This document shows, piece by piece, positions 1 through 64,000 of a DNA stretch of 64,000 nucleotides. Position 1 is the first letter of the stretch. Every line of letters starts with the position of its first letter. Both the position numbers and the translations under genes were made by a program. This stretch comes from Parabacteroides goldsteinii (GTDB lineage Bacteria; Bacteroidota; Bacteroidia; Bacteroidales; Tannerellaceae): contig NZ_JADNBB010000015.1 in the NCBI RefSeq assembly GCF_015550595.1, positions 62,001 through 126,000 of the forward strand. Direction: 5' to 3'. The notes under the pieces were generated by a model that saw only the letters and a program-made list of their open reading frames with translations, searched no databases and was not told the DNA's origin.

Positions 1-1
1 C

Positions 2-889
2 CGTGATATCTTTTTTGAAGGGGTGAAACATTACCTGGATGAAGCCGCCCGCCTGATGGTGGATTGCTCCGGATTGAGCGGAGATATGAATCTGATTCAG
101 GGTATCGAGTTTGTCGACCAGAATTCGATCGGTAAGAGCTCCCGCTCTAATCCCGTGACCTATATCGGGGCTTATGACGAGATCCGTAAGTTGTTCGGCG
201 AACAACCTTTAGCCAAGCAAATGGGTTATACATCTGCATACTTCTCTTTTAATAAAGAAGGAGGACGCTGTGAGGAGTGCAAGGGTGACGGCCGGATCAC
301 TGTCGAGATGCAGTTTATGGCGGATATCACGCTCGAGTGCGAAACTTGTCACGGCAAACGCTTCAAACAGGATGTGCTCGATGTGGAATATCATGGGGCA
401 AACATTTATGATATGTTGGAAATGACGGTGAACCAGGCGATCGAATTCTTCGAACAGTATCCCGGCTCACAGGAAAAGAAGATTGTCAAGAAACTGAAAC
501 CGTTGCAGGATGTCGGTCTGGGTTATATCAAACTGGGACAAACGTCTTCTACGTTATCCGGCGGTGAGAACCAGCGTGTGAAACTGGCTTATTACCTGGG
601 ACAGGAAAAGCAGCAACCGACCTTGTTCGTGTTCGACGAACCGACCACCGGACTGCACTTTCACGATATAAAAACATTATTGAAAGCATTTAATGCCTTG
701 ATCGATAAAGGACATACGGTTGTGATCATCGAACATAACATGGACGTGATCAAATGTGCCGACTATCTGGTAGACTTAGGTCCGGAAGGTGGTAATGCCG
801 GCGGTTATCTGGTTTGTGCCGGAACACCGGAGGAAGTGGCTATGTGTCCGGAATCGTATACAGGAAAGTATTTAAAAGAAAAATTATAG
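2..889 (+). CDS. uvrA: Excinuclease ABC subunit A, 3' part
   Basis: C-terminal part of UvrA, the ATP-dependent damage-recognition subunit of nucleotide excision repair. The reading frame is open from the first bases of the window, so the N-terminal part lies upstream; a GTG at 23 is internal, not a start. Visible are the zinc-finger cysteines (CEEC and CETC about 20 residues apart), the ABC signature LSGGENQRVKLA, the Walker B stretch LFVFDEPTTGLH and the H-loop region VVIIEHNMDVI. Bacteroidales often carry two UvrA paralogs and this part cannot tell which one it is. The next gene starts 4 bases after the stop, so they may be co-transcribed. Confidence 0.93.
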   Translation, partial: RDIFFEGVKHYLDEAARLMVDCSGLSGDMNLIQGIEFVDQNSIGKSSRSNPVTYIGAYDEIRKLFGEQPLAKQMGYTSAYFSFNKEGGRCEECKGDGRITVEMQFMADITLECETCHGKRFKQDVLDVEYHGANIYDMLEMTVNQAIEFFEQYPGSQEKKIVKKLKPLQDVGLGYIKLGQTSSTLSGGENQRVKLAYYLGQEKQQPTLFVFDEPTTGLHFHDIKTLLKAFNALIDKGHTVVIIEHNMDVIKCADYLVDLGPEGGNAGGYLVCAGTPEEVAMCPESYTGKYLKEKL

Positions 890-893
890 AGCT

Positions 894-2036
894 ATGAACA
901 ACTTCAAGTTTCAGAATCCTACCCGACTGATCTTCGGTAAAGGGATGATTGCGGAATTGAATAAAGCTATTCCCGCCGATAAGCGCATCATGATCACTTT
1001 CGGAGGTGGCAGCGTAAAGAAAAACGGCGTATACGACCAGGTAATAAAGGCTTTGGCTGGACGGGAGTATGTAGAGTTCTGGGGAATCGAACCGAACCCT
1101 TCGATCGAGACTTTGCGTAAGGCAATCGCTTTAGGTAAGGAAGAGAACGTGGATTTTCTATTGGCTGTGGGCGGTGGATCGGTACTTGATGGGACTAAGC
1201 TGATCTCTGCCGGTTTATTGTATGACGGTGATGCCTGGGATCTGGTAAAGAGAGGTGCTGCCAAAGAGACTGTTCCGATGGGAGCTGTGCTTACTTTGCC
1301 TGCTACCGGCTCGGAAATGAATAACGGTGCAGTGATCTCCCGTCATGAAACAAAAGAGAAATATCCGTTTTATAGTAATTTCCCGGTTTTCTCGATCCTC
1401 GATCCGGAAACGACTTTTACGTTACCGGCTCATCAGATCGCTTGTGGTCTGGCCGATACGTTTGTGCATGTAATGGAACAGTATATGACTACCACCGGAC
1501 AGTCGCGCCTGATGGATCGCTGGGCTGAAAGTATCCTGAGCACTGTTATTGAGATAGCTCCTAAGATCAAGGCGAATCAGCAGGATTATAATGTAATGGC
1601 TGACTTTATGCTTTCTGCCACAATGGCATTGAACGGCTTTATCGCTATGGGGGTTACCCAAGACTGGGCTACTCACATGATCGGTCATGAACTGACTGCT
1701 TTACATGGTCTGACACATGGTGCTACTTTGGCTATTGTTTTCCCCGGTACTTTGCGTACCCTTCGCCCGCAGAAACAGGATAAGATCCTTCAATATGGCG
1801 AACGCGTCTGGGGTATTACCGAAGGTTCGGTTGACGAACGTGTCGATCAGGCTATCCGGAAGACAGAAGAGTTTTTCCGCAGCCTGGGTCTGTCCACCCG
1901 TCTGGGTGAAGAAAATATCGGTGAAGAAACAATTGCCGAAATCGAACGCCGCTTCAATGCAGCCAATGTCGCTTATGGTGATGCCGGAAATGTAACCGGA
2001 GCAGTTGCCAGACAAATCCTTGAAAACTGTAAATAA
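894..2036 (+). CDS. yqhD: Iron-containing alcohol dehydrogenase, YqhD-type NADPH aldehyde reductase
   Basis: 380-residue group III metal-dependent alcohol dehydrogenase that resembles E. coli YqhD along its whole length, including the start MNNFKFQNPTRLIFGKG, the nucleotide loop VGGGSVLDGTK and GAVLTLPATGSEMN. Metal-ligand regions DTFVHVMEQY, HMIGHEL and LHGLTHG contain the expected Asp and His residues. YqhD reduces short and medium aldehydes, including lipid-peroxidation products, with NADPH; the same role here is inferred from similarity. It follows uvrA by 4 bases and ends at a strong hairpin terminator. Both genes fit a damage-defence theme, but this pairing may be chance. Confidence 0.9.
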   Translation: MNNFKFQNPTRLIFGKGMIAELNKAIPADKRIMITFGGGSVKKNGVYDQVIKALAGREYVEFWGIEPNPSIETLRKAIALGKEENVDFLLAVGGGSVLDGTKLISAGLLYDGDAWDLVKRGAAKETVPMGAVLTLPATGSEMNNGAVISRHETKEKYPFYSNFPVFSILDPETTFTLPAHQIACGLADTFVHVMEQYMTTTGQSRLMDRWAESILSTVIEIAPKIKANQQDYNVMADFMLSATMALNGFIAMGVTQDWATHMIGHELTALHGLTHGATLAIVFPGTLRTLRPQKQDKILQYGERVWGITEGSVDERVDQAIRKTEEFFRSLGLSTRLGEENIGEETIAEIERRFNAANVAYGDAGNVTGAVARQILENCK

Positions 2037-2052
2037 ACCATCTTTATACAGA

Positions 2053-2099
2053 ATCCTCTGCTGTTGAATGTTAATTAATATTCCGGCAGAGGATTTTTT
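2053..2099 (+). terminator. Rho-independent terminator after yqhD
   Basis: A perfect 9-bp stem (ATCCTCTGC at 2053-2061, GCAGAGGAT at 2086-2094) is followed by a run of T on the plus strand. Confidence 0.85.
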
Positions 2100-2153
2100 G
2101 TGCTCATTTGAATATATTTATTACCTTTGATACTATCAAATGATACTACCGGC

Positions 2154-2521
2154 ATGAAACCTCCTTATAATATAACCCCTTACATATTCTTATTAAAGAG
2201 AATCAAGAAGAATATTATCGAATGTTGGCTGTGGCTGATAGCCAGGGAGCATCCACTGTTTTTATAGAGTTTATGCTCCGGATTTTAGAAGAATCGCTGG
2301 AAGAGTTGCTACAATCGCAAAATATAACTATTTCAGGTAGTGACAGGATTGCTTTATTTAAGGACTATATCGCAGATCGATCTTTTACCCGTAAAGATTA
2401 TCTGAGATATTTTAAAGAACTGTCAACGGCTACAGCCAGCCGTGATCTGAAAGATGCTGTCGATAATCATTTGTTGCGGAAAGAAGGAGAGAAAAGTCTG
2501 ACACGTTATACATATATATAA
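2154..2521 (+). pseudogene. Fic family protein, internally deleted remnant
   Basis: At 2154 an ATG opens a frame reading MKPPYNITPYIF, which matches the usual N-terminus of Bacteroidales Fic proteins (MKPPYEIT type). It runs out of homology after about 12 codons. In another frame, from about 2171 to the stop at 2521, lies the typical C-terminal part: KENQEEYYR, then FIEFMLRILEESLEELL, then a winged-helix-like tail. The whole Fic catalytic core, including the HPFxxGNGR loop, is missing, and the two ends are out of frame. An intact gene would be near 1 kb, but only about 370 bases remain. A 99-residue ORF from the ATG at 2222 could still be translated but has no catalytic part. The Fic assignment is from family memory. 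Confidence 0.72.
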
Positions 2522-2533
2522 GATATAGATAAT

Positions 2534-2572
2534 AAAAAAGGAGAATGCCTCATATCGGGGACATTCTCCTTT
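2534..2572 (-). terminator. Terminator for the lipoprotein gene
   Basis: Perfect 11-bp stem, AAAGGAGAATG at 2537-2547 with its complement at 2562-2572. Read on the minus strand it is followed by a run of T (2534-2539), just beyond the stop of the lipoprotein gene. It may also stop leftward or rightward read-through between the convergent genes. Confidence 0.8.
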
Positions 2573-2593
2573 ATATATTGGATAGAATTAGTC

Positions 2594-3169
2594 TTATTTC
2601 TTCTTCATATCAAATGATAAGTCCATCGGAGTAAAAGGAAATGCGTTTTCACCAACTTTTACGCTGGCAGCTTTTAATGCGAATTTCAAGTTCTTGTCGT
2701 TAATTGCATAAGAAGCTTTGTTTGGTACTTCAATGTTTACTACCACTTCCATATTCAATGCTTTGATGGATATCTTCAATGGATCCGGATTTAATGTCAT
2801 GACAACAGAATCTTTTGCCGCATTCATTGTTGCCGTGTAGTTTGTTTTGTATTGCAGACTATCACCAATCTGTTCAATGATAGGTTTTGAAGCTTCTTCA
2901 CCCAGGATTGCTACTACTAATGCCTGATAAGGGAATTTTTCGAATTGAATTGAGTCATTTGCGACTTTAAGTTCCAACTCTGTTGCTGTGGGATCAGCTG
3001 CTGTTGCTTTGGCTTCTTTAGCATAAGTCATCTTTCCGGTAAATTCACCATTTACATCTTCCACTGTTCCTACTGTCGGGGTCTCATCGTCATCATCACT
3101 ACAAGAAGCAAAAGTTAAACCAAATACAGCTAGCATCATCACAAGTGACCATTTCAACGTCTTTTTCAT
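2594..3169 (-). CDS. Putative surface lipoprotein, DUF4840-like
   Basis: 191-residue lipoprotein. Residues 1-22 are a lipoprotein signal peptide ending in FASC, followed at once by SDDDDE, an acidic stretch of the kind that sends Bacteroidetes lipoproteins to the cell surface. The rest is predicted mainly beta, with alternating hydrophobic residues and no catalytic motif. It recalls the DUF4840 lipoprotein family, whose role is unknown; that assignment is tentative. It stands alone, with its own terminator and 280 bases of upstream DNA shared with a divergent histidine kinase gene. That upstream stretch (3170-3451) is AT-rich and shows only the kinase promoter element. Confidence 0.75.
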   Translation of the reverse strand: MKKTLKWSLVMMLAVFGLTFASCSDDDDETPTVGTVEDVNGEFTGKMTYAKEAKATAADPTATELELKVANDSIQFEKFPYQALVVAILGEEASKPIIEQIGDSLQYKTNYTATMNAAKDSVVMTLNPDPLKISIKALNMEVVVNIEVPNKASYAINDKNLKFALKAASVKVGENAFPFTPMDLSFDMKKK

Positions 3170-3417
3170 CGTTCTTATTTTTTTAGTGTTAATAAATTAT
3201 GTACGACTAATAAGATGGAAGGAGTTGACAAAAGGCTGCATTGAAATCAAATAATAATCGAAAAAAGAAATAAGATTTTTATTTGAAGCGTTTTAAACCA
3301 TCTTTTTTAAGCGTCCATTCGAGGGTCTGTATTTCCCGGCAAAGTATCTTCTTGTTATATTTGATGAAACTGGTTATAAATCAATGATAAACATATCTTC
3401 TTTTTCTTTTTTCTGAG

Positions 3418-3425
3418 TATATTTG
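3418..3425 (+). promoter_or_regulatory. Bacteroidetes -7 element (TATATTTG)
   Basis: Exact match to TAnnTTTG, 27 bases before the histidine kinase ATG. No clear TTG -33 box at the usual distance. Confidence 0.45.
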
Positions 3426-3451
3426 CAACCTATAAAGAAATTAATAAGTTT

Positions 3452-5554
3452 ATGGCATTGTTTGGCCGGGAGACGAGTATAAGGTATATATTCTTTTTGG
3501 GGGGCTTGTTTTTGTTTTCTACTGTATTGTGGGGAAAGGAGGCTGTTTCTTTCTGTTGTTTGTCGGAGGACACTTCAGAATCCGGCCTTTGGTGTGAACG
3601 CTCGTTAGAGATCATTCTGATACTCTCGTTACTCGTATTTATGTTTATCCTGTTTTTTACTATCTTTTATTATCGGCGTAAAAAAGAAAAAAGCTATAAG
3701 GCGGCGAACCGGAAAATGATGCAGTTGCTGGAAGCAATGCCCAATATGGCATTGGTATACGATCGGGAATTAAGAATTCTGGATGTTATAAATCCGCAGG
3801 AGGGAATATTGCTTGGCATTAAGAAGGAAAAACTGGTCGGTATAACAATGAATGATTTGGCAGTCAGGTATCCGGTGCATGCCGATGCTTCCCGGACAAT
3901 AGAACATTATATCAGTGAAACCCGGAATATAGGAAAGACTTTTTCATTTACTTATGAAGTATCCGATGGCGAAACTACTTATTATATGAACGCCCGCTCA
4001 GCCCCGTTTGCCGAGGGAGGGGTTATCTGTTTTGTACATGATGTTACTCCTCAGGTTACTGCCGAGAAAGAAATATCCAATTGGAAAACTTTCCTGCAGT
4101 CGATCGTGGATAATTTGCCTGTCGGACTTTTTGTAAAGGATGTATCCGATGACTACCGTTATTTGTTCTATAATAGCAAAGTGAACGAGTTTTATCAGGG
4201 AGACCGGAGGTTCATGCTGGGAAAAAATGACTTTGAAGTGGATGATCCGAATGCAGAAAAATACAGGAAAGAGGATGAGTTGGTGTTGAATAGTGACCAC
4301 CCGATCTCTTTCGACCGTGTTTTTATGAATGAGCTTCCCGGTAACGGTTTCCGTTGGGGCGTAACGACCAAGTCGAAACTCACGGATAGTAACGGGCGGT
4401 GTTATATCGTTGCTATCCTTGTCGATACCACGGAGGTTCGAAAGAAAGAGCATGAGATGGAGCAGAATAAACTTAAACTGGAATTTACGATCGATGCCGC
4501 ACAGATCATCCCTTGGGAATTCAGCGTGGTTGAACGTACCTTCTATACACAAGGCTATCTGACAAATGAAGGTAGAAGAGTGATCTCGGAAGTAAATTAT
4601 TTGTCGTATGTGCATCCGGAAGATGTGGAACTGGTAAAGGATGGACTGGCCGATCTGATTAATGGCAGCGATAAGGTCATGGATATCCAGGCACGTATCG
4701 CTTTCCCCGAGCAAGAGGAACGGTGGTTTGAGTTGCAAGCAGTCTCGTATGAGCATGACGATCAGGGGCGTGTGTCGCGTATCCTGGGAATCCGTCGCGA
4801 TATAACCGACTTGAAAATGACAAATGAACTGATCCGCCTGCGTGATAAAGCCGAAGAATCCAACCGTTTGAAAAGTGCTTTCCTAGCCAATATGAGCCAT
4901 GAAATCCGTACACCGCTTAATGCAATTGTCGGCTTCTCTAATCTGATTACCATGGCAGAAGATCCGGATGAGGTAGAGGAATACTGCCGGATCATTGAAA
5001 CGAACAATGAATTGTTGCTGCAACTGGTCAATGACATTCTTGACTTGTCGAAGATCGAAGCCGGGCAACTCGACTTTAATTATTCGGAGGTGGATCTCCC
5101 TGTAATTATTCGTGACCTGGAGCAGGTTTACAAGAGCCGGACCAAAGAGGGGGTACAACTGATCTGCGAGATACCGGATGTATCTTATATAATACAATCG
5201 GAAAGAAACCGCCTGACCCAGGTGCTTTCCAACTTTATGAGTAACGCCTGTAAGTTTACGTTTACGGGTTCGATCCGGATAGGGTATGAACATATTGACG
5301 GTGGTTTGCGCTTTTTCGTTACGGACACCGGTAAAGGAATTGCGGCAAAGAACTTGGCAAACGTTTTTGACCGGTTTGCCAAATTCGATTCTTTCATCCA
5401 GGGCACAGGACTGGGACTATCTATTTGCCAGTCTATTGTACAGTCTTTGGGAGGAGAGATCGGGGTGGTATCTGAAGAAAGAGAAGGTTCGACCTTCTGG
5501 TTCACGTTGCCTGAAGATTCTGTATCCGCCTTAACATCTTCCCCGGTTTCGTAA
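3452..5554 (+). CDS. PAS-domain sensor histidine kinase
   Basis: 700-residue membrane kinase. Residues 8-30 form a hydrophobic N-terminal segment and 51-74 a strong transmembrane helix followed by RRKKEK. Three PAS-like domains follow (about 85-200, 210-330 and 345-455). The HisKA dimerisation region carries [10 protein letters not shown] with the phosphorylated His at residue 483. The ATPase domain has the N-box near 593 (NFMSNACKF), DTGKGI at 625 and GTGLGL at 651. There is no receiver or output domain, so it is a classical rather than hybrid kinase. No response regulator gene lies beside it, so the partner is unknown. The short periplasmic stretch (about 20 residues) suggests signals are sensed by the cytoplasmic PAS domains. 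Confidence 0.92.
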
Positions 5555-5585
5555 GGGAAAGATTATAAGGCGGATATTCTTGTGA

Positions 5586-6965
5586 TCAGATCAGTTGACC
5601 TACTTCCTGTAAACGTTTTCTTAATTGTTTGATATCCACATTATGGACATCCGGAGATTTGGATGGATAGATCTGGCCGGCAGCAATACCGACGGCTTCC
5701 CCGGTCACTAAGGATGGCGGCATAACGCGTAAACTGCCATGTGCATATGAGTCCGTCGAAATACAACGTCCGGCAACCATTACATTTTTTAGATCCATAG
5801 GGGTAAGGCAACCGAACGGTATTCCGTGGGATTCTCCTTTTTTGTAACGGGGATAAACCGTTGCATCCTGTTTATGAACATCGATATAATAACAGTTACG
5901 TCCGATACCATCGTTAAATTCCCGGCGTTCCAGCCAATCTTCCAATGTAAATGTATAGTCACATTTTATCCGGCGGCTTTCCCGTATCCCCATCAAATTG
6001 GCTGTACCTGCCAGAAACGATGACGCAAACGATTTAGGTTCGAATTCTACCAGCCCTTCATGTAACTGCCGTGCCAGTTTACGCCCTTTCATCATGGCTT
6101 CTGTCAATGATGCCGGATCGGTACTGTCGACAGTTACGTGTCCGGCGTTGAATCCCAGGAATCCGGGACCGATCAGTTTGTCATTCATGTGTTTATCCTT
6201 TACCAACGGATACTTCGGGTTACCGTAGATCGAATGGATCGGACTGTTTGGCCGGTTGGTATGGACATTCCCTATTATAGAAAATGCATATGGATCGACA
6301 TTCGATACGGTGAAGCATAAAGTACCTTCCTGCACGGAACCGCTGTCGTCTCCCATAACGAAACCGGCTCCGGCCCAGGCGGCCAGGTCTCCGTCACCCG
6401 TGCAATCGATAAATACCTTTGCTTTATAAGTAGACAGTCCGGCTTTGTTGGCAACAACTATTGCGTCGACCACTCCTTTCCGTTTCATTTCGACGGCTGC
6501 CATTGTTGAGAAAAACAGGACTGATACACCGGCGGAGGTCACCAAATCATCGTATACAACCTTTAAGTATTCACCGTTTATCGGAACCCAATTATCGTAA
6601 TGGATATGGGGCACTCCTTTTTTCGATTCGGTGAAGACTTTCTCCGCAATACCTTTATAGATGATTTTTTCACCGTCTGTAAAAGGGCACCAGGCATTTA
6701 GCAAGCCGGAGGTCCCCATTCCTCCCAAAGCACCTGTTCCTTCTATTAATAATGTTTTGGCACCTTCGCGTGCCGCGGCCGTAGCCGCAGCACATCCCGA
6801 AGGTCCTCCTCCGACAACTATCACATCCCAATCATCGTAAACCGGTATCTTCGATTTATCCGGTGAATAACTGCCGGTAGGATTTTCCGCAGCAAACGGT
6901 GTTACGCTTGCTACGGATGCCAGGCCTAAAGAACTAATGTTTCTGATAAATTTTCTTCTTTTCAT
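5586..6965 (-). CDS. Exported FAD-dependent oxidoreductase
   Basis: Flavoprotein of the FAD_oxidored (PF12831-like) type, 459 residues from the chosen ATG at 6965, one base after the susD stop; a longer frame to 7004 would run into susD. The N-terminus MKRRKFIRNISSLGLASV looks like a twin-arginine signal, suggesting folded export with cofactor. The dinucleotide-binding motif VIVVGGGPSGCAAATAAAREG follows at about residue 48, with GTGALGGMG after it, and the C-terminal MVAGRCISTDSYAHGS block contacts FAD in this family. Substrate unknown. As last gene of a sigma/FecR/SusC/SusD unit it probably acts in the periplasm on the compound imported by SusCD. Confidence 0.85.
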   Translation of the reverse strand: MKRRKFIRNISSLGLASVASVTPFAAENPTGSYSPDKSKIPVYDDWDVIVVGGGPSGCAAATAAAREGAKTLLIEGTGALGGMGTSGLLNAWCPFTDGEKIIYKGIAEKVFTESKKGVPHIHYDNWVPINGEYLKVVYDDLVTSAGVSVLFFSTMAAVEMKRKGVVDAIVVANKAGLSTYKAKVFIDCTGDGDLAAWAGAGFVMGDDSGSVQEGTLCFTVSNVDPYAFSIIGNVHTNRPNSPIHSIYGNPKYPLVKDKHMNDKLIGPGFLGFNAGHVTVDSTDPASLTEAMMKGRKLARQLHEGLVEFEPKSFASSFLAGTANLMGIRESRRIKCDYTFTLEDWLERREFNDGIGRNCYYIDVHKQDATVYPRYKKGESHGIPFGCLTPMDLKNVMVAGRCISTDSYAHGSLRVMPPSLVTGEAVGIAAGQIYPSKSPDVHNVDIKQLRKRLQEVGQLI

Positions 6966-6966
6966 A

Positions 6967-8448
6967 TTACCATCCGGGATTTTGTTCCAGTAATTTATTC
7001 GCATCCAATTCGGTGACAGGTATAGGCAACAAATAATGTTTTTCTTCTATCACTGCTCCGATAGCCGGATTTTGTTTCATCATCGCTTCTTTCAGTTTAT
7101 GTGTGCGCAAGAGGTCGAAGCGGCGATGTCCTTCGAAGGCAAACTCTCTGCGACGCTCCAGAAGGATGGTGTCCAGAAAGTCCTCCTTATTTAATCCTGT
7201 CTTGATATCGATAGGCGAAGTTTCATTCATGTTAAACCCGAAAGCCCGGCGGCGTACTACGTTCAGGCAATTATATGCCTCTGCATCAGATGGATTGATG
7301 GCGTTTAAAGCTTCTGCACGCATCAAGTAGACATCCGAGTAACGCAATAGCGGATAATTATTTTCTCCTCCCTGTGATCTTACGGCTAGTGGAGATGGAT
7401 CCTGGAATTTGTTCACATAACAGGGAAATTCATAATTAGAAGACATATTCGGATATTCTTCTTTGGTGTAAAGGCGAACATTTATATCCCGCCGTAGATC
7501 TCCTTCTTCATAACAGTTATAGTGATCGGATGTCACAGGGTTATCGCCGTATCCTACCCAGCCGTTTATATTGACAAAGGGAGGACGGTAAAAACCGTTG
7601 TAATTACTCCCTATCACTCCCGGAGTGTTCCGTTTATACTGAATTTCGAAAATAGACTCTTGTCCGTTTTCTTTTTCAACATCAAAGTTATCAGCGTAGT
7701 TTTCCCAGAGTTTATATCCCATTTGCATTATATCCTCTGTCTCTTTCACTACATTCTGATAATCCTCACGGGTTAAATATACTTTTGCCAGTAAGGCGGC
7801 TGCGGAACCTTTTGTGGCACGTCCTAAATAACCGCTGGGCAGTTGACCGACAGAAGGTAAAACAGATTTGGCTTCCTGTAAGTCTTTTATGATCTGCTCA
7901 TAACATTGGTCGGTTGTATTTCTTGCCACTTCCAATCCGTCCAGTTTTGTCGTTTGTTGTAGTACCAGAGGTACTCCTCCATATACGCGGACTAAGTTGA
8001 AGTAAGCTAAAGCCCGCAGGAATTTAGCTTCTCCGACAAGCCTGCTTCTCACTTCTTCTTTGATCAGGTCGCTCCCCATATTCGAAATGTTCTCTATTGC
8101 GAAATTGGAGCGGTTGACTGCTATATAATGTTTGATCCAGACAGAATAAACCAAATTCGTATTCCCGTCAAACTCAAACTTATCCAATGCATTTTTATCC
8201 AGATTGGTGGTGGTACGGCCGCCGCCCCATTCACTATCGTCCGTACCCTGGCTTTGCAGCACTTCCCAGAACTGATTGTAAATGTCGTTATCCGTAAAAA
8301 CAGAATAAGCTCCGTATACGGCTGCAGTCGCGTCTTCTTCCGATTTAAAGAAGTTTTCGGGGCTGAGATTGGATTCCGGGATCAGATTCATATCTGTACA
8401 AGAACTCATCATGATTGAGCTCACGATTATAAATGCTATCTTTTTCAT
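6967..8448 (-). CDS. SusD/RagB family nutrient-binding lipoprotein
   Basis: 493-residue outer-membrane lipoprotein with signal peptide and lipobox ending MSSC at residue 16. The SusD fold is shown by the N-terminal block (NLIPESNLSPENFFKSEEDA), the TPR-like helices (LRALAYFNLVRVYGGVPLV) and the C-terminal block (ERRREFAFEGHRRFDLLR) near residues 425-445. SusD proteins cap the SusC channel and capture the substrate. The gene is 13 bases after susC and 1 base before the flavoprotein gene, so all three are one transcript. No glycoside hydrolase is nearby, so the ligand cannot be called a glycan with confidence. Confidence 0.95.
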   Translation of the reverse strand: MKKIAFIIVSSIMMSSCTDMNLIPESNLSPENFFKSEEDATAAVYGAYSVFTDNDIYNQFWEVLQSQGTDDSEWGGGRTTTNLDKNALDKFEFDGNTNLVYSVWIKHYIAVNRSNFAIENISNMGSDLIKEEVRSRLVGEAKFLRALAYFNLVRVYGGVPLVLQQTTKLDGLEVARNTTDQCYEQIIKDLQEAKSVLPSVGQLPSGYLGRATKGSAAALLAKVYLTREDYQNVVKETEDIMQMGYKLWENYADNFDVEKENGQESIFEIQYKRNTPGVIGSNYNGFYRPPFVNINGWVGYGDNPVTSDHYNCYEEGDLRRDINVRLYTKEEYPNMSSNYEFPCYVNKFQDPSPLAVRSQGGENNYPLLRYSDVYLMRAEALNAINPSDAEAYNCLNVVRRRAFGFNMNETSPIDIKTGLNKEDFLDTILLERRREFAFEGHRRFDLLRTHKLKEAMMKQNPAIGAVIEEKHYLLPIPVTELDANKLLEQNPGW

Positions 8449-8461
8449 AACTTAGACTCAA

Positions 8462-11400
8462 TTAGAATTTTATATTCAAACCAAACAACACTGACTTTGC
8501 AAATGGATATGAGAAGGCATCATACCCGGCTCCCAGGTTATCCTGACCGTATTTACTTACTTCCGGGTTATCACCGGAATAGCTTGTGATCGTAAAGAAG
8601 TTTTGTAAAGAAGCATAAACACGCAAACCGGTTATATACTTCGTGAAGCCCAGGAACTCAGTCGGCACGGTATACCCTAATGTGATATTCTGGAAACGCC
8701 AGTAAGAACCGTTTTCTACATATTGGTCGGATACGCGCAAGACGGCTTTCGAACGGAGAGGTCTTGGAAAAGCTGCATTCTGATTTGTAGGAGTCCATCT
8801 ATCCATCGTCGTAGCAAACATGTTGGTCGCTCCCTGCATGTTCTCCATCATGACTCTTGTTCCATTATATACATCATTTCCAATAGTGAAAATCGTATTT
8901 ACATTTAAGTCGAAGTTCTTATAGGAGAATGTATTATTGAAACCTCCGAATACCTTTGGCTGGGCACAACCGATAATGGTGCGGTCGAGGTCGTTGATTA
9001 TGCCGTCCGGAACGCCATCCGGTCCGCTGATATCCTTAAAACGGATGTCTCCAGGTTTGGCTGTTGGCTGGGCAGATCCTTTGATATCATTCGATTCACT
9101 GAACAGTCCGTCATATACATATCCATAGAATGTTCCCAGAGGCTGTCCTACCTGTACGATACGTCCCAGGTGTGTCCCTGTATCATCCTGTCCGGGCTGG
9201 TCCGGATAGATGAAAGAGACATCTCCCAGATCCAACACTTTGTTTTTGTTGTAAGTAAGATTTAAACTGGTATTCCAGGTAAAGGCTCCTTCTACCGGAG
9301 TTGCATTGACGGATAGTTCAAAACCTTTGTTTTCCACCTCTCCGATATTTTTCAAGCCGGAAGAGAAACCGGAAGATCCGGGGATTTTGACTTTCAATAG
9401 CAAGTCGTGTGTCTTTTTGTAATAGCCGTCGATCGTAACAGTCAGGCGGTTATTGAAAAAGCCGAGATCGATACCTGCATCGAACTGCGAAGTGGTTTCC
9501 CATTTAAGGTTCGTGTTGGCTACTTGTGACGGATAGTAACCCGTTACTTTTTGACTATCGCTTACATAACCGGTTGACCCCAATAATGCATATGAAGGAT
9601 AAGTTCCGATTCCGTCCTGATTTCCCGTTATACCAAAACTTATTCTCGGCTTTAAATTACTGAACACATTCAGATTCTTAATGAACGGCTCTTCCGAAGC
9701 TCTCCATGCAAAGGCGGCAGACGGGAAATACCCCCAGCGGTTATCTTTACCGAAACGGGAAGAACCGTCGGCACGAATGGAGGCCGTGAACAAATACTTA
9801 TTATTCAATGTATAATTAACGCGTGCCAGATAGGAGTTCAAAGCCCATTTTGTAACACTCGAACCGGGTGCGGAATAAGTTGTGCCGGATCCTAAATTAT
9901 TCATTTGTAAGTTATCGTTCAGAAAGCCATAAGCACCGGCATTAAAACCGTCGTAGCTGGAAGATTGCTGGGTATAGCCGACTAATCCGGTGAATGAATG
10001 CATTCCCCATGTATTATTGTAAGTCAGTATGTTCTCGTTGATCCAGGTGTACGTATTGTTGGAAGTTTTCTTTGCTTCTCCTCCTTTCTGGCTACCGGAA
10101 TAAACTGAGCGGGGATTATAGTATTTGTTTGTTGTATAATCGATGTCGATACCAATCGAGGATTTAAACTTCAAACCTTTAATAATATTCCATTCGACAA
10201 ATGCATTATTCAGTGTGCGGAAATTAGCATTCCAATCCACTTTTTCATTGATTATGGCAACCGGATTGTCGAACGTGATAATACCGTTGTTATCACTAAA
10301 GGTATAGCTGCCGTCTGCCTGGTTTACAGGTAAATTCGGAGGTGTTGTCAGGCGTGTTTCCAAAACCGAGTTACCAACACGATTGTTGTCTACTTTCGTC
10401 ATTGTCAGACTCAATCCTAAATTGATAGTCGAAGATATTTTGTGATCGATATTTGCCCTGAAAGCATATTTCTTCATCTCAGTAGACTTGATGACACCTT
10501 CCTGGTCAAAATAATTGAAAGATGTCAGGAAAGTTGTCTTTTCATTTCCTCCGGAGATACTCAACTGGTAATTCTGTGTCAGTGCATTATCGTTGGACGT
10601 CAGTTTCTGCCAATCGGTTGTTGCCGGATTCAGGCTTTCATCATAAATCGCGTCACCTCCTGAATTGACCAAAGCTTCATTGGCCAGTTGTTCAAATGAA
10701 CGGGAGTCCAGCAGGTCGTATTTTTTATAAATATTCTGAATGCCCCAGTAAGCGTCGAAGGCAACGGATGTTTTGCCGCTCTTACCTTTCTTTGTCGTTA
10801 CGATAATTACACCATTGGCACCGCGTGAACCATAGATTGCTGTGGAAGAGGCATCCTTTAAAACTTCAATCGATTCAATATCAGATGTCGGAATAGAGTT
10901 TAAAGGGCTTAATGCCGTTTGGCTCGAACTGGCACTTGGATAAACCGGCATACCGTCGATGATATATAAAGGCTCGTTTCCTCCGGAGATAGAGTTGCCG
11001 CCACGGATACGTACTGTGGAACTGGCGCCCGGCATCCCGGAATTTTGTACCATATACAGGCCTGATGTACGTCCTTGTAACATCTGATCTACCGATTTGA
11101 TACTGATCCCTTGCATCTTATCCACCTGGATAGAGCCGACGGCTCCTGTCAGGTCGCTTTTCTTCACGGAACCATAGCCGATAACAACTACTTCATCCAG
11201 GCTCTGGGTATCCTCCGATAGAATTATTTTCAGGAAAGACTGGCTGCCTACCGGTACTTCTTTCGTCAAATAACCGATATAAGAAACGAACAACGTACCG
11301 GAAGGACGGTCCAGGTTTAAAGTGAATTTACCCTCGGTATCGGTCACTGTCCCTACTGATCTTGAACTTTTCTCGACAACATTGGCTCCTATAACAGGTT

Positions 11401-11842
11401 CACCGTTACTATCCGTGACGACTCCGCTGATTGTTTTACTTTGTTGTGCTGACGAAGGTATAGCAGTTGTTGTTCCACCGACAGACAATATGATATACGA
11501 TCCGTCGATGGAGTATTTCACATCTGTCTTTTCAAACAGATTAGCCAATACATCATCCAGAGATGCTTTTTTCAGGTTGACAGACACTTTTCTGTTTACA
11601 TTTACATGCTTGTTATAAATGAACAGATAATCGGTTTGTTTTTCAATCTCGTTCAATACGTTTTCCAATTCGGTATTACTTCTTTTGATAGTAACGTTTA
11701 CATTCTGTGAACTGGAATTTTCTGCGTACAGGCAGAACATGAACACGAATAATAACAAAGTGGTTATTTTCATGACTCTAAAAAATTGTTTACATCGGGG
11801 TCTTTTTGCAGAATAAGACACCGACAAAGATTTTTTATTCAT
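8462..11842 (-). CDS. SusC/RagA TonB-dependent receptor with STN signalling domain
   Basis: About 1,126 residues from the chosen start MNKKSLS at 11842; an ATG five codons upstream is also possible. After a hydrophobic export segment (residues 25-45) comes an STN domain (about 48-115), a CarboxypepD_reg-like beta domain starting ISGVVTDSNGEPVIGANV, the plug with VVIGYGSVKKSDLTGAV, DVESIEVLKDASSTAIYGSR type sequence, and a 22-strand barrel ending in LFGLNIKF. The STN domain contacts FecR-type anti-sigma factors in the periplasm, and fecR and sigma genes lie just upstream on the same strand. It imports an unknown substrate together with the following SusD. Confidence 0.95.
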   Translation of the reverse strand: MNKKSLSVSYSAKRPRCKQFFRVMKITTLLLFVFMFCLYAENSSSQNVNVTIKRSNTELENVLNEIEKQTDYLFIYNKHVNVNRKVSVNLKKASLDDVLANLFEKTDVKYSIDGSYIILSVGGTTTAIPSSAQQSKTISGVVTDSNGEPVIGANVVEKSSRSVGTVTDTEGKFTLNLDRPSGTLFVSYIGYLTKEVPVGSQSFLKIILSEDTQSLDEVVVIGYGSVKKSDLTGAVGSIQVDKMQGISIKSVDQMLQGRTSGLYMVQNSGMPGASSTVRIRGGNSISGGNEPLYIIDGMPVYPSASSSQTALSPLNSIPTSDIESIEVLKDASSTAIYGSRGANGVIIVTTKKGKSGKTSVAFDAYWGIQNIYKKYDLLDSRSFEQLANEALVNSGGDAIYDESLNPATTDWQKLTSNDNALTQNYQLSISGGNEKTTFLTSFNYFDQEGVIKSTEMKKYAFRANIDHKISSTINLGLSLTMTKVDNNRVGNSVLETRLTTPPNLPVNQADGSYTFSDNNGIITFDNPVAIINEKVDWNANFRTLNNAFVEWNIIKGLKFKSSIGIDIDYTTNKYYNPRSVYSGSQKGGEAKKTSNNTYTWINENILTYNNTWGMHSFTGLVGYTQQSSSYDGFNAGAYGFLNDNLQMNNLGSGTTYSAPGSSVTKWALNSYLARVNYTLNNKYLFTASIRADGSSRFGKDNRWGYFPSAAFAWRASEEPFIKNLNVFSNLKPRISFGITGNQDGIGTYPSYALLGSTGYVSDSQKVTGYYPSQVANTNLKWETTSQFDAGIDLGFFNNRLTVTIDGYYKKTHDLLLKVKIPGSSGFSSGLKNIGEVENKGFELSVNATPVEGAFTWNTSLNLTYNKNKVLDLGDVSFIYPDQPGQDDTGTHLGRIVQVGQPLGTFYGYVYDGLFSESNDIKGSAQPTAKPGDIRFKDISGPDGVPDGIINDLDRTIIGCAQPKVFGGFNNTFSYKNFDLNVNTIFTIGNDVYNGTRVMMENMQGATNMFATTMDRWTPTNQNAAFPRPLRSKAVLRVSDQYVENGSYWRFQNITLGYTVPTEFLGFTKYITGLRVYASLQNFFTITSYSGDNPEVSKYGQDNLGAGYDAFSYPFAKSVLFGLNIKF

Positions 11843-11980
11843 ATCTTTGGAAATCAAGTTTATTAATACAGTTAGATAATTGTGTTAATTCTATGCCGGT
11901 AAGTGTCCCCACACTTGTCGGCATTTTAATTAAAGGTTAACTTTCAATTTTACATAGGCTCTCTTTTTTAGGGTTAAACA

Positions 11981-12922
11981 TCATTTTATATAAATAGCCG
12001 AGTCGTCTTTGCTTCGTATAAATGTATATTGGGCATCTTTTTGTAAGATGCTCAATGCTTTATCTATACCATCGGATATACGGAATTTGCCGCTGCAAAC
12101 ATAATCGGCCAGATTGGTATTCTCTATAATAATATGTATACCATAACATTTCTCAAAACGGGTCATTAATTCCTTGAAATGCATATTTCTAAAGCATATA
12201 AGTCCTTCTTTCCAACGGAAAAGATCGAAATCGGCAATAGGTTCCGATGATAAATGACCGTTTACCAGAGTCGCTTGCTGATTGGGTGTTAATATCAGGT
12301 TGTCGGATGGTTTCTCTCTCTCGACGATCTTGACGGAACCTTCGAGTAAAGAAGTACAAAAGTCTTTCGAGTCGTTATATGCTTCTACATTGAATTTTGT
12401 ACCTAATACTTCTATGTTACATTTATTTGTTTGCACAAGGAATGGTTTATCCGCGTTATGGGTAACTTCAAAATAAGCTTCTCCGTTCAGTGTGATCTCT
12501 CTTTTATCTCCGGTGAATGCTGCGGGATATTTCATTTCCGAGCAGGCGTTCAGCCAGACATTTGTCCCGTCGGGTAAGGTCAGGTTTACGCGTTGACCGG
12601 CAGGAACGGTGATTGTATTCATTGCCTGACGGATCTTTTTTATCTCTGATTTATAAGCATAAGTACCACAGGTAATCGCTATCGCTAATACGGCAGCTAG
12701 TTTTACCATTTCCAATATTGCTGTCAGATAGAAAGGACGGGATTTCTTTTCTTTCGTAGTCTTTCCGGTATCTCCCGACAGAACCATTGCGTCGAAAAAC
12801 TCACGCTCCCTGAATAGTTCCTGTTCGTTTTCCTCCGAAGTTTCCAGCCATATACGGATCGCTTCTTTTTCTTCCCGGGAAGCTTTTCCGTCAAAAAACT
12901 TATATAGTATTTCTTTTTCCAT
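11981..12922 (-). CDS. FecR-family anti-sigma factor
   Basis: 313 residues: a cytoplasmic N-terminal domain (about 1-70), a single transmembrane helix near 72-90 (MVKLAAVLAIAITCGTYAY), then the periplasmic FecR domain (VPAGQRVNLTLPDGTNVWLNA, GEAYFEV, VLGTKFNVEAY) and a C-terminal STN-like part from about 235. FecR proteins hold the partner ECF sigma factor until the TonB-dependent receptor signals substrate binding. It lies between the sigma gene (13016-13585) and susC on the same strand, the standard order for such cassettes. Confidence 0.93.
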   Translation of the reverse strand: MEKEILYKFFDGKASREEKEAIRIWLETSEENEQELFREREFFDAMVLSGDTGKTTKEKKSRPFYLTAILEMVKLAAVLAIAITCGTYAYKSEIKKIRQAMNTITVPAGQRVNLTLPDGTNVWLNACSEMKYPAAFTGDKREITLNGEAYFEVTHNADKPFLVQTNKCNIEVLGTKFNVEAYNDSKDFCTSLLEGSVKIVEREKPSDNLILTPNQQATLVNGHLSSEPIADFDLFRWKEGLICFRNMHFKELMTRFEKCYGIHIIIENTNLADYVCSGKFRISDGIDKALSILQKDAQYTFIRSKDDSAIYIK

Positions 12923-13015
12923 TTTTTCCGTTTCTGCTTATATAGCAAATAAGGAAAAAACATCCCTAACGGAAAATGGCACTTTTTTCAAAAAAGTTTT
13001 TCTCAGGAAAGAGGC

Positions 13016-13585
13016 TTAGTTTAAAAATCTTGGCAAGAAAGCCAGTAGAGGGAAATAATCCTTCAATGTTATGCGTAGAATTTTTAAAGCTTTAGTGATA
13101 TGGAATTCGACACTTTTCGTCGAGATACCCAATGCTTCCGCTATTTCTTTGTGGCTTTGGCTATTATAGCGACTGCGGATAAAGATGTCGCGGGTCTGTT
13201 CTGGCAGTGTTTTTAAGGCTTTTTCTACCAAAGACTGTAATTCATCGGAAAACAGCTTTTCCGGATTGCAGGCTTCAAGGGTTGCAATCCGCAGATTTAA
13301 TTCCCAAACATCGCAGTTCTTTAAATATTCGACAATTTCTTCACGTGTGCGCAGACGTTGAAGGTAATTCAAACATTTATGTTTGATGATAGTAAGGATA
13401 TAAGCCGGCACATTGGAGTCAGTCGCAATCTTTTTCCTGTTTTCCCAATAATACATCAGGCTTTCGATTGCAATATCTTCTGCAATCATATTATCGCCTA
13501 CGTATGTATTGGCAAAATGGACAAAACGACTTTTATAATCAGTAAATAGCTGATTGAAAGAATGTATCTCGGATTCGCCTTTCAT
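13016..13585 (-). CDS. ECF sigma-70 factor, FecI/RpoE-like
   Basis: 189 residues with sigma region 2 (about 10-75: ANTYVGDNMIAEDIAIESLMYYWEN) and region 4 (about 125-180: LKTLPEQTRDIFIRSRYNSQSHKEIAEALGIS is its recognisable heart, an HTH ending in VEFHITKALKIL). Region 3 is missing, as in all ECF factors. It belongs to the Bacteroidetes FecR-paired class. It starts the minus-strand unit sigma, fecR, susC, susD, flavoprotein, and probably drives transcription of susC when released by FecR. Confidence 0.93.
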   Translation of the reverse strand: MKGESEIHSFNQLFTDYKSRFVHFANTYVGDNMIAEDIAIESLMYYWENRKKIATDSNVPAYILTIIKHKCLNYLQRLRTREEIVEYLKNCDVWELNLRIATLEACNPEKLFSDELQSLVEKALKTLPEQTRDIFIRSRYNSQSHKEIAEALGISTKSVEFHITKALKILRITLKDYFPLLAFLPRFLN

Positions 13586-13786
13586 AAATGTATGATCAAA
13601 TTGGTGATAAAGATATGCATAAATCTGGTTTTTCCTATTTCACACCTTGATTTTCTTCCAATAAAATAATATTTTAATCAACCGGGCTTGAGAGGGGATT
13701 GATAACTGGTTTATTGTTTTTTATCGGAAAGATTACCGGGATAAAGAAAATATACCTATTTTTATTTGTTCAAAACATTTGACAAA

Positions 13787-15001
13787 ATGAATCTTAATAA
13801 CCTCGCTACTTATCCGAAGGAACATATACGTTATGCTGTTCTTTCCTTTTTTCTTGCCCAGGGGCTTTGTTTCTCCAGTTGGGCGAGTCGTATTCCCGAT
13901 ATTAAAGAACTATTCACAGTCAATGATGCGCTCTATTGGGGAATGGTGTTGTTTATGATCCCGGTTGGAAAATTCATAGCCATTCCATTGGCGGGTTACC
14001 TGGTGTCGAAACTGGGAAGCCGTATCATGGTGCAGGTGAGTATTATGGGATATGCCGTTTCCCTGTTTGCTATCGGGGCTGCCGTGAATATCTATATGTT
14101 GGGAGCATGTCTGTTCTCTTTTGGCGTATTTTGGAATTTATGCGATATCTCGTTGAATACGCAGGGGATCGGGATCGAACGTCTTTATGGGCGGACGATC
14201 ATGGCTTCTTTTCACGGAGGATGGAGTCTGGCAGCCTGTCTGGGAGCCCTGATAGGTTTTATTATGATCGTTTCCGGTATTACTCCTTTCTGGCATTTTA
14301 CGATGATTGCCGTGATAATTCTTTTTATAACGATGTTTAGCAGGGGGTACCTGCAGGAAGATACGGAGCAGGTGAAGGCCGGAGGAGAAGTTGTAAAAGA
14401 AGATAAGTCAGAGAAATGGCAATATATAAAACGCCCGGAGATGCTGCTTATCAAACTCGGTTTGGTAGGTTTATTTGCCTTGATCGTGGAAAGTGCAATG
14501 TTTGACTGGAGTGGTGTGTACTTTGAGTCGGTATTACAGGTACCGAAATCGTTGCAGATCGGATTCCTGGTATTTATGGTGATGATGACCGTAGGACGTT
14601 TCCTGGCTAATTATGCGTACCGGATATTAGGTAAACAGCGGGTATTGCAGTTGTCCGGTGCTTTTATTTTTCTTGGGTTCTTTATATCGGCCCTACTGGG
14701 AAGTTCTTTTGATTCGATGGTATTGAAGGTGATCGTAAACTCTTTCGGTTTCATGTTGGTAGGATTGGGTATTTCCAGTATGGTGCCTACAATTTATAGC
14801 TTGGTCGGTGCAAAGTCCAAAACACCGGTCGGTATTGCTCTGACTATTCTGTCGAGTATCAGCTTTATAGGTTCACTGATCGCTCCGCTTTTGATTGGCG
14901 CTATTTCGCAGGCATTCAATATGGAATATGCCTATATGGTGGTAGGTCTTTTAGGTCTATGTATCTTGTTGATGACTACGTTCAGTAAAGCTTTTAAATG
15001 A
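13787..15001 (+). CDS. Major facilitator superfamily transporter, YbjJ-like
   Basis: 404 residues from the ATG at 13787; a TTG seven codons upstream is less likely. About 12 hydrophobic helices are visible in two halves joined by a charged loop (QVKAGGEVVKEDKSEKW) near residue 205. Features such as FSSWASRIPDIKE near the N-terminus, the loop SKLGSRI after helix 2 and ASFHGGWSLAACLGA in helix 5 recall the YbjJ/fucose-permease branch of the MFS. Substrate unknown, probably a sugar or small metabolite. The gene is alone; it converges with a PfkB kinase across a repeat-rich spacer. Confidence 0.85.
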   Translation: MNLNNLATYPKEHIRYAVLSFFLAQGLCFSSWASRIPDIKELFTVNDALYWGMVLFMIPVGKFIAIPLAGYLVSKLGSRIMVQVSIMGYAVSLFAIGAAVNIYMLGACLFSFGVFWNLCDISLNTQGIGIERLYGRTIMASFHGGWSLAACLGALIGFIMIVSGITPFWHFTMIAVIILFITMFSRGYLQEDTEQVKAGGEVVKEDKSEKWQYIKRPEMLLIKLGLVGLFALIVESAMFDWSGVYFESVLQVPKSLQIGFLVFMVMMTVGRFLANYAYRILGKQRVLQLSGAFIFLGFFISALLGSSFDSMVLKVIVNSFGFMLVGLGISSMVPTIYSLVGAKSKTPVGIALTILSSISFIGSLIAPLLIGAISQAFNMEYAYMVVGLLGLCILLMTTFSKAFK

Positions 15002-15036
15002 TTCGGTATTTGTCAAATTTGAATGTAGTGTCGTTG

Positions 15037-15064
15037 GTAGGGGCGGTTCGCGAACCGCCCTTAC
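15037..15064. repeat. GTAGGGGCGG-type palindrome, short copy
   Basis: GGGCGGTTCG at 15041-15050 and CGAACCGCCC at 15051-15060 form a perfect 20-base palindrome, extended to 28 bases with one mismatch by GTAG/TTAC. It is the unit of a dispersed repeat type and sits between two convergent genes, where it could also act as a transcription stop. Confidence 0.8.
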
Positions 15065-15098
15065 AGGCGCCGTCATAATGGAACAGGCAGGTTCGACC

Positions 15099-15176
15099 GT
15101 AGGGGCGGGGTCTGCTCGCCCTTCTTCACCGGTTGTTATATTATTGTCGCAAAGGGCGGGCAAACCCCGCCCCTAC
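15099..15176. repeat. GTAGGGGCGG-type inverted repeat, long copy
   Basis: Two 23-base arms (15099-15121 and 15154-15176) are inverted copies with two mismatches, separated by 32 bases. Both begin, read outward-in, with GTAGGGGCGGGGT. The GC content is far above that of the surroundings. Confidence 0.82.
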
Positions 15177-15210
15177 AAAACCTGTCATTTGGTTTCACAT
15201 TTTTCTAAAT

Positions 15211-16104
15211 TTAAATTTCCGGCAAACGTTGTTCTGCCGTCTCCATGCAACGGATGACATCTTCCTTGGTTCCATTGAAAGGACCTGATGCTTCGATCTT
15301 AATGGTCGACATGGCAGCTGCGAAGCACCCTGCTTCTTCTATCCCGGCACCTTTGGCACGCTGATACAGGTAGCCGGTCATGTAAGTGTCGCCACAGCCG
15401 GTGGCATCGACAATTTCTTTCGGCTTATAAGCCGGTATCTTATGGAATGCCTGTCCGTCATAAATGACAGATCCCAGACTGCCTAAAGTGATCAATACCT
15501 CTTTTACTCCCCAGGTATATAACTGTTTAGCAGCACTGGCAACATCTGCGTATCCGGTCAGTGCTACCATCTCAAGTTCATTGGCTTTCAGGAAATGGAT
15601 ATATTTCAGTGCTTCCTCTTTCCCGACCCAGTCGGTGGCGTATACATTTTTATCCCTTACTTCCCGTAGATAACCTTGCGAGTCGGCCGAGACAAATCCT
15701 TTGTTGGCCATGTATTTTACTATATCCAATGAAAAGTCGTCTGCCAACAAGCTGCCCAGGTGGAATATTTTTGCTTCCACATCTTTCAGGTAATCGATGG
15801 TGAAGGGATCGGCTTTAGCCAATACCCGTTGTGTACGGTTATCCTGATTCTCTCCATAGATGTTTTCAAAATAAACGGAATGTTTACTGGGCATTACCGC
15901 GACGTCGATTCCTTCAGACCGCAGTCTGTCGACCTCCTTCATTTCAGATTCTGCAAGCGCGGTTATCAATGTGTAATCTATATCGTTGAAATGTTTGATT
16001 GCATGCGAGAAGTAAAATGCGGTTCCTCCCGCCATGTGTACAGTATTTTTAGGGGTCACTATCTTGTCTAACGTGATGTGCCCTATACAGCAAAGATCAT
16101 GCAT
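15211..16104 (-). CDS. PfkB-family carbohydrate/nucleoside kinase
   Basis: 297 residues. The PfkB C-terminal signature is clear: DATGCGDTYMTGYLY, where the second Asp is the catalytic base, and the N-terminal GGTAFYFSHAI glycine block is recognisable. The family phosphorylates sugars or nucleosides with ATP; the substrate cannot be read from the sequence, though the shortened N-terminal lid region is closer to the small adenosine/ribokinase-like members than to fructokinases. It is transcribed alone, divergent from an HTH regulator gene at 16215, from a promoter with TACTTTTG. Confidence 0.88.
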   Translation of the reverse strand: MHDLCCIGHITLDKIVTPKNTVHMAGGTAFYFSHAIKHFNDIDYTLITALAESEMKEVDRLRSEGIDVAVMPSKHSVYFENIYGENQDNRTQRVLAKADPFTIDYLKDVEAKIFHLGSLLADDFSLDIVKYMANKGFVSADSQGYLREVRDKNVYATDWVGKEEALKYIHFLKANELEMVALTGYADVASAAKQLYTWGVKEVLITLGSLGSVIYDGQAFHKIPAYKPKEIVDATGCGDTYMTGYLYQRAKGAGIEEAGCFAAAMSTIKIEASGPFNGTKEDVIRCMETAEQRLPEI

Positions 16105-16129
16105 ATTATTGATTATTTGTAAATACGTA

Positions 16130-16137
16130 CAAAAGTA
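16130..16137 (-). promoter_or_regulatory. -7 element for the PfkB kinase gene
   Basis: On the minus strand it reads TACTTTTG, an exact TAnnTTTG match 26 bases before the ATG at 16104. Confidence 0.45.
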
Positions 16138-16178
16138 GTCAAAATTGCAACGGATAGGAACCGTATCTTTATTTTTAT

Positions 16179-16186
16179 TATTTTTG
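16179..16186 (+). promoter_or_regulatory. -7 element for the HTH regulator gene
   Basis: Reads TATTTTTG, an exact TAnnTTTG match, 29 bases before the ATG at 16215. Since a transcript would start after it, the TTG codon at 16191 is too close to be a likely start. Confidence 0.45.
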
Positions 16187-16214
16187 TCTATTGACGATCA
16201 TTAAAATTGTTGTT

Positions 16215-17180
16215 ATGAGTAAAAACCTGATTCATGAAAAATTCGTTGGCGCAATCAGAGAGAAGATACCGCACAAAGCAACCTTAACCAACACATTGGT
16301 TGAATTACTGAGCCTGGAGAGAGAGGCTGTTTATCGTCGTATGAGGGGCGATGTAGCTTTCTCCTTCTCGGAGATTGCGGCGATCTCCAATAAACTAGGA
16401 CTCTCGTTGGATAATCTGGTCGGAACAAACTCGGCTAAAAGTCGTCCTTACCAGTTGAGTCTGGTGGAGTATGTCGATCCGATCGAAGACGATTACAAGA
16501 TGTGGGGACTGTACAACGAACGACTGAAGGAAGCACGGGAAGATCCGGCCTCCTGTAATGTGGAATGTATAAACGTTCTGCCAACTATTTTTTTGCTCGA
16601 TTATACACATATCACCCGTTTTTATTTGTTTAAATGGTATAACCAGTATGGCCATTCGGATAGGAGTGTCCATTTCCGGGATATTGAATCAGCAGAGAAA
16701 TTGTTGGAAGTCCAGCGGGTAACAGCCATCGAATCCAAACATATAAAGAATACTACTTATATATGGGACCCTTTGATCTTCCAGTATATAGTAAATGATC
16801 TCCAGTATTACAGCAGTATCCGTCTGATCGATATGGAGGATGTCCATTCGATAAAACAAGAATTACTGCATTTTCTTAATAAGTTGGAGATTCTTGCTTC
16901 GAGGGGAACGTATAGTGATACCGGTAATCCGATACAACTCTATATATCCAATATTAATTTTAATGCCAGTTACAGTTATCTGGAAACCAAGAGCCTGCGT
17001 ATCAGTATGATCCGTGCTTTTATCCTGAATTCGGTTATTTCACTGGACGAGAAGGCGTACGGGATATTTTATAACTGGATGCAGGCGCTATTGAAATCGT
17101 CGACGATGATCTCTGTCAGTGGGGAGAAACAGCGTATCTTATTTTTTGAAAAGCAAAGGGCGATTATTGATTGCCTGTAA
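16215..17180 (+). CDS. Putative HTH transcriptional regulator
   Basis: 321 residues from the ATG at 16215. Residues about 15-70 look like a Cro/CI-type helix-turn-helix (TLTNTLVELLSLEREAVYRR, then FSEIAAISNKLGLSLDNLVG). The remaining 250 residues are rich in aromatic and charged residues and predicted helical, with no family I recognise; they may be a sensor or dimerisation domain. Similar long HTH proteins are common in Bacteroidales but uncharacterised. The next gene, a DUF2339 membrane protein, starts 45 bases downstream on the same strand, so the two may be expressed together. Confidence 0.7.
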   Translation: MSKNLIHEKFVGAIREKIPHKATLTNTLVELLSLEREAVYRRMRGDVAFSFSEIAAISNKLGLSLDNLVGTNSAKSRPYQLSLVEYVDPIEDDYKMWGLYNERLKEAREDPASCNVECINVLPTIFLLDYTHITRFYLFKWYNQYGHSDRSVHFRDIESAEKLLEVQRVTAIESKHIKNTTYIWDPLIFQYIVNDLQYYSSIRLIDMEDVHSIKQELLHFLNKLEILASRGTYSDTGNPIQLYISNINFNASYSYLETKSLRISMIRAFILNSVISLDEKAYGIFYNWMQALLKSSTMISVSGEKQRILFFEKQRAIIDCL

Positions 17181-17225
17181 TCCAAATAAATCCGTATCTT
17201 AGTTGCGATCTTTAAATATAACGTT

Positions 17226-19511
17226 ATGGAATTTCTACTAGTCGTACTGATCGTTGTCGTGTGGGTCAGCCTATATTCTCATATAAGCAAGATGAATGCT
17301 CATGCAGATGCTCTCCGGAAAGATATTTACAGTCTGAAGAAGTTTGTGGAATCTCAGTTGGAAGAGATAAAACGGCAATCGGGAACAAGTACGACTATCA
17401 TAACGGAGGATATTCCGAAAGAGGTAGTAATAGAAGAACCGGTGCAAAATATTGCAGAAGAACCTGTTACGGTTTCTGTGGAAAAGCCGGACGAGGTAGA
17501 AATCCAACCCCTGATCCAGCCGTTCGGCCTCGTCAAAGAGAAAAAGAAAGTCGATTACGAGAAATACATCGGAGAGAATTTATTCGGAAAGATAGGTATC
17601 CTTGTCCTTGTGGTCGGTATGGGATTGTTTGTTAAATATGCGATCGATAAGGATTGGATAAATGAAGTATTCCGTACAATCCTGGGCTTTGTGGTCGGCG
17701 GTGGCTTGTTGGTGGTGTCGCAAAGGCTGAAGAACACCTACCGCACATTCAGTTCCCTGCTGGCGGGTGGCGCTTTTGCTATTTTTTATGTAACGGTGGC
17801 GATGGCTTATCATTATTATGGTTTGTTCAGCCAGACTGTTGCGTTTGTTATATTGGTGGTACTGACGGTGTTGATGTCCCTGCTTTCGGTAATTTACAAC
17901 CGGCGCGAATTGGCTATTATAGGTTTGGTGGGTGGCTTTATCGCTCCTTTCCTGGTCAGTAACGGGATGGGAAACTACCTGGTTCTGTTTATTTATCTGA
18001 CAATTTTGAATCTGGGTATGTTCGGTTTGTCGCTGTATAAGAAATGGGGTGAGTTACCTGTTATCGGCTTTGTGGCTACTTATGTGATCATGCTGGGATA
18101 TTCACTGGTGGCTGACCTGGATATTGCCGGAAGCGGACAATTGATCCATCTGTTGCTTTTCTCCACCTTGTTTTATCTGATATTCCTGCTGCCTGTCGTT
18201 TCTGTGTTGCGTACGGATAATAAGAAAGCGAATCAGCCGTTGATGATGATTGTAGTATTGAATAATTTCATCTATCTTTATTTTGCTTTATGGTATCTCC
18301 ATGAGTTACAGTTGCCTTATAATATCAAAGGTGCATTCACCCTGTTTATTGCTTTGGTTAATGCATGTCTTGCTTTTGCCATACGTCGGAGAAAGTCGGA
18401 TACGGGTTATCTGTTTACCGCATTGACAGGTATGTTTCTGACCTTTATTTCGATAAGCACACCTATTCAGTTGGAAGGTAGTTTCATTACGCTGCTTTGG
18501 GCTACCGAAATGGTTGCTGTCCTGTGGTTTTTCACAAAGTTCCGGCAGACTGTTTATGAGTATTTTGCTTTAGCTCTTCTTTTCCTGACAATCATTTCTT
18601 TCCTGATCGATGTGGAGAATGCCTTATCGGAAGGTCTTGTTCAGCCTTTGTTGCTGAACGGTACATTTGCTACCGGGATCTTTACCGGGTTGGCCTTTGG
18701 CTTGTTTGCCTGGTTGATGGAACGGGAGAAAGAACTGTTTGCCGGGGCGACAAGCCTGAAATATATTCCTTTTAGTGTGATTTCGTTACTGGTAGCCTGT
18801 AGTGTGGTATATCTTTCGTTTATTGTAGATTTCTACCGTAATATAGCGTACTGGCCGTTGAGTTGTTGTTCTTGTCTGGCCTTTACAGGCTTTACCCTAT
18901 TATTACTGTTGATTGGGTTGAGGAAGCGTTTTCCGATGGAGCGATTCTCTGTCGTTTACGCGGTGGCAGCGGGGCTTTCCGGCTGTCTGTTTATCCAGCT
19001 TTCGCGGGTTGCCAACGAGTATGGTGATTCTTCCCTATTTATTTTGCAGTGGACATCCCTCGTTATTGTAGTGATCCATCTGTTTCTTCTTGGAAAATGG
19101 TATTACCGTTCTTTCGATTTCCGTCAGAAAAGGGCGAACCCGATGACTTCGTTTATTGCAATTGCTTCAACTATACTATGGGCAGTTGCTGTGCATAATA
19201 TATTGTATCTTTCCGGTTTACAGAATGAATCGAGTGCAGCCCTTTCCATTACCCTGAGTATTGCGGGCTTTATTCAAATGTCGTTTGGTATGCGTTTGCA
19301 TCTGAAGATTCTGCGTATGATTAGCCTGGCTGTTTTTGGCGTTGTTCTTCTGAAGCTGGTCATTGTCGATTTGTGGTTGCTGCCTACGGTCGGAAAGATC
19401 ATTGTCTTTATCATGCTGGGGGTTATCCTGCTTGTCCTGTCCTTCCTGTATCAGAAGCTGAAGAAGGTGTTGTTTATGGATAATGATGACAATCTATCGG
19501 CAAATGGGTAA
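17226..19511 (+). CDS. DUF2339 polytopic membrane protein
   Basis: 761 residues. A single N-terminal anchor (residues 1-18) is followed by a coiled-coil-like charged stretch (20-50), a Glu/Val/Pro-rich linker (about 58-100), and then about 20 hydrophobic helices to the end. The block YIGENLFGKIGILVLVVGMG and the following ELAIIGLVGGFIAPFL are typical of DUF2339 proteins, large membrane proteins of unknown role. There is no transporter or enzyme motif to build on. It follows the HTH gene by 45 bases. The 726 bases after it, to 20238, hold no convincing gene, only repeats and the putative promoter switch. Confidence 0.85.
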   Translation: MEFLLVVLIVVVWVSLYSHISKMNAHADALRKDIYSLKKFVESQLEEIKRQSGTSTTIITEDIPKEVVIEEPVQNIAEEPVTVSVEKPDEVEIQPLIQPFGLVKEKKKVDYEKYIGENLFGKIGILVLVVGMGLFVKYAIDKDWINEVFRTILGFVVGGGLLVVSQRLKNTYRTFSSLLAGGAFAIFYVTVAMAYHYYGLFSQTVAFVILVVLTVLMSLLSVIYNRRELAIIGLVGGFIAPFLVSNGMGNYLVLFIYLTILNLGMFGLSLYKKWGELPVIGFVATYVIMLGYSLVADLDIAGSGQLIHLLLFSTLFYLIFLLPVVSVLRTDNKKANQPLMMIVVLNNFIYLYFALWYLHELQLPYNIKGAFTLFIALVNACLAFAIRRRKSDTGYLFTALTGMFLTFISISTPIQLEGSFITLLWATEMVAVLWFFTKFRQTVYEYFALALLFLTIISFLIDVENALSEGLVQPLLLNGTFATGIFTGLAFGLFAWLMEREKELFAGATSLKYIPFSVISLLVACSVVYLSFIVDFYRNIAYWPLSCCSCLAFTGFTLLLLLIGLRKRFPMERFSVVYAVAAGLSGCLFIQLSRVANEYGDSSLFILQWTSLVIVVIHLFLLGKWYYRSFDFRQKRANPMTSFIAIASTILWAVAVHNILYLSGLQNESSAALSITLSIAGFIQMSFGMRLHLKILRMISLAVFGVVLLKLVIVDLWLLPTVGKIIVFIMLGVILLVLSFLYQKLKKVLFMDNDDNLSANG

Positions 19512-19615
19512 GTGCCAATTACCTTTGTATTGTTGTTGTTCTCCTTCCTTCTCATCTCCTTTATGTGCTTCCTGTTCTTGCTGACTCCTCACTTAATCTT
19601 TGTTTGACAGGGGTG

Positions 19616-19681
19616 GGACAGCTGTTCGACCCGAATGGGACAGCTGTCTGACACTCGTCGAACAGCTGTTTGACCTGTGTC
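19616..19681. repeat. Three palindromes at exact 22-bp spacing
   Basis: The 8-base palindrome ACAGCTGT occurs at 19618, 19640 and 19662, exactly 22 bases apart, each followed 1-2 bases on by a CGAC or TGAC. Partial units flank both sides (TTTGACAGG before, CGAACAAAG after). The period equals two helical turns, as in cooperative operator arrays. A 72-codon ORF across it (19600-19818) shows no protein-like features. Confidence 0.75.
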
Positions 19682-19927
19682 GAACAAAGATTAGTTCGGC
19701 ATGTATTCCCCTTTACCCCACAGGTGATTGTCGGCAGATGCCGGATCGTTTAAATTGCCTCCGTAGTAGTAGCCGACAGATGGCTGGAAAGAGAGAAAAG
19801 AACCTGCTTTTCAGGTGAATTTTGGGGGAAGTTTGAAAATCGGTGAATCGGGTGTTCGTAAGGTGCTGGAAATGAGATATCAAAAAAATACATATATAAG
19901 ATGTACGCGGGTACATTATATATAAGG

Positions 19928-19949
19928 AAAAGTGATTTAAATTACTTTT
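19928..19949. repeat. 22-base near-perfect palindrome
   Basis: AAAAGTGATTTAAATTACTT plus two T form a dyad with one mismatched pair, centred at 19938/19939, 26 bases before the left arm of the promoter inverted repeat. It could be a regulator or recombinase accessory site; function unknown. Confidence 0.6.
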
Positions 19950-19974
19950 ATGGTGAGTATTACGAACAAATCGG

Positions 19975-20007
19975 AATGACTAGAAATAACGTTCCTTTTT
20001 TCTAGTC
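19975..20007 (+). repeat. Left arm of promoter inverted repeat
   Basis: 33-base arm that matches the reverse complement of 20141-20173 at 30 of 33 positions. The inner 20 bases (19988-20007, beginning AACGTTCC and ending CTAGTC) are identical. Each arm also has GACTAG at one end and CTAGTC at the other, so each is itself a small dyad, as expected of a recombinase site. Confidence 0.9.
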
Positions 20008-20140
20008 TACAAATTTAGATATAAGTTTTGTTTCTGCAATCATTTTGTAAAAATATTTTCCCTCTCTATATGCTTTCTTATCAACCGAATAGCAAAGTTT
20101 GTACGAAATAGGGCGTTCTGGCCACGAACCCGGAAAGAAT
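20008..20140. promoter_or_regulatory. Putative invertible promoter segment (phase switch), OFF orientation
   Basis: The 133 bases between the two 33-base arms hold one clear Bacteroidetes promoter, which points leftward, away from the large surface-protein gene at 20238. No exact TAnnTTTG is present on the plus strand of the segment. If the segment were inverted, the -7 box would fall at about 20131-20138, with a leader of roughly 90 bases before the ATG. This is how promoter inversion controls surface polysaccharides in Bacteroides and, as reported, S-layer glycoproteins in Parabacteroides distasonis. That this segment inverts is inference. No recombinase gene is in the window. Confidence 0.7.
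20010..20039 (-). promoter_or_regulatory. Promoter reading leftward inside the inverted repeat
   Basis: On the minus strand: TTG (20039-20037), 19 bases, then TAAATTTG (20017-20010), an exact -7 match at about the usual spacing from a -33 TTG. In the present orientation it would send transcripts through the left arm towards 19975 and the intergenic DNA, where no gene is antisense-ready. Confidence 0.65.
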
Positions 20141-20173
20141 GACTAGAAAAAAGGAACGTTTTAGCTAGTCATT
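20141..20173 (+). repeat. Right arm of promoter inverted repeat
   Basis: 33-base inverted partner of 19975-20007 with three mismatches, all in a four-base stretch near the outer end of the arm. It ends 64 bases before the ATG of the large surface-protein gene. Confidence 0.9.
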
Positions 20174-20237
20174 ACAGCTATAGAACGTGTACAAAGAAGT
20201 TTTCATTAACATTAGTATTAATATTAAATTTAGAATT

Positions 20238-23200
20238 ATGAACAAAAAGTTTTCTACGCTTGTTGCCAGCGTCCTGCTGGCGGGTGCCGTTGGAACTGTG
20301 GGTGCTGTTGTTCCTTACAACAGTTATGTGAAGAGTGTCGGTGTCGGTACTCAGGCAGAAACAGTTGTTAATGGTGTGTCCTATCAATTGACTTCAGGCG
20401 CTAATGTTCTGGTTATGCAGGAACAGAGCAATGGTACTATGGCATTAAAGATGGTTGCTGCTGATGAAGCAGACTTGATGTCTTCTTTATGGACGATTGT
20501 ATCTGAAGATGATGGTGAAGGTGGTGTTTCTTATACATTCATCAACAAAGCAACAGGTCTTCCTCTTGCATTCGATACAAAAGATGCAAAATTAGGTGGT
20601 ACAAATGCTACAAATGCAATGGGTAATATTTCTTTGTGGAAATGGAGAACTGGTACTTCTGTCAAAGGTGCTAAAGATTTAGTGTCTTATTTCCATAAGG
20701 ACTCTGCTTTGGTTTTGGAAAATAACGGTGGAGCGATTTCTGCAAAGAAAGTGTATGCAAAGACAATAACTCCTTCAAGTTCTTTTACTGTTGATGCATA
20801 TCAGGCAGAGGAAGTCGTATTAGGGGTAGATGCATTGAACTCTATGTTGGGTATCCAGCCGACAGATGGCAAGATGAAATTAGGTTTCACTCGTGATCAG
20901 TTGAATGGTGTTGAGAACATTTGGTTGAAAGAGTACACAGCAGTAACGGCTCTTGGTGAAAGTGTTGTAGCTAAAGCTGCGCAAGCTGCTGCTCAAGCTG
21001 CAAAGAATGTAAATACTCCTTCTGGAGTTGCAGATGCCATTATTGCAACAATTACTCCTAGCTATACAGCTGCTCAAAAAGAGATTGTATATACAATCGC
21101 AACAGAGGCTGCTAAAGGAAGTACAGTTGCTGAAGCAAAAACCAAAGCTACTACTGCTGTTGGTAAATATACTTCAGCTCAAACTGCAGCGACTCATGAA
21201 TATGATTATGCAGTGCTGCAACAGACTGCTATTAACGCTTTAACTGCTGCAACTTATGCTGAATTTGTTGATGCTGTGGATGGAGCTTCTGTTACAACAG
21301 CTTCTTTGAAAAATGATGCAAAAGGCTTAGTTGCAGAAGCCGGTTATAGCTTGACTGCTGCAAAAACGGCTATCCAAGGAATGGAAGATGAATATGTTGC
21401 AAAAAAAACTAGTGCAGATCAAAAGAAGGCTATCAGAGATTTGATTGATGCTGAGATTGATAAGGCTGCTAGTGCTAACTATGGTGATTTTATCGTAGCT
21501 CTCAAGGCAATTAATTTGCCCGCGGTGGATCAAACTATATTTAATGATTTAAAAGCTAAAATTGTCTCTGTCGAGGAAGCTGCTTGTAACGGTGGAGGTG
21601 GTACGTTTGATCTTACTACTGCTAAAACTGCAGCAAAAACTACATTAGCAGATTATGATGCTGCAGCAGCAGCGGCTGCTTCTAATCTGACAGATGTTCA
21701 GGCAATTAATACTAAAGTTAAAGCATTGACTGGCGTTAATTCAAAAGCTGATTACGATGCTGCTGTAGAAGCAGTTACCGTAGGTGCTTCATCTGCTACA
21801 ACCGACGAAATGAAGGCAGTTCAAAAGGCTATGAAAGCATTGGTTGCTGGTCCTGGTTTTGTAAAACCAACGCCTGAAGCAGTTTTAGCTGTAGTTCGTT
21901 CTTTTGAAGATGCTAAGTTGGCTGCAACAGGAGCAAATACAATTGCAACAACTGTAGGTTCTGCAGTTTCTAGCTATAATGGTGATAAAGCACAGGTTCT
22001 TGCCGCTATTGATGCAACAAAACAATCTTATTATTCTACAGAAGAAAATGATGCTGTAACAGCTATTCATGATGCTGCTAATGCAAAAACAGCTGTGGCT
22101 GAAGTTATTGATGCTGCTGTAGAAAAAGCTGCTGAATATGTTGGTGCTTCTGCTGATTATGTATCTTTGGCTTCAAATATCAATAAAACAGATGCAAGCA
22201 AGACTACATATCTGCGTGTAGATACTACTTATTTGACAACTGTATCTTCTGATAAGTATCAGTTGGCATTTGCTGTCGGTACATTTAATTCTGCATTGAA
22301 AAACTCTAAAAAACAGTTGGTTGATGCACGTTTACAAGAAGACTTCAATGGTCGTTATAGCTTCAAGTTCACTTATTATCCTACTCAGGATTCTTTGATG
22401 ATTGAACCGGCTTCTTACATTTATCCATTTACTGACAAAGCATATGCTGATATAACTAATACAGAAGTTGCAACAGCTAAAGCTAAACCGGAATATGCTG
22501 GTCAGCAGGTTAAATTGGCTATTTTGGCTAAGGATCACCGTGAAGTGACAGTAGGTGTAGCTGATAAAACGAACACATCTACATCTGCTACAACTATCAA
22601 CACTCGTATCTACTTGGGTGGAAATTCAAACTACGAACGTACAACTTTGGCTTCCGGTGTTTATTTCTTCAATCTGGTAACAGATCTGAAATCAAGAATA
22701 GATGACAATGGTAAATATCGTGTAGCTACTTATTGTGGTGATAACTGGAAAGCTTATGAAAACGAAGAAACAACTCAGCGTTTTGGTAAAGCTCAGGACT
22801 TCAATCACATGCCACGTACTCAGTGGGTTGTTGAACAGAACGAAGGCGTAGCTGGAATTCAGACTGTAACTATCACAAACCGTGAATTTGGTGTTCGTTA
22901 TAATAATGTCCAATTGTACAAAGCTGGTGACAATGTATTTGCTCAGGTAGGTGCATTTGCTAATACTTCTGTAATTGATACATTGGCTTATACTAAGGTT
23001 GCTGACAAATATACATCAGACAAATACCTTGGTTACAAGAAGTTTGAAAAAGCATTAGACTACGAAAAATTCTACAACTTGGATTATCTGTCAGGTATGG
23101 AATTGGGTAACTATGTAAGCTTCAAGGGTGACTCTTCTGTTTATGTAGACCTGAAGGGTGGTAAGACATTCATCGAATTTGTTCCTGCTTCTGAAGATAC

Positions 23201-24635
23201 TGAATTCGGTTATGCAAGCACAAAAGCAGGTGCTGTACAGCTTTATAAAGCAGCTTATGCACTGCGTGTTCATAACGAAACATTGTTGACTACTGGTAGT
23301 TATTATGTAACAGTTGGTAAAGATGGTAAATCTTATGTAATCACTCACGAAACTAGCGGTATTACTCCTTCTTACTTTGTTCTGAAAGAAAATAACGAAT
23401 TGGTTTCTGAAGAAGGTGACACTACTTGTTACTATGCATTGCAGCAAGTTTCACGTTATGTAGACGATAAGAAATTCTATGTAAATAGCGACTGGAATCG
23501 TGTAGGTGTACGTGACGCTTCAATGGCATTTACTGTAGAAGAATCTTGTTATTTCACTCCTGAAAAACGTATCGCTACTTTCGCTGTAGTTGAAGATAAC
23601 ACTCCGTTGTATCGTCGTCTGGGCGTATCAAAGGCTGATGATGGCTTCCTGGATATGACAGTTCAGAACGGTAAGATCTATACAGTAAACAGTGCTGCTA
23701 AAGAATATCTGTATGAAGATGCAACAAGCAAATATTCAGCAGGTAAGAATATTAACTTCCTGGGTCTTGAAGGTAAGGGTGTAGATGCTAAATCAGCGAT
23801 GTTCGTTGATACAGCTTATGTACGTGGAAACACTAACATGCCTCAGTATATGCTAGTAATGAATCCGCAGATTGTTAAGGCTGATACAGTTTGGTGTAAC
23901 GCTACATCAACTCACAAACATGCTACATTGGCAGACTCTCTGGCTTGTCCTCACACAACTATTACTCCGGCTAGCATCACAGGTCGTTACCTGATCAATG
24001 CAGAAGACTCTGTTGCTGCTGGTGATAATAATTATGTATGGAATACTAAGTACACTCGTTTGGCATTTGTAGATGCTAAACATATCGGTGATACATTGGT
24101 GATCTTCCGTAATGGTAAAGCTAGCACTGCTGCAAAAGACTCTATCTTCTTAGGTAATAATGACCATAACAAGGTAACAACAGCAAGACCTAACGGTATT
24201 AAGAATCCGGTATTCGCATTCCGTTTGGTTAATGCAGATGCTTGTGACTTCTTGATCGAATCAGCAGGTGATCATAAGATCCCGTCAGATGGAACAGGTA
24301 AATGGGTTGCTATTAAGAATGGTGTTCCTGTTGTAGCTGCAATGGAAACTTATACAGATGCTATCCGTGACGCTGAAATCTTCAACATCGAACCGACTGA
24401 AGAATTCGCAACATCTAATGAAGGTGTCTCAACATCTGAAGTTTCAGTAATTGCTGGTAACGGAATCGTAACTATCAAGGGTGCTGCCGGTAAGACTGTT
24501 GCTATCAGCAACGTTCTTGGTCAGACAATCGCTAACACAGTTCTTTCTTCTGACAACGCAGAAATCGCTGCTCCTGCTGGTGTAGTTGTAGTTGCTGTGG
24601 AAGGTGAAGCTGCTGTTAAAGCAATCGTAAAATAA
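20238..24635 (+). CDS. Large secreted S-layer-like surface protein, DUF6383-type C-terminus
   Basis: 1,465 residues from the ATG at 20238; an upstream GTG at 20187 is less likely because the signal peptide (MNKKFSTLVASVLLAGAVG) starts here. Residues 30-230 look like a beta-rich N-terminal domain. About 235-680 is very rich in Ala, Thr, Lys and Asp and predicted helical, with loosely repeated KTAAKT and DYDAAVEAV-like pieces. The rest, to about 1390, is beta-rich. The last 70 residues (GNGIVTIKGAAGKTVAISN, then NVLGQ, then APAGVVVVAVEG, ending AIVK) form a DUF6383-like domain that resembles type IX sorting domains. The codons are strongly biased (GCT, GGT, GTA, AAA), unlike its neighbours, which suggests very high expression. 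S-layer identity is inferred. Confidence 0.82.
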   Translation: MNKKFSTLVASVLLAGAVGTVGAVVPYNSYVKSVGVGTQAETVVNGVSYQLTSGANVLVMQEQSNGTMALKMVAADEADLMSSLWTIVSEDDGEGGVSYTFINKATGLPLAFDTKDAKLGGTNATNAMGNISLWKWRTGTSVKGAKDLVSYFHKDSALVLENNGGAISAKKVYAKTITPSSSFTVDAYQAEEVVLGVDALNSMLGIQPTDGKMKLGFTRDQLNGVENIWLKEYTAVTALGESVVAKAAQAAAQAAKNVNTPSGVADAIIATITPSYTAAQKEIVYTIATEAAKGSTVAEAKTKATTAVGKYTSAQTAATHEYDYAVLQQTAINALTAATYAEFVDAVDGASVTTASLKNDAKGLVAEAGYSLTAAKTAIQGMEDEYVAKKTSADQKKAIRDLIDAEIDKAASANYGDFIVALKAINLPAVDQTIFNDLKAKIVSVEEAACNGGGGTFDLTTAKTAAKTTLADYDAAAAAAASNLTDVQAINTKVKALTGVNSKADYDAAVEAVTVGASSATTDEMKAVQKAMKALVAGPGFVKPTPEAVLAVVRSFEDAKLAATGANTIATTVGSAVSSYNGDKAQVLAAIDATKQSYYSTEENDAVTAIHDAANAKTAVAEVIDAAVEKAAEYVGASADYVSLASNINKTDASKTTYLRVDTTYLTTVSSDKYQLAFAVGTFNSALKNSKKQLVDARLQEDFNGRYSFKFTYYPTQDSLMIEPASYIYPFTDKAYADITNTEVATAKAKPEYAGQQVKLAILAKDHREVTVGVADKTNTSTSATTINTRIYLGGNSNYERTTLASGVYFFNLVTDLKSRIDDNGKYRVATYCGDNWKAYENEETTQRFGKAQDFNHMPRTQWVVEQNEGVAGIQTVTITNREFGVRYNNVQLYKAGDNVFAQVGAFANTSVIDTLAYTKVADKYTSDKYLGYKKFEKALDYEKFYNLDYLSGMELGNYVSFKGDSSVYVDLKGGKTFIEFVPASEDTEFGYASTKAGAVQLYKAAYALRVHNETLLTTGSYYVTVGKDGKSYVITHETSGITPSYFVLKENNELVSEEGDTTCYYALQQVSRYVDDKKFYVNSDWNRVGVRDASMAFTVEESCYFTPEKRIATFAVVEDNTPLYRRLGVSKADDGFLDMTVQNGKIYTVNSAAKEYLYEDATSKYSAGKNINFLGLEGKGVDAKSAMFVDTAYVRGNTNMPQYMLVMNPQIVKADTVWCNATSTHKHATLADSLACPHTTITPASITGRYLINAEDSVAAGDNNYVWNTKYTRLAFVDAKHIGDTLVIFRNGKASTAAKDSIFLGNNDHNKVTTARPNGIKNPVFAFRLVNADACDFLIESAGDHKIPSDGTGKWVAIKNGVPVVAAMETYTDAIRDAEIFNIEPTEEFATSNEGVSTSEVSVIAGNGIVTIKGAAGKTVAISNVLGQTIANTVLSSDNAEIAAPAGVVVVAVEGEAAVKAIVK

Positions 24636-24659
24636 GAAATTTTTTTAATCAAAAATAAT

Positions 24660-24709
24660 CTGTCACGCGGTCATCGGCCAATTACCCCGCGAGGGCGAAC
24701 AAGTGACAG
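24660..24709 (+). other. Structured element after the surface-protein gene
   Basis: CTGTCAC (24660-24666) pairs with GTGACAG (24703-24709), enclosing an inner GCGG/CCGC stem. It lacks a T run, so it is more likely an mRNA 3' stabilising fold than a terminator. A second small hairpin (CTCCT, GCGA, AGGAG) follows near 24750. Confidence 0.55.
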
Positions 24710-24782
24710 TTTAATACTAAAGTAATAAAATAAAGTTCTTCTGCCAGTACTCCTGCGAAGGAGGAACACAGACACAAAAAAG

Positions 24783-24815
24783 GCCCCGGAAGTTTCAAAT
24801 TTCCGGGGCTTTCTT
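24783..24815 (+). terminator. Terminator of the surface-protein transcript
   Basis: GCCCCGGAA (24783-24791) and TTCCGGGGC (24801-24809) form a perfect 9-bp stem with a T-rich tail. An A run on the left would let it work on the minus strand too. Confidence 0.85.
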
Positions 24816-24893
24816 GTGAAATATATAATTTTATGTAACTTTAAGCACCCAAAAATAGTAAAGTGTTAGATATCCGGCGATTATAAAAAGAGT

Positions 24894-25430
24894 GTGAGCA
24901 ATGACGAGAAAATAAATTTAACTGATGAACAGGTTTTTCGAAATCTGTTTGACCGCTACTATGTACCTTTGTGTGTCTTTGCGGAACGCTATGTGGAAGA
25001 CGAGGAATTAGCGTCGGATATTGTGCAGGAATGCTTTGTCAGGCTTTGGCAGAAGCAAAATGACTTTCAGTTTATTTATCAGGTCCGGTCGTTTATGTAC
25101 ACCTGTGCCCGCAATTCCTGTTTGAATGAACTGGAGCATCGCCAGGTGGTGTCAGGATATAAAGAAACAACAGCTGCGCGTATGGAAGAATCGACTTTCC
25201 ATGACTATCTGATAGAAGAAGAAATGCACCGCGTTGTAATGGAAGCAGTGGATAAACTGCCTTCACAAAGCCGTAATATTATACGGTTGGCCCTGGAAAA
25301 CAACTCGAATGCAGAGATTGCTGAGAAACTGTCCGTCTCCAAAGAAACCGTACATACACTAAAGAAAGGAGCCTATAAGAAACTCCGTTCTTTCCTCAAA
25401 GAATACTACTATTACGTACTATTTCTCTAG
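24894..25430 (+). CDS. ECF sigma-70 factor, FecI-like (second locus)
   Basis: 178 residues from a GTG at 24894, the only reasonable in-frame start. Region 2 is clear (DRYYVPLCVFAERYVEDEEL, DIVQECFVRLWQK) and region 4 ends in an HTH (NAEIAEKLSVSKETVHTLKK). It leads a plus-strand unit with fecR, susC, susD and a phosphatase gene, and is likely released by the FecR protein encoded 76 bases downstream. Confidence 0.92.
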   Translation: MSNDEKINLTDEQVFRNLFDRYYVPLCVFAERYVEDEELASDIVQECFVRLWQKQNDFQFIYQVRSFMYTCARNSCLNELEHRQVVSGYKETTAARMEESTFHDYLIEEEMHRVVMEAVDKLPSQSRNIIRLALENNSNAEIAEKLSVSKETVHTLKKGAYKKLRSFLKEYYYYVLFL

Positions 25431-25506
25431 CCCGGTTAAAAAAATATTCAATGCCATTCACCCTGTTTTTAACTTCGCCTGTTTTACTTAATAAAAGATC
25501 ACAGGA

Positions 25507-26685
25507 ATGTTGGAACAAGATTTCTATATTGCAGCATTAATAGCTAAATCAGTAACAAACTCACTGTCTGAAGAAGAAGCGCAAGAGCTGGAACGGTGGA
25601 AAAATGCCTCTGAGCATAATCTCCGTTTATTCGAGTCGATGTGCCGGAAGGAAAACTTGTATGCACATTTCCGGCGGGCAGAAAAATATGATAAGGCAGT
25701 TGGTTGGGAACAGGTACAGAAGCGTATCCGTGTGACACGCCGCAAAAAACTCTATCTGGCTATTTGTCAGTATGCTGCCATCTTCCTTCTTCCGTTGGCC
25801 GCAGGAATCCTTACCTGGCATTTTACCCGTGACGAGGGGCGGACTTTCCCGGAACCGGTTTTGGCTGAGACTATGCATATAACTCCGGGAGAGAGCAAGG
25901 CGGTATTAACTCTCGGTGATGGGACGGTGGTCGGGCTCGATGCCGAATCCCGGGACGAACTCAAGGAATCCGGTATACAGATCAATGTAAATGATGCAGA
26001 ACTGGCCTATAATAAGAAAGAGACTGATGTCGTAGCCAAAGAAGAAGTAGTCTATAATAAAATAGATATTCCGCGTGGAGGAGAATATAAACTCCGGCTG
26101 AGCGATGGTAGCCTGGTTCATCTGAATGCAATGAGTTCATTGCGTTATCCGGTTCATTTTTCCGGTGATTCCCGCGAAGTGGAACTGACGGGCGAAGCCT
26201 TTTTCGAAGTCAGTAAAAGCAGATCTCCTTTCATCGTAAAAACAAAAGGTATAGATGTACGCGTGTTAGGTACAATGTTTAATGTGTCAGCTTATCCGGA
26301 CGACCATTGTATACAAACGACACTGGTGACCGGCTCTGTTCGTATTCATACGAAGGAAGGGGGAAGTATAGATTTAAAACCGTCACAGCAGGCGGAACTC
26401 GATAATGAGTCGCACGAACTGGTAGTCCGGCAGGTAGATGTATCTCTTTACACCTCGTGGATACATGGAAAGATCTATTTCAAAGACGAACGGCTTGAAG
26501 ATATTATGACTGCTTTATCACGCTGGTACGATGTGAATGTCATTTATGGTAATGAAAATGTGAAGAATCTTCGGTTTGGATGTAACCTGAACCGGTATGA
26601 AGAAATCGACCCTTTCCTGGAACTGTTGAGGGCTACAGGCAAAGTAAAGACGAAAGTGGAGAAACGAAACATCACTATCTATTGA
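25507..26685 (+). CDS. FecR-family anti-sigma factor (second locus)
   Basis: 392 residues. Cytoplasmic sigma-binding part (1-85) with SLSEEEAQELERW, a transmembrane helix near 90-108 (YAAIFLLPLAAGILTWHF), then a FecR domain split by an insert: an early TPGESKAVLTLGDGT copy near 130 and the main IPRGGEYKLRLSDGSLVHLNA copy near 195, followed by GEAFFEV and VLGTMFNVSAY. The C-terminal STN-like part closes at ERNITIY. The extra, degenerate N-terminal copy of the FecR motif explains its length above the 313 residues of the other FecR here. It should transmit the signal from the next SusC. Confidence 0.93.
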   Translation: MLEQDFYIAALIAKSVTNSLSEEEAQELERWKNASEHNLRLFESMCRKENLYAHFRRAEKYDKAVGWEQVQKRIRVTRRKKLYLAICQYAAIFLLPLAAGILTWHFTRDEGRTFPEPVLAETMHITPGESKAVLTLGDGTVVGLDAESRDELKESGIQINVNDAELAYNKKETDVVAKEEVVYNKIDIPRGGEYKLRLSDGSLVHLNAMSSLRYPVHFSGDSREVELTGEAFFEVSKSRSPFIVKTKGIDVRVLGTMFNVSAYPDDHCIQTTLVTGSVRIHTKEGGSIDLKPSQQAELDNESHELVVRQVDVSLYTSWIHGKIYFKDERLEDIMTALSRWYDVNVIYGNENVKNLRFGCNLNRYEEIDPFLELLRATGKVKTKVEKRNITIY

Positions 26686-26728
26686 TTAAAAACAAAATAG
26701 CATAAGGTCTAATTTAAAATTTATTGTT

Positions 26729-29700
26729 ATGAGAAAAGGCAAAGAGAACTTCCGAGAAGGCAGTGGAAAGAGAATCCTCTGCATATCCGGTTTGGTCTGT
26801 TTATTTCTGACAACCGGGCTTGCACAAGCTCCGGCCCGTTCGGCGATACCTAGTGCGACTGTGACTGTCGCTTTCAGTAATGCAACCTTACGGGATGTGA
26901 TCTGGGAGTTGCAAAAACAGACCGATTTTACCTTCGTATACAGCACTCCCGATGTGCAGAATGTGAAAGTGAGCAAGGTGGATGTTGTTAATGAAGATGT
27001 ATATAAGGTGCTCGATAAATGTTTGGATAAAACGAATCTGGCATATACTATTCATAATGGAGTGGTGGCTATCCGCCATACAACCGACATGGTAAGCGCT
27101 GCTGTTGTTCAGCAAAAAAAGATGGTGCAGGGAAAAGTATTCGATGAGACAGGTGAAACTGTTCCCGGAGCAAATATAATCGTGAAAGGTACTGTTTATG
27201 GTACGACAACCGATATGGACGGAAACTTTGCGTTGGAAGTGGAAGACGAAAAGAATGTAACGCTCGTTGTTTCTTTTGTCGGCTATAGTCCGAAAGAAGT
27301 ACGTGTATCGGGAAATTCACCTTTGAAAATTGTATTGGAATCGGAAAACCAGCAACTGGAAGAGGTGGTTATTACCGGGTATGGAACATATAAGAAATCA
27401 GCTTATGCCGGTTCTGCTTCAACGGTAAAGACGTCGGAGGTGAAAGATGTTCCGGCCGTTTCATTCTCTCAGGTATTGCAGGGTGCAGCTCCCGGAGTAC
27501 AGATTTCGTCGGCATCCGGTCAGCCGGGGGCTTCTTCCTCCATTAATATTCGTGGTATGGGATCTTTCAATGCATCCAATTCTCCTCTGTATGTGATAGA
27601 TGGTGTACCGGTAAACTCCGGGAATATCAGTAGTACAGGATCAGATGCAGGTATGGATATTATGTCAACTATCAATACATCGGATATAGAGAATATTACT
27701 GTTATAAAAGATGCTGCGGCAGCTTCCTTGTATGGTTCGCGTGCAGCCAACGGTGTGATCCTGATCACAACCAAGCAGGGAAAAACAGGAAAACCTTCGG
27801 TTTCGTTGAAAGCCGACTGGGGTTTCTCTGACTTTGCCATGGATTACCGTGAAGTAATGGGTGGGGAAGAACGTCGCAATCTGATTTATGACGGGTTGGT
27901 AGCCGACGGTATGGTTCATAAAAAGATGACGGAAGCAGAAGCCCGTGAGTATGCCGACGGTGAAATCGACGATTATGCCCCGAAGCCCTGGTGCGGATAT
28001 ATCGACTGGGATGATGTACTGTTCCAGAAGGGTAGTCATCAGACTTATGAAGCGTCTATTACCGGAGGTTCGGATAAATTCAAATATTATAGTTCTTTGG
28101 GTTATCTGAAACAGGAAGGTGTTGCTTTGAATTCCGGTCTGGAACGTATTACCGGCCGTGTAAATATCGATTATCAGGCCACCAAGCGGTTCAGCTTGGG
28201 TGTAAAAGCTTTATTTGCGAATGTAAACCAGGATGTGAACGACGAGGGAACTTCTTATACTTCTCCATTCTATACATCCAAGAGTGCTGTTACACCTTCC
28301 GACCCTGTCTATAACGAAGACGGTAGTTGGAACCGCGAATTAATTCGCATCGCCGATCGCAATCCTTTGCTATCGGCCACTTACGACTATCGTCGTGAAC
28401 ATCTTACCCGTGCATTTAATACGGTATATGCGCAGTATGAATTTATAGATAATCTGAAATTCAAGACGACGTTGAGTTACGATTATACTTTGTCGAAAGG
28501 CGATCGCTGGTATGACCCGCGTACCTCAAACGGTGATGATTTGAACGGAGATATGAAGAAAGTATTCTACGAATACCGGAAGCTGGTCTGGGAAAATGCG
28601 TTGAGCTATCAGACAACTATTGCCGACAATCATCATCTGGATGTATTGGCCGGTTATGAAACGGATATGTTCGACCGCGACCATCTATCCGGCGAATCAT
28701 CCAACTTTGCCCGTTATGACAGGAATGATGTGGAGAACGGTATGAAACTGGAATCCGTAGGAGGGTATAGCCGTGCATATCGTCTGGTTTCTTATCTGAC
28801 ACGTATAAACTACGATTATAAGAATAAATATTATTTAGGTGGTAGTTATCGTCTGGATGGCAGTTCCCGTTTGTCGAGTTCGAACCGTTGGGGTAGCTTC
28901 TGGTCTGTTTCCGGAGCATGGAGAGTTATTGACGAAGATTTCATGGTAGATTTAAAAGATCAACTGACCGATTTGAAGGTAAGAGCCTCTTATGGTGTGA
29001 ATGGTACGCTTCCTTCTGACTATTACGGATATATGGGCTTGAGTTCTATCAAAGAAGGTTATCTGGAACAGCCAGGTATCCTGCAGTCGCAACTGGAAAA
29101 TAAAGACCTTTCCTGGGAAACCAATCATAACTTCAACCTGGGACTCGATTTCGGTATCTTCAACCGGTTGAATGTGACACTGGAATACTATACTCGCCGC
29201 ACTAAAAACTTACTGATGGATCGTCCGCTGTCTATGACAACCGGTTTCGATAAGTTTCTGATGAATATCGGTGAGGTGAAGAATCATGGTGTCGAACTGG
29301 AAATTAATTCGACGAACATTTCCAATAAGAATTTCAGTTGGAATACAACGTTTAACCTGGGGCATAACAAGAACAAGGTCGTTCGTTTGGATGGTGTGCA
29401 GACTGAAATTGTCAGCGGTTCACAGATCCGTAAAGTAGGAATGCCTTATCGTACCTTCTATTTGATTGAATTTGCAGGTATTAATCCTGAAACCGGTGTT
29501 CCTCAGTTCTATACCAATAAGCAGAACGCCGACGGCAGCTTTGATAAGACAATCACTGAAGATCCCAGTGAAGCTTACCGTATTGCTACAAAACATGCAG
29601 ATCCTGTAGTGCAGGGAGGTCTTTCTAACAGCTTGCGTTATAAGGGTTTTGATCTGAACTTTATGCTCTCTTATCAGTTCGGAGGTTATTCGTATGATAA

Positions 29701-30091
29701 CTGGGCACAGAAAACGGAACATGGTGGCGATGACCCCGAAGCCAATATCCCCATTTATTATCGTGACCGTTGGCAGAATCCGGGCGATCAGACGGATATC
29801 GAACGCTTTATCCTGAATGGCGATGTCTCTATGAAATCGTATGCAACGACTCGTCGCCTGCACAGTACGAATTTTATCCGTCTGAAAAACCTGACATTTG
29901 GCTATTCTTTACCGAAAGCATGGACAAGTGCTGCCGGTATCGACAAGGTTCGTCTGTACGTATCCGGCAATAATTTGCTGACATGGGCGAAGTATAAATA
30001 TTACGATCCGGAAGCAGTTAGTGGTGGTACAGCCATTTGGGGTACTCCTCCATTACGCTCGGTTACTTTTGGATTAAATGTTAATTTCTAA
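26729..30091 (+). CDS. SusC/RagA TonB-dependent receptor with STN domain (second locus)
   Basis: 1,120 residues. Signal peptide about 15-33 (ILCISGLVCLFLTTGLAQA), STN domain 45-115 (FSNATLRDVIWELQKQTDF), CarboxypepD_reg-like domain from VQGKVFDETGETVPGANI, plug with VVITGYGTYKKSAYAGSA, and a beta barrel ending VTFGLNVNF. The STN domain matches the adjacent FecR and sigma genes, forming a trans-envelope regulation loop. It lacks obvious marks of substrate, and the nearby genes include no glycosidase. Confidence 0.95.
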   Translation: MRKGKENFREGSGKRILCISGLVCLFLTTGLAQAPARSAIPSATVTVAFSNATLRDVIWELQKQTDFTFVYSTPDVQNVKVSKVDVVNEDVYKVLDKCLDKTNLAYTIHNGVVAIRHTTDMVSAAVVQQKKMVQGKVFDETGETVPGANIIVKGTVYGTTTDMDGNFALEVEDEKNVTLVVSFVGYSPKEVRVSGNSPLKIVLESENQQLEEVVITGYGTYKKSAYAGSASTVKTSEVKDVPAVSFSQVLQGAAPGVQISSASGQPGASSSINIRGMGSFNASNSPLYVIDGVPVNSGNISSTGSDAGMDIMSTINTSDIENITVIKDAAAASLYGSRAANGVILITTKQGKTGKPSVSLKADWGFSDFAMDYREVMGGEERRNLIYDGLVADGMVHKKMTEAEAREYADGEIDDYAPKPWCGYIDWDDVLFQKGSHQTYEASITGGSDKFKYYSSLGYLKQEGVALNSGLERITGRVNIDYQATKRFSLGVKALFANVNQDVNDEGTSYTSPFYTSKSAVTPSDPVYNEDGSWNRELIRIADRNPLLSATYDYRREHLTRAFNTVYAQYEFIDNLKFKTTLSYDYTLSKGDRWYDPRTSNGDDLNGDMKKVFYEYRKLVWENALSYQTTIADNHHLDVLAGYETDMFDRDHLSGESSNFARYDRNDVENGMKLESVGGYSRAYRLVSYLTRINYDYKNKYYLGGSYRLDGSSRLSSSNRWGSFWSVSGAWRVIDEDFMVDLKDQLTDLKVRASYGVNGTLPSDYYGYMGLSSIKEGYLEQPGILQSQLENKDLSWETNHNFNLGLDFGIFNRLNVTLEYYTRRTKNLLMDRPLSMTTGFDKFLMNIGEVKNHGVELEINSTNISNKNFSWNTTFNLGHNKNKVVRLDGVQTEIVSGSQIRKVGMPYRTFYLIEFAGINPETGVPQFYTNKQNADGSFDKTITEDPSEAYRIATKHADPVVQGGLSNSLRYKGFDLNFMLSYQFGGYSYDNWAQKTEHGGDDPEANIPIYYRDRWQNPGDQTDIERFILNGDVSMKSYATTRRLHSTNFIRLKNLTFGYSLPKAWTSAAGIDKVRLYVSGNNLLTWAKYKYYDPEAVSGGTAIWGTPPLRSVTFGLNVNF

Positions 30092-30110
30092 TCATAAAGT
30101 GTACAATATA

Positions 30111-31565
30111 ATGAAAGCATTAAATTATATATTATCCGGTGTTTTAACCCTGTTCGCAACTTCCTGTGGCGACGGTTGGCTAGATTTAGACTCATCGACA
30201 GAGATTCCCTCGGAAGGTTCTCTCGAACGTTTGTCGGATTTTCAGTATGCGTTGAACGGCATCTACAGTGCCATGCAGAATTCGGACGGTTACTCCGGAC
30301 GTATCATTTATTACGGCGATGTAACAGCCGATGATGTACAAGCTAACGGTGCAACCAAGCGTACCGGTAGTTATTATTTGCTGAAGTATACGAAAGACAA
30401 TGCACCTTCCACCTTATGGCAGATTCCCTATGAGCTTACCCGTAATGCGAATATCATTCTGGAAGAGATCGTAAATATCCCGGAAACAGAAGAGAACGAG
30501 GAAGAACGCAGTGATATAATCGGACAGGCACTGACTATCAGAGCACTGGCCTTGTTTGATTTGACTCGTATTTATGGTTACCCCTATACAAAGGACAACG
30601 GTGCTTCCTGGGGGGCATGTATCGTGCAGGATGTTCGTCAGATCGATAGTAAGCCATCCCGTAACACTGTAGCCGAATGTTTTGACGCTATCATTAAAGA
30701 CCTGAATGATGCCATTCCACAACTCAGTCCGGAGTTTAATTTCGGAAAGATGAATCGTTGGGGTGCAATGACTTTGTTGAGCCGTGCTTACCTGTACAAG
30801 GGGGATAATGAAAATGCATTGAAAGTGGCTGAAGAGGCTATAGCCGGTGCAGCCAAGTATAAATATCACCTGTGGAGTAACGAAGAATATCCCACAGCCT
30901 GGGGAGATGAACGTAGTGCTTCCGATCCCGGTGAAGTATTTTTCGAGATCGTTAATCTGACGGTAGATAGTCCGGGAAAAGAAAGTATGGGATATCTTTG
31001 TTGGCGCAGCGGATATTCGGATATGATCCTGACCAGCTCTTTCTTCGGATTGTTGAATGAGGACCCGGATGATGTTCGTAACAAGGTGTACGAAATCTAT
31101 AAGGCAAAAGCTTATATCAATAAGTATCAGCCACAGAAAGGTGAAAACCCGGCAGATGCCAATATACCGTTGTTACGTATGTCCGAACTTTATCTGAATG
31201 CAGCTGAGGCGGCTGTTAAATTGGGCAATAATGTAAAAGCTGTTAAGTATCTTGAACCGATCGTGAACCGTGCAAATCCGGAAATGACAGTAAAAGATGA
31301 GACGCTTTCACTTGAACGTGTATTGAACGAGCGTCGTAAAGAGTTCTACGGTGAAGGCCACCGTTTGTATGATGCTTTACGTAATAACCAGACAATAGAG
31401 CGTAAAGATGTGAAGATATCTGCTATCAGCAGTACGAAACATCTCTCAATGCCGGATGAAGCAAAGAAATTTGATCGGAATTATTATAAAGTTGTGCTTC
31501 CTATTCCTAAATTTGAAATCGATACGAATCCAAATATCGCATCACAACAGAATCCTGATTATTAA
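30111..31565 (+). CDS. SusD/RagB family nutrient-binding lipoprotein (second locus)
   Basis: 484 residues from the ATG at 30111, 19 bases after the susC stop; an upstream in-frame ATG at 30078 lies inside susC and would spoil the lipoprotein signal. The lipobox ends FATSC at residue 18, then GDGWLDLDSS. TPR-like helices (IIGQALTIRALALFDLTRIY) and the C-terminal ERVLNERRKEFYGEGHRLYD block are typical SusD. It binds the ligand for the SusC channel encoded just upstream. Next comes a phosphatase gene after 10 bases. Confidence 0.95.
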   Translation: MKALNYILSGVLTLFATSCGDGWLDLDSSTEIPSEGSLERLSDFQYALNGIYSAMQNSDGYSGRIIYYGDVTADDVQANGATKRTGSYYLLKYTKDNAPSTLWQIPYELTRNANIILEEIVNIPETEENEEERSDIIGQALTIRALALFDLTRIYGYPYTKDNGASWGACIVQDVRQIDSKPSRNTVAECFDAIIKDLNDAIPQLSPEFNFGKMNRWGAMTLLSRAYLYKGDNENALKVAEEAIAGAAKYKYHLWSNEEYPTAWGDERSASDPGEVFFEIVNLTVDSPGKESMGYLCWRSGYSDMILTSSFFGLLNEDPDDVRNKVYEIYKAKAYINKYQPQKGENPADANIPLLRMSELYLNAAEAAVKLGNNVKAVKYLEPIVNRANPEMTVKDETLSLERVLNERRKEFYGEGHRLYDALRNNQTIERKDVKISAISSTKHLSMPDEAKKFDRNYYKVVLPIPKFEIDTNPNIASQQNPDY

Positions 31566-31575
31566 ATAGATATAT

Positions 31576-32721
31576 ATGAAATCTTTCCAATATAAATTTA
31601 TAGTATTATTCGTTCTCCTGACAAGCTGCTTTGTGCAGCTGTCGGGTGCGGATAAGAAATATAAAGAAAAAGTAGAATCATTATCTACCGACGGGCCTTA
31701 TTTATTGTATAATGCCGACGGTAGTTTCCGGTCGGTTTCTGTAGATACGGCAGGCAATCTGAATGACCAGACCTATCCGGCAGTACCGAAAGGTTTTTCG
31801 TTTGACGTTTATTCCGATAAAGGAGAAAAGCTGTTTCCGGTTACTCTACATCGCATCAAACGTCCTGAATGGAAAAACAAGCAGGCTGAGAAGATGATTG
31901 TCCTTTCCGATCCCCATGCCAACTGGGAGTGTTTCTCTTCTATTCTGAGAGAGTGGAATGTGGTGGATAAGGACTATCGTTGGTCGTTCGGCAAGAATCA
32001 TCTGGTGGTGATCGGCGATATATTCGACCGTGGGAAAGATGTATTGCCTATTTACTGGTTGCTTTATAAATTGGAAAAGGAAGCGACGGAGGCTGGCGGA
32101 CGCATGACTTTCCTTTTGGGAAATCATGAAGGGATGGTTTTGGCCGGTGACCTGCGTTATACAAAAAGTAAATATCTTCATTTGGCAGATACGTTGAATA
32201 TCCCTTACCAGAAACTATGGAACGAACAGACAGAGTTGGGGCGTTGGCTGGCGACGCGAAACACTATGCAACTTATAGGAGATAACCTGTTTGTGCATGC
32301 CGGACTCAGTATGAAGTTTCTGGAAAAGAATAAAAGTATACCCCAAGTGAATAAGATTATGAGTGAAGGATTGTTCCTCACGAAGGAAGAACGTAAAAAG
32401 GCTTCCGATGATATTGCTTTCATGTATGCGACCTACGGGCCGATCTGGTACCGGGGAATGGTGCATAGTGCCGACAAGTATCATCCTTTATATCCGGAAG
32501 ACCTGCCGAAGATTTTCAGTAAGTATCAGGCAAAACGCCTTTTCGTGGGACACACCATCTTTGATGATATCTCCACCTTCTATCGGTATCGTGTGGTCGC
32601 AGTAAATGTAGACAACAAAGAGAATATGGAAAAGAAACGTGGTCGCGGTGTATTGGTGGAGGATAACCGGATGTATGTCATTTACGACTCCGGAAAGAAA
32701 ACATTGATTGAAGAGCAATGA
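31576..32721 (+). CDS. Exported PPP-type metallophosphoesterase
   Basis: 381 residues with a signal peptide (1-25) so probably periplasmic or cell-surface. All motifs of the PPP branch of calcineurin-like phosphatases are present: SDPHANW, GDIFDRGKD, LLGNHEGM, FVHAGLS and LFVGHTIFD. PPP enzymes use two metal ions to cut phosphomonoesters, often on proteins, and bacterial exported members are rarely characterised. It is the last gene of a sigma/FecR/SusC/SusD unit, so it may strip phosphate from the nutrient at the cell surface or from a protein. The substrate is unknown. Confidence 0.88.
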   Translation: MKSFQYKFIVLFVLLTSCFVQLSGADKKYKEKVESLSTDGPYLLYNADGSFRSVSVDTAGNLNDQTYPAVPKGFSFDVYSDKGEKLFPVTLHRIKRPEWKNKQAEKMIVLSDPHANWECFSSILREWNVVDKDYRWSFGKNHLVVIGDIFDRGKDVLPIYWLLYKLEKEATEAGGRMTFLLGNHEGMVLAGDLRYTKSKYLHLADTLNIPYQKLWNEQTELGRWLATRNTMQLIGDNLFVHAGLSMKFLEKNKSIPQVNKIMSEGLFLTKEERKKASDDIAFMYATYGPIWYRGMVHSADKYHPLYPEDLPKIFSKYQAKRLFVGHTIFDDISTFYRYRVVAVNVDNKENMEKKRGRGVLVEDNRMYVIYDSGKKTLIEEQ

Positions 32722-32808
32722 TTCATAATTTGTCAAGTTTTGAATGTTTCAATTATTGTCAAATAGGAGCAATCATTGAAGCTTCCCCTTATCAAAGAGA
32801 CTTCGCCA

Positions 32809-32982
32809 TTACAGGTTCATTTGCCGTCTGCTTTAGCTGACGGATTACAAGTTGTTTCTCCTTTTTTGGCTTTAGCCACATTTCTCTTAACAGAGAGTGT
32901 GTGTTTAAAATGGGACTAAAGTCCAATGAAATAGATCATTTACTAATCCGTCAGTTAAAACTGACGGCAAATAAACCTGTAA
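32809..32982. repeat. Dispersed hairpin element, copy 1
   Basis: A 174-base element with inverted ends (TTACAGG to CCTGTAA; about 35-base arms with several mismatches) and two inner dyads, TGGCTTTAGCCA at 32867-32878 and GGACTAAAGTCC at 32913-32924. It is the reverse complement, with changes, of the element at 57009-57179. Homology seems to extend left to about 32784 (CTTCGCCATTACAGG shared). No ORF. The rest of the 328-base gap, to 33049, shows nothing else. Confidence 0.85.
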
Positions 32983-33049
32983 CTAAGCCTGCCTTATTAA
33001 GGACAGTTAGCCGATGGGCACATAAGCTCATATCTTTCTAGCTATCCTT

Positions 33050-34333
33050 TTATAGAACTTCTATCGTTTTCTCCAACGCCATTCCGTGTGAACCTTTGAT
33101 CAGGATATGATATCCTTTTAACGGGTTGGCTTTTAATGCATCGATCAATTCTTCTGTTGTTGGATAAGTGGCAAATTCTTTGCCTGCTTTCCGGAAATGT
33201 TCCCCGCAAAGGAATACCTTATCGAACTTACCAGCTTTTACTTCTGCTATCACTTCGGCATGTAATTCGTCGCTTGCCGGACCCAATTCACGCATGTCTC
33301 CCAGAATAACGGCTTTAGGGGATACGGGCATGGAAGTAAAGTTCTCGATAGCCACCTTCATACTGCTCGGGTTAGCATTGTATGCATCGATCAGTAAAGT
33401 ATTATGTTCTGTTTTTTTCAATTGCGAACGGTTGTTGGTCGGTTCGTATGCCGCGATAGCCCGGCTGATACGTTCTGCCGGAATCTTGAAATAACGACCC
33501 ACAGCTACGGCTGTCAATACATTGTCGAGGTTGTATCCACCTATCAGATGCGTTTCAACCGTATGTATCTTGCCCTGCTGTTTCCAGTCGAAAGTAAGGT
33601 ATGGGTTACAACTGATGACGTGGCCTGAAGCAAAAGAACTATCATCGTTGCCGTAAGTGATCTGTTCGATTCCTTTGGCAATCTCTTGCAGGTCTTTATT
33701 CTCTTTTTTAATAAATATCTTGCCTTTGGTACGACGGATATAGTCGTATAACTCTCCTTTGGTCTTGACTACTCCCTCAAACGAACCGAAACCTTCCAGA
33801 TGCGCACGACCTACATTTGTAATGATCCCGTAGTTGGGCAATGCTATCTCTACCAGTTCCTTGATGTCTCCCGGATGGCTGGCTCCCATTTCTATCACTG
33901 CCATTTCATGGTCGTGGGTCAGACGAAGCAGGGTGAGCGGGACGCCGATATGATTGTTGAAGTTTCCTTCGGTATAAAGCAGGTTAAATTTGGTAGATAA
34001 TACAGCAGCTAATAGCTCTTTGGTAGTGGTTTTACCGTTTGTCCCGGTAATTCCGATAATAGGGATACCCAGCATTTTCCGGTGACGGTAAGCCAGTTGC
34101 TGTAGAGTAGTCAATACATTATCGACCAAAATGGTACGTTCTCCAATGACATAATCCGGGTTATCGATTACTGCGTAGGAGCAACCGGTAGCTAAAGCCT
34201 TTTCCGCATATTGGTTTCCATCGAACCTTTCGCCTTTCAGGGCGAAAAAGATGGACCCCCTGGGGCAATTGCGGCTGTCTGTTGTTATTTTCGGATTATG
34301 TATAAATAATTCATACAGTTTTGATATACTCAT
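33050..34333 (-). CDS. murF: UDP-MurNAc-tripeptide--D-Ala-D-Ala ligase
   Basis: 427 residues. MurF joins D-Ala-D-Ala to the UDP-MurNAc-tripeptide, the last cytoplasmic step of the peptidoglycan precursor. The N-terminal uridine-binding domain (TTDSRNCPRGSIFFALKGERFDG) and the ATP loop GITGTNGKTTT (residues 94-104) are clear, as are the domain-3 entry DAYNANPSSM and ILGDMRELG. It is unusually placed away from a dcw cluster and transcribed alone. A TACTTTTG -7 box lies 32 bases upstream on the minus strand. Confidence 0.96.
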   Translation of the reverse strand: MSISKLYELFIHNPKITTDSRNCPRGSIFFALKGERFDGNQYAEKALATGCSYAVIDNPDYVIGERTILVDNVLTTLQQLAYRHRKMLGIPIIGITGTNGKTTTKELLAAVLSTKFNLLYTEGNFNNHIGVPLTLLRLTHDHEMAVIEMGASHPGDIKELVEIALPNYGIITNVGRAHLEGFGSFEGVVKTKGELYDYIRRTKGKIFIKKENKDLQEIAKGIEQITYGNDDSSFASGHVISCNPYLTFDWKQQGKIHTVETHLIGGYNLDNVLTAVAVGRYFKIPAERISRAIAAYEPTNNRSQLKKTEHNTLLIDAYNANPSSMKVAIENFTSMPVSPKAVILGDMRELGPASDELHAEVIAEVKAGKFDKVFLCGEHFRKAGKEFATYPTTEELIDALKANPLKGYHILIKGSHGMALEKTIEVL

Positions 34334-34364
34334 AGCTTTTTTTCATTTGCTTATTATTGGTGAG

Positions 34365-34372
34365 CAAAAGTA
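34365..34372 (-). promoter_or_regulatory. -7 element for murF
   Basis: Reads TACTTTTG on the minus strand, 32 bases from the murF ATG. Confidence 0.45.
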
Positions 34373-34425
34373 ACAATTAAATGAAGAATGAGGAATGAAG
34401 AATGAATATTTAAATGAGAATCGTG

Positions 34426-34433
34426 TATCTTTG
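34426..34433 (+). promoter_or_regulatory. -7 element for folP
   Basis: TATCTTTG, an exact TAnnTTTG match 19 bases before the folP ATG. It is preceded by a short GAATGA-type simple repeat. Confidence 0.5.
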
Positions 34434-34451
34434 CTGGAAATATAGATCGCA

Positions 34452-35291
34452 ATGTTAGATAAAACGCTCAATATTAAGGGTACACTCTTGTCGTTGGCGA
34501 CTCCTGTCGTGATGGGTATTTTGAATGTAACCCCCGACTCTTTCTACGCCGACAGCCGTAAACAGAATGAAGCTGCTATCAATGACCGGATACAGGCAAT
34601 TCTCTCGGAAGGCGGAGAGATTATCGATATCGGCGGGTATTCTTCCCGTCCTGATGCAACCGAGGTCTCCCCGGAAGAAGAAATGGAGCGCCTGGCGTTT
34701 GCATTGAAGATTTTGAATACGCATTATCCGGAAGCTGTGGTTTCGGTGGATACCTTTCGTGCTGATGTTGCCCGTAAATGTGTGGAGGAATATGGTGTTG
34801 CCATCATAAATGATATATCCGGCGGCGAACTGGATAAAAACATGTTTGCGACAGTAGCCGATCTGAATGTACCTTATATAATGATGCATATGCGAGGCAC
34901 TCCCCAAACAATGCAACAATATACCGGTTATACGGATATGATGGAGGAGATCATGTTGTATTTTGCTACGAAAGTTCGTGAATTGCGTTTGCTGGGCGTG
35001 AACGATATTATTCTTGATCCCGGTTTTGGCTTCAGTAAGACCGTCGATCAGAACTACTTTCTGATGAATCATCTGCGGGAATTCGGATTGTTCGAACTTC
35101 CTCTTCTAGTGGGTATATCCCGTAAAAGTATGATCTACCGTTTCCTTGGAGGAACACCGGCCGATAGCCTGAACGGTACTACGGTATTGAACACGCTGGC
35201 ACTGATGAACGGGGCTGATATTCTCCGAGTCCATGATGTAAAAGCCGCTGTCGAAGCCGTCAAACTTGTTTCAAAAACTGTCAACTGTTAA
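34452..35291 (+). CDS. folP: Dihydropteroate synthase
   Basis: 279 residues. It condenses 4-aminobenzoate with the pterin diphosphate in folate synthesis and is the target of sulfonamides. Signatures: VMGILNVTPDSFYADS (phosphate and pterin loop), DIGGYSSRP, SVDTFRADVA, INDISGG, and ILDPGFGFSKT with the following LLVGISRKSM. The diadenylate cyclase gene starts 5 bases downstream of its stop (ATG at 35296), so the two are co-transcribed, an order common in Bacteroidales. Confidence 0.97.
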   Translation: MLDKTLNIKGTLLSLATPVVMGILNVTPDSFYADSRKQNEAAINDRIQAILSEGGEIIDIGGYSSRPDATEVSPEEEMERLAFALKILNTHYPEAVVSVDTFRADVARKCVEEYGVAIINDISGGELDKNMFATVADLNVPYIMMHMRGTPQTMQQYTGYTDMMEEIMLYFATKVRELRLLGVNDIILDPGFGFSKTVDQNYFLMNHLREFGLFELPLLVGISRKSMIYRFLGGTPADSLNGTTVLNTLALMNGADILRVHDVKAAVEAVKLVSKTVNC

Positions 35292-35295
35292 TATT

Positions 35296-36081
35296 ATGTG
35301 GATGCATTTCGGAATAAAAGACCTGATCGATGTACTGCTGGTAGCCTTTTTTCTCTACCAGACATACAAACTGATGAAAAGTTCAGGTACGCTGGCCATC
35401 TTTAGTGGGGTAGTTTCGTTTATTATAGTATGGATTCTTGTTTCGCAGGTGCTGGAAATGCGTTTGATGGGTGCCATACTGGATAAGTTTATCAGTGTCG
35501 GTTTTGTAGTGCTGGTTATTCTGTTTCAGGATGAGATCCGCCGTTTCCTGATGGCGTTGGGGTCCCACCGGGGATGGAAGTTCCTGGGAAAACTCTTTTC
35601 AAAGAGGGATACGAACAATGAACGTGAAGGGAAATTTGTCGCCCCCGTAGTATTAGCCTGTATGAATATGGCCCGTAAAAAGACCGGTGCCCTGATCGTG
35701 ATCCAGCAGGATGTCGATCTCTCGATCTACGAGCATACGGGAGAGATGTTCAACGCCGATGTCAATGCCCGTCTGATCGAAAATATATTCTTTAAGAACA
35801 GTCCTTTGCATGATGGCGCTATGATCATTGCCGATGGACGGATCAAGGCCGCAGGCTGTATCCTTCCGGTTGCCCAGAATGCCAGTCTGCCGAAAGATCT
35901 GGGGTTGCGACACCGTTCCGCATTGGGTATGTCTCTTGAAACTGATGCATTGATAATTATTGTATCGGAAGAACGGGGTAAAATATCTGTGGCCCATAAT
36001 GGTAAGCTGGAGATCAATATTTCGGCCGAAGATCTTCAGCAAATCCTTTCCGGAGGGAGAGAAGTAGTGAATTACTGTTAA
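35296..36081 (+). CDS. cdaA: Diadenylate cyclase CdaA
   Basis: 261 residues from the ATG at 35296; a TTG start within folP is less likely. Three hydrophobic helices at the N-terminus (VLLVAFFLYQTYKLM, LAIFSGVVSFIIVWILV, ILDKFISVGFVVLVILF) are followed by a DAC domain with the catalytic motifs SPLHDGAMII and LRHRSALGMS. CdaA makes the second messenger cyclic di-AMP from two ATP, controlling osmotic and cell-wall balance. The usual partner YbbR/CdaR is not encoded beside it here. Confidence 0.95.
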   Translation: MWMHFGIKDLIDVLLVAFFLYQTYKLMKSSGTLAIFSGVVSFIIVWILVSQVLEMRLMGAILDKFISVGFVVLVILFQDEIRRFLMALGSHRGWKFLGKLFSKRDTNNEREGKFVAPVVLACMNMARKKTGALIVIQQDVDLSIYEHTGEMFNADVNARLIENIFFKNSPLHDGAMIIADGRIKAAGCILPVAQNASLPKDLGLRHRSALGMSLETDALIIIVSEERGKISVAHNGKLEINISAEDLQQILSGGREVVNYC

Positions 36082-36151
36082 ATGTTCTGAAAGTGACAGC
36101 TCCGGTTGTAAATAGTTTGTGCTTTTTGCAAACTCTATGTTGCATTTTGTC

Positions 36152-36159
36152 TACTTTTG
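36152..36159 (+). promoter_or_regulatory. -7 element for pta-ackA
   Basis: TACTTTTG, 50 bases before the pta ATG. A TTTG at 36125-36128 may be the -33 box, though its 23-base gap is long. Confidence 0.5.
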
Positions 36160-36209
36160 TAGCCGCAAACAGTAGCAATTACTAAATACTATAAAAAATA
36201 TCTTCCGCT

Positions 36210-37226
36210 ATGGACTTAATGCAAGAGATTATTGCACGCGCTAAAGCTGACAAGCAGCGTATTGTTCTTCCCGAAGGAACAGAAGAAAGAACATTGAAAG
36301 CCGCCGACCGTTTATTGGCCGATGGAGTTGCCGACATTATTCTGATTGGAAATCCGGCAGAGATTTCCTCTTTGGCAGCTAACTACGGTCTGAACCACAT
36401 CGGACAGGCTACTATTGTTGACCCTAAAGATCATGAAAAGAAAGCAGCTTATGCAGATCTGCTTTTCCAATTACGTCAGAAAAAAGGTATGACACCTGAA
36501 AAGGCTGCTGTCCTTGTTGAAGATCCTTTGTTTCTGGCTTGCCTGATGATCAAGGCCGGTGATGCCGATGGCGAAATTGCCGGTGCGCAGAATACGACAG
36601 GTAATGTGCTTCGTCCTGCTCTGCAGATCGTTAAGACTGCTCCGGGTATGAGCTGTGTATCGGGTGCATTCCTTATGTTCACAAAGAAACCGGAATATGG
36701 AAAAGATGGTCTCCTTGTATTTGCCGACTGTGCTGTGATGCCGAATCCGACTGCTCCCGAACTGGCTAGTATTGCTGTGGCTACTGCTGCAACAGCTCGT
36801 GATATCGTTGGTGTAGAACCTCGCGTGGCTATGTTGAGTTTCTCTACGAAAGGAAGTGCTTCTCACGAAATGGTAGACAAGGTAGTTGAAGCTACCCGTC
36901 TGGCTAAAGAAATGGCTCCGGAACTGAAGATCGATGGTGAGTTACAGTCTGATGCAGCTCTGGTAGAATCGGTTGCTTCATTGAAGGCTCCGGGCAGCGA
37001 AGTGGCAGGTAAGGCTAACGTACTCGTATTCCCTACATTGGAGGTTGGTAATATCGCTTATAAACTGGTTCAGCGTCTGGGTGATGCAGAAGCCGTAGGC
37101 CCGATCCTTCAGGGTATGGCTGCTCCGGTGAACGATCTTTCCCGTGGTTGCTCAGTAGACGATATCTATAAGATGGTTGCTATTGCAAGTAATCAGTCGA
37201 TCGGTTTGAAAGCTGCCAAAAAATAA
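36210..37226 (+). CDS. pta: Phosphate acetyltransferase
   Basis: 338 residues, the short single-domain form without the N-terminal regulatory domain of E. coli Pta. It converts acetyl-CoA and phosphate to acetyl phosphate. Recognisable stretches are RIVLPEGTEERTL, the glycine-rich GAQNTTGNVLRPALQI, and SFSTKGSASHEM with GELQSDAAL. It is 24 bases upstream of ackA and they form the acetate-producing, ATP-yielding pair. Confidence 0.96.
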   Translation: MDLMQEIIARAKADKQRIVLPEGTEERTLKAADRLLADGVADIILIGNPAEISSLAANYGLNHIGQATIVDPKDHEKKAAYADLLFQLRQKKGMTPEKAAVLVEDPLFLACLMIKAGDADGEIAGAQNTTGNVLRPALQIVKTAPGMSCVSGAFLMFTKKPEYGKDGLLVFADCAVMPNPTAPELASIAVATAATARDIVGVEPRVAMLSFSTKGSASHEMVDKVVEATRLAKEMAPELKIDGELQSDAALVESVASLKAPGSEVAGKANVLVFPTLEVGNIAYKLVQRLGDAEAVGPILQGMAAPVNDLSRGCSVDDIYKMVAIASNQSIGLKAAKK

Positions 37227-37250
37227 AGAAAAAAGACACAACGAAAAGAT

Positions 37251-38450
37251 ATGAAGATATTAGTTTTAAATTGCGGAAGTTCGTCTGTAAAGTACAAGTT
37301 GTTCAATATGGACACACATGAAGTACTTGCACAGGGGGGGGTGGAGAAACTGGGGCTGCCGGGTTCTTTCCTGAAATTCACTCAGCCGGATGGTAAGAAG
37401 GTTATTCTGGACAAAGAATTACCGGAACACAATGCGGCTATTGAGTTTATCCTGAGCGTACTGACAGATGATAAATACGGCTGTATCAAGTCGTTTAACG
37501 AAATTGACGCTGTAGGTCATCGTGTAGTACACGGTGGTGAAGCATTCAGCGGAAGTGTGGAAATTACTCCGGAAGTGATCGGTAAAATGGTTGAGTGTAT
37601 CGACTTGGCACCGCTTCATAACCCACCTAACCTGAAAGGTATCCGTGCCATGAGCGCATTGATCCCGGGCATTCGCCAGGTGGGTGTATTCGATACAGCT
37701 TTCCACCAGACAATGCCGGATTATGCTTATATGTACGGTCTGCCTTATTCCCTGTATAAGAAATATGGTATCCGTCGTTACGGTTTCCACGGAACAAGCC
37801 ATCGCTACGTGTCAAAACGTGCCTGCGAAATCCTGGGTGTTCCTTACGAAGAACAGAAGATCATCACAGCTCACGTTGGTAACGGTGGTTCAATCGCTGC
37901 TGTTAAGAACGGTAAGAGCGTAGATACTTCCATGGGATTGACTCCGGTTGAAGGTCTATTGATGGGAACTCGTTGTGGTGATGTAGATGCCGGTGCACTT
38001 ACATTCATTATGGATAAGGAAAAACTGGATGCTAAAGGGTTGTCCGACCTGATCAACAAGCAAAGCGGTGTACAAGGAGTTTCAGGTATCTCTTCCGACA
38101 TGCGTGAAATCGAAGCTGCTGTTGCTGAAGGTGACAAGCGTGCTATCCTTGCATTGGACATTTACAACTACCGCATCAAGAAATATATCGGTGCTTATGC
38201 TGCTGCCATGGGTGGTTGCGATATCCTGGTATGGACCGGTGGTGTGGGTGAAAACCAGTGGGCTACCCGTCGTGTTGTATGTGAAAACATGGAATACATG
38301 GGCATGAAGATCGACGTTCAGAAGAACGATGGTATGCGTGGTGAAGAAATGGTGATCAGTACTCCGGACAGTAAGGTGACAATTATCGTTGTTCCTACCG
38401 ACGAAGAATATATGATTGCTTCCGATACAATGGATATATTAGGTAAATAA
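37251..38450 (+). CDS. ackA: Acetate kinase
   Basis: 399 residues. It turns acetyl phosphate and ADP into acetate and ATP in fermentation. Signatures: MKILVLNCGSSSVKYKLF at the start, GHRVVHGGE, FDTAFHQTMP with the catalytic Asp, YGFHGTSHRYVSK, AHVGNGGS, and TGGVGEN near the C-terminus. It is co-transcribed with pta and ends at a hairpin terminator 50 bases downstream. Confidence 0.98.
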   Translation: MKILVLNCGSSSVKYKLFNMDTHEVLAQGGVEKLGLPGSFLKFTQPDGKKVILDKELPEHNAAIEFILSVLTDDKYGCIKSFNEIDAVGHRVVHGGEAFSGSVEITPEVIGKMVECIDLAPLHNPPNLKGIRAMSALIPGIRQVGVFDTAFHQTMPDYAYMYGLPYSLYKKYGIRRYGFHGTSHRYVSKRACEILGVPYEEQKIITAHVGNGGSIAAVKNGKSVDTSMGLTPVEGLLMGTRCGDVDAGALTFIMDKEKLDAKGLSDLINKQSGVQGVSGISSDMREIEAAVAEGDKRAILALDIYNYRIKKYIGAYAAAMGGCDILVWTGGVGENQWATRRVVCENMEYMGMKIDVQKNDGMRGEEMVISTPDSKVTIIVVPTDEEYMIASDTMDILGK

Positions 38451-38500
38451 TAAATAGTACTAGTCCTCACAGCTTACAAAACACAGGATTAGTGTTTAGG

Positions 38501-38533
38501 CTGCTCCGACACCGGTTGGAGCAGTCTTTTTTT
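38501..38533 (+). terminator. Terminator after ackA
   Basis: CTGCTCC (38501-38507) and GGAGCAG (38518-38524) with CACCGG-rich loop, followed by TCTTTTTTT. Confidence 0.88.
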
Positions 38534-38549
38534 ATGCCGTTATGTGAAG

Positions 38550-39326
38550 TTATTCAGTTTCGAACTGTTCAAGGAACAGGTTTTCCCCATCCCATACGAT
38601 ATAGGAGAACAGTTTCATCCAGTCGCCGGCTATCAGTAGGCGGGAAGTACGTGAAAGCATCAGGTCGAGCATGATGTGGCGGTGGCCGAAAATGAAGAAG
38701 TTGATATCCGGATGTGTTTTCAGATACTCTTTGGCAAAGAGAACCATATATTCATGTTCTTCACCTTGATAGTCGGGAGATTCACATGTCTTGTGCTTTT
38801 CCAGCCCTTTTTTGCGGCTGCTCAGAGACCAGCCGAGAGCAAAGCCGAATGTCCAGCGGGGGTGAATGCCGGCATACAGCCATTGACAGAATTTATTGCG
38901 GAAAAGAGCACGGATAAAACGGAATGCTTTGCTACGGAAATCTACTTCGTCACCGTGCCCCAGGAAGAAACGTTTACCTAGTAAGTCGACAGTTAATACA
39001 TCCCGGTGAATGGTTGCCCCTATCTCATTAGGAAGATAATCGAACATCCAGATATCGTGGTTGCCGATAAATATATGAATCTCTATGCCGCTGTCCGACA
39101 GTTCGGCGAGTTTTCCTAAAAAACGGGTAAAACCTTTGGGTACTACATATTTATATTCATACCAGTAGTCGAATATGTCTCCCAGGAAATAGACTGCCAA
39201 TGCATCCTCCTTGATGCTGTCGAGCCAGCGAACGAGTTTTTTCTCGATAGCCAGCGGGTCTTTATGAAAGCGGGCACCCAGGTGGGCGTCCGACGCAAAA
39301 TATATTTTCTTCCGCGAAGGATTCAT
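38550..39326 (-). CDS. lpxH: UDP-2,3-diacylglucosamine diphosphatase
   Basis: 258 residues, a calcineurin-like metallophosphoesterase. It splits UDP-diacyl-glucosamine to lipid X in lipid A synthesis. Metal motifs: FASDAHLG (Asp13, His15), FLGDIFDYW, IFIGNHDIW, FLGHGDEVD and FGHRHIM. The start overlaps the stop of the MIP18-type gene by 4 bases (ATGA), showing co-transcription. Its C-terminus converges with ackA beyond the shared terminator. Confidence 0.9.
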   Translation of the reverse strand: MNPSRKKIYFASDAHLGARFHKDPLAIEKKLVRWLDSIKEDALAVYFLGDIFDYWYEYKYVVPKGFTRFLGKLAELSDSGIEIHIFIGNHDIWMFDYLPNEIGATIHRDVLTVDLLGKRFFLGHGDEVDFRSKAFRFIRALFRNKFCQWLYAGIHPRWTFGFALGWSLSSRKKGLEKHKTCESPDYQGEEHEYMVLFAKEYLKTHPDINFFIFGHRHIMLDLMLSRTSRLLIAGDWMKLFSYIVWDGENLFLEQFETE

Positions 39327-39640
39327 AAGAAACCAAGTTCCAGTTTAGCTTCTTCCGACATCATTTCTTTATCCCATTCCGGTTCGAACACGAGATTGAC
39401 TTCCACGTTGTTTACACCGTCTACCGATTCTACTTTCATGCGTACATCTTCCAGGATAAAATCGGCTGCCGGGCAATTTGGGGCAGTCAGGGTCATATCT
39501 ATACGAACGTTCTTTTCGTCGTCTACATCAACTTTATATATCAGGCCGAGATCAAATACGTTGACCGGAATCTCCGGGTCGTATACTGTCTTCAACATGG
39601 CGACAATCGCTTCTTCTGTTTGGAGGAATTCGTTGTTCAT
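39323..39640 (-). CDS. MIP18/DUF59 family iron-sulfur assembly protein
   Basis: 105 residues, nearly all one MIP18 domain. The marks are VYDPEIPVNVFDLGLIY and MTLTAPNCPAADF with the conserved Cys. Members such as SufT and the C-terminal domain of PaaD help mature Fe-S proteins. It is the first gene of a two-gene transcript with lpxH; the pairing is not obviously functional. A minus-strand TATATTTG (39666-39659) lies 19 bases before its ATG. Confidence 0.9.
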   Translation of the reverse strand: MNNEFLQTEEAIVAMLKTVYDPEIPVNVFDLGLIYKVDVDDEKNVRIDMTLTAPNCPAADFILEDVRMKVESVDGVNNVEVNLVFEPEWDKEMMSEEAKLELGFL

Positions 39641-39658
39641 CTTCTTTTAATTTGAATG

Positions 39659-39666
39659 CAAATATA
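39659..39666 (-). promoter_or_regulatory. -7 element for the MIP18-lpxH transcript
   Basis: Reads TATATTTG on the minus strand, 19 bases before the ATG at 39640. Confidence 0.45.
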
Positions 39667-39711
39667 CATTAATATCTTCTATATACTAAACCGTAGAAAA
39701 GAGAAAATGTT

Positions 39712-40398
39712 TTACAACCCCAGTCTCCCTTCATCCGCATAGCTGAAGTAGCTGTCGTCACCAATGATGATATGGTCTGTCAGCTTTATCTCCAATAAGT
39801 CCGACGCTTTTTCCAAACGTCTGGTCAGGATATCGTCCTGCGAACTGGGATGTGTGTTTCCGGACGGATGATTGTGACAAAGGATAATCCCCGAGGCCAG
39901 TGCATTGATCGTAGTTTTAAGTATGATGCAGAGATCGGCAGACGTTTCTCCCGTCCCGCCCTGGCTGATCCTGTGTTTTCCGATTACTTTCCCGGCACGG
40001 TTGGTCAGTGCAACCCATAATTCTTCGTATGGTAAGTCGCATAATAACGGATGGAAGAGTTTGTAGGCATCGATACTGCTCCGGATGCTGTTGCGCAGGA
40101 TAGGATCGGACAGGTTACGCCGTTTCCCTATCTCAAGGGCTGCACAAATGGTAATTGCTTTGGCTTCACCGATTCCTTTGAATCCGGAGACCAGGTCATG
40201 GATCGTCTGTTTGCCTAATGCATTCAGGTTGTTGTCTACGCTGTTGAGGATACGTTGTGAAAGTTGGACGGCCGTTTCATTGTTGCTGCCTGAGCCGATG
40301 AGGATGGCCAGAAGTTCGGCATCACTGAGGGATGTAACACCTTTGAGTAGCATTTTTTCACGTGGGCGGTCTTCCTCTGCCCATTCTTTTATTTTCAT
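39712..40398 (-). CDS. radC: RadC-family JAB-domain protein
   Basis: 228 residues from the ATG at 40398. A longer frame would begin inside the efp terminator, so the short start is preferred. N-terminal helix-hairpin-helix part (FKGIGEAKAITICAALEIG) and a C-terminal JAMM/MPN metalloprotease-like domain with ILCHNHPSGNTHPSSQDD (His, His, Ser, Asp). It was once called a DNA-repair protein, but its role is unsettled. Confidence 0.9.
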   Translation of the reverse strand: MKIKEWAEEDRPREKMLLKGVTSLSDAELLAILIGSGSNNETAVQLSQRILNSVDNNLNALGKQTIHDLVSGFKGIGEAKAITICAALEIGKRRNLSDPILRNSIRSSIDAYKLFHPLLCDLPYEELWVALTNRAGKVIGKHRISQGGTGETSADLCIILKTTINALASGIILCHNHPSGNTHPSSQDDILTRRLEKASDLLEIKLTDHIIIGDDSYFSYADEGRLGL

Positions 40399-40414
40399 AG
40401 CGATGTGTTTTGGT

Positions 40415-40451
40415 AAGAAAAAATAAGGGACGATACACCGTATCATCCCTT
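40415..40451 (-). terminator. Terminator after efp
   Basis: Stem AAGGGACGATAC (40425-40436) with its complement at 40440-40451, one G-T pair, loop ACC. On the minus strand it is followed by ATTTTTTCTT, beyond the efp stop. Confidence 0.85.
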
Positions 40452-40465
40452 ATAAACGTCAAATA

Positions 40466-41032
40466 TTATGAACGAACACGTCCGCAATAGGAACCGTCCG
40501 CTGTGTTTACTTCGATAATTTCACCTTCATTGATGAATAACGGAACACGAACTTCTGCACCTGTTTCAACTGTAGCAGGTTTCAATGTGTTAGTAGCAGT
40601 ATCGCCCTTTACACCCGGTTCTGTGTAAGTGATTTTCAATTGAACCTTAGCAGGCAGGTCAGCGAAAAGAACTGTATCTGTAGAAGCGTCAGAAACTACA
40701 TCTACGATTTCTTCTTCTTTCATATAATCAACACCGTTGATCAGGTTTTTATCGATGATAACATCTTCATAAGTTTCCTGGTTCATGAAATGATAATGTT
40801 CGCCTTCTCTGTATGTATATTGATGAGGACGACGTTCTACGCGTACATCTTCCAATTTTTCATCGATATTGAAACGGCGATCAAGGATACCACCTTTTAC
40901 TACATCTTTCAGTTTGGTACGCATGAAAGTGTTTCCTTTTCCCGGTTTTACGTGAAGAAATTCAACGCAGAAATACAATTTCCCGTCCAGGCGGATACAC
41001 GTTCCGTTTTTAATGTCTTGTGAATTGATCAT
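40466..41032 (-). CDS. efp: Translation elongation factor P
   Basis: 188 residues. EF-P relieves ribosome stalling at proline runs. The modification loop HVKPGKGNTF places Lys32 at the tip, the position of the modified residue in the family. The three beta-barrel domains are covered in full, ending in SYCGRVRS. It is transcribed alone from a promoter with TTG and TACTTTTG 20 bases apart and ends at its own terminator. No EpmA or EpmB modifying gene is nearby. Confidence 0.96.
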   Translation of the reverse strand: MINSQDIKNGTCIRLDGKLYFCVEFLHVKPGKGNTFMRTKLKDVVKGGILDRRFNIDEKLEDVRVERRPHQYTYREGEHYHFMNQETYEDVIIDKNLINGVDYMKEEEIVDVVSDASTDTVLFADLPAKVQLKITYTEPGVKGDTATNTLKPATVETGAEVRVPLFINEGEIIEVNTADGSYCGRVRS

Positions 41033-41090
41033 ACGATATATTTTTTTATTTATAATGATTTTTTGAGTTGTTCTCTGTCTTTTTCGGGTA

Positions 41091-41121
41091 CAAAAGTAGT
41101 GTTTTCCTCTTAAAGTACCAA
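41091..41121 (-). promoter_or_regulatory. Promoter of efp
   Basis: On the minus strand: TTG (41121-41119), 20 bases, then TACTTTTG (41098-41091), 59 bases before the efp ATG. Confidence 0.6.
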
Positions 41122-41191
41122 CATGTAGCCCCCTTTTTGTTCAGAAAAGAGTTGCAAATCAGTCTGATATGATACCGGAAGGAAGAAATAC

Positions 41192-41890
41192 CTAAAACAG
41201 GGAAATGATAAAACTGATCATAGGAACCAGAATAGCCGTCATGATTCCCATCAGTCCGATGGCTAACCCGCTCAGTGCTCCTTCAATAGCTCCGATCTGT
41301 ATAGCGACTGAAGTCCCTACGCCATGCGAAGATGCTCCCAAGGCCAGACCTTTGGCAATCCTGCTCTCTATTCCTAACACTTTCATGACAAACGGGCCTA
41401 CGATACTGCCGAATATACCTACTGCAACTACGATGACAGCCGTTAGCGAAGGTATTCCTCCGGCCTTTTCGGAAATGCCCATAGCAATAGGAGTCGTTAC
41501 GGATTTCGGTTGGAGGGTGGCGATCAATGCCTGGTCGGCTCCCATAAGGTCACCTATCACGATAACGCTTACAATCCCGACTATTGCCCCGACGAATACC
41601 GAGGTAAGGATAGAGATTACATTTCCTTTCAGATACTGCATCTGTTCATAGAGTACGAATCCCAGTGCAACAACCGACGGACCCAGCATGAAATGGATCA
41701 GATGACTCCCTTTTTGAAAAGACTCATACTCTATACCCATTGTCTTCAGAACGACAATAATAACGAGGATGGAGGTCAGTAACGGATGTAAAAGGCTGAT
41801 GCGGGTTTTCTTATATAAGGCCAGTGCAGCCAAGTAAGTACCGATTACCAATGTGAGTGCAAATATTTCCGATTGTGCCAGATTATTCAT
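41192..41890 (-). CDS. lrgB: LrgB/CidB family membrane protein
   Basis: 232 residues, predicted with about 7 hydrophobic helices. Family blocks are LQPKSVTTPIAMGIS, SHGVGTSVAIQIG and the GLMGIM run near the C-terminus. Its start overlaps the lrgA end by 8 bases. LrgAB/CidAB proteins are holin/antiholin-like pairs linked to murein hydrolase control and in some bacteria to pyruvate uptake; which applies here is not evident. Confidence 0.93.
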   Translation of the reverse strand: MNNLAQSEIFALTLVIGTYLAALALYKKTRISLLHPLLTSILVIIVVLKTMGIEYESFQKGSHLIHFMLGPSVVALGFVLYEQMQYLKGNVISILTSVFVGAIVGIVSVIVIGDLMGADQALIATLQPKSVTTPIAMGISEKAGGIPSLTAVIVVAVGIFGSIVGPFVMKVLGIESRIAKGLALGASSHGVGTSVAIQIGAIEGALSGLAIGLMGIMTAILVPMISFIISLF

Positions 41891-42233
41891 TGCTTCCGCC
41901 CTCCTTGCCTAGTTTTTGCTGGATAAGTGCGACACTGGCAATTACTAAAATGGTGCTGACAACGGATGCGGTAAGAATGACTGCCCAATATTGCGATATA
42001 ACACCCAGCGAAGTCATAAGCCCGACGCCTGCCGGAAGAAAAAACAATCCCATGTTTTCTGTCAGTATGGTCGACAGTTTCTTAACATTTGCAGGTTTTA
42101 CCAGTTTAAAAACCAATGCCAGGAATAATAATATCATACCGATCACGCTTCCGGGGATGAAACCATCGATAAAGGAGCTGATGAATTCTCCGGTAAAATA
42201 GAAGAACAGAATGTAAAATGCTTGTTTTAGCAT
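41883..42233 (-). CDS. lrgA: LrgA/CidA family membrane protein
   Basis: 116 residues from the ATG at 42233 (MLKQAFYILFFYFTGE); a TTG ten codons earlier falls inside the -7 box and is rejected. Four hydrophobic helices with the family piece FIPGSVIGMILLFL. It and lrgB form a two-gene transcript. It differs from phage holins by its conserved IPGSVIGM loop. Confidence 0.92.
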   Translation of the reverse strand: MLKQAFYILFFYFTGEFISSFIDGFIPGSVIGMILLFLALVFKLVKPANVKKLSTILTENMGLFFLPAGVGLMTSLGVISQYWAVILTASVVSTILVIASVALIQQKLGKEGGSNE

Positions 42234-42260
42234 ATCTCTTTGCTGTTTTAATAGACTCTG

Positions 42261-42268
42261 CAAAGATA
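42261..42268 (-). promoter_or_regulatory. -7 element for lrgAB
   Basis: Reads TATCTTTG on the minus strand, 27 bases before the lrgA ATG at 42233. Confidence 0.5.
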
Positions 42269-42353
42269 ACAGCTTTGTATCAAATATGTTCTACAACATA
42301 ATGATTTAACATAAATACTTGTTGGAAGAGATGTTTATACTGTAATCAACCTT

Positions 42354-42648
42354 CTACAATACGGCTGAAATCTTCCTGATATTGGCCAGTCTTTCAAGAA
42401 AGGACTGATCGGATTTTGCTACCTGCATATTGTAGTCGGACTGCATTTTAAGTAATGATTCGGGATCGATATTTAAAGCGGCTTCAAACAAAAGGGCGTA
42501 TTCTGTGGAAACGGCACGTTTGCCATTTAATATCTCATTCAACAATGTTGGTGAGATACCCATTTGCATAGCGAGTTTCCTTTGAGAAATGCCGCGATAT
42601 TCGATTTCATCTTTTAGAATATCACCGGGATGTATCGGTTCAGATCAT
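42354..42648 (-). pseudogene. Orphan HigA-like antitoxin, frameshifted at its start
   Basis: Read on the minus strand, the frame from about 42641 to the stop encodes EPIHPGDILKDEIEYRGIS, then QRKLAMQMGISPTLLNEILN and GKRAVSTEYALLFEAAL, a full HigA-type helix-turn-helix. The natural start ATGATC at 42648 is separated from it by one extra base (42642), giving ATG ATC TGA. The only in-frame ATG (42569) would make a 71-residue protein missing the first helices. No HigB toxin gene lies upstream, where mgtE ends 54 bases away. Either a decayed gene or one read from a non-standard start; a single-base assembly error could also explain it. Confidence 0.68.
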
Positions 42649-42702
42649 AATTTAATGAATTTTCTTCAGGGGGTCGCCCAGGTGATCGACCAGACTTCGT
42701 TT

Positions 42703-44049
42703 TTATGTTAACGCCGAAGATATAAACATATAAATCATCATGCCGATGATGTCGTTGGTGATTGTGATGAACGGGCCGGTTGCCAATGCCGGATCTATTT
42801 TCAGGCGGTCGAGTGTCATCGGGACCAGAGTGCCGAAAATACTGGCAAACATGACGACGGAAAACAAACTTAATGAAACCGAGGCTGTGATACCTTTGTC
42901 TCCCAGCATAAAGAAATTGTAAACAAATACGACCAGACTGATAATGCTGGCATTGATAAGTGCAACGATGCCTTCCTTTAATATCTGCGGGAGAATATTA
43001 TCCTGTTTCAAAGAGTTGTTGGCCAGGCCTTGTACCACGATGGCAGACGATTGTATACCGACATTTCCTCCTGTTCCACCGATCAATGGGATAAATAATG
43101 CCATCTTCGGATTGCTTGCCAGGTTTCCTTCGAAGCCGCCAAGAATAACAGAGTTTGCCAGTCCACCAATCATACCAATCAGCAACCAGGGAAGACGGGC
43201 TGCTGTCTGGGTAAATACGTTATCCGAAGTTTCCACGTCTTGCGAGATACCGGATGCCAACTGGTAGTCACGTTCATGTTGTTCGCGTACTTCATCCATT
43301 ACGTCGTCGATCGTGATGCGTCCGACAAGGCGTCCGATACTGTCTACTACCGGCAAAGCTACCAGGTCGTACTTCTCGATCGTTTCGGCTACCTCTTCGA
43401 TACTGTCGCTATCACGTACCGAGATCGGTTCTTTCTTCATGACGTGCTTGATCTTGGAAACGGAAGGGTTGGTGATCAACCGTTGAAGAGGGAGAACCCC
43501 CTTCAGGCGTTCGTCGTCGTCTATTACATAAACATAATAGATCTCGTCCATGTCTTCGGCCTGCTTACGCATCTCTTCGATACACTGGGGCATACTCCAG
43601 TTCTCGTTGACCACGATCATTTCCGTACCCATCAAACCACCGGCGGTGTCTTCGTCGTATTTCAACAGGTCGACGATGTCACCCGCCTGCTCCACGTCTT
43701 CGATATGCGAAAGGATCTCTTCCTGCGTATCCTCATCCAGTTCACGCATCAGGTCTACGGCGTCGTCGGTTTCCATGTTGTCGACGAAGCGTTTGGCGAT
43801 CAACTCGTTGGGAAGCTCTTTCAGTAACTTGTGACGGTCTTCTTCGTCCAACTCCATCAAAACGTCAGCCGCTTTGTCACCATCCATCAACAGATACAGA
43901 TAGATTGCTTCCTGCAGGTTCAGTTCCTGGTATAACTCGGCAATATCGGCCGGATACAGGTCATGGAGCATCGCTTGTGCTTTGGCATCATCTTTTTCGG
44001 AAATGATACTTTTCAGATTTTCGATATAGTCTTTCGTCAGTTCAATCAT
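42703..44049 (-). CDS. mgtE: Magnesium transporter MgtE
   Basis: 448 residues. An N-terminal helical superhelix domain (about 1-130, MHDLYPADIAELYQEL type with DEEDRHKLLKELP), a CBS pair (about 135-255: VVNENWSMPQCIEEM, LVALPVVDSIGRLVGRITIDD), then a C-terminal channel domain of five helices (GGTGGNVGIQSSAIVVQGLA; final helix ending in SSALT). The cytosolic domains sense Mg2+ and close the pore. It overlaps the upstream phosphoethanolamine-transferase gene by 4 bases. Confidence 0.96.
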   Translation of the reverse strand: MIELTKDYIENLKSIISEKDDAKAQAMLHDLYPADIAELYQELNLQEAIYLYLLMDGDKAADVLMELDEEDRHKLLKELPNELIAKRFVDNMETDDAVDLMRELDEDTQEEILSHIEDVEQAGDIVDLLKYDEDTAGGLMGTEMIVVNENWSMPQCIEEMRKQAEDMDEIYYVYVIDDDERLKGVLPLQRLITNPSVSKIKHVMKKEPISVRDSDSIEEVAETIEKYDLVALPVVDSIGRLVGRITIDDVMDEVREQHERDYQLASGISQDVETSDNVFTQTAARLPWLLIGMIGGLANSVILGGFEGNLASNPKMALFIPLIGGTGGNVGIQSSAIVVQGLANNSLKQDNILPQILKEGIVALINASIISLVVFVYNFFMLGDKGITASVSLSLFSVVMFASIFGTLVPMTLDRLKIDPALATGPFITITNDIIGMMIYMFISSALT

Positions 44050-45752
44050 AAGTCGCTTTTCTTAATCAGACGTTTGTCCGGTGTTAGTATATACCATACA
44101 CTGTCTTCTCTGAATTCCGGCGAAGCAAAGCTTTGTTCCTTGTTATTGCCGGCGTAGCGTATGCCTGCAATGTCGAGGAATGAATGGAACAGATTGGATG
44201 TGCTTACTTTTTTTTCTTTATGATTCTCTATTGCTTCCGCTTTCTCCGGGCGAACGGTCCGGTAGGCGGTGGAAGTCCATATGAATAACGGAATATGCAA
44301 CTCGTAAATAGACGGTTCCGTATTGCCGTGTACTGCCAGGTTGCGTTCGTCGTCGTAAAGGTTTTCAGCATGGTCGGACAGGTAGACAACGGCACTGACG
44401 GCCTTTTGGTCGTCCACCTTCCGGATGATCTCGTTCAATACATAGTCGGTGTAACAGATACTGTTGTCGTAGCTGTTGACCAGTACTTCCTTGTTTGAAG
44501 GGCTGACTACATCGTACCCTGTATTCTCGTGCAGTGAAGGAGTGAAACGGCAAAAAGATTCCGGATACCGGGCATTATAACGGAAATGGCTACCTAATGT
44601 ATGGATGACGATCAGTTGCCTTTGCTTGTCCAGGCTCAACACTGAGTCGAGGTGGGGCAATAGTTTCCCGTCGTAATTATCGGCAGAGTCGAAATCGGTG
44701 GTGGAGAAGAACGTATAGTCCATATCGGCCGTAATACGTTTCACAAAACGGTCGCTCGATGACTGGCTGGCCAGCCATGCCGTGTTGAAACCACATTCTA
44801 TAAAGGCATCGGGCAGTGCTTTTTCTTTGTAAGCTATATCCGGCTTGTCGGGTGTTGCCCGGGTCAGTATTTGCTGGATAGCTATGTTGGTCAGATTGGA
44901 TGTCGTGAGCACCTTACTGTAAGACACCAGATTTTCTTGTTTATCGAGCAACGGGGTAGTAGGGCGGTTGTATCCGTTTAACGCATAGTTGCCGTAGCGG
45001 CTGGATTCTCCGATCACCAGTACGTAGATCTCTTTACCCGGTATCGTATCCTCCGGTTCGGCCTCGAAGGAGAAATCTTTCAGCTGTTCCTGCATTTCCC
45101 CGATTTCACGTTCCATGCCTATTGCTTCGGCAGTAGCAGCGATCAGGTCGCAGGGGTAAACCTTTTTATATTTCATGCTGAAGTTCGAGTTGGCGGCACG
45201 CAGGCGGTAGATCGCCCCGTCGGTATAATCCGACATCTTCCACATCATCAGCCATAAAGCGATATTGAAAAGGGCGAACAGGGTGAATACAAGAATCTTT
45301 CCCTGCCCTGAAAGTATAGGTTTGTTTTCTATCTTAGTAAATAGTATCCAATAATAGAGGATGAGGATCAAAAGGAAGAGGATGACATATCCTTTCAATG
45401 AATAGATAAGTTCAAAGGCTTCCTGATTGTTCGTATTCAGGATGGCCGACATCAATCCGATGGATATCGGCATTTTATTGAGTAAGACATGGCCGATCTC
45501 GATCGGACTGAATAACAGGAATATGCTCGATAACGCGAAATAGGTTTTTGCATTGAACAATAAGGCCGGAACGAACAATATCAGGCAGGAAAAAAACAGA
45601 TAGGCAATTTGCTTCATCGTATCGCCGGCCAAGTCGCTCGATCGGAACGTCACCACAAAGTTTGGCAAAAGAAGCAGGAAAAACAACAGGAGCATCCATC
45701 CGTAATTGTTAGATGGAAATAGTACCCGGATTATTTTTCCTATTTGTTTCAT
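44046..45752 (-). CDS. Phosphoethanolamine transferase, EptA-like
   Basis: 568 residues. Five N-terminal hydrophobic helices (to about 185) are followed by a periplasmic sulfatase/alkaline-phosphatase-fold domain. Motifs: VIGESSRYGNYALNGYNRPT (metal ligand and entry), TTSNLTNIAIQ where the acceptor Thr should lie, HTLGSHFRYNARYP, and VVYLSDHAENLYDD. Such enzymes move phosphoethanolamine from phosphatidylethanolamine onto lipid A or glycans, changing surface charge and resistance to cationic peptides. The window also encodes Psd and PssA, which make that donor. The rsmA gene is 20 bases upstream and mgtE overlaps downstream, so it is the middle gene of a three-gene unit. Confidence 0.85.
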   Translation of the reverse strand: MKQIGKIIRVLFPSNNYGWMLLLFFLLLLPNFVVTFRSSDLAGDTMKQIAYLFFSCLILFVPALLFNAKTYFALSSIFLLFSPIEIGHVLLNKMPISIGLMSAILNTNNQEAFELIYSLKGYVILFLLILILYYWILFTKIENKPILSGQGKILVFTLFALFNIALWLMMWKMSDYTDGAIYRLRAANSNFSMKYKKVYPCDLIAATAEAIGMEREIGEMQEQLKDFSFEAEPEDTIPGKEIYVLVIGESSRYGNYALNGYNRPTTPLLDKQENLVSYSKVLTTSNLTNIAIQQILTRATPDKPDIAYKEKALPDAFIECGFNTAWLASQSSSDRFVKRITADMDYTFFSTTDFDSADNYDGKLLPHLDSVLSLDKQRQLIVIHTLGSHFRYNARYPESFCRFTPSLHENTGYDVVSPSNKEVLVNSYDNSICYTDYVLNEIIRKVDDQKAVSAVVYLSDHAENLYDDERNLAVHGNTEPSIYELHIPLFIWTSTAYRTVRPEKAEAIENHKEKKVSTSNLFHSFLDIAGIRYAGNNKEQSFASPEFREDSVWYILTPDKRLIKKSDL

Positions 45753-45772
45753 GTGTGTTTATTGTGCTGTTT

Positions 45773-46576
45773 TTATTCTTTCTGTATTGTCCCCGTTTGT
45801 TGCAACCACTTGTTGGTGATCAATGTTAATTCAACGAATTGCTCGACTGATAATTGTTCAGGCCGTTTATCAAAAATAGGCAAGGCATAATCCGGACAAT
45901 CTTTTCCCAACAACGGCTTCATCGAATTACGGAGCGTTTTTCGTCGTTGGTTGAAAGAGGTCTTGACGACTGTCTTGAATAATTTCTCATCACAACCGAG
46001 TTCTTTCCGGTCGTTTCTGACCATCCGGATCACGGCACTTTTCACTTTTGGAGGCGGGTCGAATACGGTTTCGCTCACCGTGAAAAGATATTCTACCGTG
46101 TACCAGGCTTGCAGCAATACGCTTAATATACCGTATGTCTTACTGCCGGGGCCGGCTGCGAGGCGTTCGGCAACCTCTTTTTGTATCATGCCCGAGCAAC
46201 AGGGTACATGCTCTTTGAAATCGAGTACCTTGAAGAATATCTGGCTGGATATATTATATGGATAGTTACCGATGACGCAGAACTGACCGGGAAATAGCTT
46301 TGAAAGATCCAACCGTAGAAAATCTTCTGCCAGGATACGTCCTTCGAGTGCAGGGAAGTTCTGTTCGAGGTAATCAACCGATTCCATATCCAGTTCCACA
46401 ACAGTCAGGTCGTGGCCTGCTTTCAGTAGATATTGCGTAAGCACACCCATTCCCGGACCGATCTCCAGAACCGGTAAATCCTTGTAGTCGCTTAACGTAT
46501 CGGCTATACGCCGGGCGATATCTAAATCCTTTAGGAAATGTTGTCCTAAAGCTTTTTTCGGTTTAACTAATCTCAT
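45773..46576 (-). CDS. rsmA: 16S rRNA dimethyladenosine transferase
   Basis: 267 residues from the ATG at 46576 (MRLVKPKKALGQHFLKD, the usual Bacteroidales start); an in-frame start 20 codons upstream is rejected. KsgA/RsmA dimethylates two adenines near the 3' end of 16S rRNA. AdoMet motif LEIGPGMGVLTQYLL, acidic ELDMES, and the catalytic NYPYNISSQI motif are present, with PPPKVKSAVI after it. Leads the rsmA, phosphoethanolamine transferase, mgtE unit. Confidence 0.96.
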   Translation of the reverse strand: MRLVKPKKALGQHFLKDLDIARRIADTLSDYKDLPVLEIGPGMGVLTQYLLKAGHDLTVVELDMESVDYLEQNFPALEGRILAEDFLRLDLSKLFPGQFCVIGNYPYNISSQIFFKVLDFKEHVPCCSGMIQKEVAERLAAGPGSKTYGILSVLLQAWYTVEYLFTVSETVFDPPPKVKSAVIRMVRNDRKELGCDEKLFKTVVKTSFNQRRKTLRNSMKPLLGKDCPDYALPIFDKRPEQLSVEQFVELTLITNKWLQQTGTIQKE

Positions 46577-46617
46577 CCGGTTTTTGATGTAAAGTATTTG
46601 TATTAAAATATAATGCT

Positions 46618-46625
46618 TATCTTTG
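46618..46625 (+). promoter_or_regulatory. -7 element for the flippase-like gene
   Basis: TATCTTTG, 46 bases before the ATG at 46672; a TTTG 17 bases upstream (46597-46600) may be the -33 box. Confidence 0.5.
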
Positions 46626-46633
46626 CGGGTGCA

Positions 46634-46641
46634 CAAAAATA
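46634..46641 (-). promoter_or_regulatory. -7 element for rsmA
   Basis: Reads TATTTTTG on the minus strand, 58 bases before the rsmA ATG, close to the divergent plus-strand box. Confidence 0.4.
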
Positions 46642-46671
46642 CAACAAATAATTTAAAGTATCCTACGTAGA

Positions 46672-47685
46672 ATGAATTTTAAAAGTATACTACAAACGTT
46701 TGTCAAGATATTTCTACCCTTAGCTTTCGGCTGTTTGCTGCTTTGGTTCTTGTATAGTAATATGGATGTTACCGAGATATGGAGAGTGATCCGTGAGGGA
46801 GTGAGATATGATATCATCCTGGTCTCTTTATTGTTCGGTCTGTTTGCCAATGTGGTTCGCGGGCTTCGTTGGGGGTTGCTTATTTCGTCGTTGGGCGAGC
46901 GTTTTAAAATGAGCAATATAATCTATGCCGTCTTAGGAAACTATGCGGTAAACATGGTGCTTCCACGTGTAGGCGAAGTGTGGCGTTGCGGTATTATTAC
47001 CAAATATGATAAGATCCCCTTTACCAAGCTGTTGGGGACTCTCCTGATAGACCGTGTAAGCGATACGATCGTGGTCGGATCGATCACTTTATTGATCTTT
47101 ATCTTTAATTTCGACTTCTTTGTCAGCTTCTTCGCCAGGAATCCGGTGTTGCTGGACGGCTTCCGAACGATGTTCGATTCTATATGGATTTATGTGGGGG
47201 CTGTAATTTTAGTTGGCGGAATTTGGTTTGTTTTCAAATATATGAGTAACTTTACGCTGGTTCAGAAAGCAAAGTCTTTGTTACTGAATGTGTGGGATGG
47301 AATGAAGAGTATATGGTTACTCAAGCAGAAAGGACGTTTCCTATTGCAGACCTTGTTGATTTGGGGTGGTTATTTCTGTTATTTCTATATCACATTCTAT
47401 GCCTTCGACTTTACACGCGACCTGGGGATAACTGTCGGGCTGATAGCCTTTACGATGAGTAGTATCGGTGTGGCTGTTCCTGTGCAGGCCGGTATCGGAG
47501 CGTGGCATTTTATGGTAATCGCTACGCTGGTATGTTTTGGCGTCAATGAAAATGATGCAGCCGCTTTCGCCCTTGTGGTTCACACGGTTCAGACAGCTTG
47601 GACGGTGATATGCGGTCTGTTCGGTATTGTGGCGTTGCCGCTTACCAACAGGGATAACAAGGTGGAGTTGGCAGTTGACAAATAA
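46672..47685 (+). CDS. Lysylphosphatidylglycerol synthase TM region-like protein (UPF0104)
   Basis: 337 residues with about eight hydrophobic helices. Characteristic pieces are the early RGLRWGLLISSLG and FKMSNIIYAVLGNYAVNMVLPRVGEVWR, and VPVQAGIGAWHFMVIATLV near the end. This family shares the flippase part of MprF and is thought to move lipids or lipid-linked molecules; the aminoacyltransferase domain is absent. Partner and substrate unknown. Followed, after a 146-base repeat-laden gap, by pepD. Confidence 0.85.
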   Translation: MNFKSILQTFVKIFLPLAFGCLLLWFLYSNMDVTEIWRVIREGVRYDIILVSLLFGLFANVVRGLRWGLLISSLGERFKMSNIIYAVLGNYAVNMVLPRVGEVWRCGIITKYDKIPFTKLLGTLLIDRVSDTIVVGSITLLIFIFNFDFFVSFFARNPVLLDGFRTMFDSIWIYVGAVILVGGIWFVFKYMSNFTLVQKAKSLLLNVWDGMKSIWLLKQKGRFLLQTLLIWGGYFCYFYITFYAFDFTRDLGITVGLIAFTMSSIGVAVPVQAGIGAWHFMVIATLVCFGVNENDAAAFALVVHTVQTAWTVICGLFGIVALPLTNRDNKVELAVDK

Positions 47686-47819
47686 TAGTTGACAGTTAAA
47701 AAAACTCCGTGCGGTAATCCTTTAGGGAATAAGTTTGTTACTATATATTATTTATTAATCTGGTTGTCAATGTCTCTCTTGGCATTTATCTGTCAACTGT
47801 CACTTGTCAACTGTCAACT
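47668..47819. repeat. TTGACAGT/ACTGTCAA short-repeat pair
   Basis: Two blocks built of GCAGTTGACA, GTTGACAGTT (47668-47697) and TGTCAACTGTCACTTGTCAA (47791-47819) form an imperfect inverted pair around 93 bases. Similar blocks lie at 50708-50750 and 60590-60612. They are a common Bacteroidales intergenic simple repeat of unknown role. Confidence 0.7.
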
Positions 47820-47830
47820 TAGAAGAAACT

Positions 47831-49285
47831 ATGTCAGCAGAAATCAAGAATCTTTCTCCGCAGCATGTCTGGGGTTATTTCTATGACCTCACACAAATCC
47901 CTCGTCCTACAGGACATATGGAAGCAGTTACCCGTTTTGTAGAAGCTTTTGGTAAAGGATTGGGATTGGAAACCTTGCGGGATGAAGTAGGAAACGTTCT
48001 GATCCGCAAACCTGCAACCTCCGGGATGGAAGGGCATAAAACCGTTATCCTGCAATCGCACCTGGATATGGTTCCCCAGAAAAATTCTTCCGTAAAGCAT
48101 GATTTCCTTACTGATCCGATCGATGCTTACATAGATGGCGACTGGGTGACAGCCCGTGAAACCACGCTAGGTGCCGATAATGGTATCGGCGCTTCCTTTG
48201 CTATGGCTGTACTTTCCGATACAACGATCAAGCATGGTCCGATCGAAGCCCTTTTCACCATAGACGAAGAGGAAGGAATGGACGGTGCTTTCGGATTGAA
48301 GCCCGGTTTCCTGAAAGGTGAAACATTGATCAACTGCGACTCGGAGGAAGAAGGTGAACTGTTCGTCGGTTGTGCCGGCGGGGCAGACCTGAACATCTCC
48401 GTGCAGTTTAAAGAAGATACGTATATTCCTGAAGGTGATGTAGCAGTTAAGCTGATCCTGACAGGCTTGAAAGGCGGTCATTCCGGTGTGGATATTCATC
48501 TGGGACGTGCCAATGCCAATAAATTGATGTTCCGTTTCCTAAAAGAGGCGGTTTGTGATTACGGTGCCCGTTTATCTTCGATCGAAGGTGGTTCGCTTCG
48601 CAATGCGATTCCGCGTGAAGCGTTTGCCGTGGTTACGATTCCCGGTGATAATGTGGAATCATTGTGGGAACTGGTGGCTGACTATCAGGATATGTTCCGT
48701 GAAGAATATAAAGGTATTGAGAATAACATCAGTTTCGTAGCCGATATGACCGATCTGCCTGCGACATTGATACCGGAAGAGATACAGGACGATCTGATTA
48801 ATGCAATAGAAGGTTGTCAGAATGGCGTGATCAGTATGTTGTCTGATTTTCCGGGAACAGTAGAATCATCGTCTAATCTGGCAATAGTGAGATCGTCCAA
48901 TGAACTGATCGAGATAAAGATATTGGTACGTAGTTCTTCCGAGAGCCGTAAGGCTTCCGTATGTTCCAGCCTGGAAAGTGTATTCTCTCTGGCAGGAGCG
49001 AAAGTAGAATATGGCGGTGCTTATGGCGGTTGGCAGCCGAATATCGATTCGCCGCTTTTAAAGATTGCATCACAGACTTATGAAGAGTTGTTCGGTAGAA
49101 AACCGTCGGTAAAAGTGATGCATGCCGGTTTGGAATGTGGTATCATCCAGGAGTCTTATCCTGCTATGGATATGATCTCTATCGGTCCGGATCTGGAACA
49201 TCCCCATTCTCCGGACGAACGGGTAAACATTCCGTCTGTACAGAAGGTCTGGGATTTTATCGTTGCTACGCTGGAAAGAATTTAG
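47831..49285 (+). CDS. pepD: Aminoacyl-histidine dipeptidase, M20 family
   Basis: 484 residues from the ATG at 47831; a TTG nine codons upstream lies in the repeat and is rejected. M20/PepD motifs: LQSHLDMVPQK (metal His, catalytic Asp), TTLGADNGIGA, TIDEEEGMDGAFG (Glu base and ligands), GLKGGHSGVDIH and HAGLECGIIQE near the C-terminus. A cytosolic zinc dipeptidase splitting His-containing and other dipeptides. Ends at a strong terminator. Confidence 0.93.
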   Translation: MSAEIKNLSPQHVWGYFYDLTQIPRPTGHMEAVTRFVEAFGKGLGLETLRDEVGNVLIRKPATSGMEGHKTVILQSHLDMVPQKNSSVKHDFLTDPIDAYIDGDWVTARETTLGADNGIGASFAMAVLSDTTIKHGPIEALFTIDEEEGMDGAFGLKPGFLKGETLINCDSEEEGELFVGCAGGADLNISVQFKEDTYIPEGDVAVKLILTGLKGGHSGVDIHLGRANANKLMFRFLKEAVCDYGARLSSIEGGSLRNAIPREAFAVVTIPGDNVESLWELVADYQDMFREEYKGIENNISFVADMTDLPATLIPEEIQDDLINAIEGCQNGVISMLSDFPGTVESSSNLAIVRSSNELIEIKILVRSSSESRKASVCSSLESVFSLAGAKVEYGGAYGGWQPNIDSPLLKIASQTYEELFGRKPSVKVMHAGLECGIIQESYPAMDMISIGPDLEHPHSPDERVNIPSVQKVWDFIVATLERI

Positions 49286-49323
49286 AACCGAGAAGTATCC
49301 GACCGGATTAACTTTGTCATATG

Positions 49324-49364
49324 AAAGGCCGTATATCCATAAACAGTGTATACGGCCTTTTTTG
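49324..49364 (+). terminator. Terminator after pepD
   Basis: AAAGGCCGTATA (49324-49335) and its perfect complement (49349-49360), followed by a T run. Confidence 0.9.
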
Positions 49365-49406
49365 TATTAAAATGAATGAGAAATCCTGTCTGAAAGAAAA
49401 AAATTG

Positions 49407-49414
49407 TACTTTTG
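49407..49414 (+). promoter_or_regulatory. -7 element for rex
   Basis: TACTTTTG, 27 bases before the rex ATG. It includes the TTG codon at 49412, which therefore cannot be the real start. Confidence 0.5.
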
Positions 49415-49441
49415 TGTGCTGCATTAATAAGTAGAAAGATA

Positions 49442-50092
49442 ATGGCCAACGATGAAATGAAACAAGCCTGGAAAATACCGGAGCCTACCCTCCGGAGACT
49501 GCCCTGGTATCTTGCCTTCCTGAAGCTCTTGAAAGGTAAGGGAGAGACGTTTGTATCATCTACCCAGATCGCAAAAGAGATTAATGTAGACCCCAGTCAG
49601 GTGGCAAAAGATCTCTCTTTTGTAAATATCTCCGGAAAGACCAGGGTTGGTTATGAGATTTGTACCCTTGTGGATGTATTGGAAGACTTTTTAGGTTTTA
49701 CTGCACAGCATAAGGCTTTTTTATTTGGTGTAGGTAGTTTGGGAGCTGCCCTGCTGCAAGATTCGGGATTGAACCAGTATGGACTCGAGATTGTAGCCGG
49801 TTTCGATGTGCGTCGGGAACTGGCAGGTTCCGTGATCAATGGAATCCCGGTTTTTCACCTGGATGATTTTCCAGCCAAACAAAAAGAATACGGTGCAACG
49901 ATCGGTGTGATCACGGTTCCGGTAGATAAGGCACAGGAAGTTACCGAGCAGATCATTGCCGGAGGGATCAAAGCCCTGTGGAACTTTACCCCGTTCCGTA
50001 TCCGTGTGCCGGAACATATTGTCGTACAGAATACTTCCATGTATGCCCATCTGGCTGTCATGTTTAATCGTTTGAACTCAATAAATCACTGA
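49442..50092 (+). CDS. rex: Redox-sensing repressor Rex
   Basis: 216 residues from the ATG at 49442. Winged-helix DNA-binding part (PEPTLRRLPWYLAFLKLL, VSSTQIAKEINVDPSQVAKD) and a Rossmann NADH-binding part (LFGVGSLGAALLQ, AGFDVRREL). Rex binds operators at high NAD+ and lets go as NADH rises, switching on fermentation and respiration genes. Its targets might include pta-ackA in this window, but no matching operator was found by eye. The following FAH gene starts 1 base after its stop. Confidence 0.94.
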   Translation: MANDEMKQAWKIPEPTLRRLPWYLAFLKLLKGKGETFVSSTQIAKEINVDPSQVAKDLSFVNISGKTRVGYEICTLVDVLEDFLGFTAQHKAFLFGVGSLGAALLQDSGLNQYGLEIVAGFDVRRELAGSVINGIPVFHLDDFPAKQKEYGATIGVITVPVDKAQEVTEQIIAGGIKALWNFTPFRIRVPEHIVVQNTSMYAHLAVMFNRLNSINH

Positions 50093-50093
50093 A

Positions 50094-50708
50094 ATGAAGA
50101 TCATAGCAGTAGGAATGAATTATGCAGAACACAATAAAGAGCTGCATCATTCGTTAGAATTATCGGAACCTACTATCTTTATGAAGTCCGATTCTTCCCT
50201 GTTGAAAGACGGGAAGCCGTTCTTTATTCCCGATTTTTCGTCGGAGATACATTACGAAACCGAGATTGTTGTAAAGATAGACCGGCTGGGTAAGAATATC
50301 GCCGAACGTTTTGCACATCGTTATTATAATGAAGTTACAGTCGGTATCGATTTTACCGCCCGTGACCTGCAAAGAGAATTGCGTGCGAAAGGATTACCCT
50401 GGGAGATCAGTAAAGCATTTGATAATTCGGCTGTGATCGGGACGTTTGTACCATTGGATAAACTAGGGGATGTGAACCGTATCCCGTTTCATCTGGATAT
50501 AAACGGACAGAAGGCACAGGAGGGAAATACTTCGGATATGCTTTTCCCGGTAGACAAGGTTATCGCTTATGTTAGTCGCTTTTTTACCCTCAAGATAGGA
50601 GATCTGATATTTACAGGAACTCCGGCAGGAGTGGGACCTGTGAAGATCGATGACCATTTGCAGGGATATATCGGCGAACGGAAGTTGCTTGATTTTTACG
50701 TAAAATAG
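50094..50708 (+). CDS. Fumarylacetoacetate hydrolase family protein
   Basis: 204 residues, the short form of the FAH family (acylpyruvase/oxaloacetate tautomerase type). Motifs: GMNYAEHNKEL, IHYETEIVVKI with the metal-binding Glu pair, GIDFTARDLQRELRAKGLPW and FTGTPAGVGPVK. It most likely acts on an acylpyruvate or oxaloacetate; this cannot be settled here. Tight coupling to rex (1 base) suggests expression together. Confidence 0.88.
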   Translation: MKIIAVGMNYAEHNKELHHSLELSEPTIFMKSDSSLLKDGKPFFIPDFSSEIHYETEIVVKIDRLGKNIAERFAHRYYNEVTVGIDFTARDLQRELRAKGLPWEISKAFDNSAVIGTFVPLDKLGDVNRIPFHLDINGQKAQEGNTSDMLFPVDKVIAYVSRFFTLKIGDLIFTGTPAGVGPVKIDDHLQGYIGERKLLDFYVK

Positions 50709-50750
50709 TTGGCAGTTGACAAGTGACGGTCAATTATCAACTGTCAACTG
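50708..50750. repeat. TTGACAGT-type short repeat
   Basis: GTTGGCAGTTGACAAGTGAC followed by TATCAACTGTCAACTG makes an inverted repeat just before porU; same family as the block at 47668-47819. Confidence 0.65.
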
Positions 50751-50761
50751 AAAAAAAGATT

Positions 50762-53700
50762 ATGTTACGAATACTATATACATTAATAATAAGTATCTGT
50801 TTTCTTTCTTCTGTCCGGGCCGATGGAAGTATTTATGCTGCCAAGTCCGTTTTGTCATCCGGTAAATGGGTGAAAGTACAGGTGGAAGAAGACGGAATCT
50901 ATAAACTCTCCTATGCCGATTTACGTTCGATGGGATTTTCCGATCCGGCAAAAGTTTCCGTACATGGATATGGTGGCTGGATACTGGATGAAGATTTTTC
51001 TAATCCTTATATCGATGATGTTCCGGCGGTAGCCACCTGGCGTGGCGATGATTATCTGCTGTTTTACGGACGTGGCGTGGTGAAATGGAGTTATGATACC
51101 GTTAACCAGTGTTTTGTTCATGTCAATAATCCTTACTCTCAGTATGGGTATTATTTTCTGACGGATGCTACCGCTACAAAAGAAATGGAGTCTGTCGCTT
51201 CGGCTGCGGGTGCTTCTTTGAAGGTGACGACTTTTGATGATTACCGGTTGCATGAAAAAGATTTGGTTTCTGTTAATAACTCCGGACGTGAGTTGTTCGG
51301 AGAAGCAATGGATATGACCCTGTCGAGGGATTTTTCATTTAACAACATAACAGGAATCACCAACGACGATGGTAAAGTTACCCTCCGCTTTATCGCAAAG
51401 CCTATTAGCGGTACGGGAAATGTGACCCTGAGTGTGAATGGCAGTGAATTGATTTCAAGGACAATCAGTTACAGCTCTTCCAGCGATGAATATACCAAAG
51501 CGAACCTGGCGTATGAAGTGGCCGACTGGAAAGGTGATAAAAGTGCGAATGTCAAAGTCAATGTGAGATACGGGCAATATGGCCACAAAAACGTCTACCT
51601 CGATTATATCCGTTTGCAGATGAAACGGGAGTTGCAACCCTATGGCGCCTGTACGTTTTTCCGTAGTCTGGCTTCCGTCGGGAATCCTTCCCGTTTTGTT
51701 ATTCAGAATGCCAATGCGAATACATTGGTTTTTGATGTAACGGATGCCGTGAATCCGAAGCGGATGGAGACAGAACTGAGTGGAAGCGAATTATCTTTCT
51801 CTATTCCGGGAGGAACGTTGAGGGAGTTTGCCTTGGTGCAACGGAATCAGTCACTCCCCACTCCTAAAGTTGTAGGCGATGTAACGAATCAGGACCTGCA
51901 CGCTTTACCACAAACGGATATGATCATTATTGCACAGCCGGGATTAACGAGTCAGGCAGAACGTTTGGCGGAAGCTCACCGCGACCGTGACGGACTGACG
52001 GTTCAGGTAGTTACCCCGGAAGTAATCTACAACGAATTCTCCAGCGGGACACCGGATGCTACAGCCTATCGTCGTTTCATGAAGATGTTTTACGATCGGC
52101 AAACTTCCGAAAGCGATGCTCCCAAATATCTTCTTCTTTTTGGTGACGGTGCGTTCGATAACCGTTTCTTAACCTCTAGCTGGCAGAATGTAACGACAAG
52201 TAATATGCTGTTGACTTACCAGACGGATGAATCGCTGGATGATAAATCGTATGTGATAGACGATTACTTCGGTTTTCTTGACGATAGTAACAATGGAAAA
52301 GGTCTGATAGCTTCGAAGATCGATATCGGTATCGGCCGTTTTCCTGTCCGGACTGTGACCGAGGCGGCCAATATGGTCAACAAGGTGATCAATTATATGG
52401 ATAATAATGAGACCGGATCATGGAAAAATAATGTCTGCTTTGTCGCTGACGACGGTAATAATGCCGATAGTTATATGATACAACATGCCGAACAGGCTGA
52501 CCAACTGGGCGAGTATATAAACACCAGTCATCCGGAGTTCATGGTGAATAAGATTTATTTCGATTCTTATAAAAAGGATATTTCGGGAGGTTTGAGTACT
52601 TATCCGGCAGTGAAGACAGATATACAGAAATTGCTTAAGAGCGGTCAGTTGTTGATCAATTATACAGGGCATGGTAATACTGTTTCCTGGAGTGATGAAC
52701 AAGTACTGACGGAAAGCGATATTACCAAATCGACTTATCCCCGTTTGCCGATCTGGATTACTGCGACTTGCGATTTCTGTCGTTTCGATGCTCCGGTAAC
52801 TTCTGCCGGTGAGCAGGTTTTCCTGAATAAGGTGAGTGGCGGTATCGGTTTGTTCACTACTACCCGCGTGGCCTATTCCAGTCCGAACTTCTCAATTAAT
52901 GATAACCTGATCCGTAATTTGTTTGAGAAAAAGAACGGACGCCGGTTGACCTTGGGAGAAGTGATGAAAGCGACCAAACGCGCATTGGGTTCCACTCGCT
53001 ATAAATTGGGATTTGCTTTGATCGGTGACCCCGCTATGAAGTTGTGTTATCCGGAATACCGCATGAATGTGACGGCGATAAACGGGGAGCCTGTGACCAA
53101 CGAACCTGTTACTTTTAAGGCATTGCAAAAAATAACTGTCGAAGGAGAGGTGCTGAACCCGGATGGGAATGTGGCAACCGATTTCTCCGGCCTGTTGAAC
53201 CCGACCGTTCTGGATAGCCGTGTCTCTTATGAAACATTGGACAATAACAATACAGGTAAGACTTTCAAATATACGGATTACTCGAACATACTTTTCATAG
53301 GTAACGACTCCGTTCGTTTGGGAAAGTTTAGTTTCACATTTACCGTACCCAAAGATATCTCTTATTCGAATGAATTCGGCAAGATGAACCTCTATGCATC
53401 GGATGAGACGAGTCAAATAGAAGCCCAGGGGGCCTATTTGAATTATCGTGTCGGGGGAACGGACGATAATGCGGATAACGATAAGGATGGTCCGGAAGTA
53501 CGCGCACTCTATCTGAACGACTCGACTTTTGTGAGTGGCGGACAGGTCAATACTACCCCGTTCTTTGTAGCCCGTCTTTGGGACAAGAGTGGTGTTAATA
53601 TAACAGGTAGCAGTATCGGACATGACATGATGTTGATCATCGATGGTAATCCGGCCTTAAGTTATAATCTGAACAGTTACTATGAACTGGTAGCGGGGAG

Positions 53701-54148
53701 CGAAGGAGAAGGAATTGTCAAGTTCCTGATTCCGGCATTGACTCCGGGGATGCATAAGGCAGAGTTTAAGGTCTGGGATATACAGAATAACTCGACGACA
53801 CAGGAATTTGAATTCGAGGTTGTGGAAGGCTTGAAACCGTATCTGCTGGAATTGTCGGCAACTCCTGTCCCGGCTCGTGAGCAAGTGACTTTCCATCTGT
53901 TCCATAACCGTCCGGAAAGTCAGTTGACCGTCGGGATTATGGTGTACGATATGGTTGGCCGCTTGCAGTGGAGACATGAAGAAACAGGTTCGTCTGAACT
54001 CTTTAAATCGTATACGGTGACCTGGGATCTGACCAATAACAGGGGAGGACGGCTTCGTCCCGGTGTTTATATATATCGTGCAGCGATCAGTTCCGGAGGG
54101 TCTAAGGAGGCGACGGAGGCAAAGAAATTAATAATCCTCGCACAATAA
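50762..54148 (+). CDS. porU: Type IX secretion sortase PorU
   Basis: 1,128 residues from the ATG at 50762, with signal peptide MLRILYTLIISICFLSSVRA. PorU is the outer-membrane cysteine protease that cuts the C-terminal sorting signal from type IX cargo and links the cargo to lipopolysaccharide. The gingipain-like (C25) core shows NYTGHGNTVSW with His near residue 636 and WITATCDFCRF with Cys near 670. The end carries a CTD-like segment (LSATPVPAREQVTF, GVYIYRAAI). It is followed by porV in the same order as in Porphyromonas gingivalis, and its upstream neighbour ends in a short repeat. Confidence 0.93.
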   Translation: MLRILYTLIISICFLSSVRADGSIYAAKSVLSSGKWVKVQVEEDGIYKLSYADLRSMGFSDPAKVSVHGYGGWILDEDFSNPYIDDVPAVATWRGDDYLLFYGRGVVKWSYDTVNQCFVHVNNPYSQYGYYFLTDATATKEMESVASAAGASLKVTTFDDYRLHEKDLVSVNNSGRELFGEAMDMTLSRDFSFNNITGITNDDGKVTLRFIAKPISGTGNVTLSVNGSELISRTISYSSSSDEYTKANLAYEVADWKGDKSANVKVNVRYGQYGHKNVYLDYIRLQMKRELQPYGACTFFRSLASVGNPSRFVIQNANANTLVFDVTDAVNPKRMETELSGSELSFSIPGGTLREFALVQRNQSLPTPKVVGDVTNQDLHALPQTDMIIIAQPGLTSQAERLAEAHRDRDGLTVQVVTPEVIYNEFSSGTPDATAYRRFMKMFYDRQTSESDAPKYLLLFGDGAFDNRFLTSSWQNVTTSNMLLTYQTDESLDDKSYVIDDYFGFLDDSNNGKGLIASKIDIGIGRFPVRTVTEAANMVNKVINYMDNNETGSWKNNVCFVADDGNNADSYMIQHAEQADQLGEYINTSHPEFMVNKIYFDSYKKDISGGLSTYPAVKTDIQKLLKSGQLLINYTGHGNTVSWSDEQVLTESDITKSTYPRLPIWITATCDFCRFDAPVTSAGEQVFLNKVSGGIGLFTTTRVAYSSPNFSINDNLIRNLFEKKNGRRLTLGEVMKATKRALGSTRYKLGFALIGDPAMKLCYPEYRMNVTAINGEPVTNEPVTFKALQKITVEGEVLNPDGNVATDFSGLLNPTVLDSRVSYETLDNNNTGKTFKYTDYSNILFIGNDSVRLGKFSFTFTVPKDISYSNEFGKMNLYASDETSQIEAQGAYLNYRVGGTDDNADNDKDGPEVRALYLNDSTFVSGGQVNTTPFFVARLWDKSGVNITGSSIGHDMMLIIDGNPALSYNLNSYYELVAGSEGEGIVKFLIPALTPGMHKAEFKVWDIQNNSTTQEFEFEVVEGLKPYLLELSATPVPAREQVTFHLFHNRPESQLTVGIMVYDMVGRLQWRHEETGSSELFKSYTVTWDLTNNRGGRLRPGVYIYRAAISSGGSKEATEAKKLIILAQ

Positions 54149-54220
54149 AGTAAAACAAAATCAGTTTATATGTTCGTAAGGCAGGTTTGTTACTTGCCGC
54201 GTATTTAACAGGAATATAGT

Positions 54221-55423
54221 ATGATAAAGAATTCAAGAATTAGTACAACACTTATAGTAGTTTTCAGTTTACTGACCGTATTTACTACGTGGGCGGAAGA
54301 TAATGGAAAAAGCAAATTCGCTCCGGTCAATACAGCAGTACCTTCTCTTTCTATTGCCCCCGATGCTCGTGCCGGTGCGATGGGGGATAATGGAGCGTCT
54401 ACTACTCCGGATATAAACTCACAATACTGGAACCCTGCCAAGTATGCTTTTATGTACAGCAAGGCCGGTGTGTCTTTGTCATATACTCCCTGGTTGCGCA
54501 AATTGGTTAATGACGTGGCTTTGGCTAATCTTTCCGGTTATTATAAGATAGGTGACAATGATTTGCAGGCGATAGGTGCTTCCCTGCGTTACTTTTCGCT
54601 GGGTGATATATCTTCCAGCAGTACCGGTAATCCGGAGGATCAGGGATATTCTGTAAGTCCTTATGAAATGGCATTCGATGTCAGTTACAGCCGTAAATTG
54701 TCCGAATCTTATTCTATGGCCGTAGCTATGCGTTATATCCGTTCGGATATGGGACAGGATGCGCAAGATGAAAGTCGTGTTCCCGGTAATGCTTTCGCAG
54801 CCGATATTGCCGGTTATCTGGAAAAGTATGTGGTTCTGGGACAGGCAGAGGCTTTATGGAGCTTAGGTTTTAATGTGTCTAATATCGGTACCAAAATATC
54901 TTATAATGGTGGTACTACCAATGAATTCTTGCCTACAACTCTTCGTTTGGGAACAGGTTTGCTTTATCCGATCGACGATTTTAACCGGATTGGTTTATAT
55001 CTTGATTTGAGTAAATATCTGGTACCGAGTCTGCCTTACCTGACTGAAGGGGCAACGGATGAAGAGCGTGCCGAATATGATAAAAAGAAGCTGGAATATA
55101 ATGATGTATCCGGTATCTCCGGTATCTTCAAATCTTTTGGAGACTCACCTGATGGTTTCAAAGGCGAATTGCAGGAAGTGATGGTTTCGATCGGTGCTGA
55201 ATACAGCTATAACGATCAGTTTTTCTTGCGTGGAGGTTATTTCTATGAGAATGCCAACAAAGGTAACCGTCAGTATTTCTCTGTCGGAGCCGGTTTCCGT
55301 ATGAGCGTATTCCAGTTGGATGCCGCTTACCTGGTAAGTACAGTTCAGAGTAACCCGTTAGACCAGACGTTGCGCTTTACCTTGTCGTTCGATATGGACG
55401 GAATCAAGAACCTGTTTCGGTAA
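54221..55423 (+). CDS. porV: Type IX secretion shuttle protein PorV
   Basis: 400 residues, a predicted 14-strand outer-membrane barrel. Signal peptide MIKNSRISTTLIVVFSLLTV. Marks of the family are APDARAGAMGDNGASTTPD, SQYWNPAKYAF, and LSYTPWLRKLV. PorV shuttles cargo between the translocon and the PorU attachment complex. It lies 72 bases after porU on the same strand. Confidence 0.94.
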   Translation: MIKNSRISTTLIVVFSLLTVFTTWAEDNGKSKFAPVNTAVPSLSIAPDARAGAMGDNGASTTPDINSQYWNPAKYAFMYSKAGVSLSYTPWLRKLVNDVALANLSGYYKIGDNDLQAIGASLRYFSLGDISSSSTGNPEDQGYSVSPYEMAFDVSYSRKLSESYSMAVAMRYIRSDMGQDAQDESRVPGNAFAADIAGYLEKYVVLGQAEALWSLGFNVSNIGTKISYNGGTTNEFLPTTLRLGTGLLYPIDDFNRIGLYLDLSKYLVPSLPYLTEGATDEERAEYDKKKLEYNDVSGISGIFKSFGDSPDGFKGELQEVMVSIGAEYSYNDQFFLRGGYFYENANKGNRQYFSVGAGFRMSVFQLDAAYLVSTVQSNPLDQTLRFTLSFDMDGIKNLFR

Positions 55424-55450
55424 TTAATAATTAATAATGAACAATTAATA

Positions 55451-55948
55451 ATGAAGATACGGGTAGGATTCGGGTATGACGTGCATGCATTGGTGGCCGA
55501 TCGTGAACTGTGGATGGGAGGCATACGTATTGAACATACATTAGGTCTGTTAGGCCATAGTGATGCCGATGTATTGATACATGCTATTTGTGATGCACTG
55601 CTGGGCGCAGCGAATATGCGTGATATCGGTTATCATTTTCCGGATACAGCCGGAGAATATAAGAATATAGACAGCAAGATCTTATTGCGCGACACCATGA
55701 AGTTGCTGCGTGATGCCGGTTACGAACTGGGTAATATCGATGCTACTATTGCGGCAGAACGTCCGAAACTGAATCCTCATATCCCTCTGATGAAGCAGAC
55801 ACTGGCCGAAGTAATGCAAGTGGACGAGGAGGATATTTCCATAAAAGCAACAACGACAGAAAAACTGGGCTTTACAGGCCGTCAGGAGGGTATTGCTGCC
55901 TATGCAACTGTGTTGATCAGCCGCCCTGACCGATCTCCAGTTCGATAA
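55451..55948 (+). CDS. ispF: 2-C-methyl-D-erythritol 2,4-cyclodiphosphate synthase
   Basis: 165 residues. MEP-pathway enzyme making the cyclic diphosphate intermediate for isoprenoids. Motifs: GFGYDVHALV with the metal Asp and His, LGHSDADVLIHAICDALLGA, and TTTEKLGFTGRQEGIAA. It is 27 bases after porV, following AATTAATAAT-type simple repeats. Its last 32 bases overlap the converging HTH gene. Confidence 0.97.
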   Translation: MKIRVGFGYDVHALVADRELWMGGIRIEHTLGLLGHSDADVLIHAICDALLGAANMRDIGYHFPDTAGEYKNIDSKILLRDTMKLLRDAGYELGNIDATIAAERPKLNPHIPLMKQTLAEVMQVDEEDISIKATTTEKLGFTGRQEGIAAYATVLISRPDRSPVR

Positions 55949-56270
55949 TCCGTTTTTCTTTTTCCAGCAGCATCTCCGTTAGTTGCGATATCTGCTTTTT
56001 GAGGCGGACGATCTCTGCATTTTCTTTCGCCTCGTTATCCTTGCCGGAGCCGGGTTTGAGCATTTCACCCTCGCCCTCGATCAACCACTGCATCCGAACA
56101 TTAGGGCAGGTCTTGAGGATGCGCAACACCGTTTTCAATTGCGGATCACAATCGCGGAAGCGTGCCGAGCGGAATGTGGAATAGGGCACTCCGCACCGCC
56201 GTAGAAGAACCCCTGTTTTCATCTTATAATGATCGGCTATCTGCTCGATCCGGTCGTAGAATGTATCCAT
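55917..56270 (-). CDS. CI-repressor-like HTH protein with coiled-coil tail
   Basis: 117 residues from the ATG at 56270 (MDTFYDRIEQIADHYKMKTG); an in-frame start 11 codons upstream is less typical. The DNA-binding part resembles phage CI-type repressors: STFRSARFRDC, then LKTVLRILKTCPNVRMQWLI and GEGEML. About 35 residues of a charged heptad helix follow (EIVRLKKQISQLTEMLLEKE), probably for oligomerisation. Its 3' end overlaps ispF by 32 bases. Its upstream region holds the degenerate repeat array, which may be its operator. Family members are common in Bacteroidales but not characterised. Confidence 0.75.
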   Translation of the reverse strand: MDTFYDRIEQIADHYKMKTGVLLRRCGVPYSTFRSARFRDCDPQLKTVLRILKTCPNVRMQWLIEGEGEMLKPGSGKDNEAKENAEIVRLKKQISQLTEMLLEKEKRIIELEIGQGG

Positions 56271-56316
56271 CTGCTTTCTTGTTTTAAAGATATACGGAGA
56301 CAAATATAGAAAAATA

Positions 56317-56524
56317 GTTGCTAAAGCATCGCTTCTACTGCTGTAAATTGCTCTTGTTGTTTTTAAAACAGCACTTATATCGATGAAAGTTGATGTTTTA
56401 GTTGTATAAGCATCACTTTGACTCTTTGAAATTGATTTCCGGGTTTCTGAAACAGCATTTACATCGTTTGAACTGGTAATCCGTGCTTCTAAAGCATCAC
56501 TTATATCATTATAACTGGTAATTT
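56317..56524. repeat. Five degenerate direct repeats of 39-45 bases
   Basis: Units begin near 56317, 56356, 56401, 56441 and 56483, spaced 39, 45, 40 and 42 bases. Each carries a core like AGCATCACTTATATC or AACAGCATTTACATC, then AAnTTG or AACTGG. Between the HTH gene (minus) and yciH (plus). Too degenerate and irregular for CRISPR; more like an operator array. Nothing else is visible in this 338-base gap except the yciH promoter. Confidence 0.6.
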
Positions 56525-56557
56525 ATGTTTCACAATCGTATATTTTGCCGGATATTA

Positions 56558-56587
56558 TTGTAATTTGCCGTTAAATTTGTAGCTTTG
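56558..56587 (+). promoter_or_regulatory. Promoter of yciH
   Basis: TTG (56558-56560), 19 bases, TAGCTTTG (56580-56587), 21 bases before the ATG. A second exact -7 match (TAAATTTG at 56572) lies next to it. Confidence 0.6.
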
Positions 56588-56608
56588 GAACTGATAAAAA
56601 CAAAATGA

Positions 56609-56956
56609 ATGATGAAGAATAACGACTGGAAAGAGCGTCTGGGAGTGATGTATTCTACCAACCCGGACTTTCAATACAATACAGGCGATGAATCGGAGGA
56701 AGATACCCTTCCGAAAGAAAAACAACTCCTGCGTATCTCGTTGGATAAACGTAACCGGGGAGGGAAGGCCGTTACTTTGATTACCGGCTTTCGCGGAACG
56801 ACGGACGATCTCACCTCTCTGGGGAAGTTCCTGAAGGTGAAATGCGGTGTAGGCGGTTCCGCTAAGGACGGGGAGATTATCGTACAGGGCGATCTCCGTC
56901 AGAAAGTGCTCGAGCTGTTGCAAAAAGAAGGCTATGTGAAAAGTCGCGTTATATAA
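56609..56956 (+). CDS. yciH: SUI1/eIF1-like translation factor YciH
   Basis: 115 residues, with the SUI1 core (LDKRNRGGKAVTLITGF, then LKVKCGVGGSAKDGEIIVQG) after an acidic, poorly conserved N-terminus. Relatives of eIF1 in bacteria are non-essential; E. coli YciH has been linked to start-codon choice and stress. It is a single-gene unit with its own promoter, next to an HTH gene and a repeat array that may also regulate it. Confidence 0.92.
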   Translation: MMKNNDWKERLGVMYSTNPDFQYNTGDESEEDTLPKEKQLLRISLDKRNRGGKAVTLITGFRGTTDDLTSLGKFLKVKCGVGGSAKDGEIIVQGDLRQKVLELLQKEGYVKSRVI

Positions 56957-57008
56957 CGTTCGATAATAGCAAGAAGTGAGCTATCCTATAAACAGAAAGG
57001 CTTGCTTG

Positions 57009-57179
57009 TTACAGGTTTATTTGCCGTCTGCTTCAGCTGACGGATTGGTAAAAGCTCTATATCTATGGACTTTAGTCCCATTGCTTACAGGTCTCAATCT
57101 AAGAGAAATGTGGCTAAAGCCAAGAAAAAGACAGCCTATCAAAACCGTCAGCTGAAGCAGACGGCAAATAAACCTGTAA
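57009..57179. repeat. Dispersed hairpin element, copy 2
   Basis: 171 bases with perfect 35-base terminal inverted repeats (57009-57043, 57145-57179; TTACAGGTTTATTTGCCGTC... read inward). Inside are the dyads GGACTTTAGTCC (57067-57078) and TGGCTAAAGCCA (57111-57122). Compared with copy 1 at 32809-32982 it is in the opposite orientation. No ORF. The rest of the 317-base gap is plain AT-rich DNA. Confidence 0.88.
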
Positions 57180-57273
57180 TGGCGAAGTAACATTGATGAG
57201 GGGATAGGCTCGAATTTGACAAATAACGAACATCTATCTTTTTTAATTAAGGACCTAATTGATATAGAATATT

Positions 57274-60200
57274 ATGCTGACTGTTTACAGAGCTTCTGCC
57301 GGGGCAGGTAAAACCCACAAGCTGACGGGTGAATATCTGAATTTGTTATTCACCGGTACGGGTGCGTATCGCCGTATCCTGGCCGTGACATTTACCAATA
57401 AGGCGACCGACGAGATGAAAAGCCGTATTATAGAGGAATTATACAGCCTCTCCGCAGGCCGGAAGTCCGATTACGTCGATTCGTTGAAGTCCGCTTATTC
57501 GCTGACGGAAGAGCAGGTTCGTAAACAGGCTGGCAAGATATTAAGAGATATCCTTCACGACTACTCCTCTTTCAATATCAGTACGATCGACCGGTTCTTC
57601 CAGCAGACCATGCGGGCTTTTACCCGCGAGATCGGTTTGCAGGGCGGTTACGGTATCGAGATGGATCAGGAACTGGTACTGACCTCCGCAATCGATAATC
57701 TACTGGCCGATCTGGAGAAGCCCGAAAGTAAAGAGCTCCTGGGCTGGCTGCTCCGCTTTGCCGAAGATAAGATCGAGAACGGAGGCGAATGGAACCTGCG
57801 TAAAGATATCATGTCTTTGAGTCGTGAAGTATTTAAAGAAAGCTATAAGGCTTCCAGTGATGAAGTCGCCAAAGATATCCGGGATAAGGAAGCACTGGAG
57901 AACTACAAGAATGAGCTGTTCGGCATTATCCGTTCGGTGGAAGCCGAAGCCAAACGTTTAGGTGAAAGAGGCTTGCAGATACTGGGTAAATACGCCCTCC
58001 GTACGACTGACTTTAAAGGAGGCAGCCGTTCCCCGCTTACCTTGCTCGAACGGTTGGAACGGGGAGAGATGAAAGAACCTTCCGCTACGTTTATCAGTCT
58101 GGCCGATAACCTGGAGGGTTGTTTCACCAAGACAACTCCGCAGGGGGCCCGCCAGATCATCGGATGTGCTTTCGAAGACGGGCTGAATGACTGCATCAAG
58201 AATATTGTCGCTTTATTCTCCAACCTGACGGCCTATAATACGGCCCGCGAAATAGTCCGTTATTATTATACCCTCGGAATCCTGACCGATGTCTCCCGCC
58301 AGATCGCCTCTTACCGTGAGGAAAAGAATGTCATGCTGATCGCCGATACCACTGAACTGCTTAACAAAGTGATCGGTGGGAGTGATGCCCCGTTTATCTA
58401 CGAGAAAACCGGTACGCATGTAGATCATTATATGATCGACGAGTTCCAGGATACCAGCGGCATGCAATGGAACAATTTCCGTCCGTTGATAGAAGAAAGC
58501 CTGGCACACGACCGGGCCAACCTGATCGTAGGTGACGTGAAGCAGAGTATCTACCGTTTTCGTAACTCCGACTGGAAACTGTTGGACGAACAGGTACAAA
58601 CCGATTTCTCCACCGAAGAAGTAACGGAAGAAACATTGAAGGAGAACTGGCGTAGTTGCCGGAATATCGTGGAGTTCAATAACACCTTCTTTACCTCTAT
58701 TCCCGCCCTGTTGCAGACTGTGTATAATGAAACGCTGTTGACCTCTTCGCTGAGTGAAGAGCAACGAGCCTCTTTCCTTACCAAGATCATGTCTGCCTAT
58801 GATAAGAGTTACCAACGGGTGCCCCCTCCTTTTCAGCAGAAGGACGGACATGTCAGGATCGAATTCCTGTCGGGTGATGAAGAGAAAGAGTGGAAAGAAG
58901 AAGCACTCGACCGCTTGCCCCAGGTAGTCGAACAGTTACAGGACAACGGTTATGCACTGAAAGATATAGCAATCCTGGTGCGAACCAACATGGAGGGAGC
59001 TATGGTGGCGGATAAGTTGCTTTCCTACAAAGAAGAAAACCCTTCCGACCATTATAATTATGATATTATCTCCGATGAAGCCCTCTTTGTCAGCGGATCG
59101 CCTGCCGTAAGGTTCATGATCGCCCTGTTGCGCTATCTGAAGAACCCCGAAGACAAGATCAACGAACAAACAGCTTTGTATTCTTACCGGATATTAAAGG
59201 ATGAACCGGCAGGAGCGGATCGTCCGGATGTCTGTTCCGTAGAAACGACCGGACTGGCTTTCCCGCCGGAGATCGCTTCCGAATTGCAGGCCCTTTCCCG
59301 CCAGTCGTTGTATGAAATATCGGAAGGACTCTTCCGGCTTTTCTCCGGTCACTTCCAGGATAATGAACAAGTCTTTGTACAGGCTTTTCTTGATATGGTG
59401 TCCGAATATACCCAAAAGGAAAGTGCCGACCTGAGCCGTTTCCTGAAATGGTGGGATGACGCAGGCTATCGTAAGACGATTGCCACGCCTGACGCACAAA
59501 ATGCGATCCGTATCCTTACCGTCCATAAATCGAAAGGGTTGGGTTTTAAGGTCGTTATCATACCTTTCGGTGATTGGGAGATCGACCATAAACCGACGAA
59601 ACCCGTTATCCTTTGGTGTAAGCCGGATATAAAGCCGTTCGATCGCTTACATTTGGTTCCGGTGCGTTACAGCCAGTCGTTGGGGAATACCATCTTTGCG
59701 GAAGACTATTTCCGTGAACGGTTGCATGCCTTTATCGATAACCTGAATACTTTGTATGTGGCCTTTACACGCTCGAAAGAAGAACTGATCGTCTTTGCCC
59801 CGCGTCCCAAGAAGATAAAAGAAGAGACCGGAGAGGTAGAGAAGATATCGTCTGTCGCCGACGCGCTTTGGGGCGCACTGCACTGGAAAGTAACGGATAC
59901 CAAGCAAGGAGAGTCTTTAATGCCTTTGTCTCCCTCTTTCGATACAAAAGCCGGACTTTTTGAATTAGGAAGCTGGTGGCATCCGTCAGTTGCAAAGGCG
60001 GACGAATCATCCCCGGAAGAAGTAGAAATGATCCGTATCAACTCCATCTCTCCCGACGACCGCCTTCAACTCCGTTTGCATGGTAAAGGCTTTTTCTTTG
60101 ATAATGAGAAGCGGAAACATGGTGCGTTGATGCATGAAGTGTTGAGCCAGATACGAACACGTGCAGATATAGGATCGGCCGTAGAGAGTTACCGTCTGGC

Positions 60201-60537
60201 CGGAGTGATCAATAAAAGTGAAGCTGAAACATTGATCCTTCGTTTAGAGGAACTGCTTAAGACAGTGGAAGTCCTTCCCTGGTATGACGGAACAGCCCGC
60301 GTACTCAACGAAGTGGATATCCTTTTCGGCAAAGGACTGTCTAAACGTCCTGACCGGGTAATGATTACGGACGATAAAGTAGTGGTGGTCGACTATAAGT
60401 TCGGGGATATCCAGGATAAGAGACACCATAACCAGGTAAAGAATTATATGAAGCTGATCCGCCAGATGGGCTACACAAAAGTGGAAGGTTTTCTCTGGTA
60501 TGTCGAACAGGGTAAAATAGAGGTTGTTGATAGTTAA
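57274..60537 (+). CDS. UvrD/AddA-type helicase-nuclease
   Basis: 1,087 residues. Superfamily 1 helicase with the P-loop ASAGAGKTHKL at residue 8, Walker B MIDEFQDTSGMQW near 388, VGDVKQSIYRFR, and the later motif VTVHKSKGLGF near 752. A C-terminal RecB-like nuclease domain is recognisable by HGALMHEVL, RPDRVMI and VVVDYKFGD. This is the architecture of AddA, which with AddB processes double-strand breaks to Chi-like sites for RecA. AddB, often neighbouring in Bacteroidales, is not in this window. Preceded by the hairpin element. Confidence 0.88.
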   Translation: MLTVYRASAGAGKTHKLTGEYLNLLFTGTGAYRRILAVTFTNKATDEMKSRIIEELYSLSAGRKSDYVDSLKSAYSLTEEQVRKQAGKILRDILHDYSSFNISTIDRFFQQTMRAFTREIGLQGGYGIEMDQELVLTSAIDNLLADLEKPESKELLGWLLRFAEDKIENGGEWNLRKDIMSLSREVFKESYKASSDEVAKDIRDKEALENYKNELFGIIRSVEAEAKRLGERGLQILGKYALRTTDFKGGSRSPLTLLERLERGEMKEPSATFISLADNLEGCFTKTTPQGARQIIGCAFEDGLNDCIKNIVALFSNLTAYNTAREIVRYYYTLGILTDVSRQIASYREEKNVMLIADTTELLNKVIGGSDAPFIYEKTGTHVDHYMIDEFQDTSGMQWNNFRPLIEESLAHDRANLIVGDVKQSIYRFRNSDWKLLDEQVQTDFSTEEVTEETLKENWRSCRNIVEFNNTFFTSIPALLQTVYNETLLTSSLSEEQRASFLTKIMSAYDKSYQRVPPPFQQKDGHVRIEFLSGDEEKEWKEEALDRLPQVVEQLQDNGYALKDIAILVRTNMEGAMVADKLLSYKEENPSDHYNYDIISDEALFVSGSPAVRFMIALLRYLKNPEDKINEQTALYSYRILKDEPAGADRPDVCSVETTGLAFPPEIASELQALSRQSLYEISEGLFRLFSGHFQDNEQVFVQAFLDMVSEYTQKESADLSRFLKWWDDAGYRKTIATPDAQNAIRILTVHKSKGLGFKVVIIPFGDWEIDHKPTKPVILWCKPDIKPFDRLHLVPVRYSQSLGNTIFAEDYFRERLHAFIDNLNTLYVAFTRSKEELIVFAPRPKKIKEETGEVEKISSVADALWGALHWKVTDTKQGESLMPLSPSFDTKAGLFELGSWWHPSVAKADESSPEEVEMIRINSISPDDRLQLRLHGKGFFFDNEKRKHGALMHEVLSQIRTRADIGSAVESYRLAGVINKSEAETLILRLEELLKTVEVLPWYDGTARVLNEVDILFGKGLSKRPDRVMITDDKVVVVDYKFGDIQDKRHHNQVKNYMKLIRQMGYTKVEGFLWYVEQGKIEVVDS

Positions 60538-60613
60538 TAGAGGTGTTTTATCCTTTTTTATTCAGTAAATAGCCGAAATACGCTTCATTTGTCAATTGTC
60601 GGCAGTCAATTGT

Positions 60614-60643
60614 TTTGTTATTCCACAAAAATGAATACTTTTG
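60614..60643 (+). promoter_or_regulatory. Promoter of psd
   Basis: TTTG (60614-60617), 18 bases, then TACTTTTG (60636-60643), 35 bases before the psd ATG. Confidence 0.6.
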
Positions 60644-60677
60644 CAGATTGTAATAAAAACGCAGTTTTAGGAAAAGA

Positions 60678-61352
60678 ATGAAAGTACATAAAGAAGGAAC
60701 AGGTCTACTACTTACGTTATTTACGGTGTTGTTTATCGTGAATGTCGCAATATACCATACCGTCAGCAAGGAGGCGTTGTTCTATTCTGTTGCATCGGTA
60801 TCGGCCATTCTCTTTCTATTGGTACTGAATTTTTTCCGTAGTCCGTTCCGTCGTTTCCCTTACGACTCCGAAGGACTGGTGATTGCCCCTGCCGATGGTA
60901 CGATCGTTGCCATTGAAGAGGTGATGGAGAATGAGGTCCTTCACCGGAAGTGTTTACAGATATCTATCTTTATGTCTGTGTTCAATGTACATGCCAACTG
61001 GTTTCCGGTAAACGGGACGGTGAAACATGTTTCTCATAATAACGGACGGTTCATGGCTGCCTATCTGCCCAAGAGCAGTACCGAAAACGAGCGTTCTGCT
61101 GTTGTTATCACTACCAAGAATGGAACAGATGTGCTGGCCCGCCAGATTGCAGGCGCACTTGCGCGGCGTATCGTTACTTATGCGAAGGTAGGAGAGAAAT
61201 GTCATGTTGACGAACAAATGGGTTTTATCAAATTCGGGTCGCGTGTAGATGTCTATTTACCTGTCGGAACTGAAGTTCTGATCGAGATGGATCAAAAGGT
61301 TACCGGTAATCAGACTCCGATTGCACGTTTGAGCAAATGTCCGTGCGAATAA
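60678..61352 (+). CDS. psd: Phosphatidylserine decarboxylase proenzyme
   Basis: 224 residues, the short form. Decarboxylates phosphatidylserine to phosphatidylethanolamine, using a pyruvoyl group formed by self-cleavage at the Gly-Ser of GFIKFGSRVDV near residue 177. Two hydrophobic N-terminal helices (about 10-50) anchor it. It is directly followed by pssA, which makes the substrate, so the pair works as a phosphatidylethanolamine module. Confidence 0.93.
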   Translation: MKVHKEGTGLLLTLFTVLFIVNVAIYHTVSKEALFYSVASVSAILFLLVLNFFRSPFRRFPYDSEGLVIAPADGTIVAIEEVMENEVLHRKCLQISIFMSVFNVHANWFPVNGTVKHVSHNNGRFMAAYLPKSSTENERSAVVITTKNGTDVLARQIAGALARRIVTYAKVGEKCHVDEQMGFIKFGSRVDVYLPVGTEVLIEMDQKVTGNQTPIARLSKCPCE

Positions 61353-61374
61353 GGCCCTGAAAATATACGAAACA

Positions 61375-62070
61375 ATGAATATCAGAAAACATATTCCTAA
61401 CTCAATTACTTGTTTGAGTCTTATTTCCGGCTGTATAGCCAGTGTAATGGCGTTGCAGGGAAATCTGTTGTGGGCAGCTATATGGATCATTATCGCTGCT
61501 GTGTTCGACTTCCTGGATGGTTTTGCCGCCCGTTTGCTGAAAGCTTATTCCCCGATGGGGAAAGAGCTCGACTCCCTTTCGGATATGGTAAGCTTTGGTG
61601 TTGCACCCGGTATGATCGTGTTCTGGATGCTGGGCCAGGCCAGTCTTCCTTTGGGAGAGATAGGACGTTACATCCCTTATCTGGCTTTTGTGATCCCGGC
61701 TTTCTCCGGTTTGCGTCTGGCCAAATTTAATATCGACGAACGGCAGACAACTTCTTTTATCGGTATGCCGGTTCCGGCACATGCGTTGTTCTGGGCCTCG
61801 GTCGGATATTCATTGTCTCCTTTGAGCCAGGCTAATCATGTCCTGTTTATTGTGATTACATTGGTGGTGGCGTTGGCTACCTCTTTATTGCTTGTGTCTG
61901 AGATACCCATGTTCTCGTTAAAGATCAAGTCGGTTGGCTGGAAAGGTAATGAAAGACGCTATATATTAGTCGTTTGCGCAGTCTTGTTCGTTGCCTTCTT
62001 CGGTATGCTTGGTATAGCCGGAACGATTCTTCTCTATATCCTCTTGTCTATTTTTAACAGAAGACACTAA
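61375..62070 (+). CDS. pssA: CDP-diacylglycerol--serine O-phosphatidyltransferase
   Basis: 231 residues with about seven hydrophobic helices. The CDP-alcohol phosphotransferase signature DG-x2-AR-x8-G-x3-D-x3-D is met by DGFAARLLKAYSPMG and KELDSLSD. Makes phosphatidylserine for Psd; starts 22 bases after psd. Confidence 0.94.
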   Translation: MNIRKHIPNSITCLSLISGCIASVMALQGNLLWAAIWIIIAAVFDFLDGFAARLLKAYSPMGKELDSLSDMVSFGVAPGMIVFWMLGQASLPLGEIGRYIPYLAFVIPAFSGLRLAKFNIDERQTTSFIGMPVPAHALFWASVGYSLSPLSQANHVLFIVITLVVALATSLLLVSEIPMFSLKIKSVGWKGNERRYILVVCAVLFVAFFGMLGIAGTILLYILLSIFNRRH

Positions 62071-62124
62071 ACAAGAGGTTTGGTCTATGTGTTTCTCTTA
62101 TAAACCAACTAAGTAACGAATATT

Positions 62125-62391
62125 ATGTTTAAGTTTTTGTTTGTAATGTTTTTCTTCTTCATCCTGTTAGTTTTTTTGATGGGCTTCTCTATTCTGCGCA
62201 CATTTAAAAATATGTTGTTCGGTAGCGGAAGCAGCAATGAAAAGAAGGGAGAACAACGTCGTCAGACAAGCAGTTACTCTGGCGGGCAACAGCAGTCGCA
62301 TGCTGCTGAGGATGATTACGCTTCTGCAAACCGTAAGAAGATCTTTGCAAAAGACGAAGGCGAGTATGTCGACTTCGAAGAGGTGAAATAG
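62125..62391 (+). CDS. DUF4834-like small membrane protein
   Basis: 88 residues: one strong hydrophobic helix (1-27), then a Ser/Gln/Gly-rich linker and an acidic tail ending DFEEVK. The tail piece AKDEGEYVDFEEVK is typical of a small Bacteroidetes family. It follows pssA by 54 bases and ends before a terminator, so it may be the third gene of the lipid module. Function unknown. Confidence 0.75.
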   Translation: MFKFLFVMFFFFILLVFLMGFSILRTFKNMLFGSGSSNEKKGEQRRQTSSYSGGQQQSHAAEDDYASANRKKIFAKDEGEYVDFEEVK

Positions 62392-62406
62392 TAATATGCA
62401 AACAGT

Positions 62407-62435
62407 ATCCCGCGCTTTTGACGTGGGATTTTTGT
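62407..62435 (+). terminator. Terminator of psd-pssA-DUF4834
   Basis: ATCCCGCG (62407-62414) pairs with CGTGGGAT (62422-62429) with one G-T pair, then a T-rich tail. Confidence 0.75.
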
Positions 62436-62437
62436 TT

Positions 62438-62878
62438 TTATCTTCTCTGCCGGAAGAATTTCTGCATTTCTTCCGCACATTCCTTTTCCATCACTCCCTT
62501 TTTTACAACGGCCTTCGGATGAAATGCTTTCGGGGCATATTCCTGGTATCCTCTCTTTTCGTCGCCGGCACCGTATACGATCGTACTTAGCTGTGACCAG
62601 CCGATTGCTCCTGCACACATGATACAAGGTTCTACTGTCACATACAGACTGCATCCGGTCAGGTATTTCGCTCCCAATACACCTACGGCAGCAGTAATAG
62701 CAAGCATTTCCGCATGGGCCGTCGGATCGTTCAACCGTTCCGTCTGGTTATGGGCACGGGCAATGATCTGATTGTTACATACAACTACCGCCCCTACGGG
62801 CACTTCCCCTTCGGCCGCGGCAGCACGTGCTTCCACCAGGGCCTGTTTCATAAAATATTCGTCGTTAAATGGATTCAT
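62438..62878 (-). CDS. tadA: tRNA-specific adenosine deaminase
   Basis: 146 residues with the deaminase zinc site HAEM (catalytic Glu) and PCIMCAG. Similar to TadA, which edits A34 to inosine in tRNA-Arg; some close relatives deaminate guanine, and sequence alone does not exclude that. Its start overlaps the end of the upstream RHH-like gene by 4 bases. Confidence 0.9.
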   Translation of the reverse strand: MNPFNDEYFMKQALVEARAAAAEGEVPVGAVVVCNNQIIARAHNQTERLNDPTAHAEMLAITAAVGVLGAKYLTGCSLYVTVEPCIMCAGAIGWSQLSTIVYGAGDEKRGYQEYAPKAFHPKAVVKKGVMEKECAEEMQKFFRQRR

Positions 62879-63102
62879 CGTCTCATTTCGTTTTCCTTGA
62901 AGAGCGTAGGATAGTCCTCTTCCAGCGTCTTGAGTATGTGTGAAAGGATGGTTTCACGATACCACCGGGATTTGTTTTCTATGTTATATCTGGCCAGATA
63001 GCGGTCGACAGCCTTCTGCTCTTCTTCATTAAGCATAAAAGTGACCTTATATACCCGCGGACGGTTGGGTTGTGGAGCTGAATATTTCCGTTTCTGTGCC
63101 AT
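62875..63102 (-). CDS. Small conserved basic protein, possibly ribbon-helix-helix
   Basis: 75 residues from the ATG at 63102 (MAQKRKYSAPQPNRPR). A strand-like segment (RVYKVTFMLNEEE) and then two amphipathic helices (KAVDRYLARYNI, KSRWYRETILSHILKTLEE) look like a ribbon-helix-helix DNA-binding fold. Not recognised as a named family. It overlaps tadA by 4 bases in an ATGA arrangement, so they are translated together. Confidence 0.65.
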   Translation of the reverse strand: MAQKRKYSAPQPNRPRVYKVTFMLNEEEQKAVDRYLARYNIENKSRWYRETILSHILKTLEEDYPTLFKENEMRR

Positions 63103-63148
63103 AATGTGCAAATGTACAAGCGAAAGCGCAAATAAAAAAGAAAAACAG

Positions 63149-63156
63149 TATATTTG
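63149..63156 (+). promoter_or_regulatory. -7 element for yraN
   Basis: TATATTTG, 14 bases before the yraN ATG at 63171; the GTG at 63156 overlaps it and is rejected as start. Confidence 0.45.
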
Positions 63157-63170
63157 TGCAAATTAATAAG

Positions 63171-63536
63171 ATGGCTGAAGGAAACAATTTAGGTAGAGAC
63201 GGAGAGGCTGTTGCACGCGACTTTTTGATTCGTCAGGGCTATACGGTTCTGCACTCGAACTGGCACTGGCATCATTACGAATTGGATATTGTTGCCCTGA
63301 AAGACAGCGAGATAATCGTTGTCGAGGTAAAGACCCGTTCGGAAGACTTTCTTATCTCGCCCGAAGAGGCTGTCGACAATAAGAAAATAAGGCGGATCGT
63401 AGCCGCAGCAGATGCTTATGTCCGTTATTTCAATCTCGACTATCCGGTTCGCTTCGATATTATAACCCTCATAAAGGGCCGGGAAGGCTATAAGATCGAA
63501 CATCTGGATGATGCTTTCTACGCTCCTTGCAGATAA
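63171..63536 (+). CDS. yraN: YraN/UPF0102 endonuclease-like protein
   Basis: 121 residues from the ATG at 63171. Resembles restriction-nuclease-fold UPF0102 proteins: GRDGEAVARDFLIRQGYTVL, WHHYELDIVAL and IIVVEVKTRS contain the E, D and ExK positions of the fold. Cellular role unsettled. Next gene begins 17 bases after its stop. Confidence 0.9.
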   Translation: MAEGNNLGRDGEAVARDFLIRQGYTVLHSNWHWHHYELDIVALKDSEIIVVEVKTRSEDFLISPEEAVDNKKIRRIVAAADAYVRYFNLDYPVRFDIITLIKGREGYKIEHLDDAFYAPCR

Positions 63537-63552
63537 TAAAACAAAGAAAAGT

Positions 63553-63906
63553 ATGAATATAGAAGAAGCCCGCGAATATTGCCTGTCGCTGAGAAATGTT
63601 ACGGAAAGTTTTCCGTTTGACGACGTCTCTCTGGTTTTTAAAGTGGAGAACAAGATGTTTGCTCTTCTGTCGTTAGATGCGGAAGAACCATATATCGCTT
63701 TGAAATGCAGCACTGATTATACGGAAGAACTGCGTGATCGTTATACCGCTGTGGAACCGGCTTATCACTTCAATAAAAAGTATTGGAACGGTGTTTATCT
63801 GGAACGCGATATGCCGGCCGAAGAGGTCTGCCATTGGATTCATCATTCCTATCGTGAAGTAATAGCCAAACTGCCAAAAAAGATAAGGGAAACATACGAT
63901 GAATGA
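63553..63906 (+). CDS. MmcQ/YjbR family DNA-binding-like protein
   Basis: 117 residues from the ATG at 63553. Features EAREYCLSLRNVTESFPFDD near the start and KKYWNGVYLERDMP are typical of the YjbR/CyaY-like fold; role not established. Its last 8 bases overlap the start of the following biotin ligase gene (ATG at 63899). Confidence 0.88.
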   Translation: MNIEEAREYCLSLRNVTESFPFDDVSLVFKVENKMFALLSLDAEEPYIALKCSTDYTEELRDRYTAVEPAYHFNKKYWNGVYLERDMPAEEVCHWIHHSYREVIAKLPKKIRETYDE

Positions 63907-64000
63907 AGAAAACGAAACGCCGCGCTTTATCCGCCTGAACGAAACGACCTCTACGAATAACTATCTCCGTGGACTGGTCGGTAAAGAATCGCTACCGGAA
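63899..64000 (+). CDS. birA: Biotin--protein ligase, 5' end
   Basis: Only the first 34 residues are in the window. The frame from the ATG at 63899 encodes RFIRLNETTSTNNYLRG, the (E)T-x-STN motif that opens the biotin protein ligase domain. No N-terminal HTH is present, so it is the non-regulatory type. The start overlaps the upstream gene by 8 bases. Confidence 0.75.
   Translation, partial: MNEENETPRFIRLNETTSTNNYLRGLVGKESLPE

Follow-up and report, generated by a model that had tools for sequence, protein, structure and literature searches.

In Campylobacter fetus, the sap genes form an S-layer gene family whose members have conserved ends and exchange coding sequence behind one fixed promoter. 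Within the genus Parabacteroides, inverting promoters before an S-layer glycoprotein gene of P. distasonis are on record (PMC8400631, in the portion available, citing Fletcher et al. 2007). In Bacteroides fragilis, a single global serine invertase, Mpi, acts on many distant capsule promoters (PMC4747536, PMC8375218, both available in part). Bacteroides thetaiotaomicron has phase-variable S-layer lipoproteins whose promoters lie between inverted repeats (PMC12118408, in the part available to us).

Here we describe a 199-bp element in a 64,000-nt stretch of Parabacteroides goldsteinii DNA (the window) that is very probably an invertible promoter cassette, or inverton, belonging to a large family that controls DUF6383 surface-type genes. 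As with the phase-variable glycoproteins of P. distasonis in the available text, a family of surface proteins lies behind inverting promoters. The B. fragilis Mpi promoters resemble the cassettes described here in having a similar core, ARACGTTCGTN, and a TAnnTTTG promoter (PMC4747536, PMC8375218, as far as the text at hand goes). Unlike in that system, most of the targets that we read are giant DUF6383 proteins, one family member is apparently locked ON, and the copies have an upstream element in common. The S-layer repeat of B. thetaiotaomicron, CCGTTACCTABVRAGTAAC, differs from the arms reported here and adjoins site-specific integrase genes (PMC12118408, in the same part).

Results

An inverted-repeat cassette before a giant DUF6383 gene

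The initial annotation of the window described two 33-base inverted repeats, 30 of 33 bases identical, with identical inner 20-mers and 133 bases between them, just upstream of a 1,465-residue protein. The coordinates and counts were reproduced in full (Table 1): the complementarity of the arms is 30/33 (91%), and the ATG at 20238 lies 64 nt past the right arm. Each arm is also an imperfect palindrome in itself, with arms of 15 and 12 nt and 6 nt between them. In eight Markov-1 random 64-kb windows, there was no pair matching at 30/33 or better with a spacing of 100-230 nt, compared to two pairs in the real window, the switch arms and one other at about 57.0 kb. The inner 20-mer, allowing up to three mismatches, has two matches in the window versus a mean of 0.01 in 100 shuffles. 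The pair at 57 kb (57009-57046 and 57142-57179; 38 nt, 97%, 95 nt apart) is intergenic and unrelated in sequence to the switch arms; it is possibly a MITE or REP element.

Table 1 Features of the switch locus and its gene (positions in the window).
Feature	Position	Strand	Remark
Left arm	19975..20007	+	30-bp putative recombination site 19978-20007, central dinucleotide TT
Probable invertible segment, 133 nt	20008..20140	none	From cassette alignment
Bacteroidetes promoter TTG-N19-TAAATTTG	20010..20039	-	No other full match on either strand of the segment
Conserved element GTAC-N16-TTGATAAGAAAG, upstream of promoter	20073..20104	-	Also in arm-less ON members
Right arm	20141..20173	+	30-bp putative site 20141-20170
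Leader, right arm to start codon	20174..20237	+	60 nt before ATG identical in G037
DUF6383 giant protein, 1,465 aa, signal-peptide-like start	20238..24635	+	
ORF start, identical to G037; 5' exchange boundary	20238..20286	+	Homology ends abruptly
DUF6383 module, residues 1391-1464	24408..24629	+	G037 homology resumes at about 24447, the 3' exchange boundary

The promoter pattern used in the scan, TTG-N19-TAnnTTTG, matches 15 times on the two strands of the window, so that about 0.05 matches would be expected in 199 bp. The match inside the segment is directed away from the DUF6383 gene, meaning that the switch is OFF in the assembly. The proposal of a phase-variable promoter before a surface-type protein is supported by the one full promoter between the arms, together with the cassette family and the orthologous loci described below, with the correction that the assembled orientation is the silent one. 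Judging from the layout of the segment, its inversion would place the -7 box of the promoter beside the right arm.

The product of the gene is 94% identical over its length to a P. goldsteinii protein and 97% identical to a P. chongii protein. We infer that it may be an S-layer protein. Comparison with PDB entries yielded no convincing relatives (best E 0.12). DUF6383 as a T9SS sorting domain (type A) is no more than a hint; Por_Secre_tail is seen weakly in 6 of 7 C-termini, at 10.6-14.4 bits versus a cut-off of 23. SprA is present in the genome. Farther along, at about 24.8-31.5 kb, the window carries sigma factor, FecR, SusC and SusD-type genes between the DUF6383 gene and a phosphoesterase-like gene; the equivalent interval in P. 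gordonii is only about 0.7 kb, which points to a likely insertion here or loss there.

A family of cassettes, nearly all OFF

The genome that holds the window (G000; 6.5 Mb in 85 contigs) contains many further copies of the arm, which the initial annotation had suggested looking for: the inner arm was found at 50 places with up to three mismatches, compared to 3 for the reversed control. Viral contigs gave no exact match to the inner 20-mer. DUF6383 (PF19910) has 24 matches in G000. Twenty are strong, scoring at least 97 bits within long open frames; of the other four, two are weak and two are pieces that lie at the start of a contig. Paired arms lie upstream of the start in 16 of the 20 strong genes, namely the window gene and 15 others, and all 16 cassettes are OFF. 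From locus to locus, entire cassettes resemble one another at about 68-77% and retain the promoter and the element.

Related arms also flank segments in the vicinity of other genes, among them SusC-type and capsule-type ones (types assigned by eye from the ORFs), which suggests that a single invertase serves several surface systems. Same-family arms near SusC-type and capsule-type genes are found at L216, L217, L218 and L219. At another locus (L201:4668-5048, C11:119k of G000), three arms, two direct and one inverted, precede one DUF6383 gene. Two contigs of G000, C56 and C77, end 2 and 45 nt beyond an arm, possibly because the assembly broke at a flipping or repeated site.

We then took a census of orientations in six Parabacteroides genomes: G000, its close relative G037, P. 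gordonii (G009), G012, G014 and G004. The census used DUF6383 matches with 85 bits or more together with their upstream DNA, which was covered for 20/20, 24/24, 27/27, 10/11, 8/10 and 11/11 genes, respectively. Orientation was scored in two ways, by the promoter and by the conserved element. Sixty-one switches were paired by arm consensus and a core filter, and 17 more, which have listed arms (L273 in G009) or inverted repeats of 18-24/24, were added through element scoring. The numbers of OFF and ON copies are 16/0 in G000, 17/1 in G037, 20/0 in G009, 8/0 in G012, 6/1 in G014 and 9/0 in G004, or 76 OFF and 2 ON among 78 switches, counted as assembly orientations rather than reads. Such a ratio would fit mutual exclusion and a low ON rate alike.

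A conserved element upstream of the promoter

The sequence TTGATAAGAAAG with GTAC upstream is common to the aligned cassettes (61 plus three arm-less copies), although a few copies deviate. Searching with GTAC-N14-18-TTGATAAGAAAG, we found exact matches in 18 of 38 genomes, including 9 in G000, 13 in G037, 11 in G009 and 8 each in G012 and G014; in these five genomes, where positions were read, all matches lie at DUF6383 loci by position. The gap is 16 nt in every match listed, with 14-18 permitted. The exact element is absent from 20 of the 38 genomes, including G004, whose copies differ by one or two bases. The reversed pattern served as a control and gave one match in G005 and none in the other genomes. 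Because arm-less ON copies (described below) retain the element, its role is probably in transcription and not in recombination, and its presence in switchable and locked copies suggests a common regulator.

The candidate recombinase

The arms fit a serine invertase of the Mpi type, acting in trans, better than a tyrosine recombinase. In all 61 arm pairs (of the 78 switches), which had been pre-filtered for at least 12/14 core agreement, the two arms have the same central dinucleotide, compared to 0.47 and 0.68 expected between loci. Mismatches within pairs occur at core position 13 in 15% and at position 18 in about 5%. Identity within pairs is therefore absolute only at the two central bases, as expected from a serine invertase with its two-base overlap. 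In 25 of the 61 pairs the central dinucleotide is self-complementary (AT or TA), which should weaken directionality; how the invertase would keep its direction is then puzzling.

The available part of PMC8375218 gives the Mpi inverted-repeat consensus as ARACGTTCGTN; the right arm of the window differs from it at 1 and the left arm at 2 of the 10 specified bases, and the arm at C33:241104 matches in full. G000 encodes an Mpi-family invertase at C3:53776-54378 (NF009949, 323 bits, cut-off 272) as well as two Mpi-like paralogues that fall below the cut-off at about 180 bits each. Across 38 genomes, a DNA match to window positions 19890-20260, in many cases limited to the leader or to a portion of the cassette, occurs together with an Mpi over the cut-off in 30; 3 have the DNA only, 1 (G010) has Mpi only and 4 have neither (Fisher p 0.002, ignoring kinship and genome completeness). 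In the DNA-only genomes (G021, G027 and G029), the Mpi matches are fragmented or below the cut-off.

A lone arm-like site (L402:1412-1441, profile score 23.4) lies 89 nt before the ATG of the Mpi-family gene in G000, G037 and G009. Among the other 27 mpi loci (one of them mis-framed), nine have their best profile hit, scoring between 0 and -21, within a related block located at -88 to -91, and the remainder have no such block; a good score is seen in only 3 of the 30 mpi loci read. The lone site may be an operator resembling a recombination site, through which Mpi would limit itself.

It is unlikely that a tyrosine recombinase of the Tsr type performs the inversion instead of Mpi. There is precedent in the source texts, as far as these were available, for promoter inversion by Tsr enzymes in B. 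fragilis and for a tyrosine recombinase gene at the capsule loci of P. distasonis (PMC8400631); in addition, three tyrosine recombinases of G000 have 74-83% identical partners in G012 (L068, L072 and L084). However, the mismatches at positions 13 and 18 clash with a 6-8 bp overlap, and the arm core resembles the Mpi consensus. The initial annotation had also proposed searching for a tyrosine recombinase near copies of the arm, and this search came back empty: no arm (up to six or up to five mismatches) accompanies any of the 48 PF00589 matches of G000 in the stretches read around them (about 1.5-4 kb per side, less at contig ends), where the sole arm lies before a serine recombinase, L227. The Mpi-type serine invertase is the likelier enzyme.

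Opposite orientations at orthologous loci

The two ON copies can each be compared with an orthologous copy that is OFF. The locus C4:158k is OFF in G000 and in P. gordonii and ON in G037 (L253). Between G037 and G000, the inner segment matches at 49/150 positions when read directly and at 127/133 as the reverse complement, and the flanks match in the same direction (138/151 and 138/141). The second pair consists of L284 in G012, which is OFF, and L294 in G014, which is ON; here, the inner segment matches at 60/205 directly and 123/153 as the reverse complement, the left flank matches at 111/151, and the right flank is identical over its first 100 nt and matches at 237/343 as a whole. The presence, in a sister species, of an OFF ortholog for each ON copy indicates that cassettes of the DUF6383-switch family flip.

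In each of the three species compared (G000, G037 and P. gordonii), the switch at the window locus itself is OFF, so that inversion of the window's own copy is something we infer rather than observe. Comparison with related genomes, as the initial annotation had advised, thus revealed the inverse orientation at two other orthologous loci but not at this one. The OFF state in three species and the 76 OFF copies among 78 would also suit a relic, in which the arms persist but the segment has ceased to flip and the gene stays silent. This is very unlikely given the two ON copies elsewhere, each orthologous to an OFF copy, and given the conservation of the window cassette in G037, where the arms match at 28/30 and 30/30 and the inner segment at 128/133.

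Arm-less ON copies and exchange of ORF bodies

In all six genomes, exactly one family member among the genes read has the promoter module of the switches in the ON orientation and no arms: C22:160k in G000, L235 in G037, L263 in G009, L289 in G012, L295 in G014 and L303 in G004. These copies have 15-16/16 of the element in the ON orientation and the full promoter; their best inverted match, 15-16/24, is at the level of copies without arms. With an ON promoter module and no arms, they are apparently locked ON, and by this arrangement they are presumably expressed. G000, G037 and G009 each have another arm-less gene, with a 14/16 variant of the element, also ON, and no full promoter match.

Alignment of G000 with G037 revealed abrupt boundaries within the genes. 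At the window locus, the two genomes have an identical stretch of 108 nt that begins 60 nt upstream of the ATG and ends 48 nt past it, after which there is no similarity; homology returns about 190 nt before the stop codon and extends over some 370 nt. On the left, the flank is about 95% identical over 5 kb, and the right flank beyond the block of about 370 nt is unshared. At the locked locus, where the genomes are 94% identical upstream and 91% downstream over kilobases, the match continues across the promoter, breaks off about 20 nt inside the ORF and resumes in the last 200 nt, with no match for the body between these boundaries (blastn, E 1e-5). The locked loci of G012 and G014 have similar boundaries, 24 nt and the last 360 nt, with three short matches (67-103 nt) between. 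At C4:7k, one flank is 95% identical over 6.5 kb and the other is 87% identical over 6.2 kb, and the 3 kb from ATG+32 to the last 155 nt contain no match of at least 150 nt at E 1e-20.

Whole units are also found at different places. The C84:41k unit of G000, which starts at its left arm and ends about 200 nt beyond the stop codon, has a counterpart with 95.8% identity over 3,562 nt at a different locus of G037, one that has the left flank of C84:62k; the flanks of C84:41k itself lie in G037 on both sides of a different body. Comparing the bodies of the 20 G000 genes with 21 of the 24 G037 genes, we called 6 as kept (70-94% amino acid identity) and 6 as replaced, with 8 receiving no call; 3 of the replaced bodies have both flanks in common and 3 the left flank only (the window gene, C19:57k and C84:62k). 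A relocation of the C84:164k body was considered and rejected; the locus is syntenic and the body kept. The 3.3 kb upstream of C22:12k resemble a duplicate of the C84:164k region.

Among protein relatives of the window gene product, the P. chongii protein matches its body at 1335/1364 and has another DUF6383 module (57/79); in P0001, the module is identical (79/79) and the body more distant (1030/1364). These comparisons between species show, at the level of sequence, that the ORF body, lying between a conserved 5' end and the DUF6383 module at the 3' end, has undergone exchange during evolution, probably by homologous recombination. There is no close donor within G000 for its ON body, the best G000 paralogue being 34% identical; exchange with other strains and conversion from silent copies are therefore equally likely.

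Could the bodies simply have diverged rapidly in place, with no replacement? The family is indeed diverse: the best paralogue of a body within G000 is 24-57% identical and two bodies have none, some loci retain bodies at only 70% (C4:158k), and the ON bodies of P. gordonii and G000 are distant relatives, with a few short stretches of DNA in common and 37% protein identity over 960 aa. Even so, divergence in place is highly improbable in view of the 108 identical nt followed by no similarity at the window locus, the conserved flanks around an unmatched 3 kb at C4:7k, the cassette-plus-ORF unit of C84:41k at a different G037 locus, and the P. chongii protein, in which body and module differ so much in their likeness to the window protein.

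Discussion

We conclude that the 199-bp element is very probably an inverton of the DUF6383 family. In the mechanism that we propose, an Mpi-family serine invertase encoded elsewhere in the genome would recombine the two arms at their identical central dinucleotide. The flip would aim the promoter at the DUF6383 gene, and a few cells of the population would then make the protein of this gene. A second layer would be provided by the one arm-less member per genome (among those read), whose promoter module appears fixed in the ON orientation. That the inverted repeat is instead the end of a small transposable element (MITE), which the initial annotation had named among the findings that would refute its proposal, draws on the many dispersed arm copies but is extremely improbable, with sixteen paired copies at the equivalent position before DUF6383 genes, promoter and element retained in cassettes only about 68-77% alike, no target-site duplication visible by eye in the flanks of the window switch, and two orthologous flips.

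More tentatively, the two layers may together form a system of surface variation in which switchable genes are combined with an arm-less ON expression site whose body is replaced. In the first tier, each of the six genomes read would have 7-20 switchable genes, almost all of them OFF and flipped by one Mpi-type invertase. The second would be the permanently ON site, with recombination replacing the body from the conserved signal-peptide codons up to the DUF6383 end; in this way, the default coat could change while expression is retained.

The sap system of C. fetus has one promoter, whereas most copies here have an invertible promoter of their own. Promoter inversion is known, and the architecture with a locked copy and body exchange is a new variant; among the open-licence titles and beginnings of abstracts listed, none deals, for Parabacteroides, with switches of DUF6383 genes, with a locked copy or with exchanged bodies, which is weak evidence of absence. 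The coats of Parabacteroides face phages, antibodies and host tissue. If the proposed arrangement is true, a default ON site with exchangeable bodies together with a mostly silent repertoire would keep the surface covered and yet variable.
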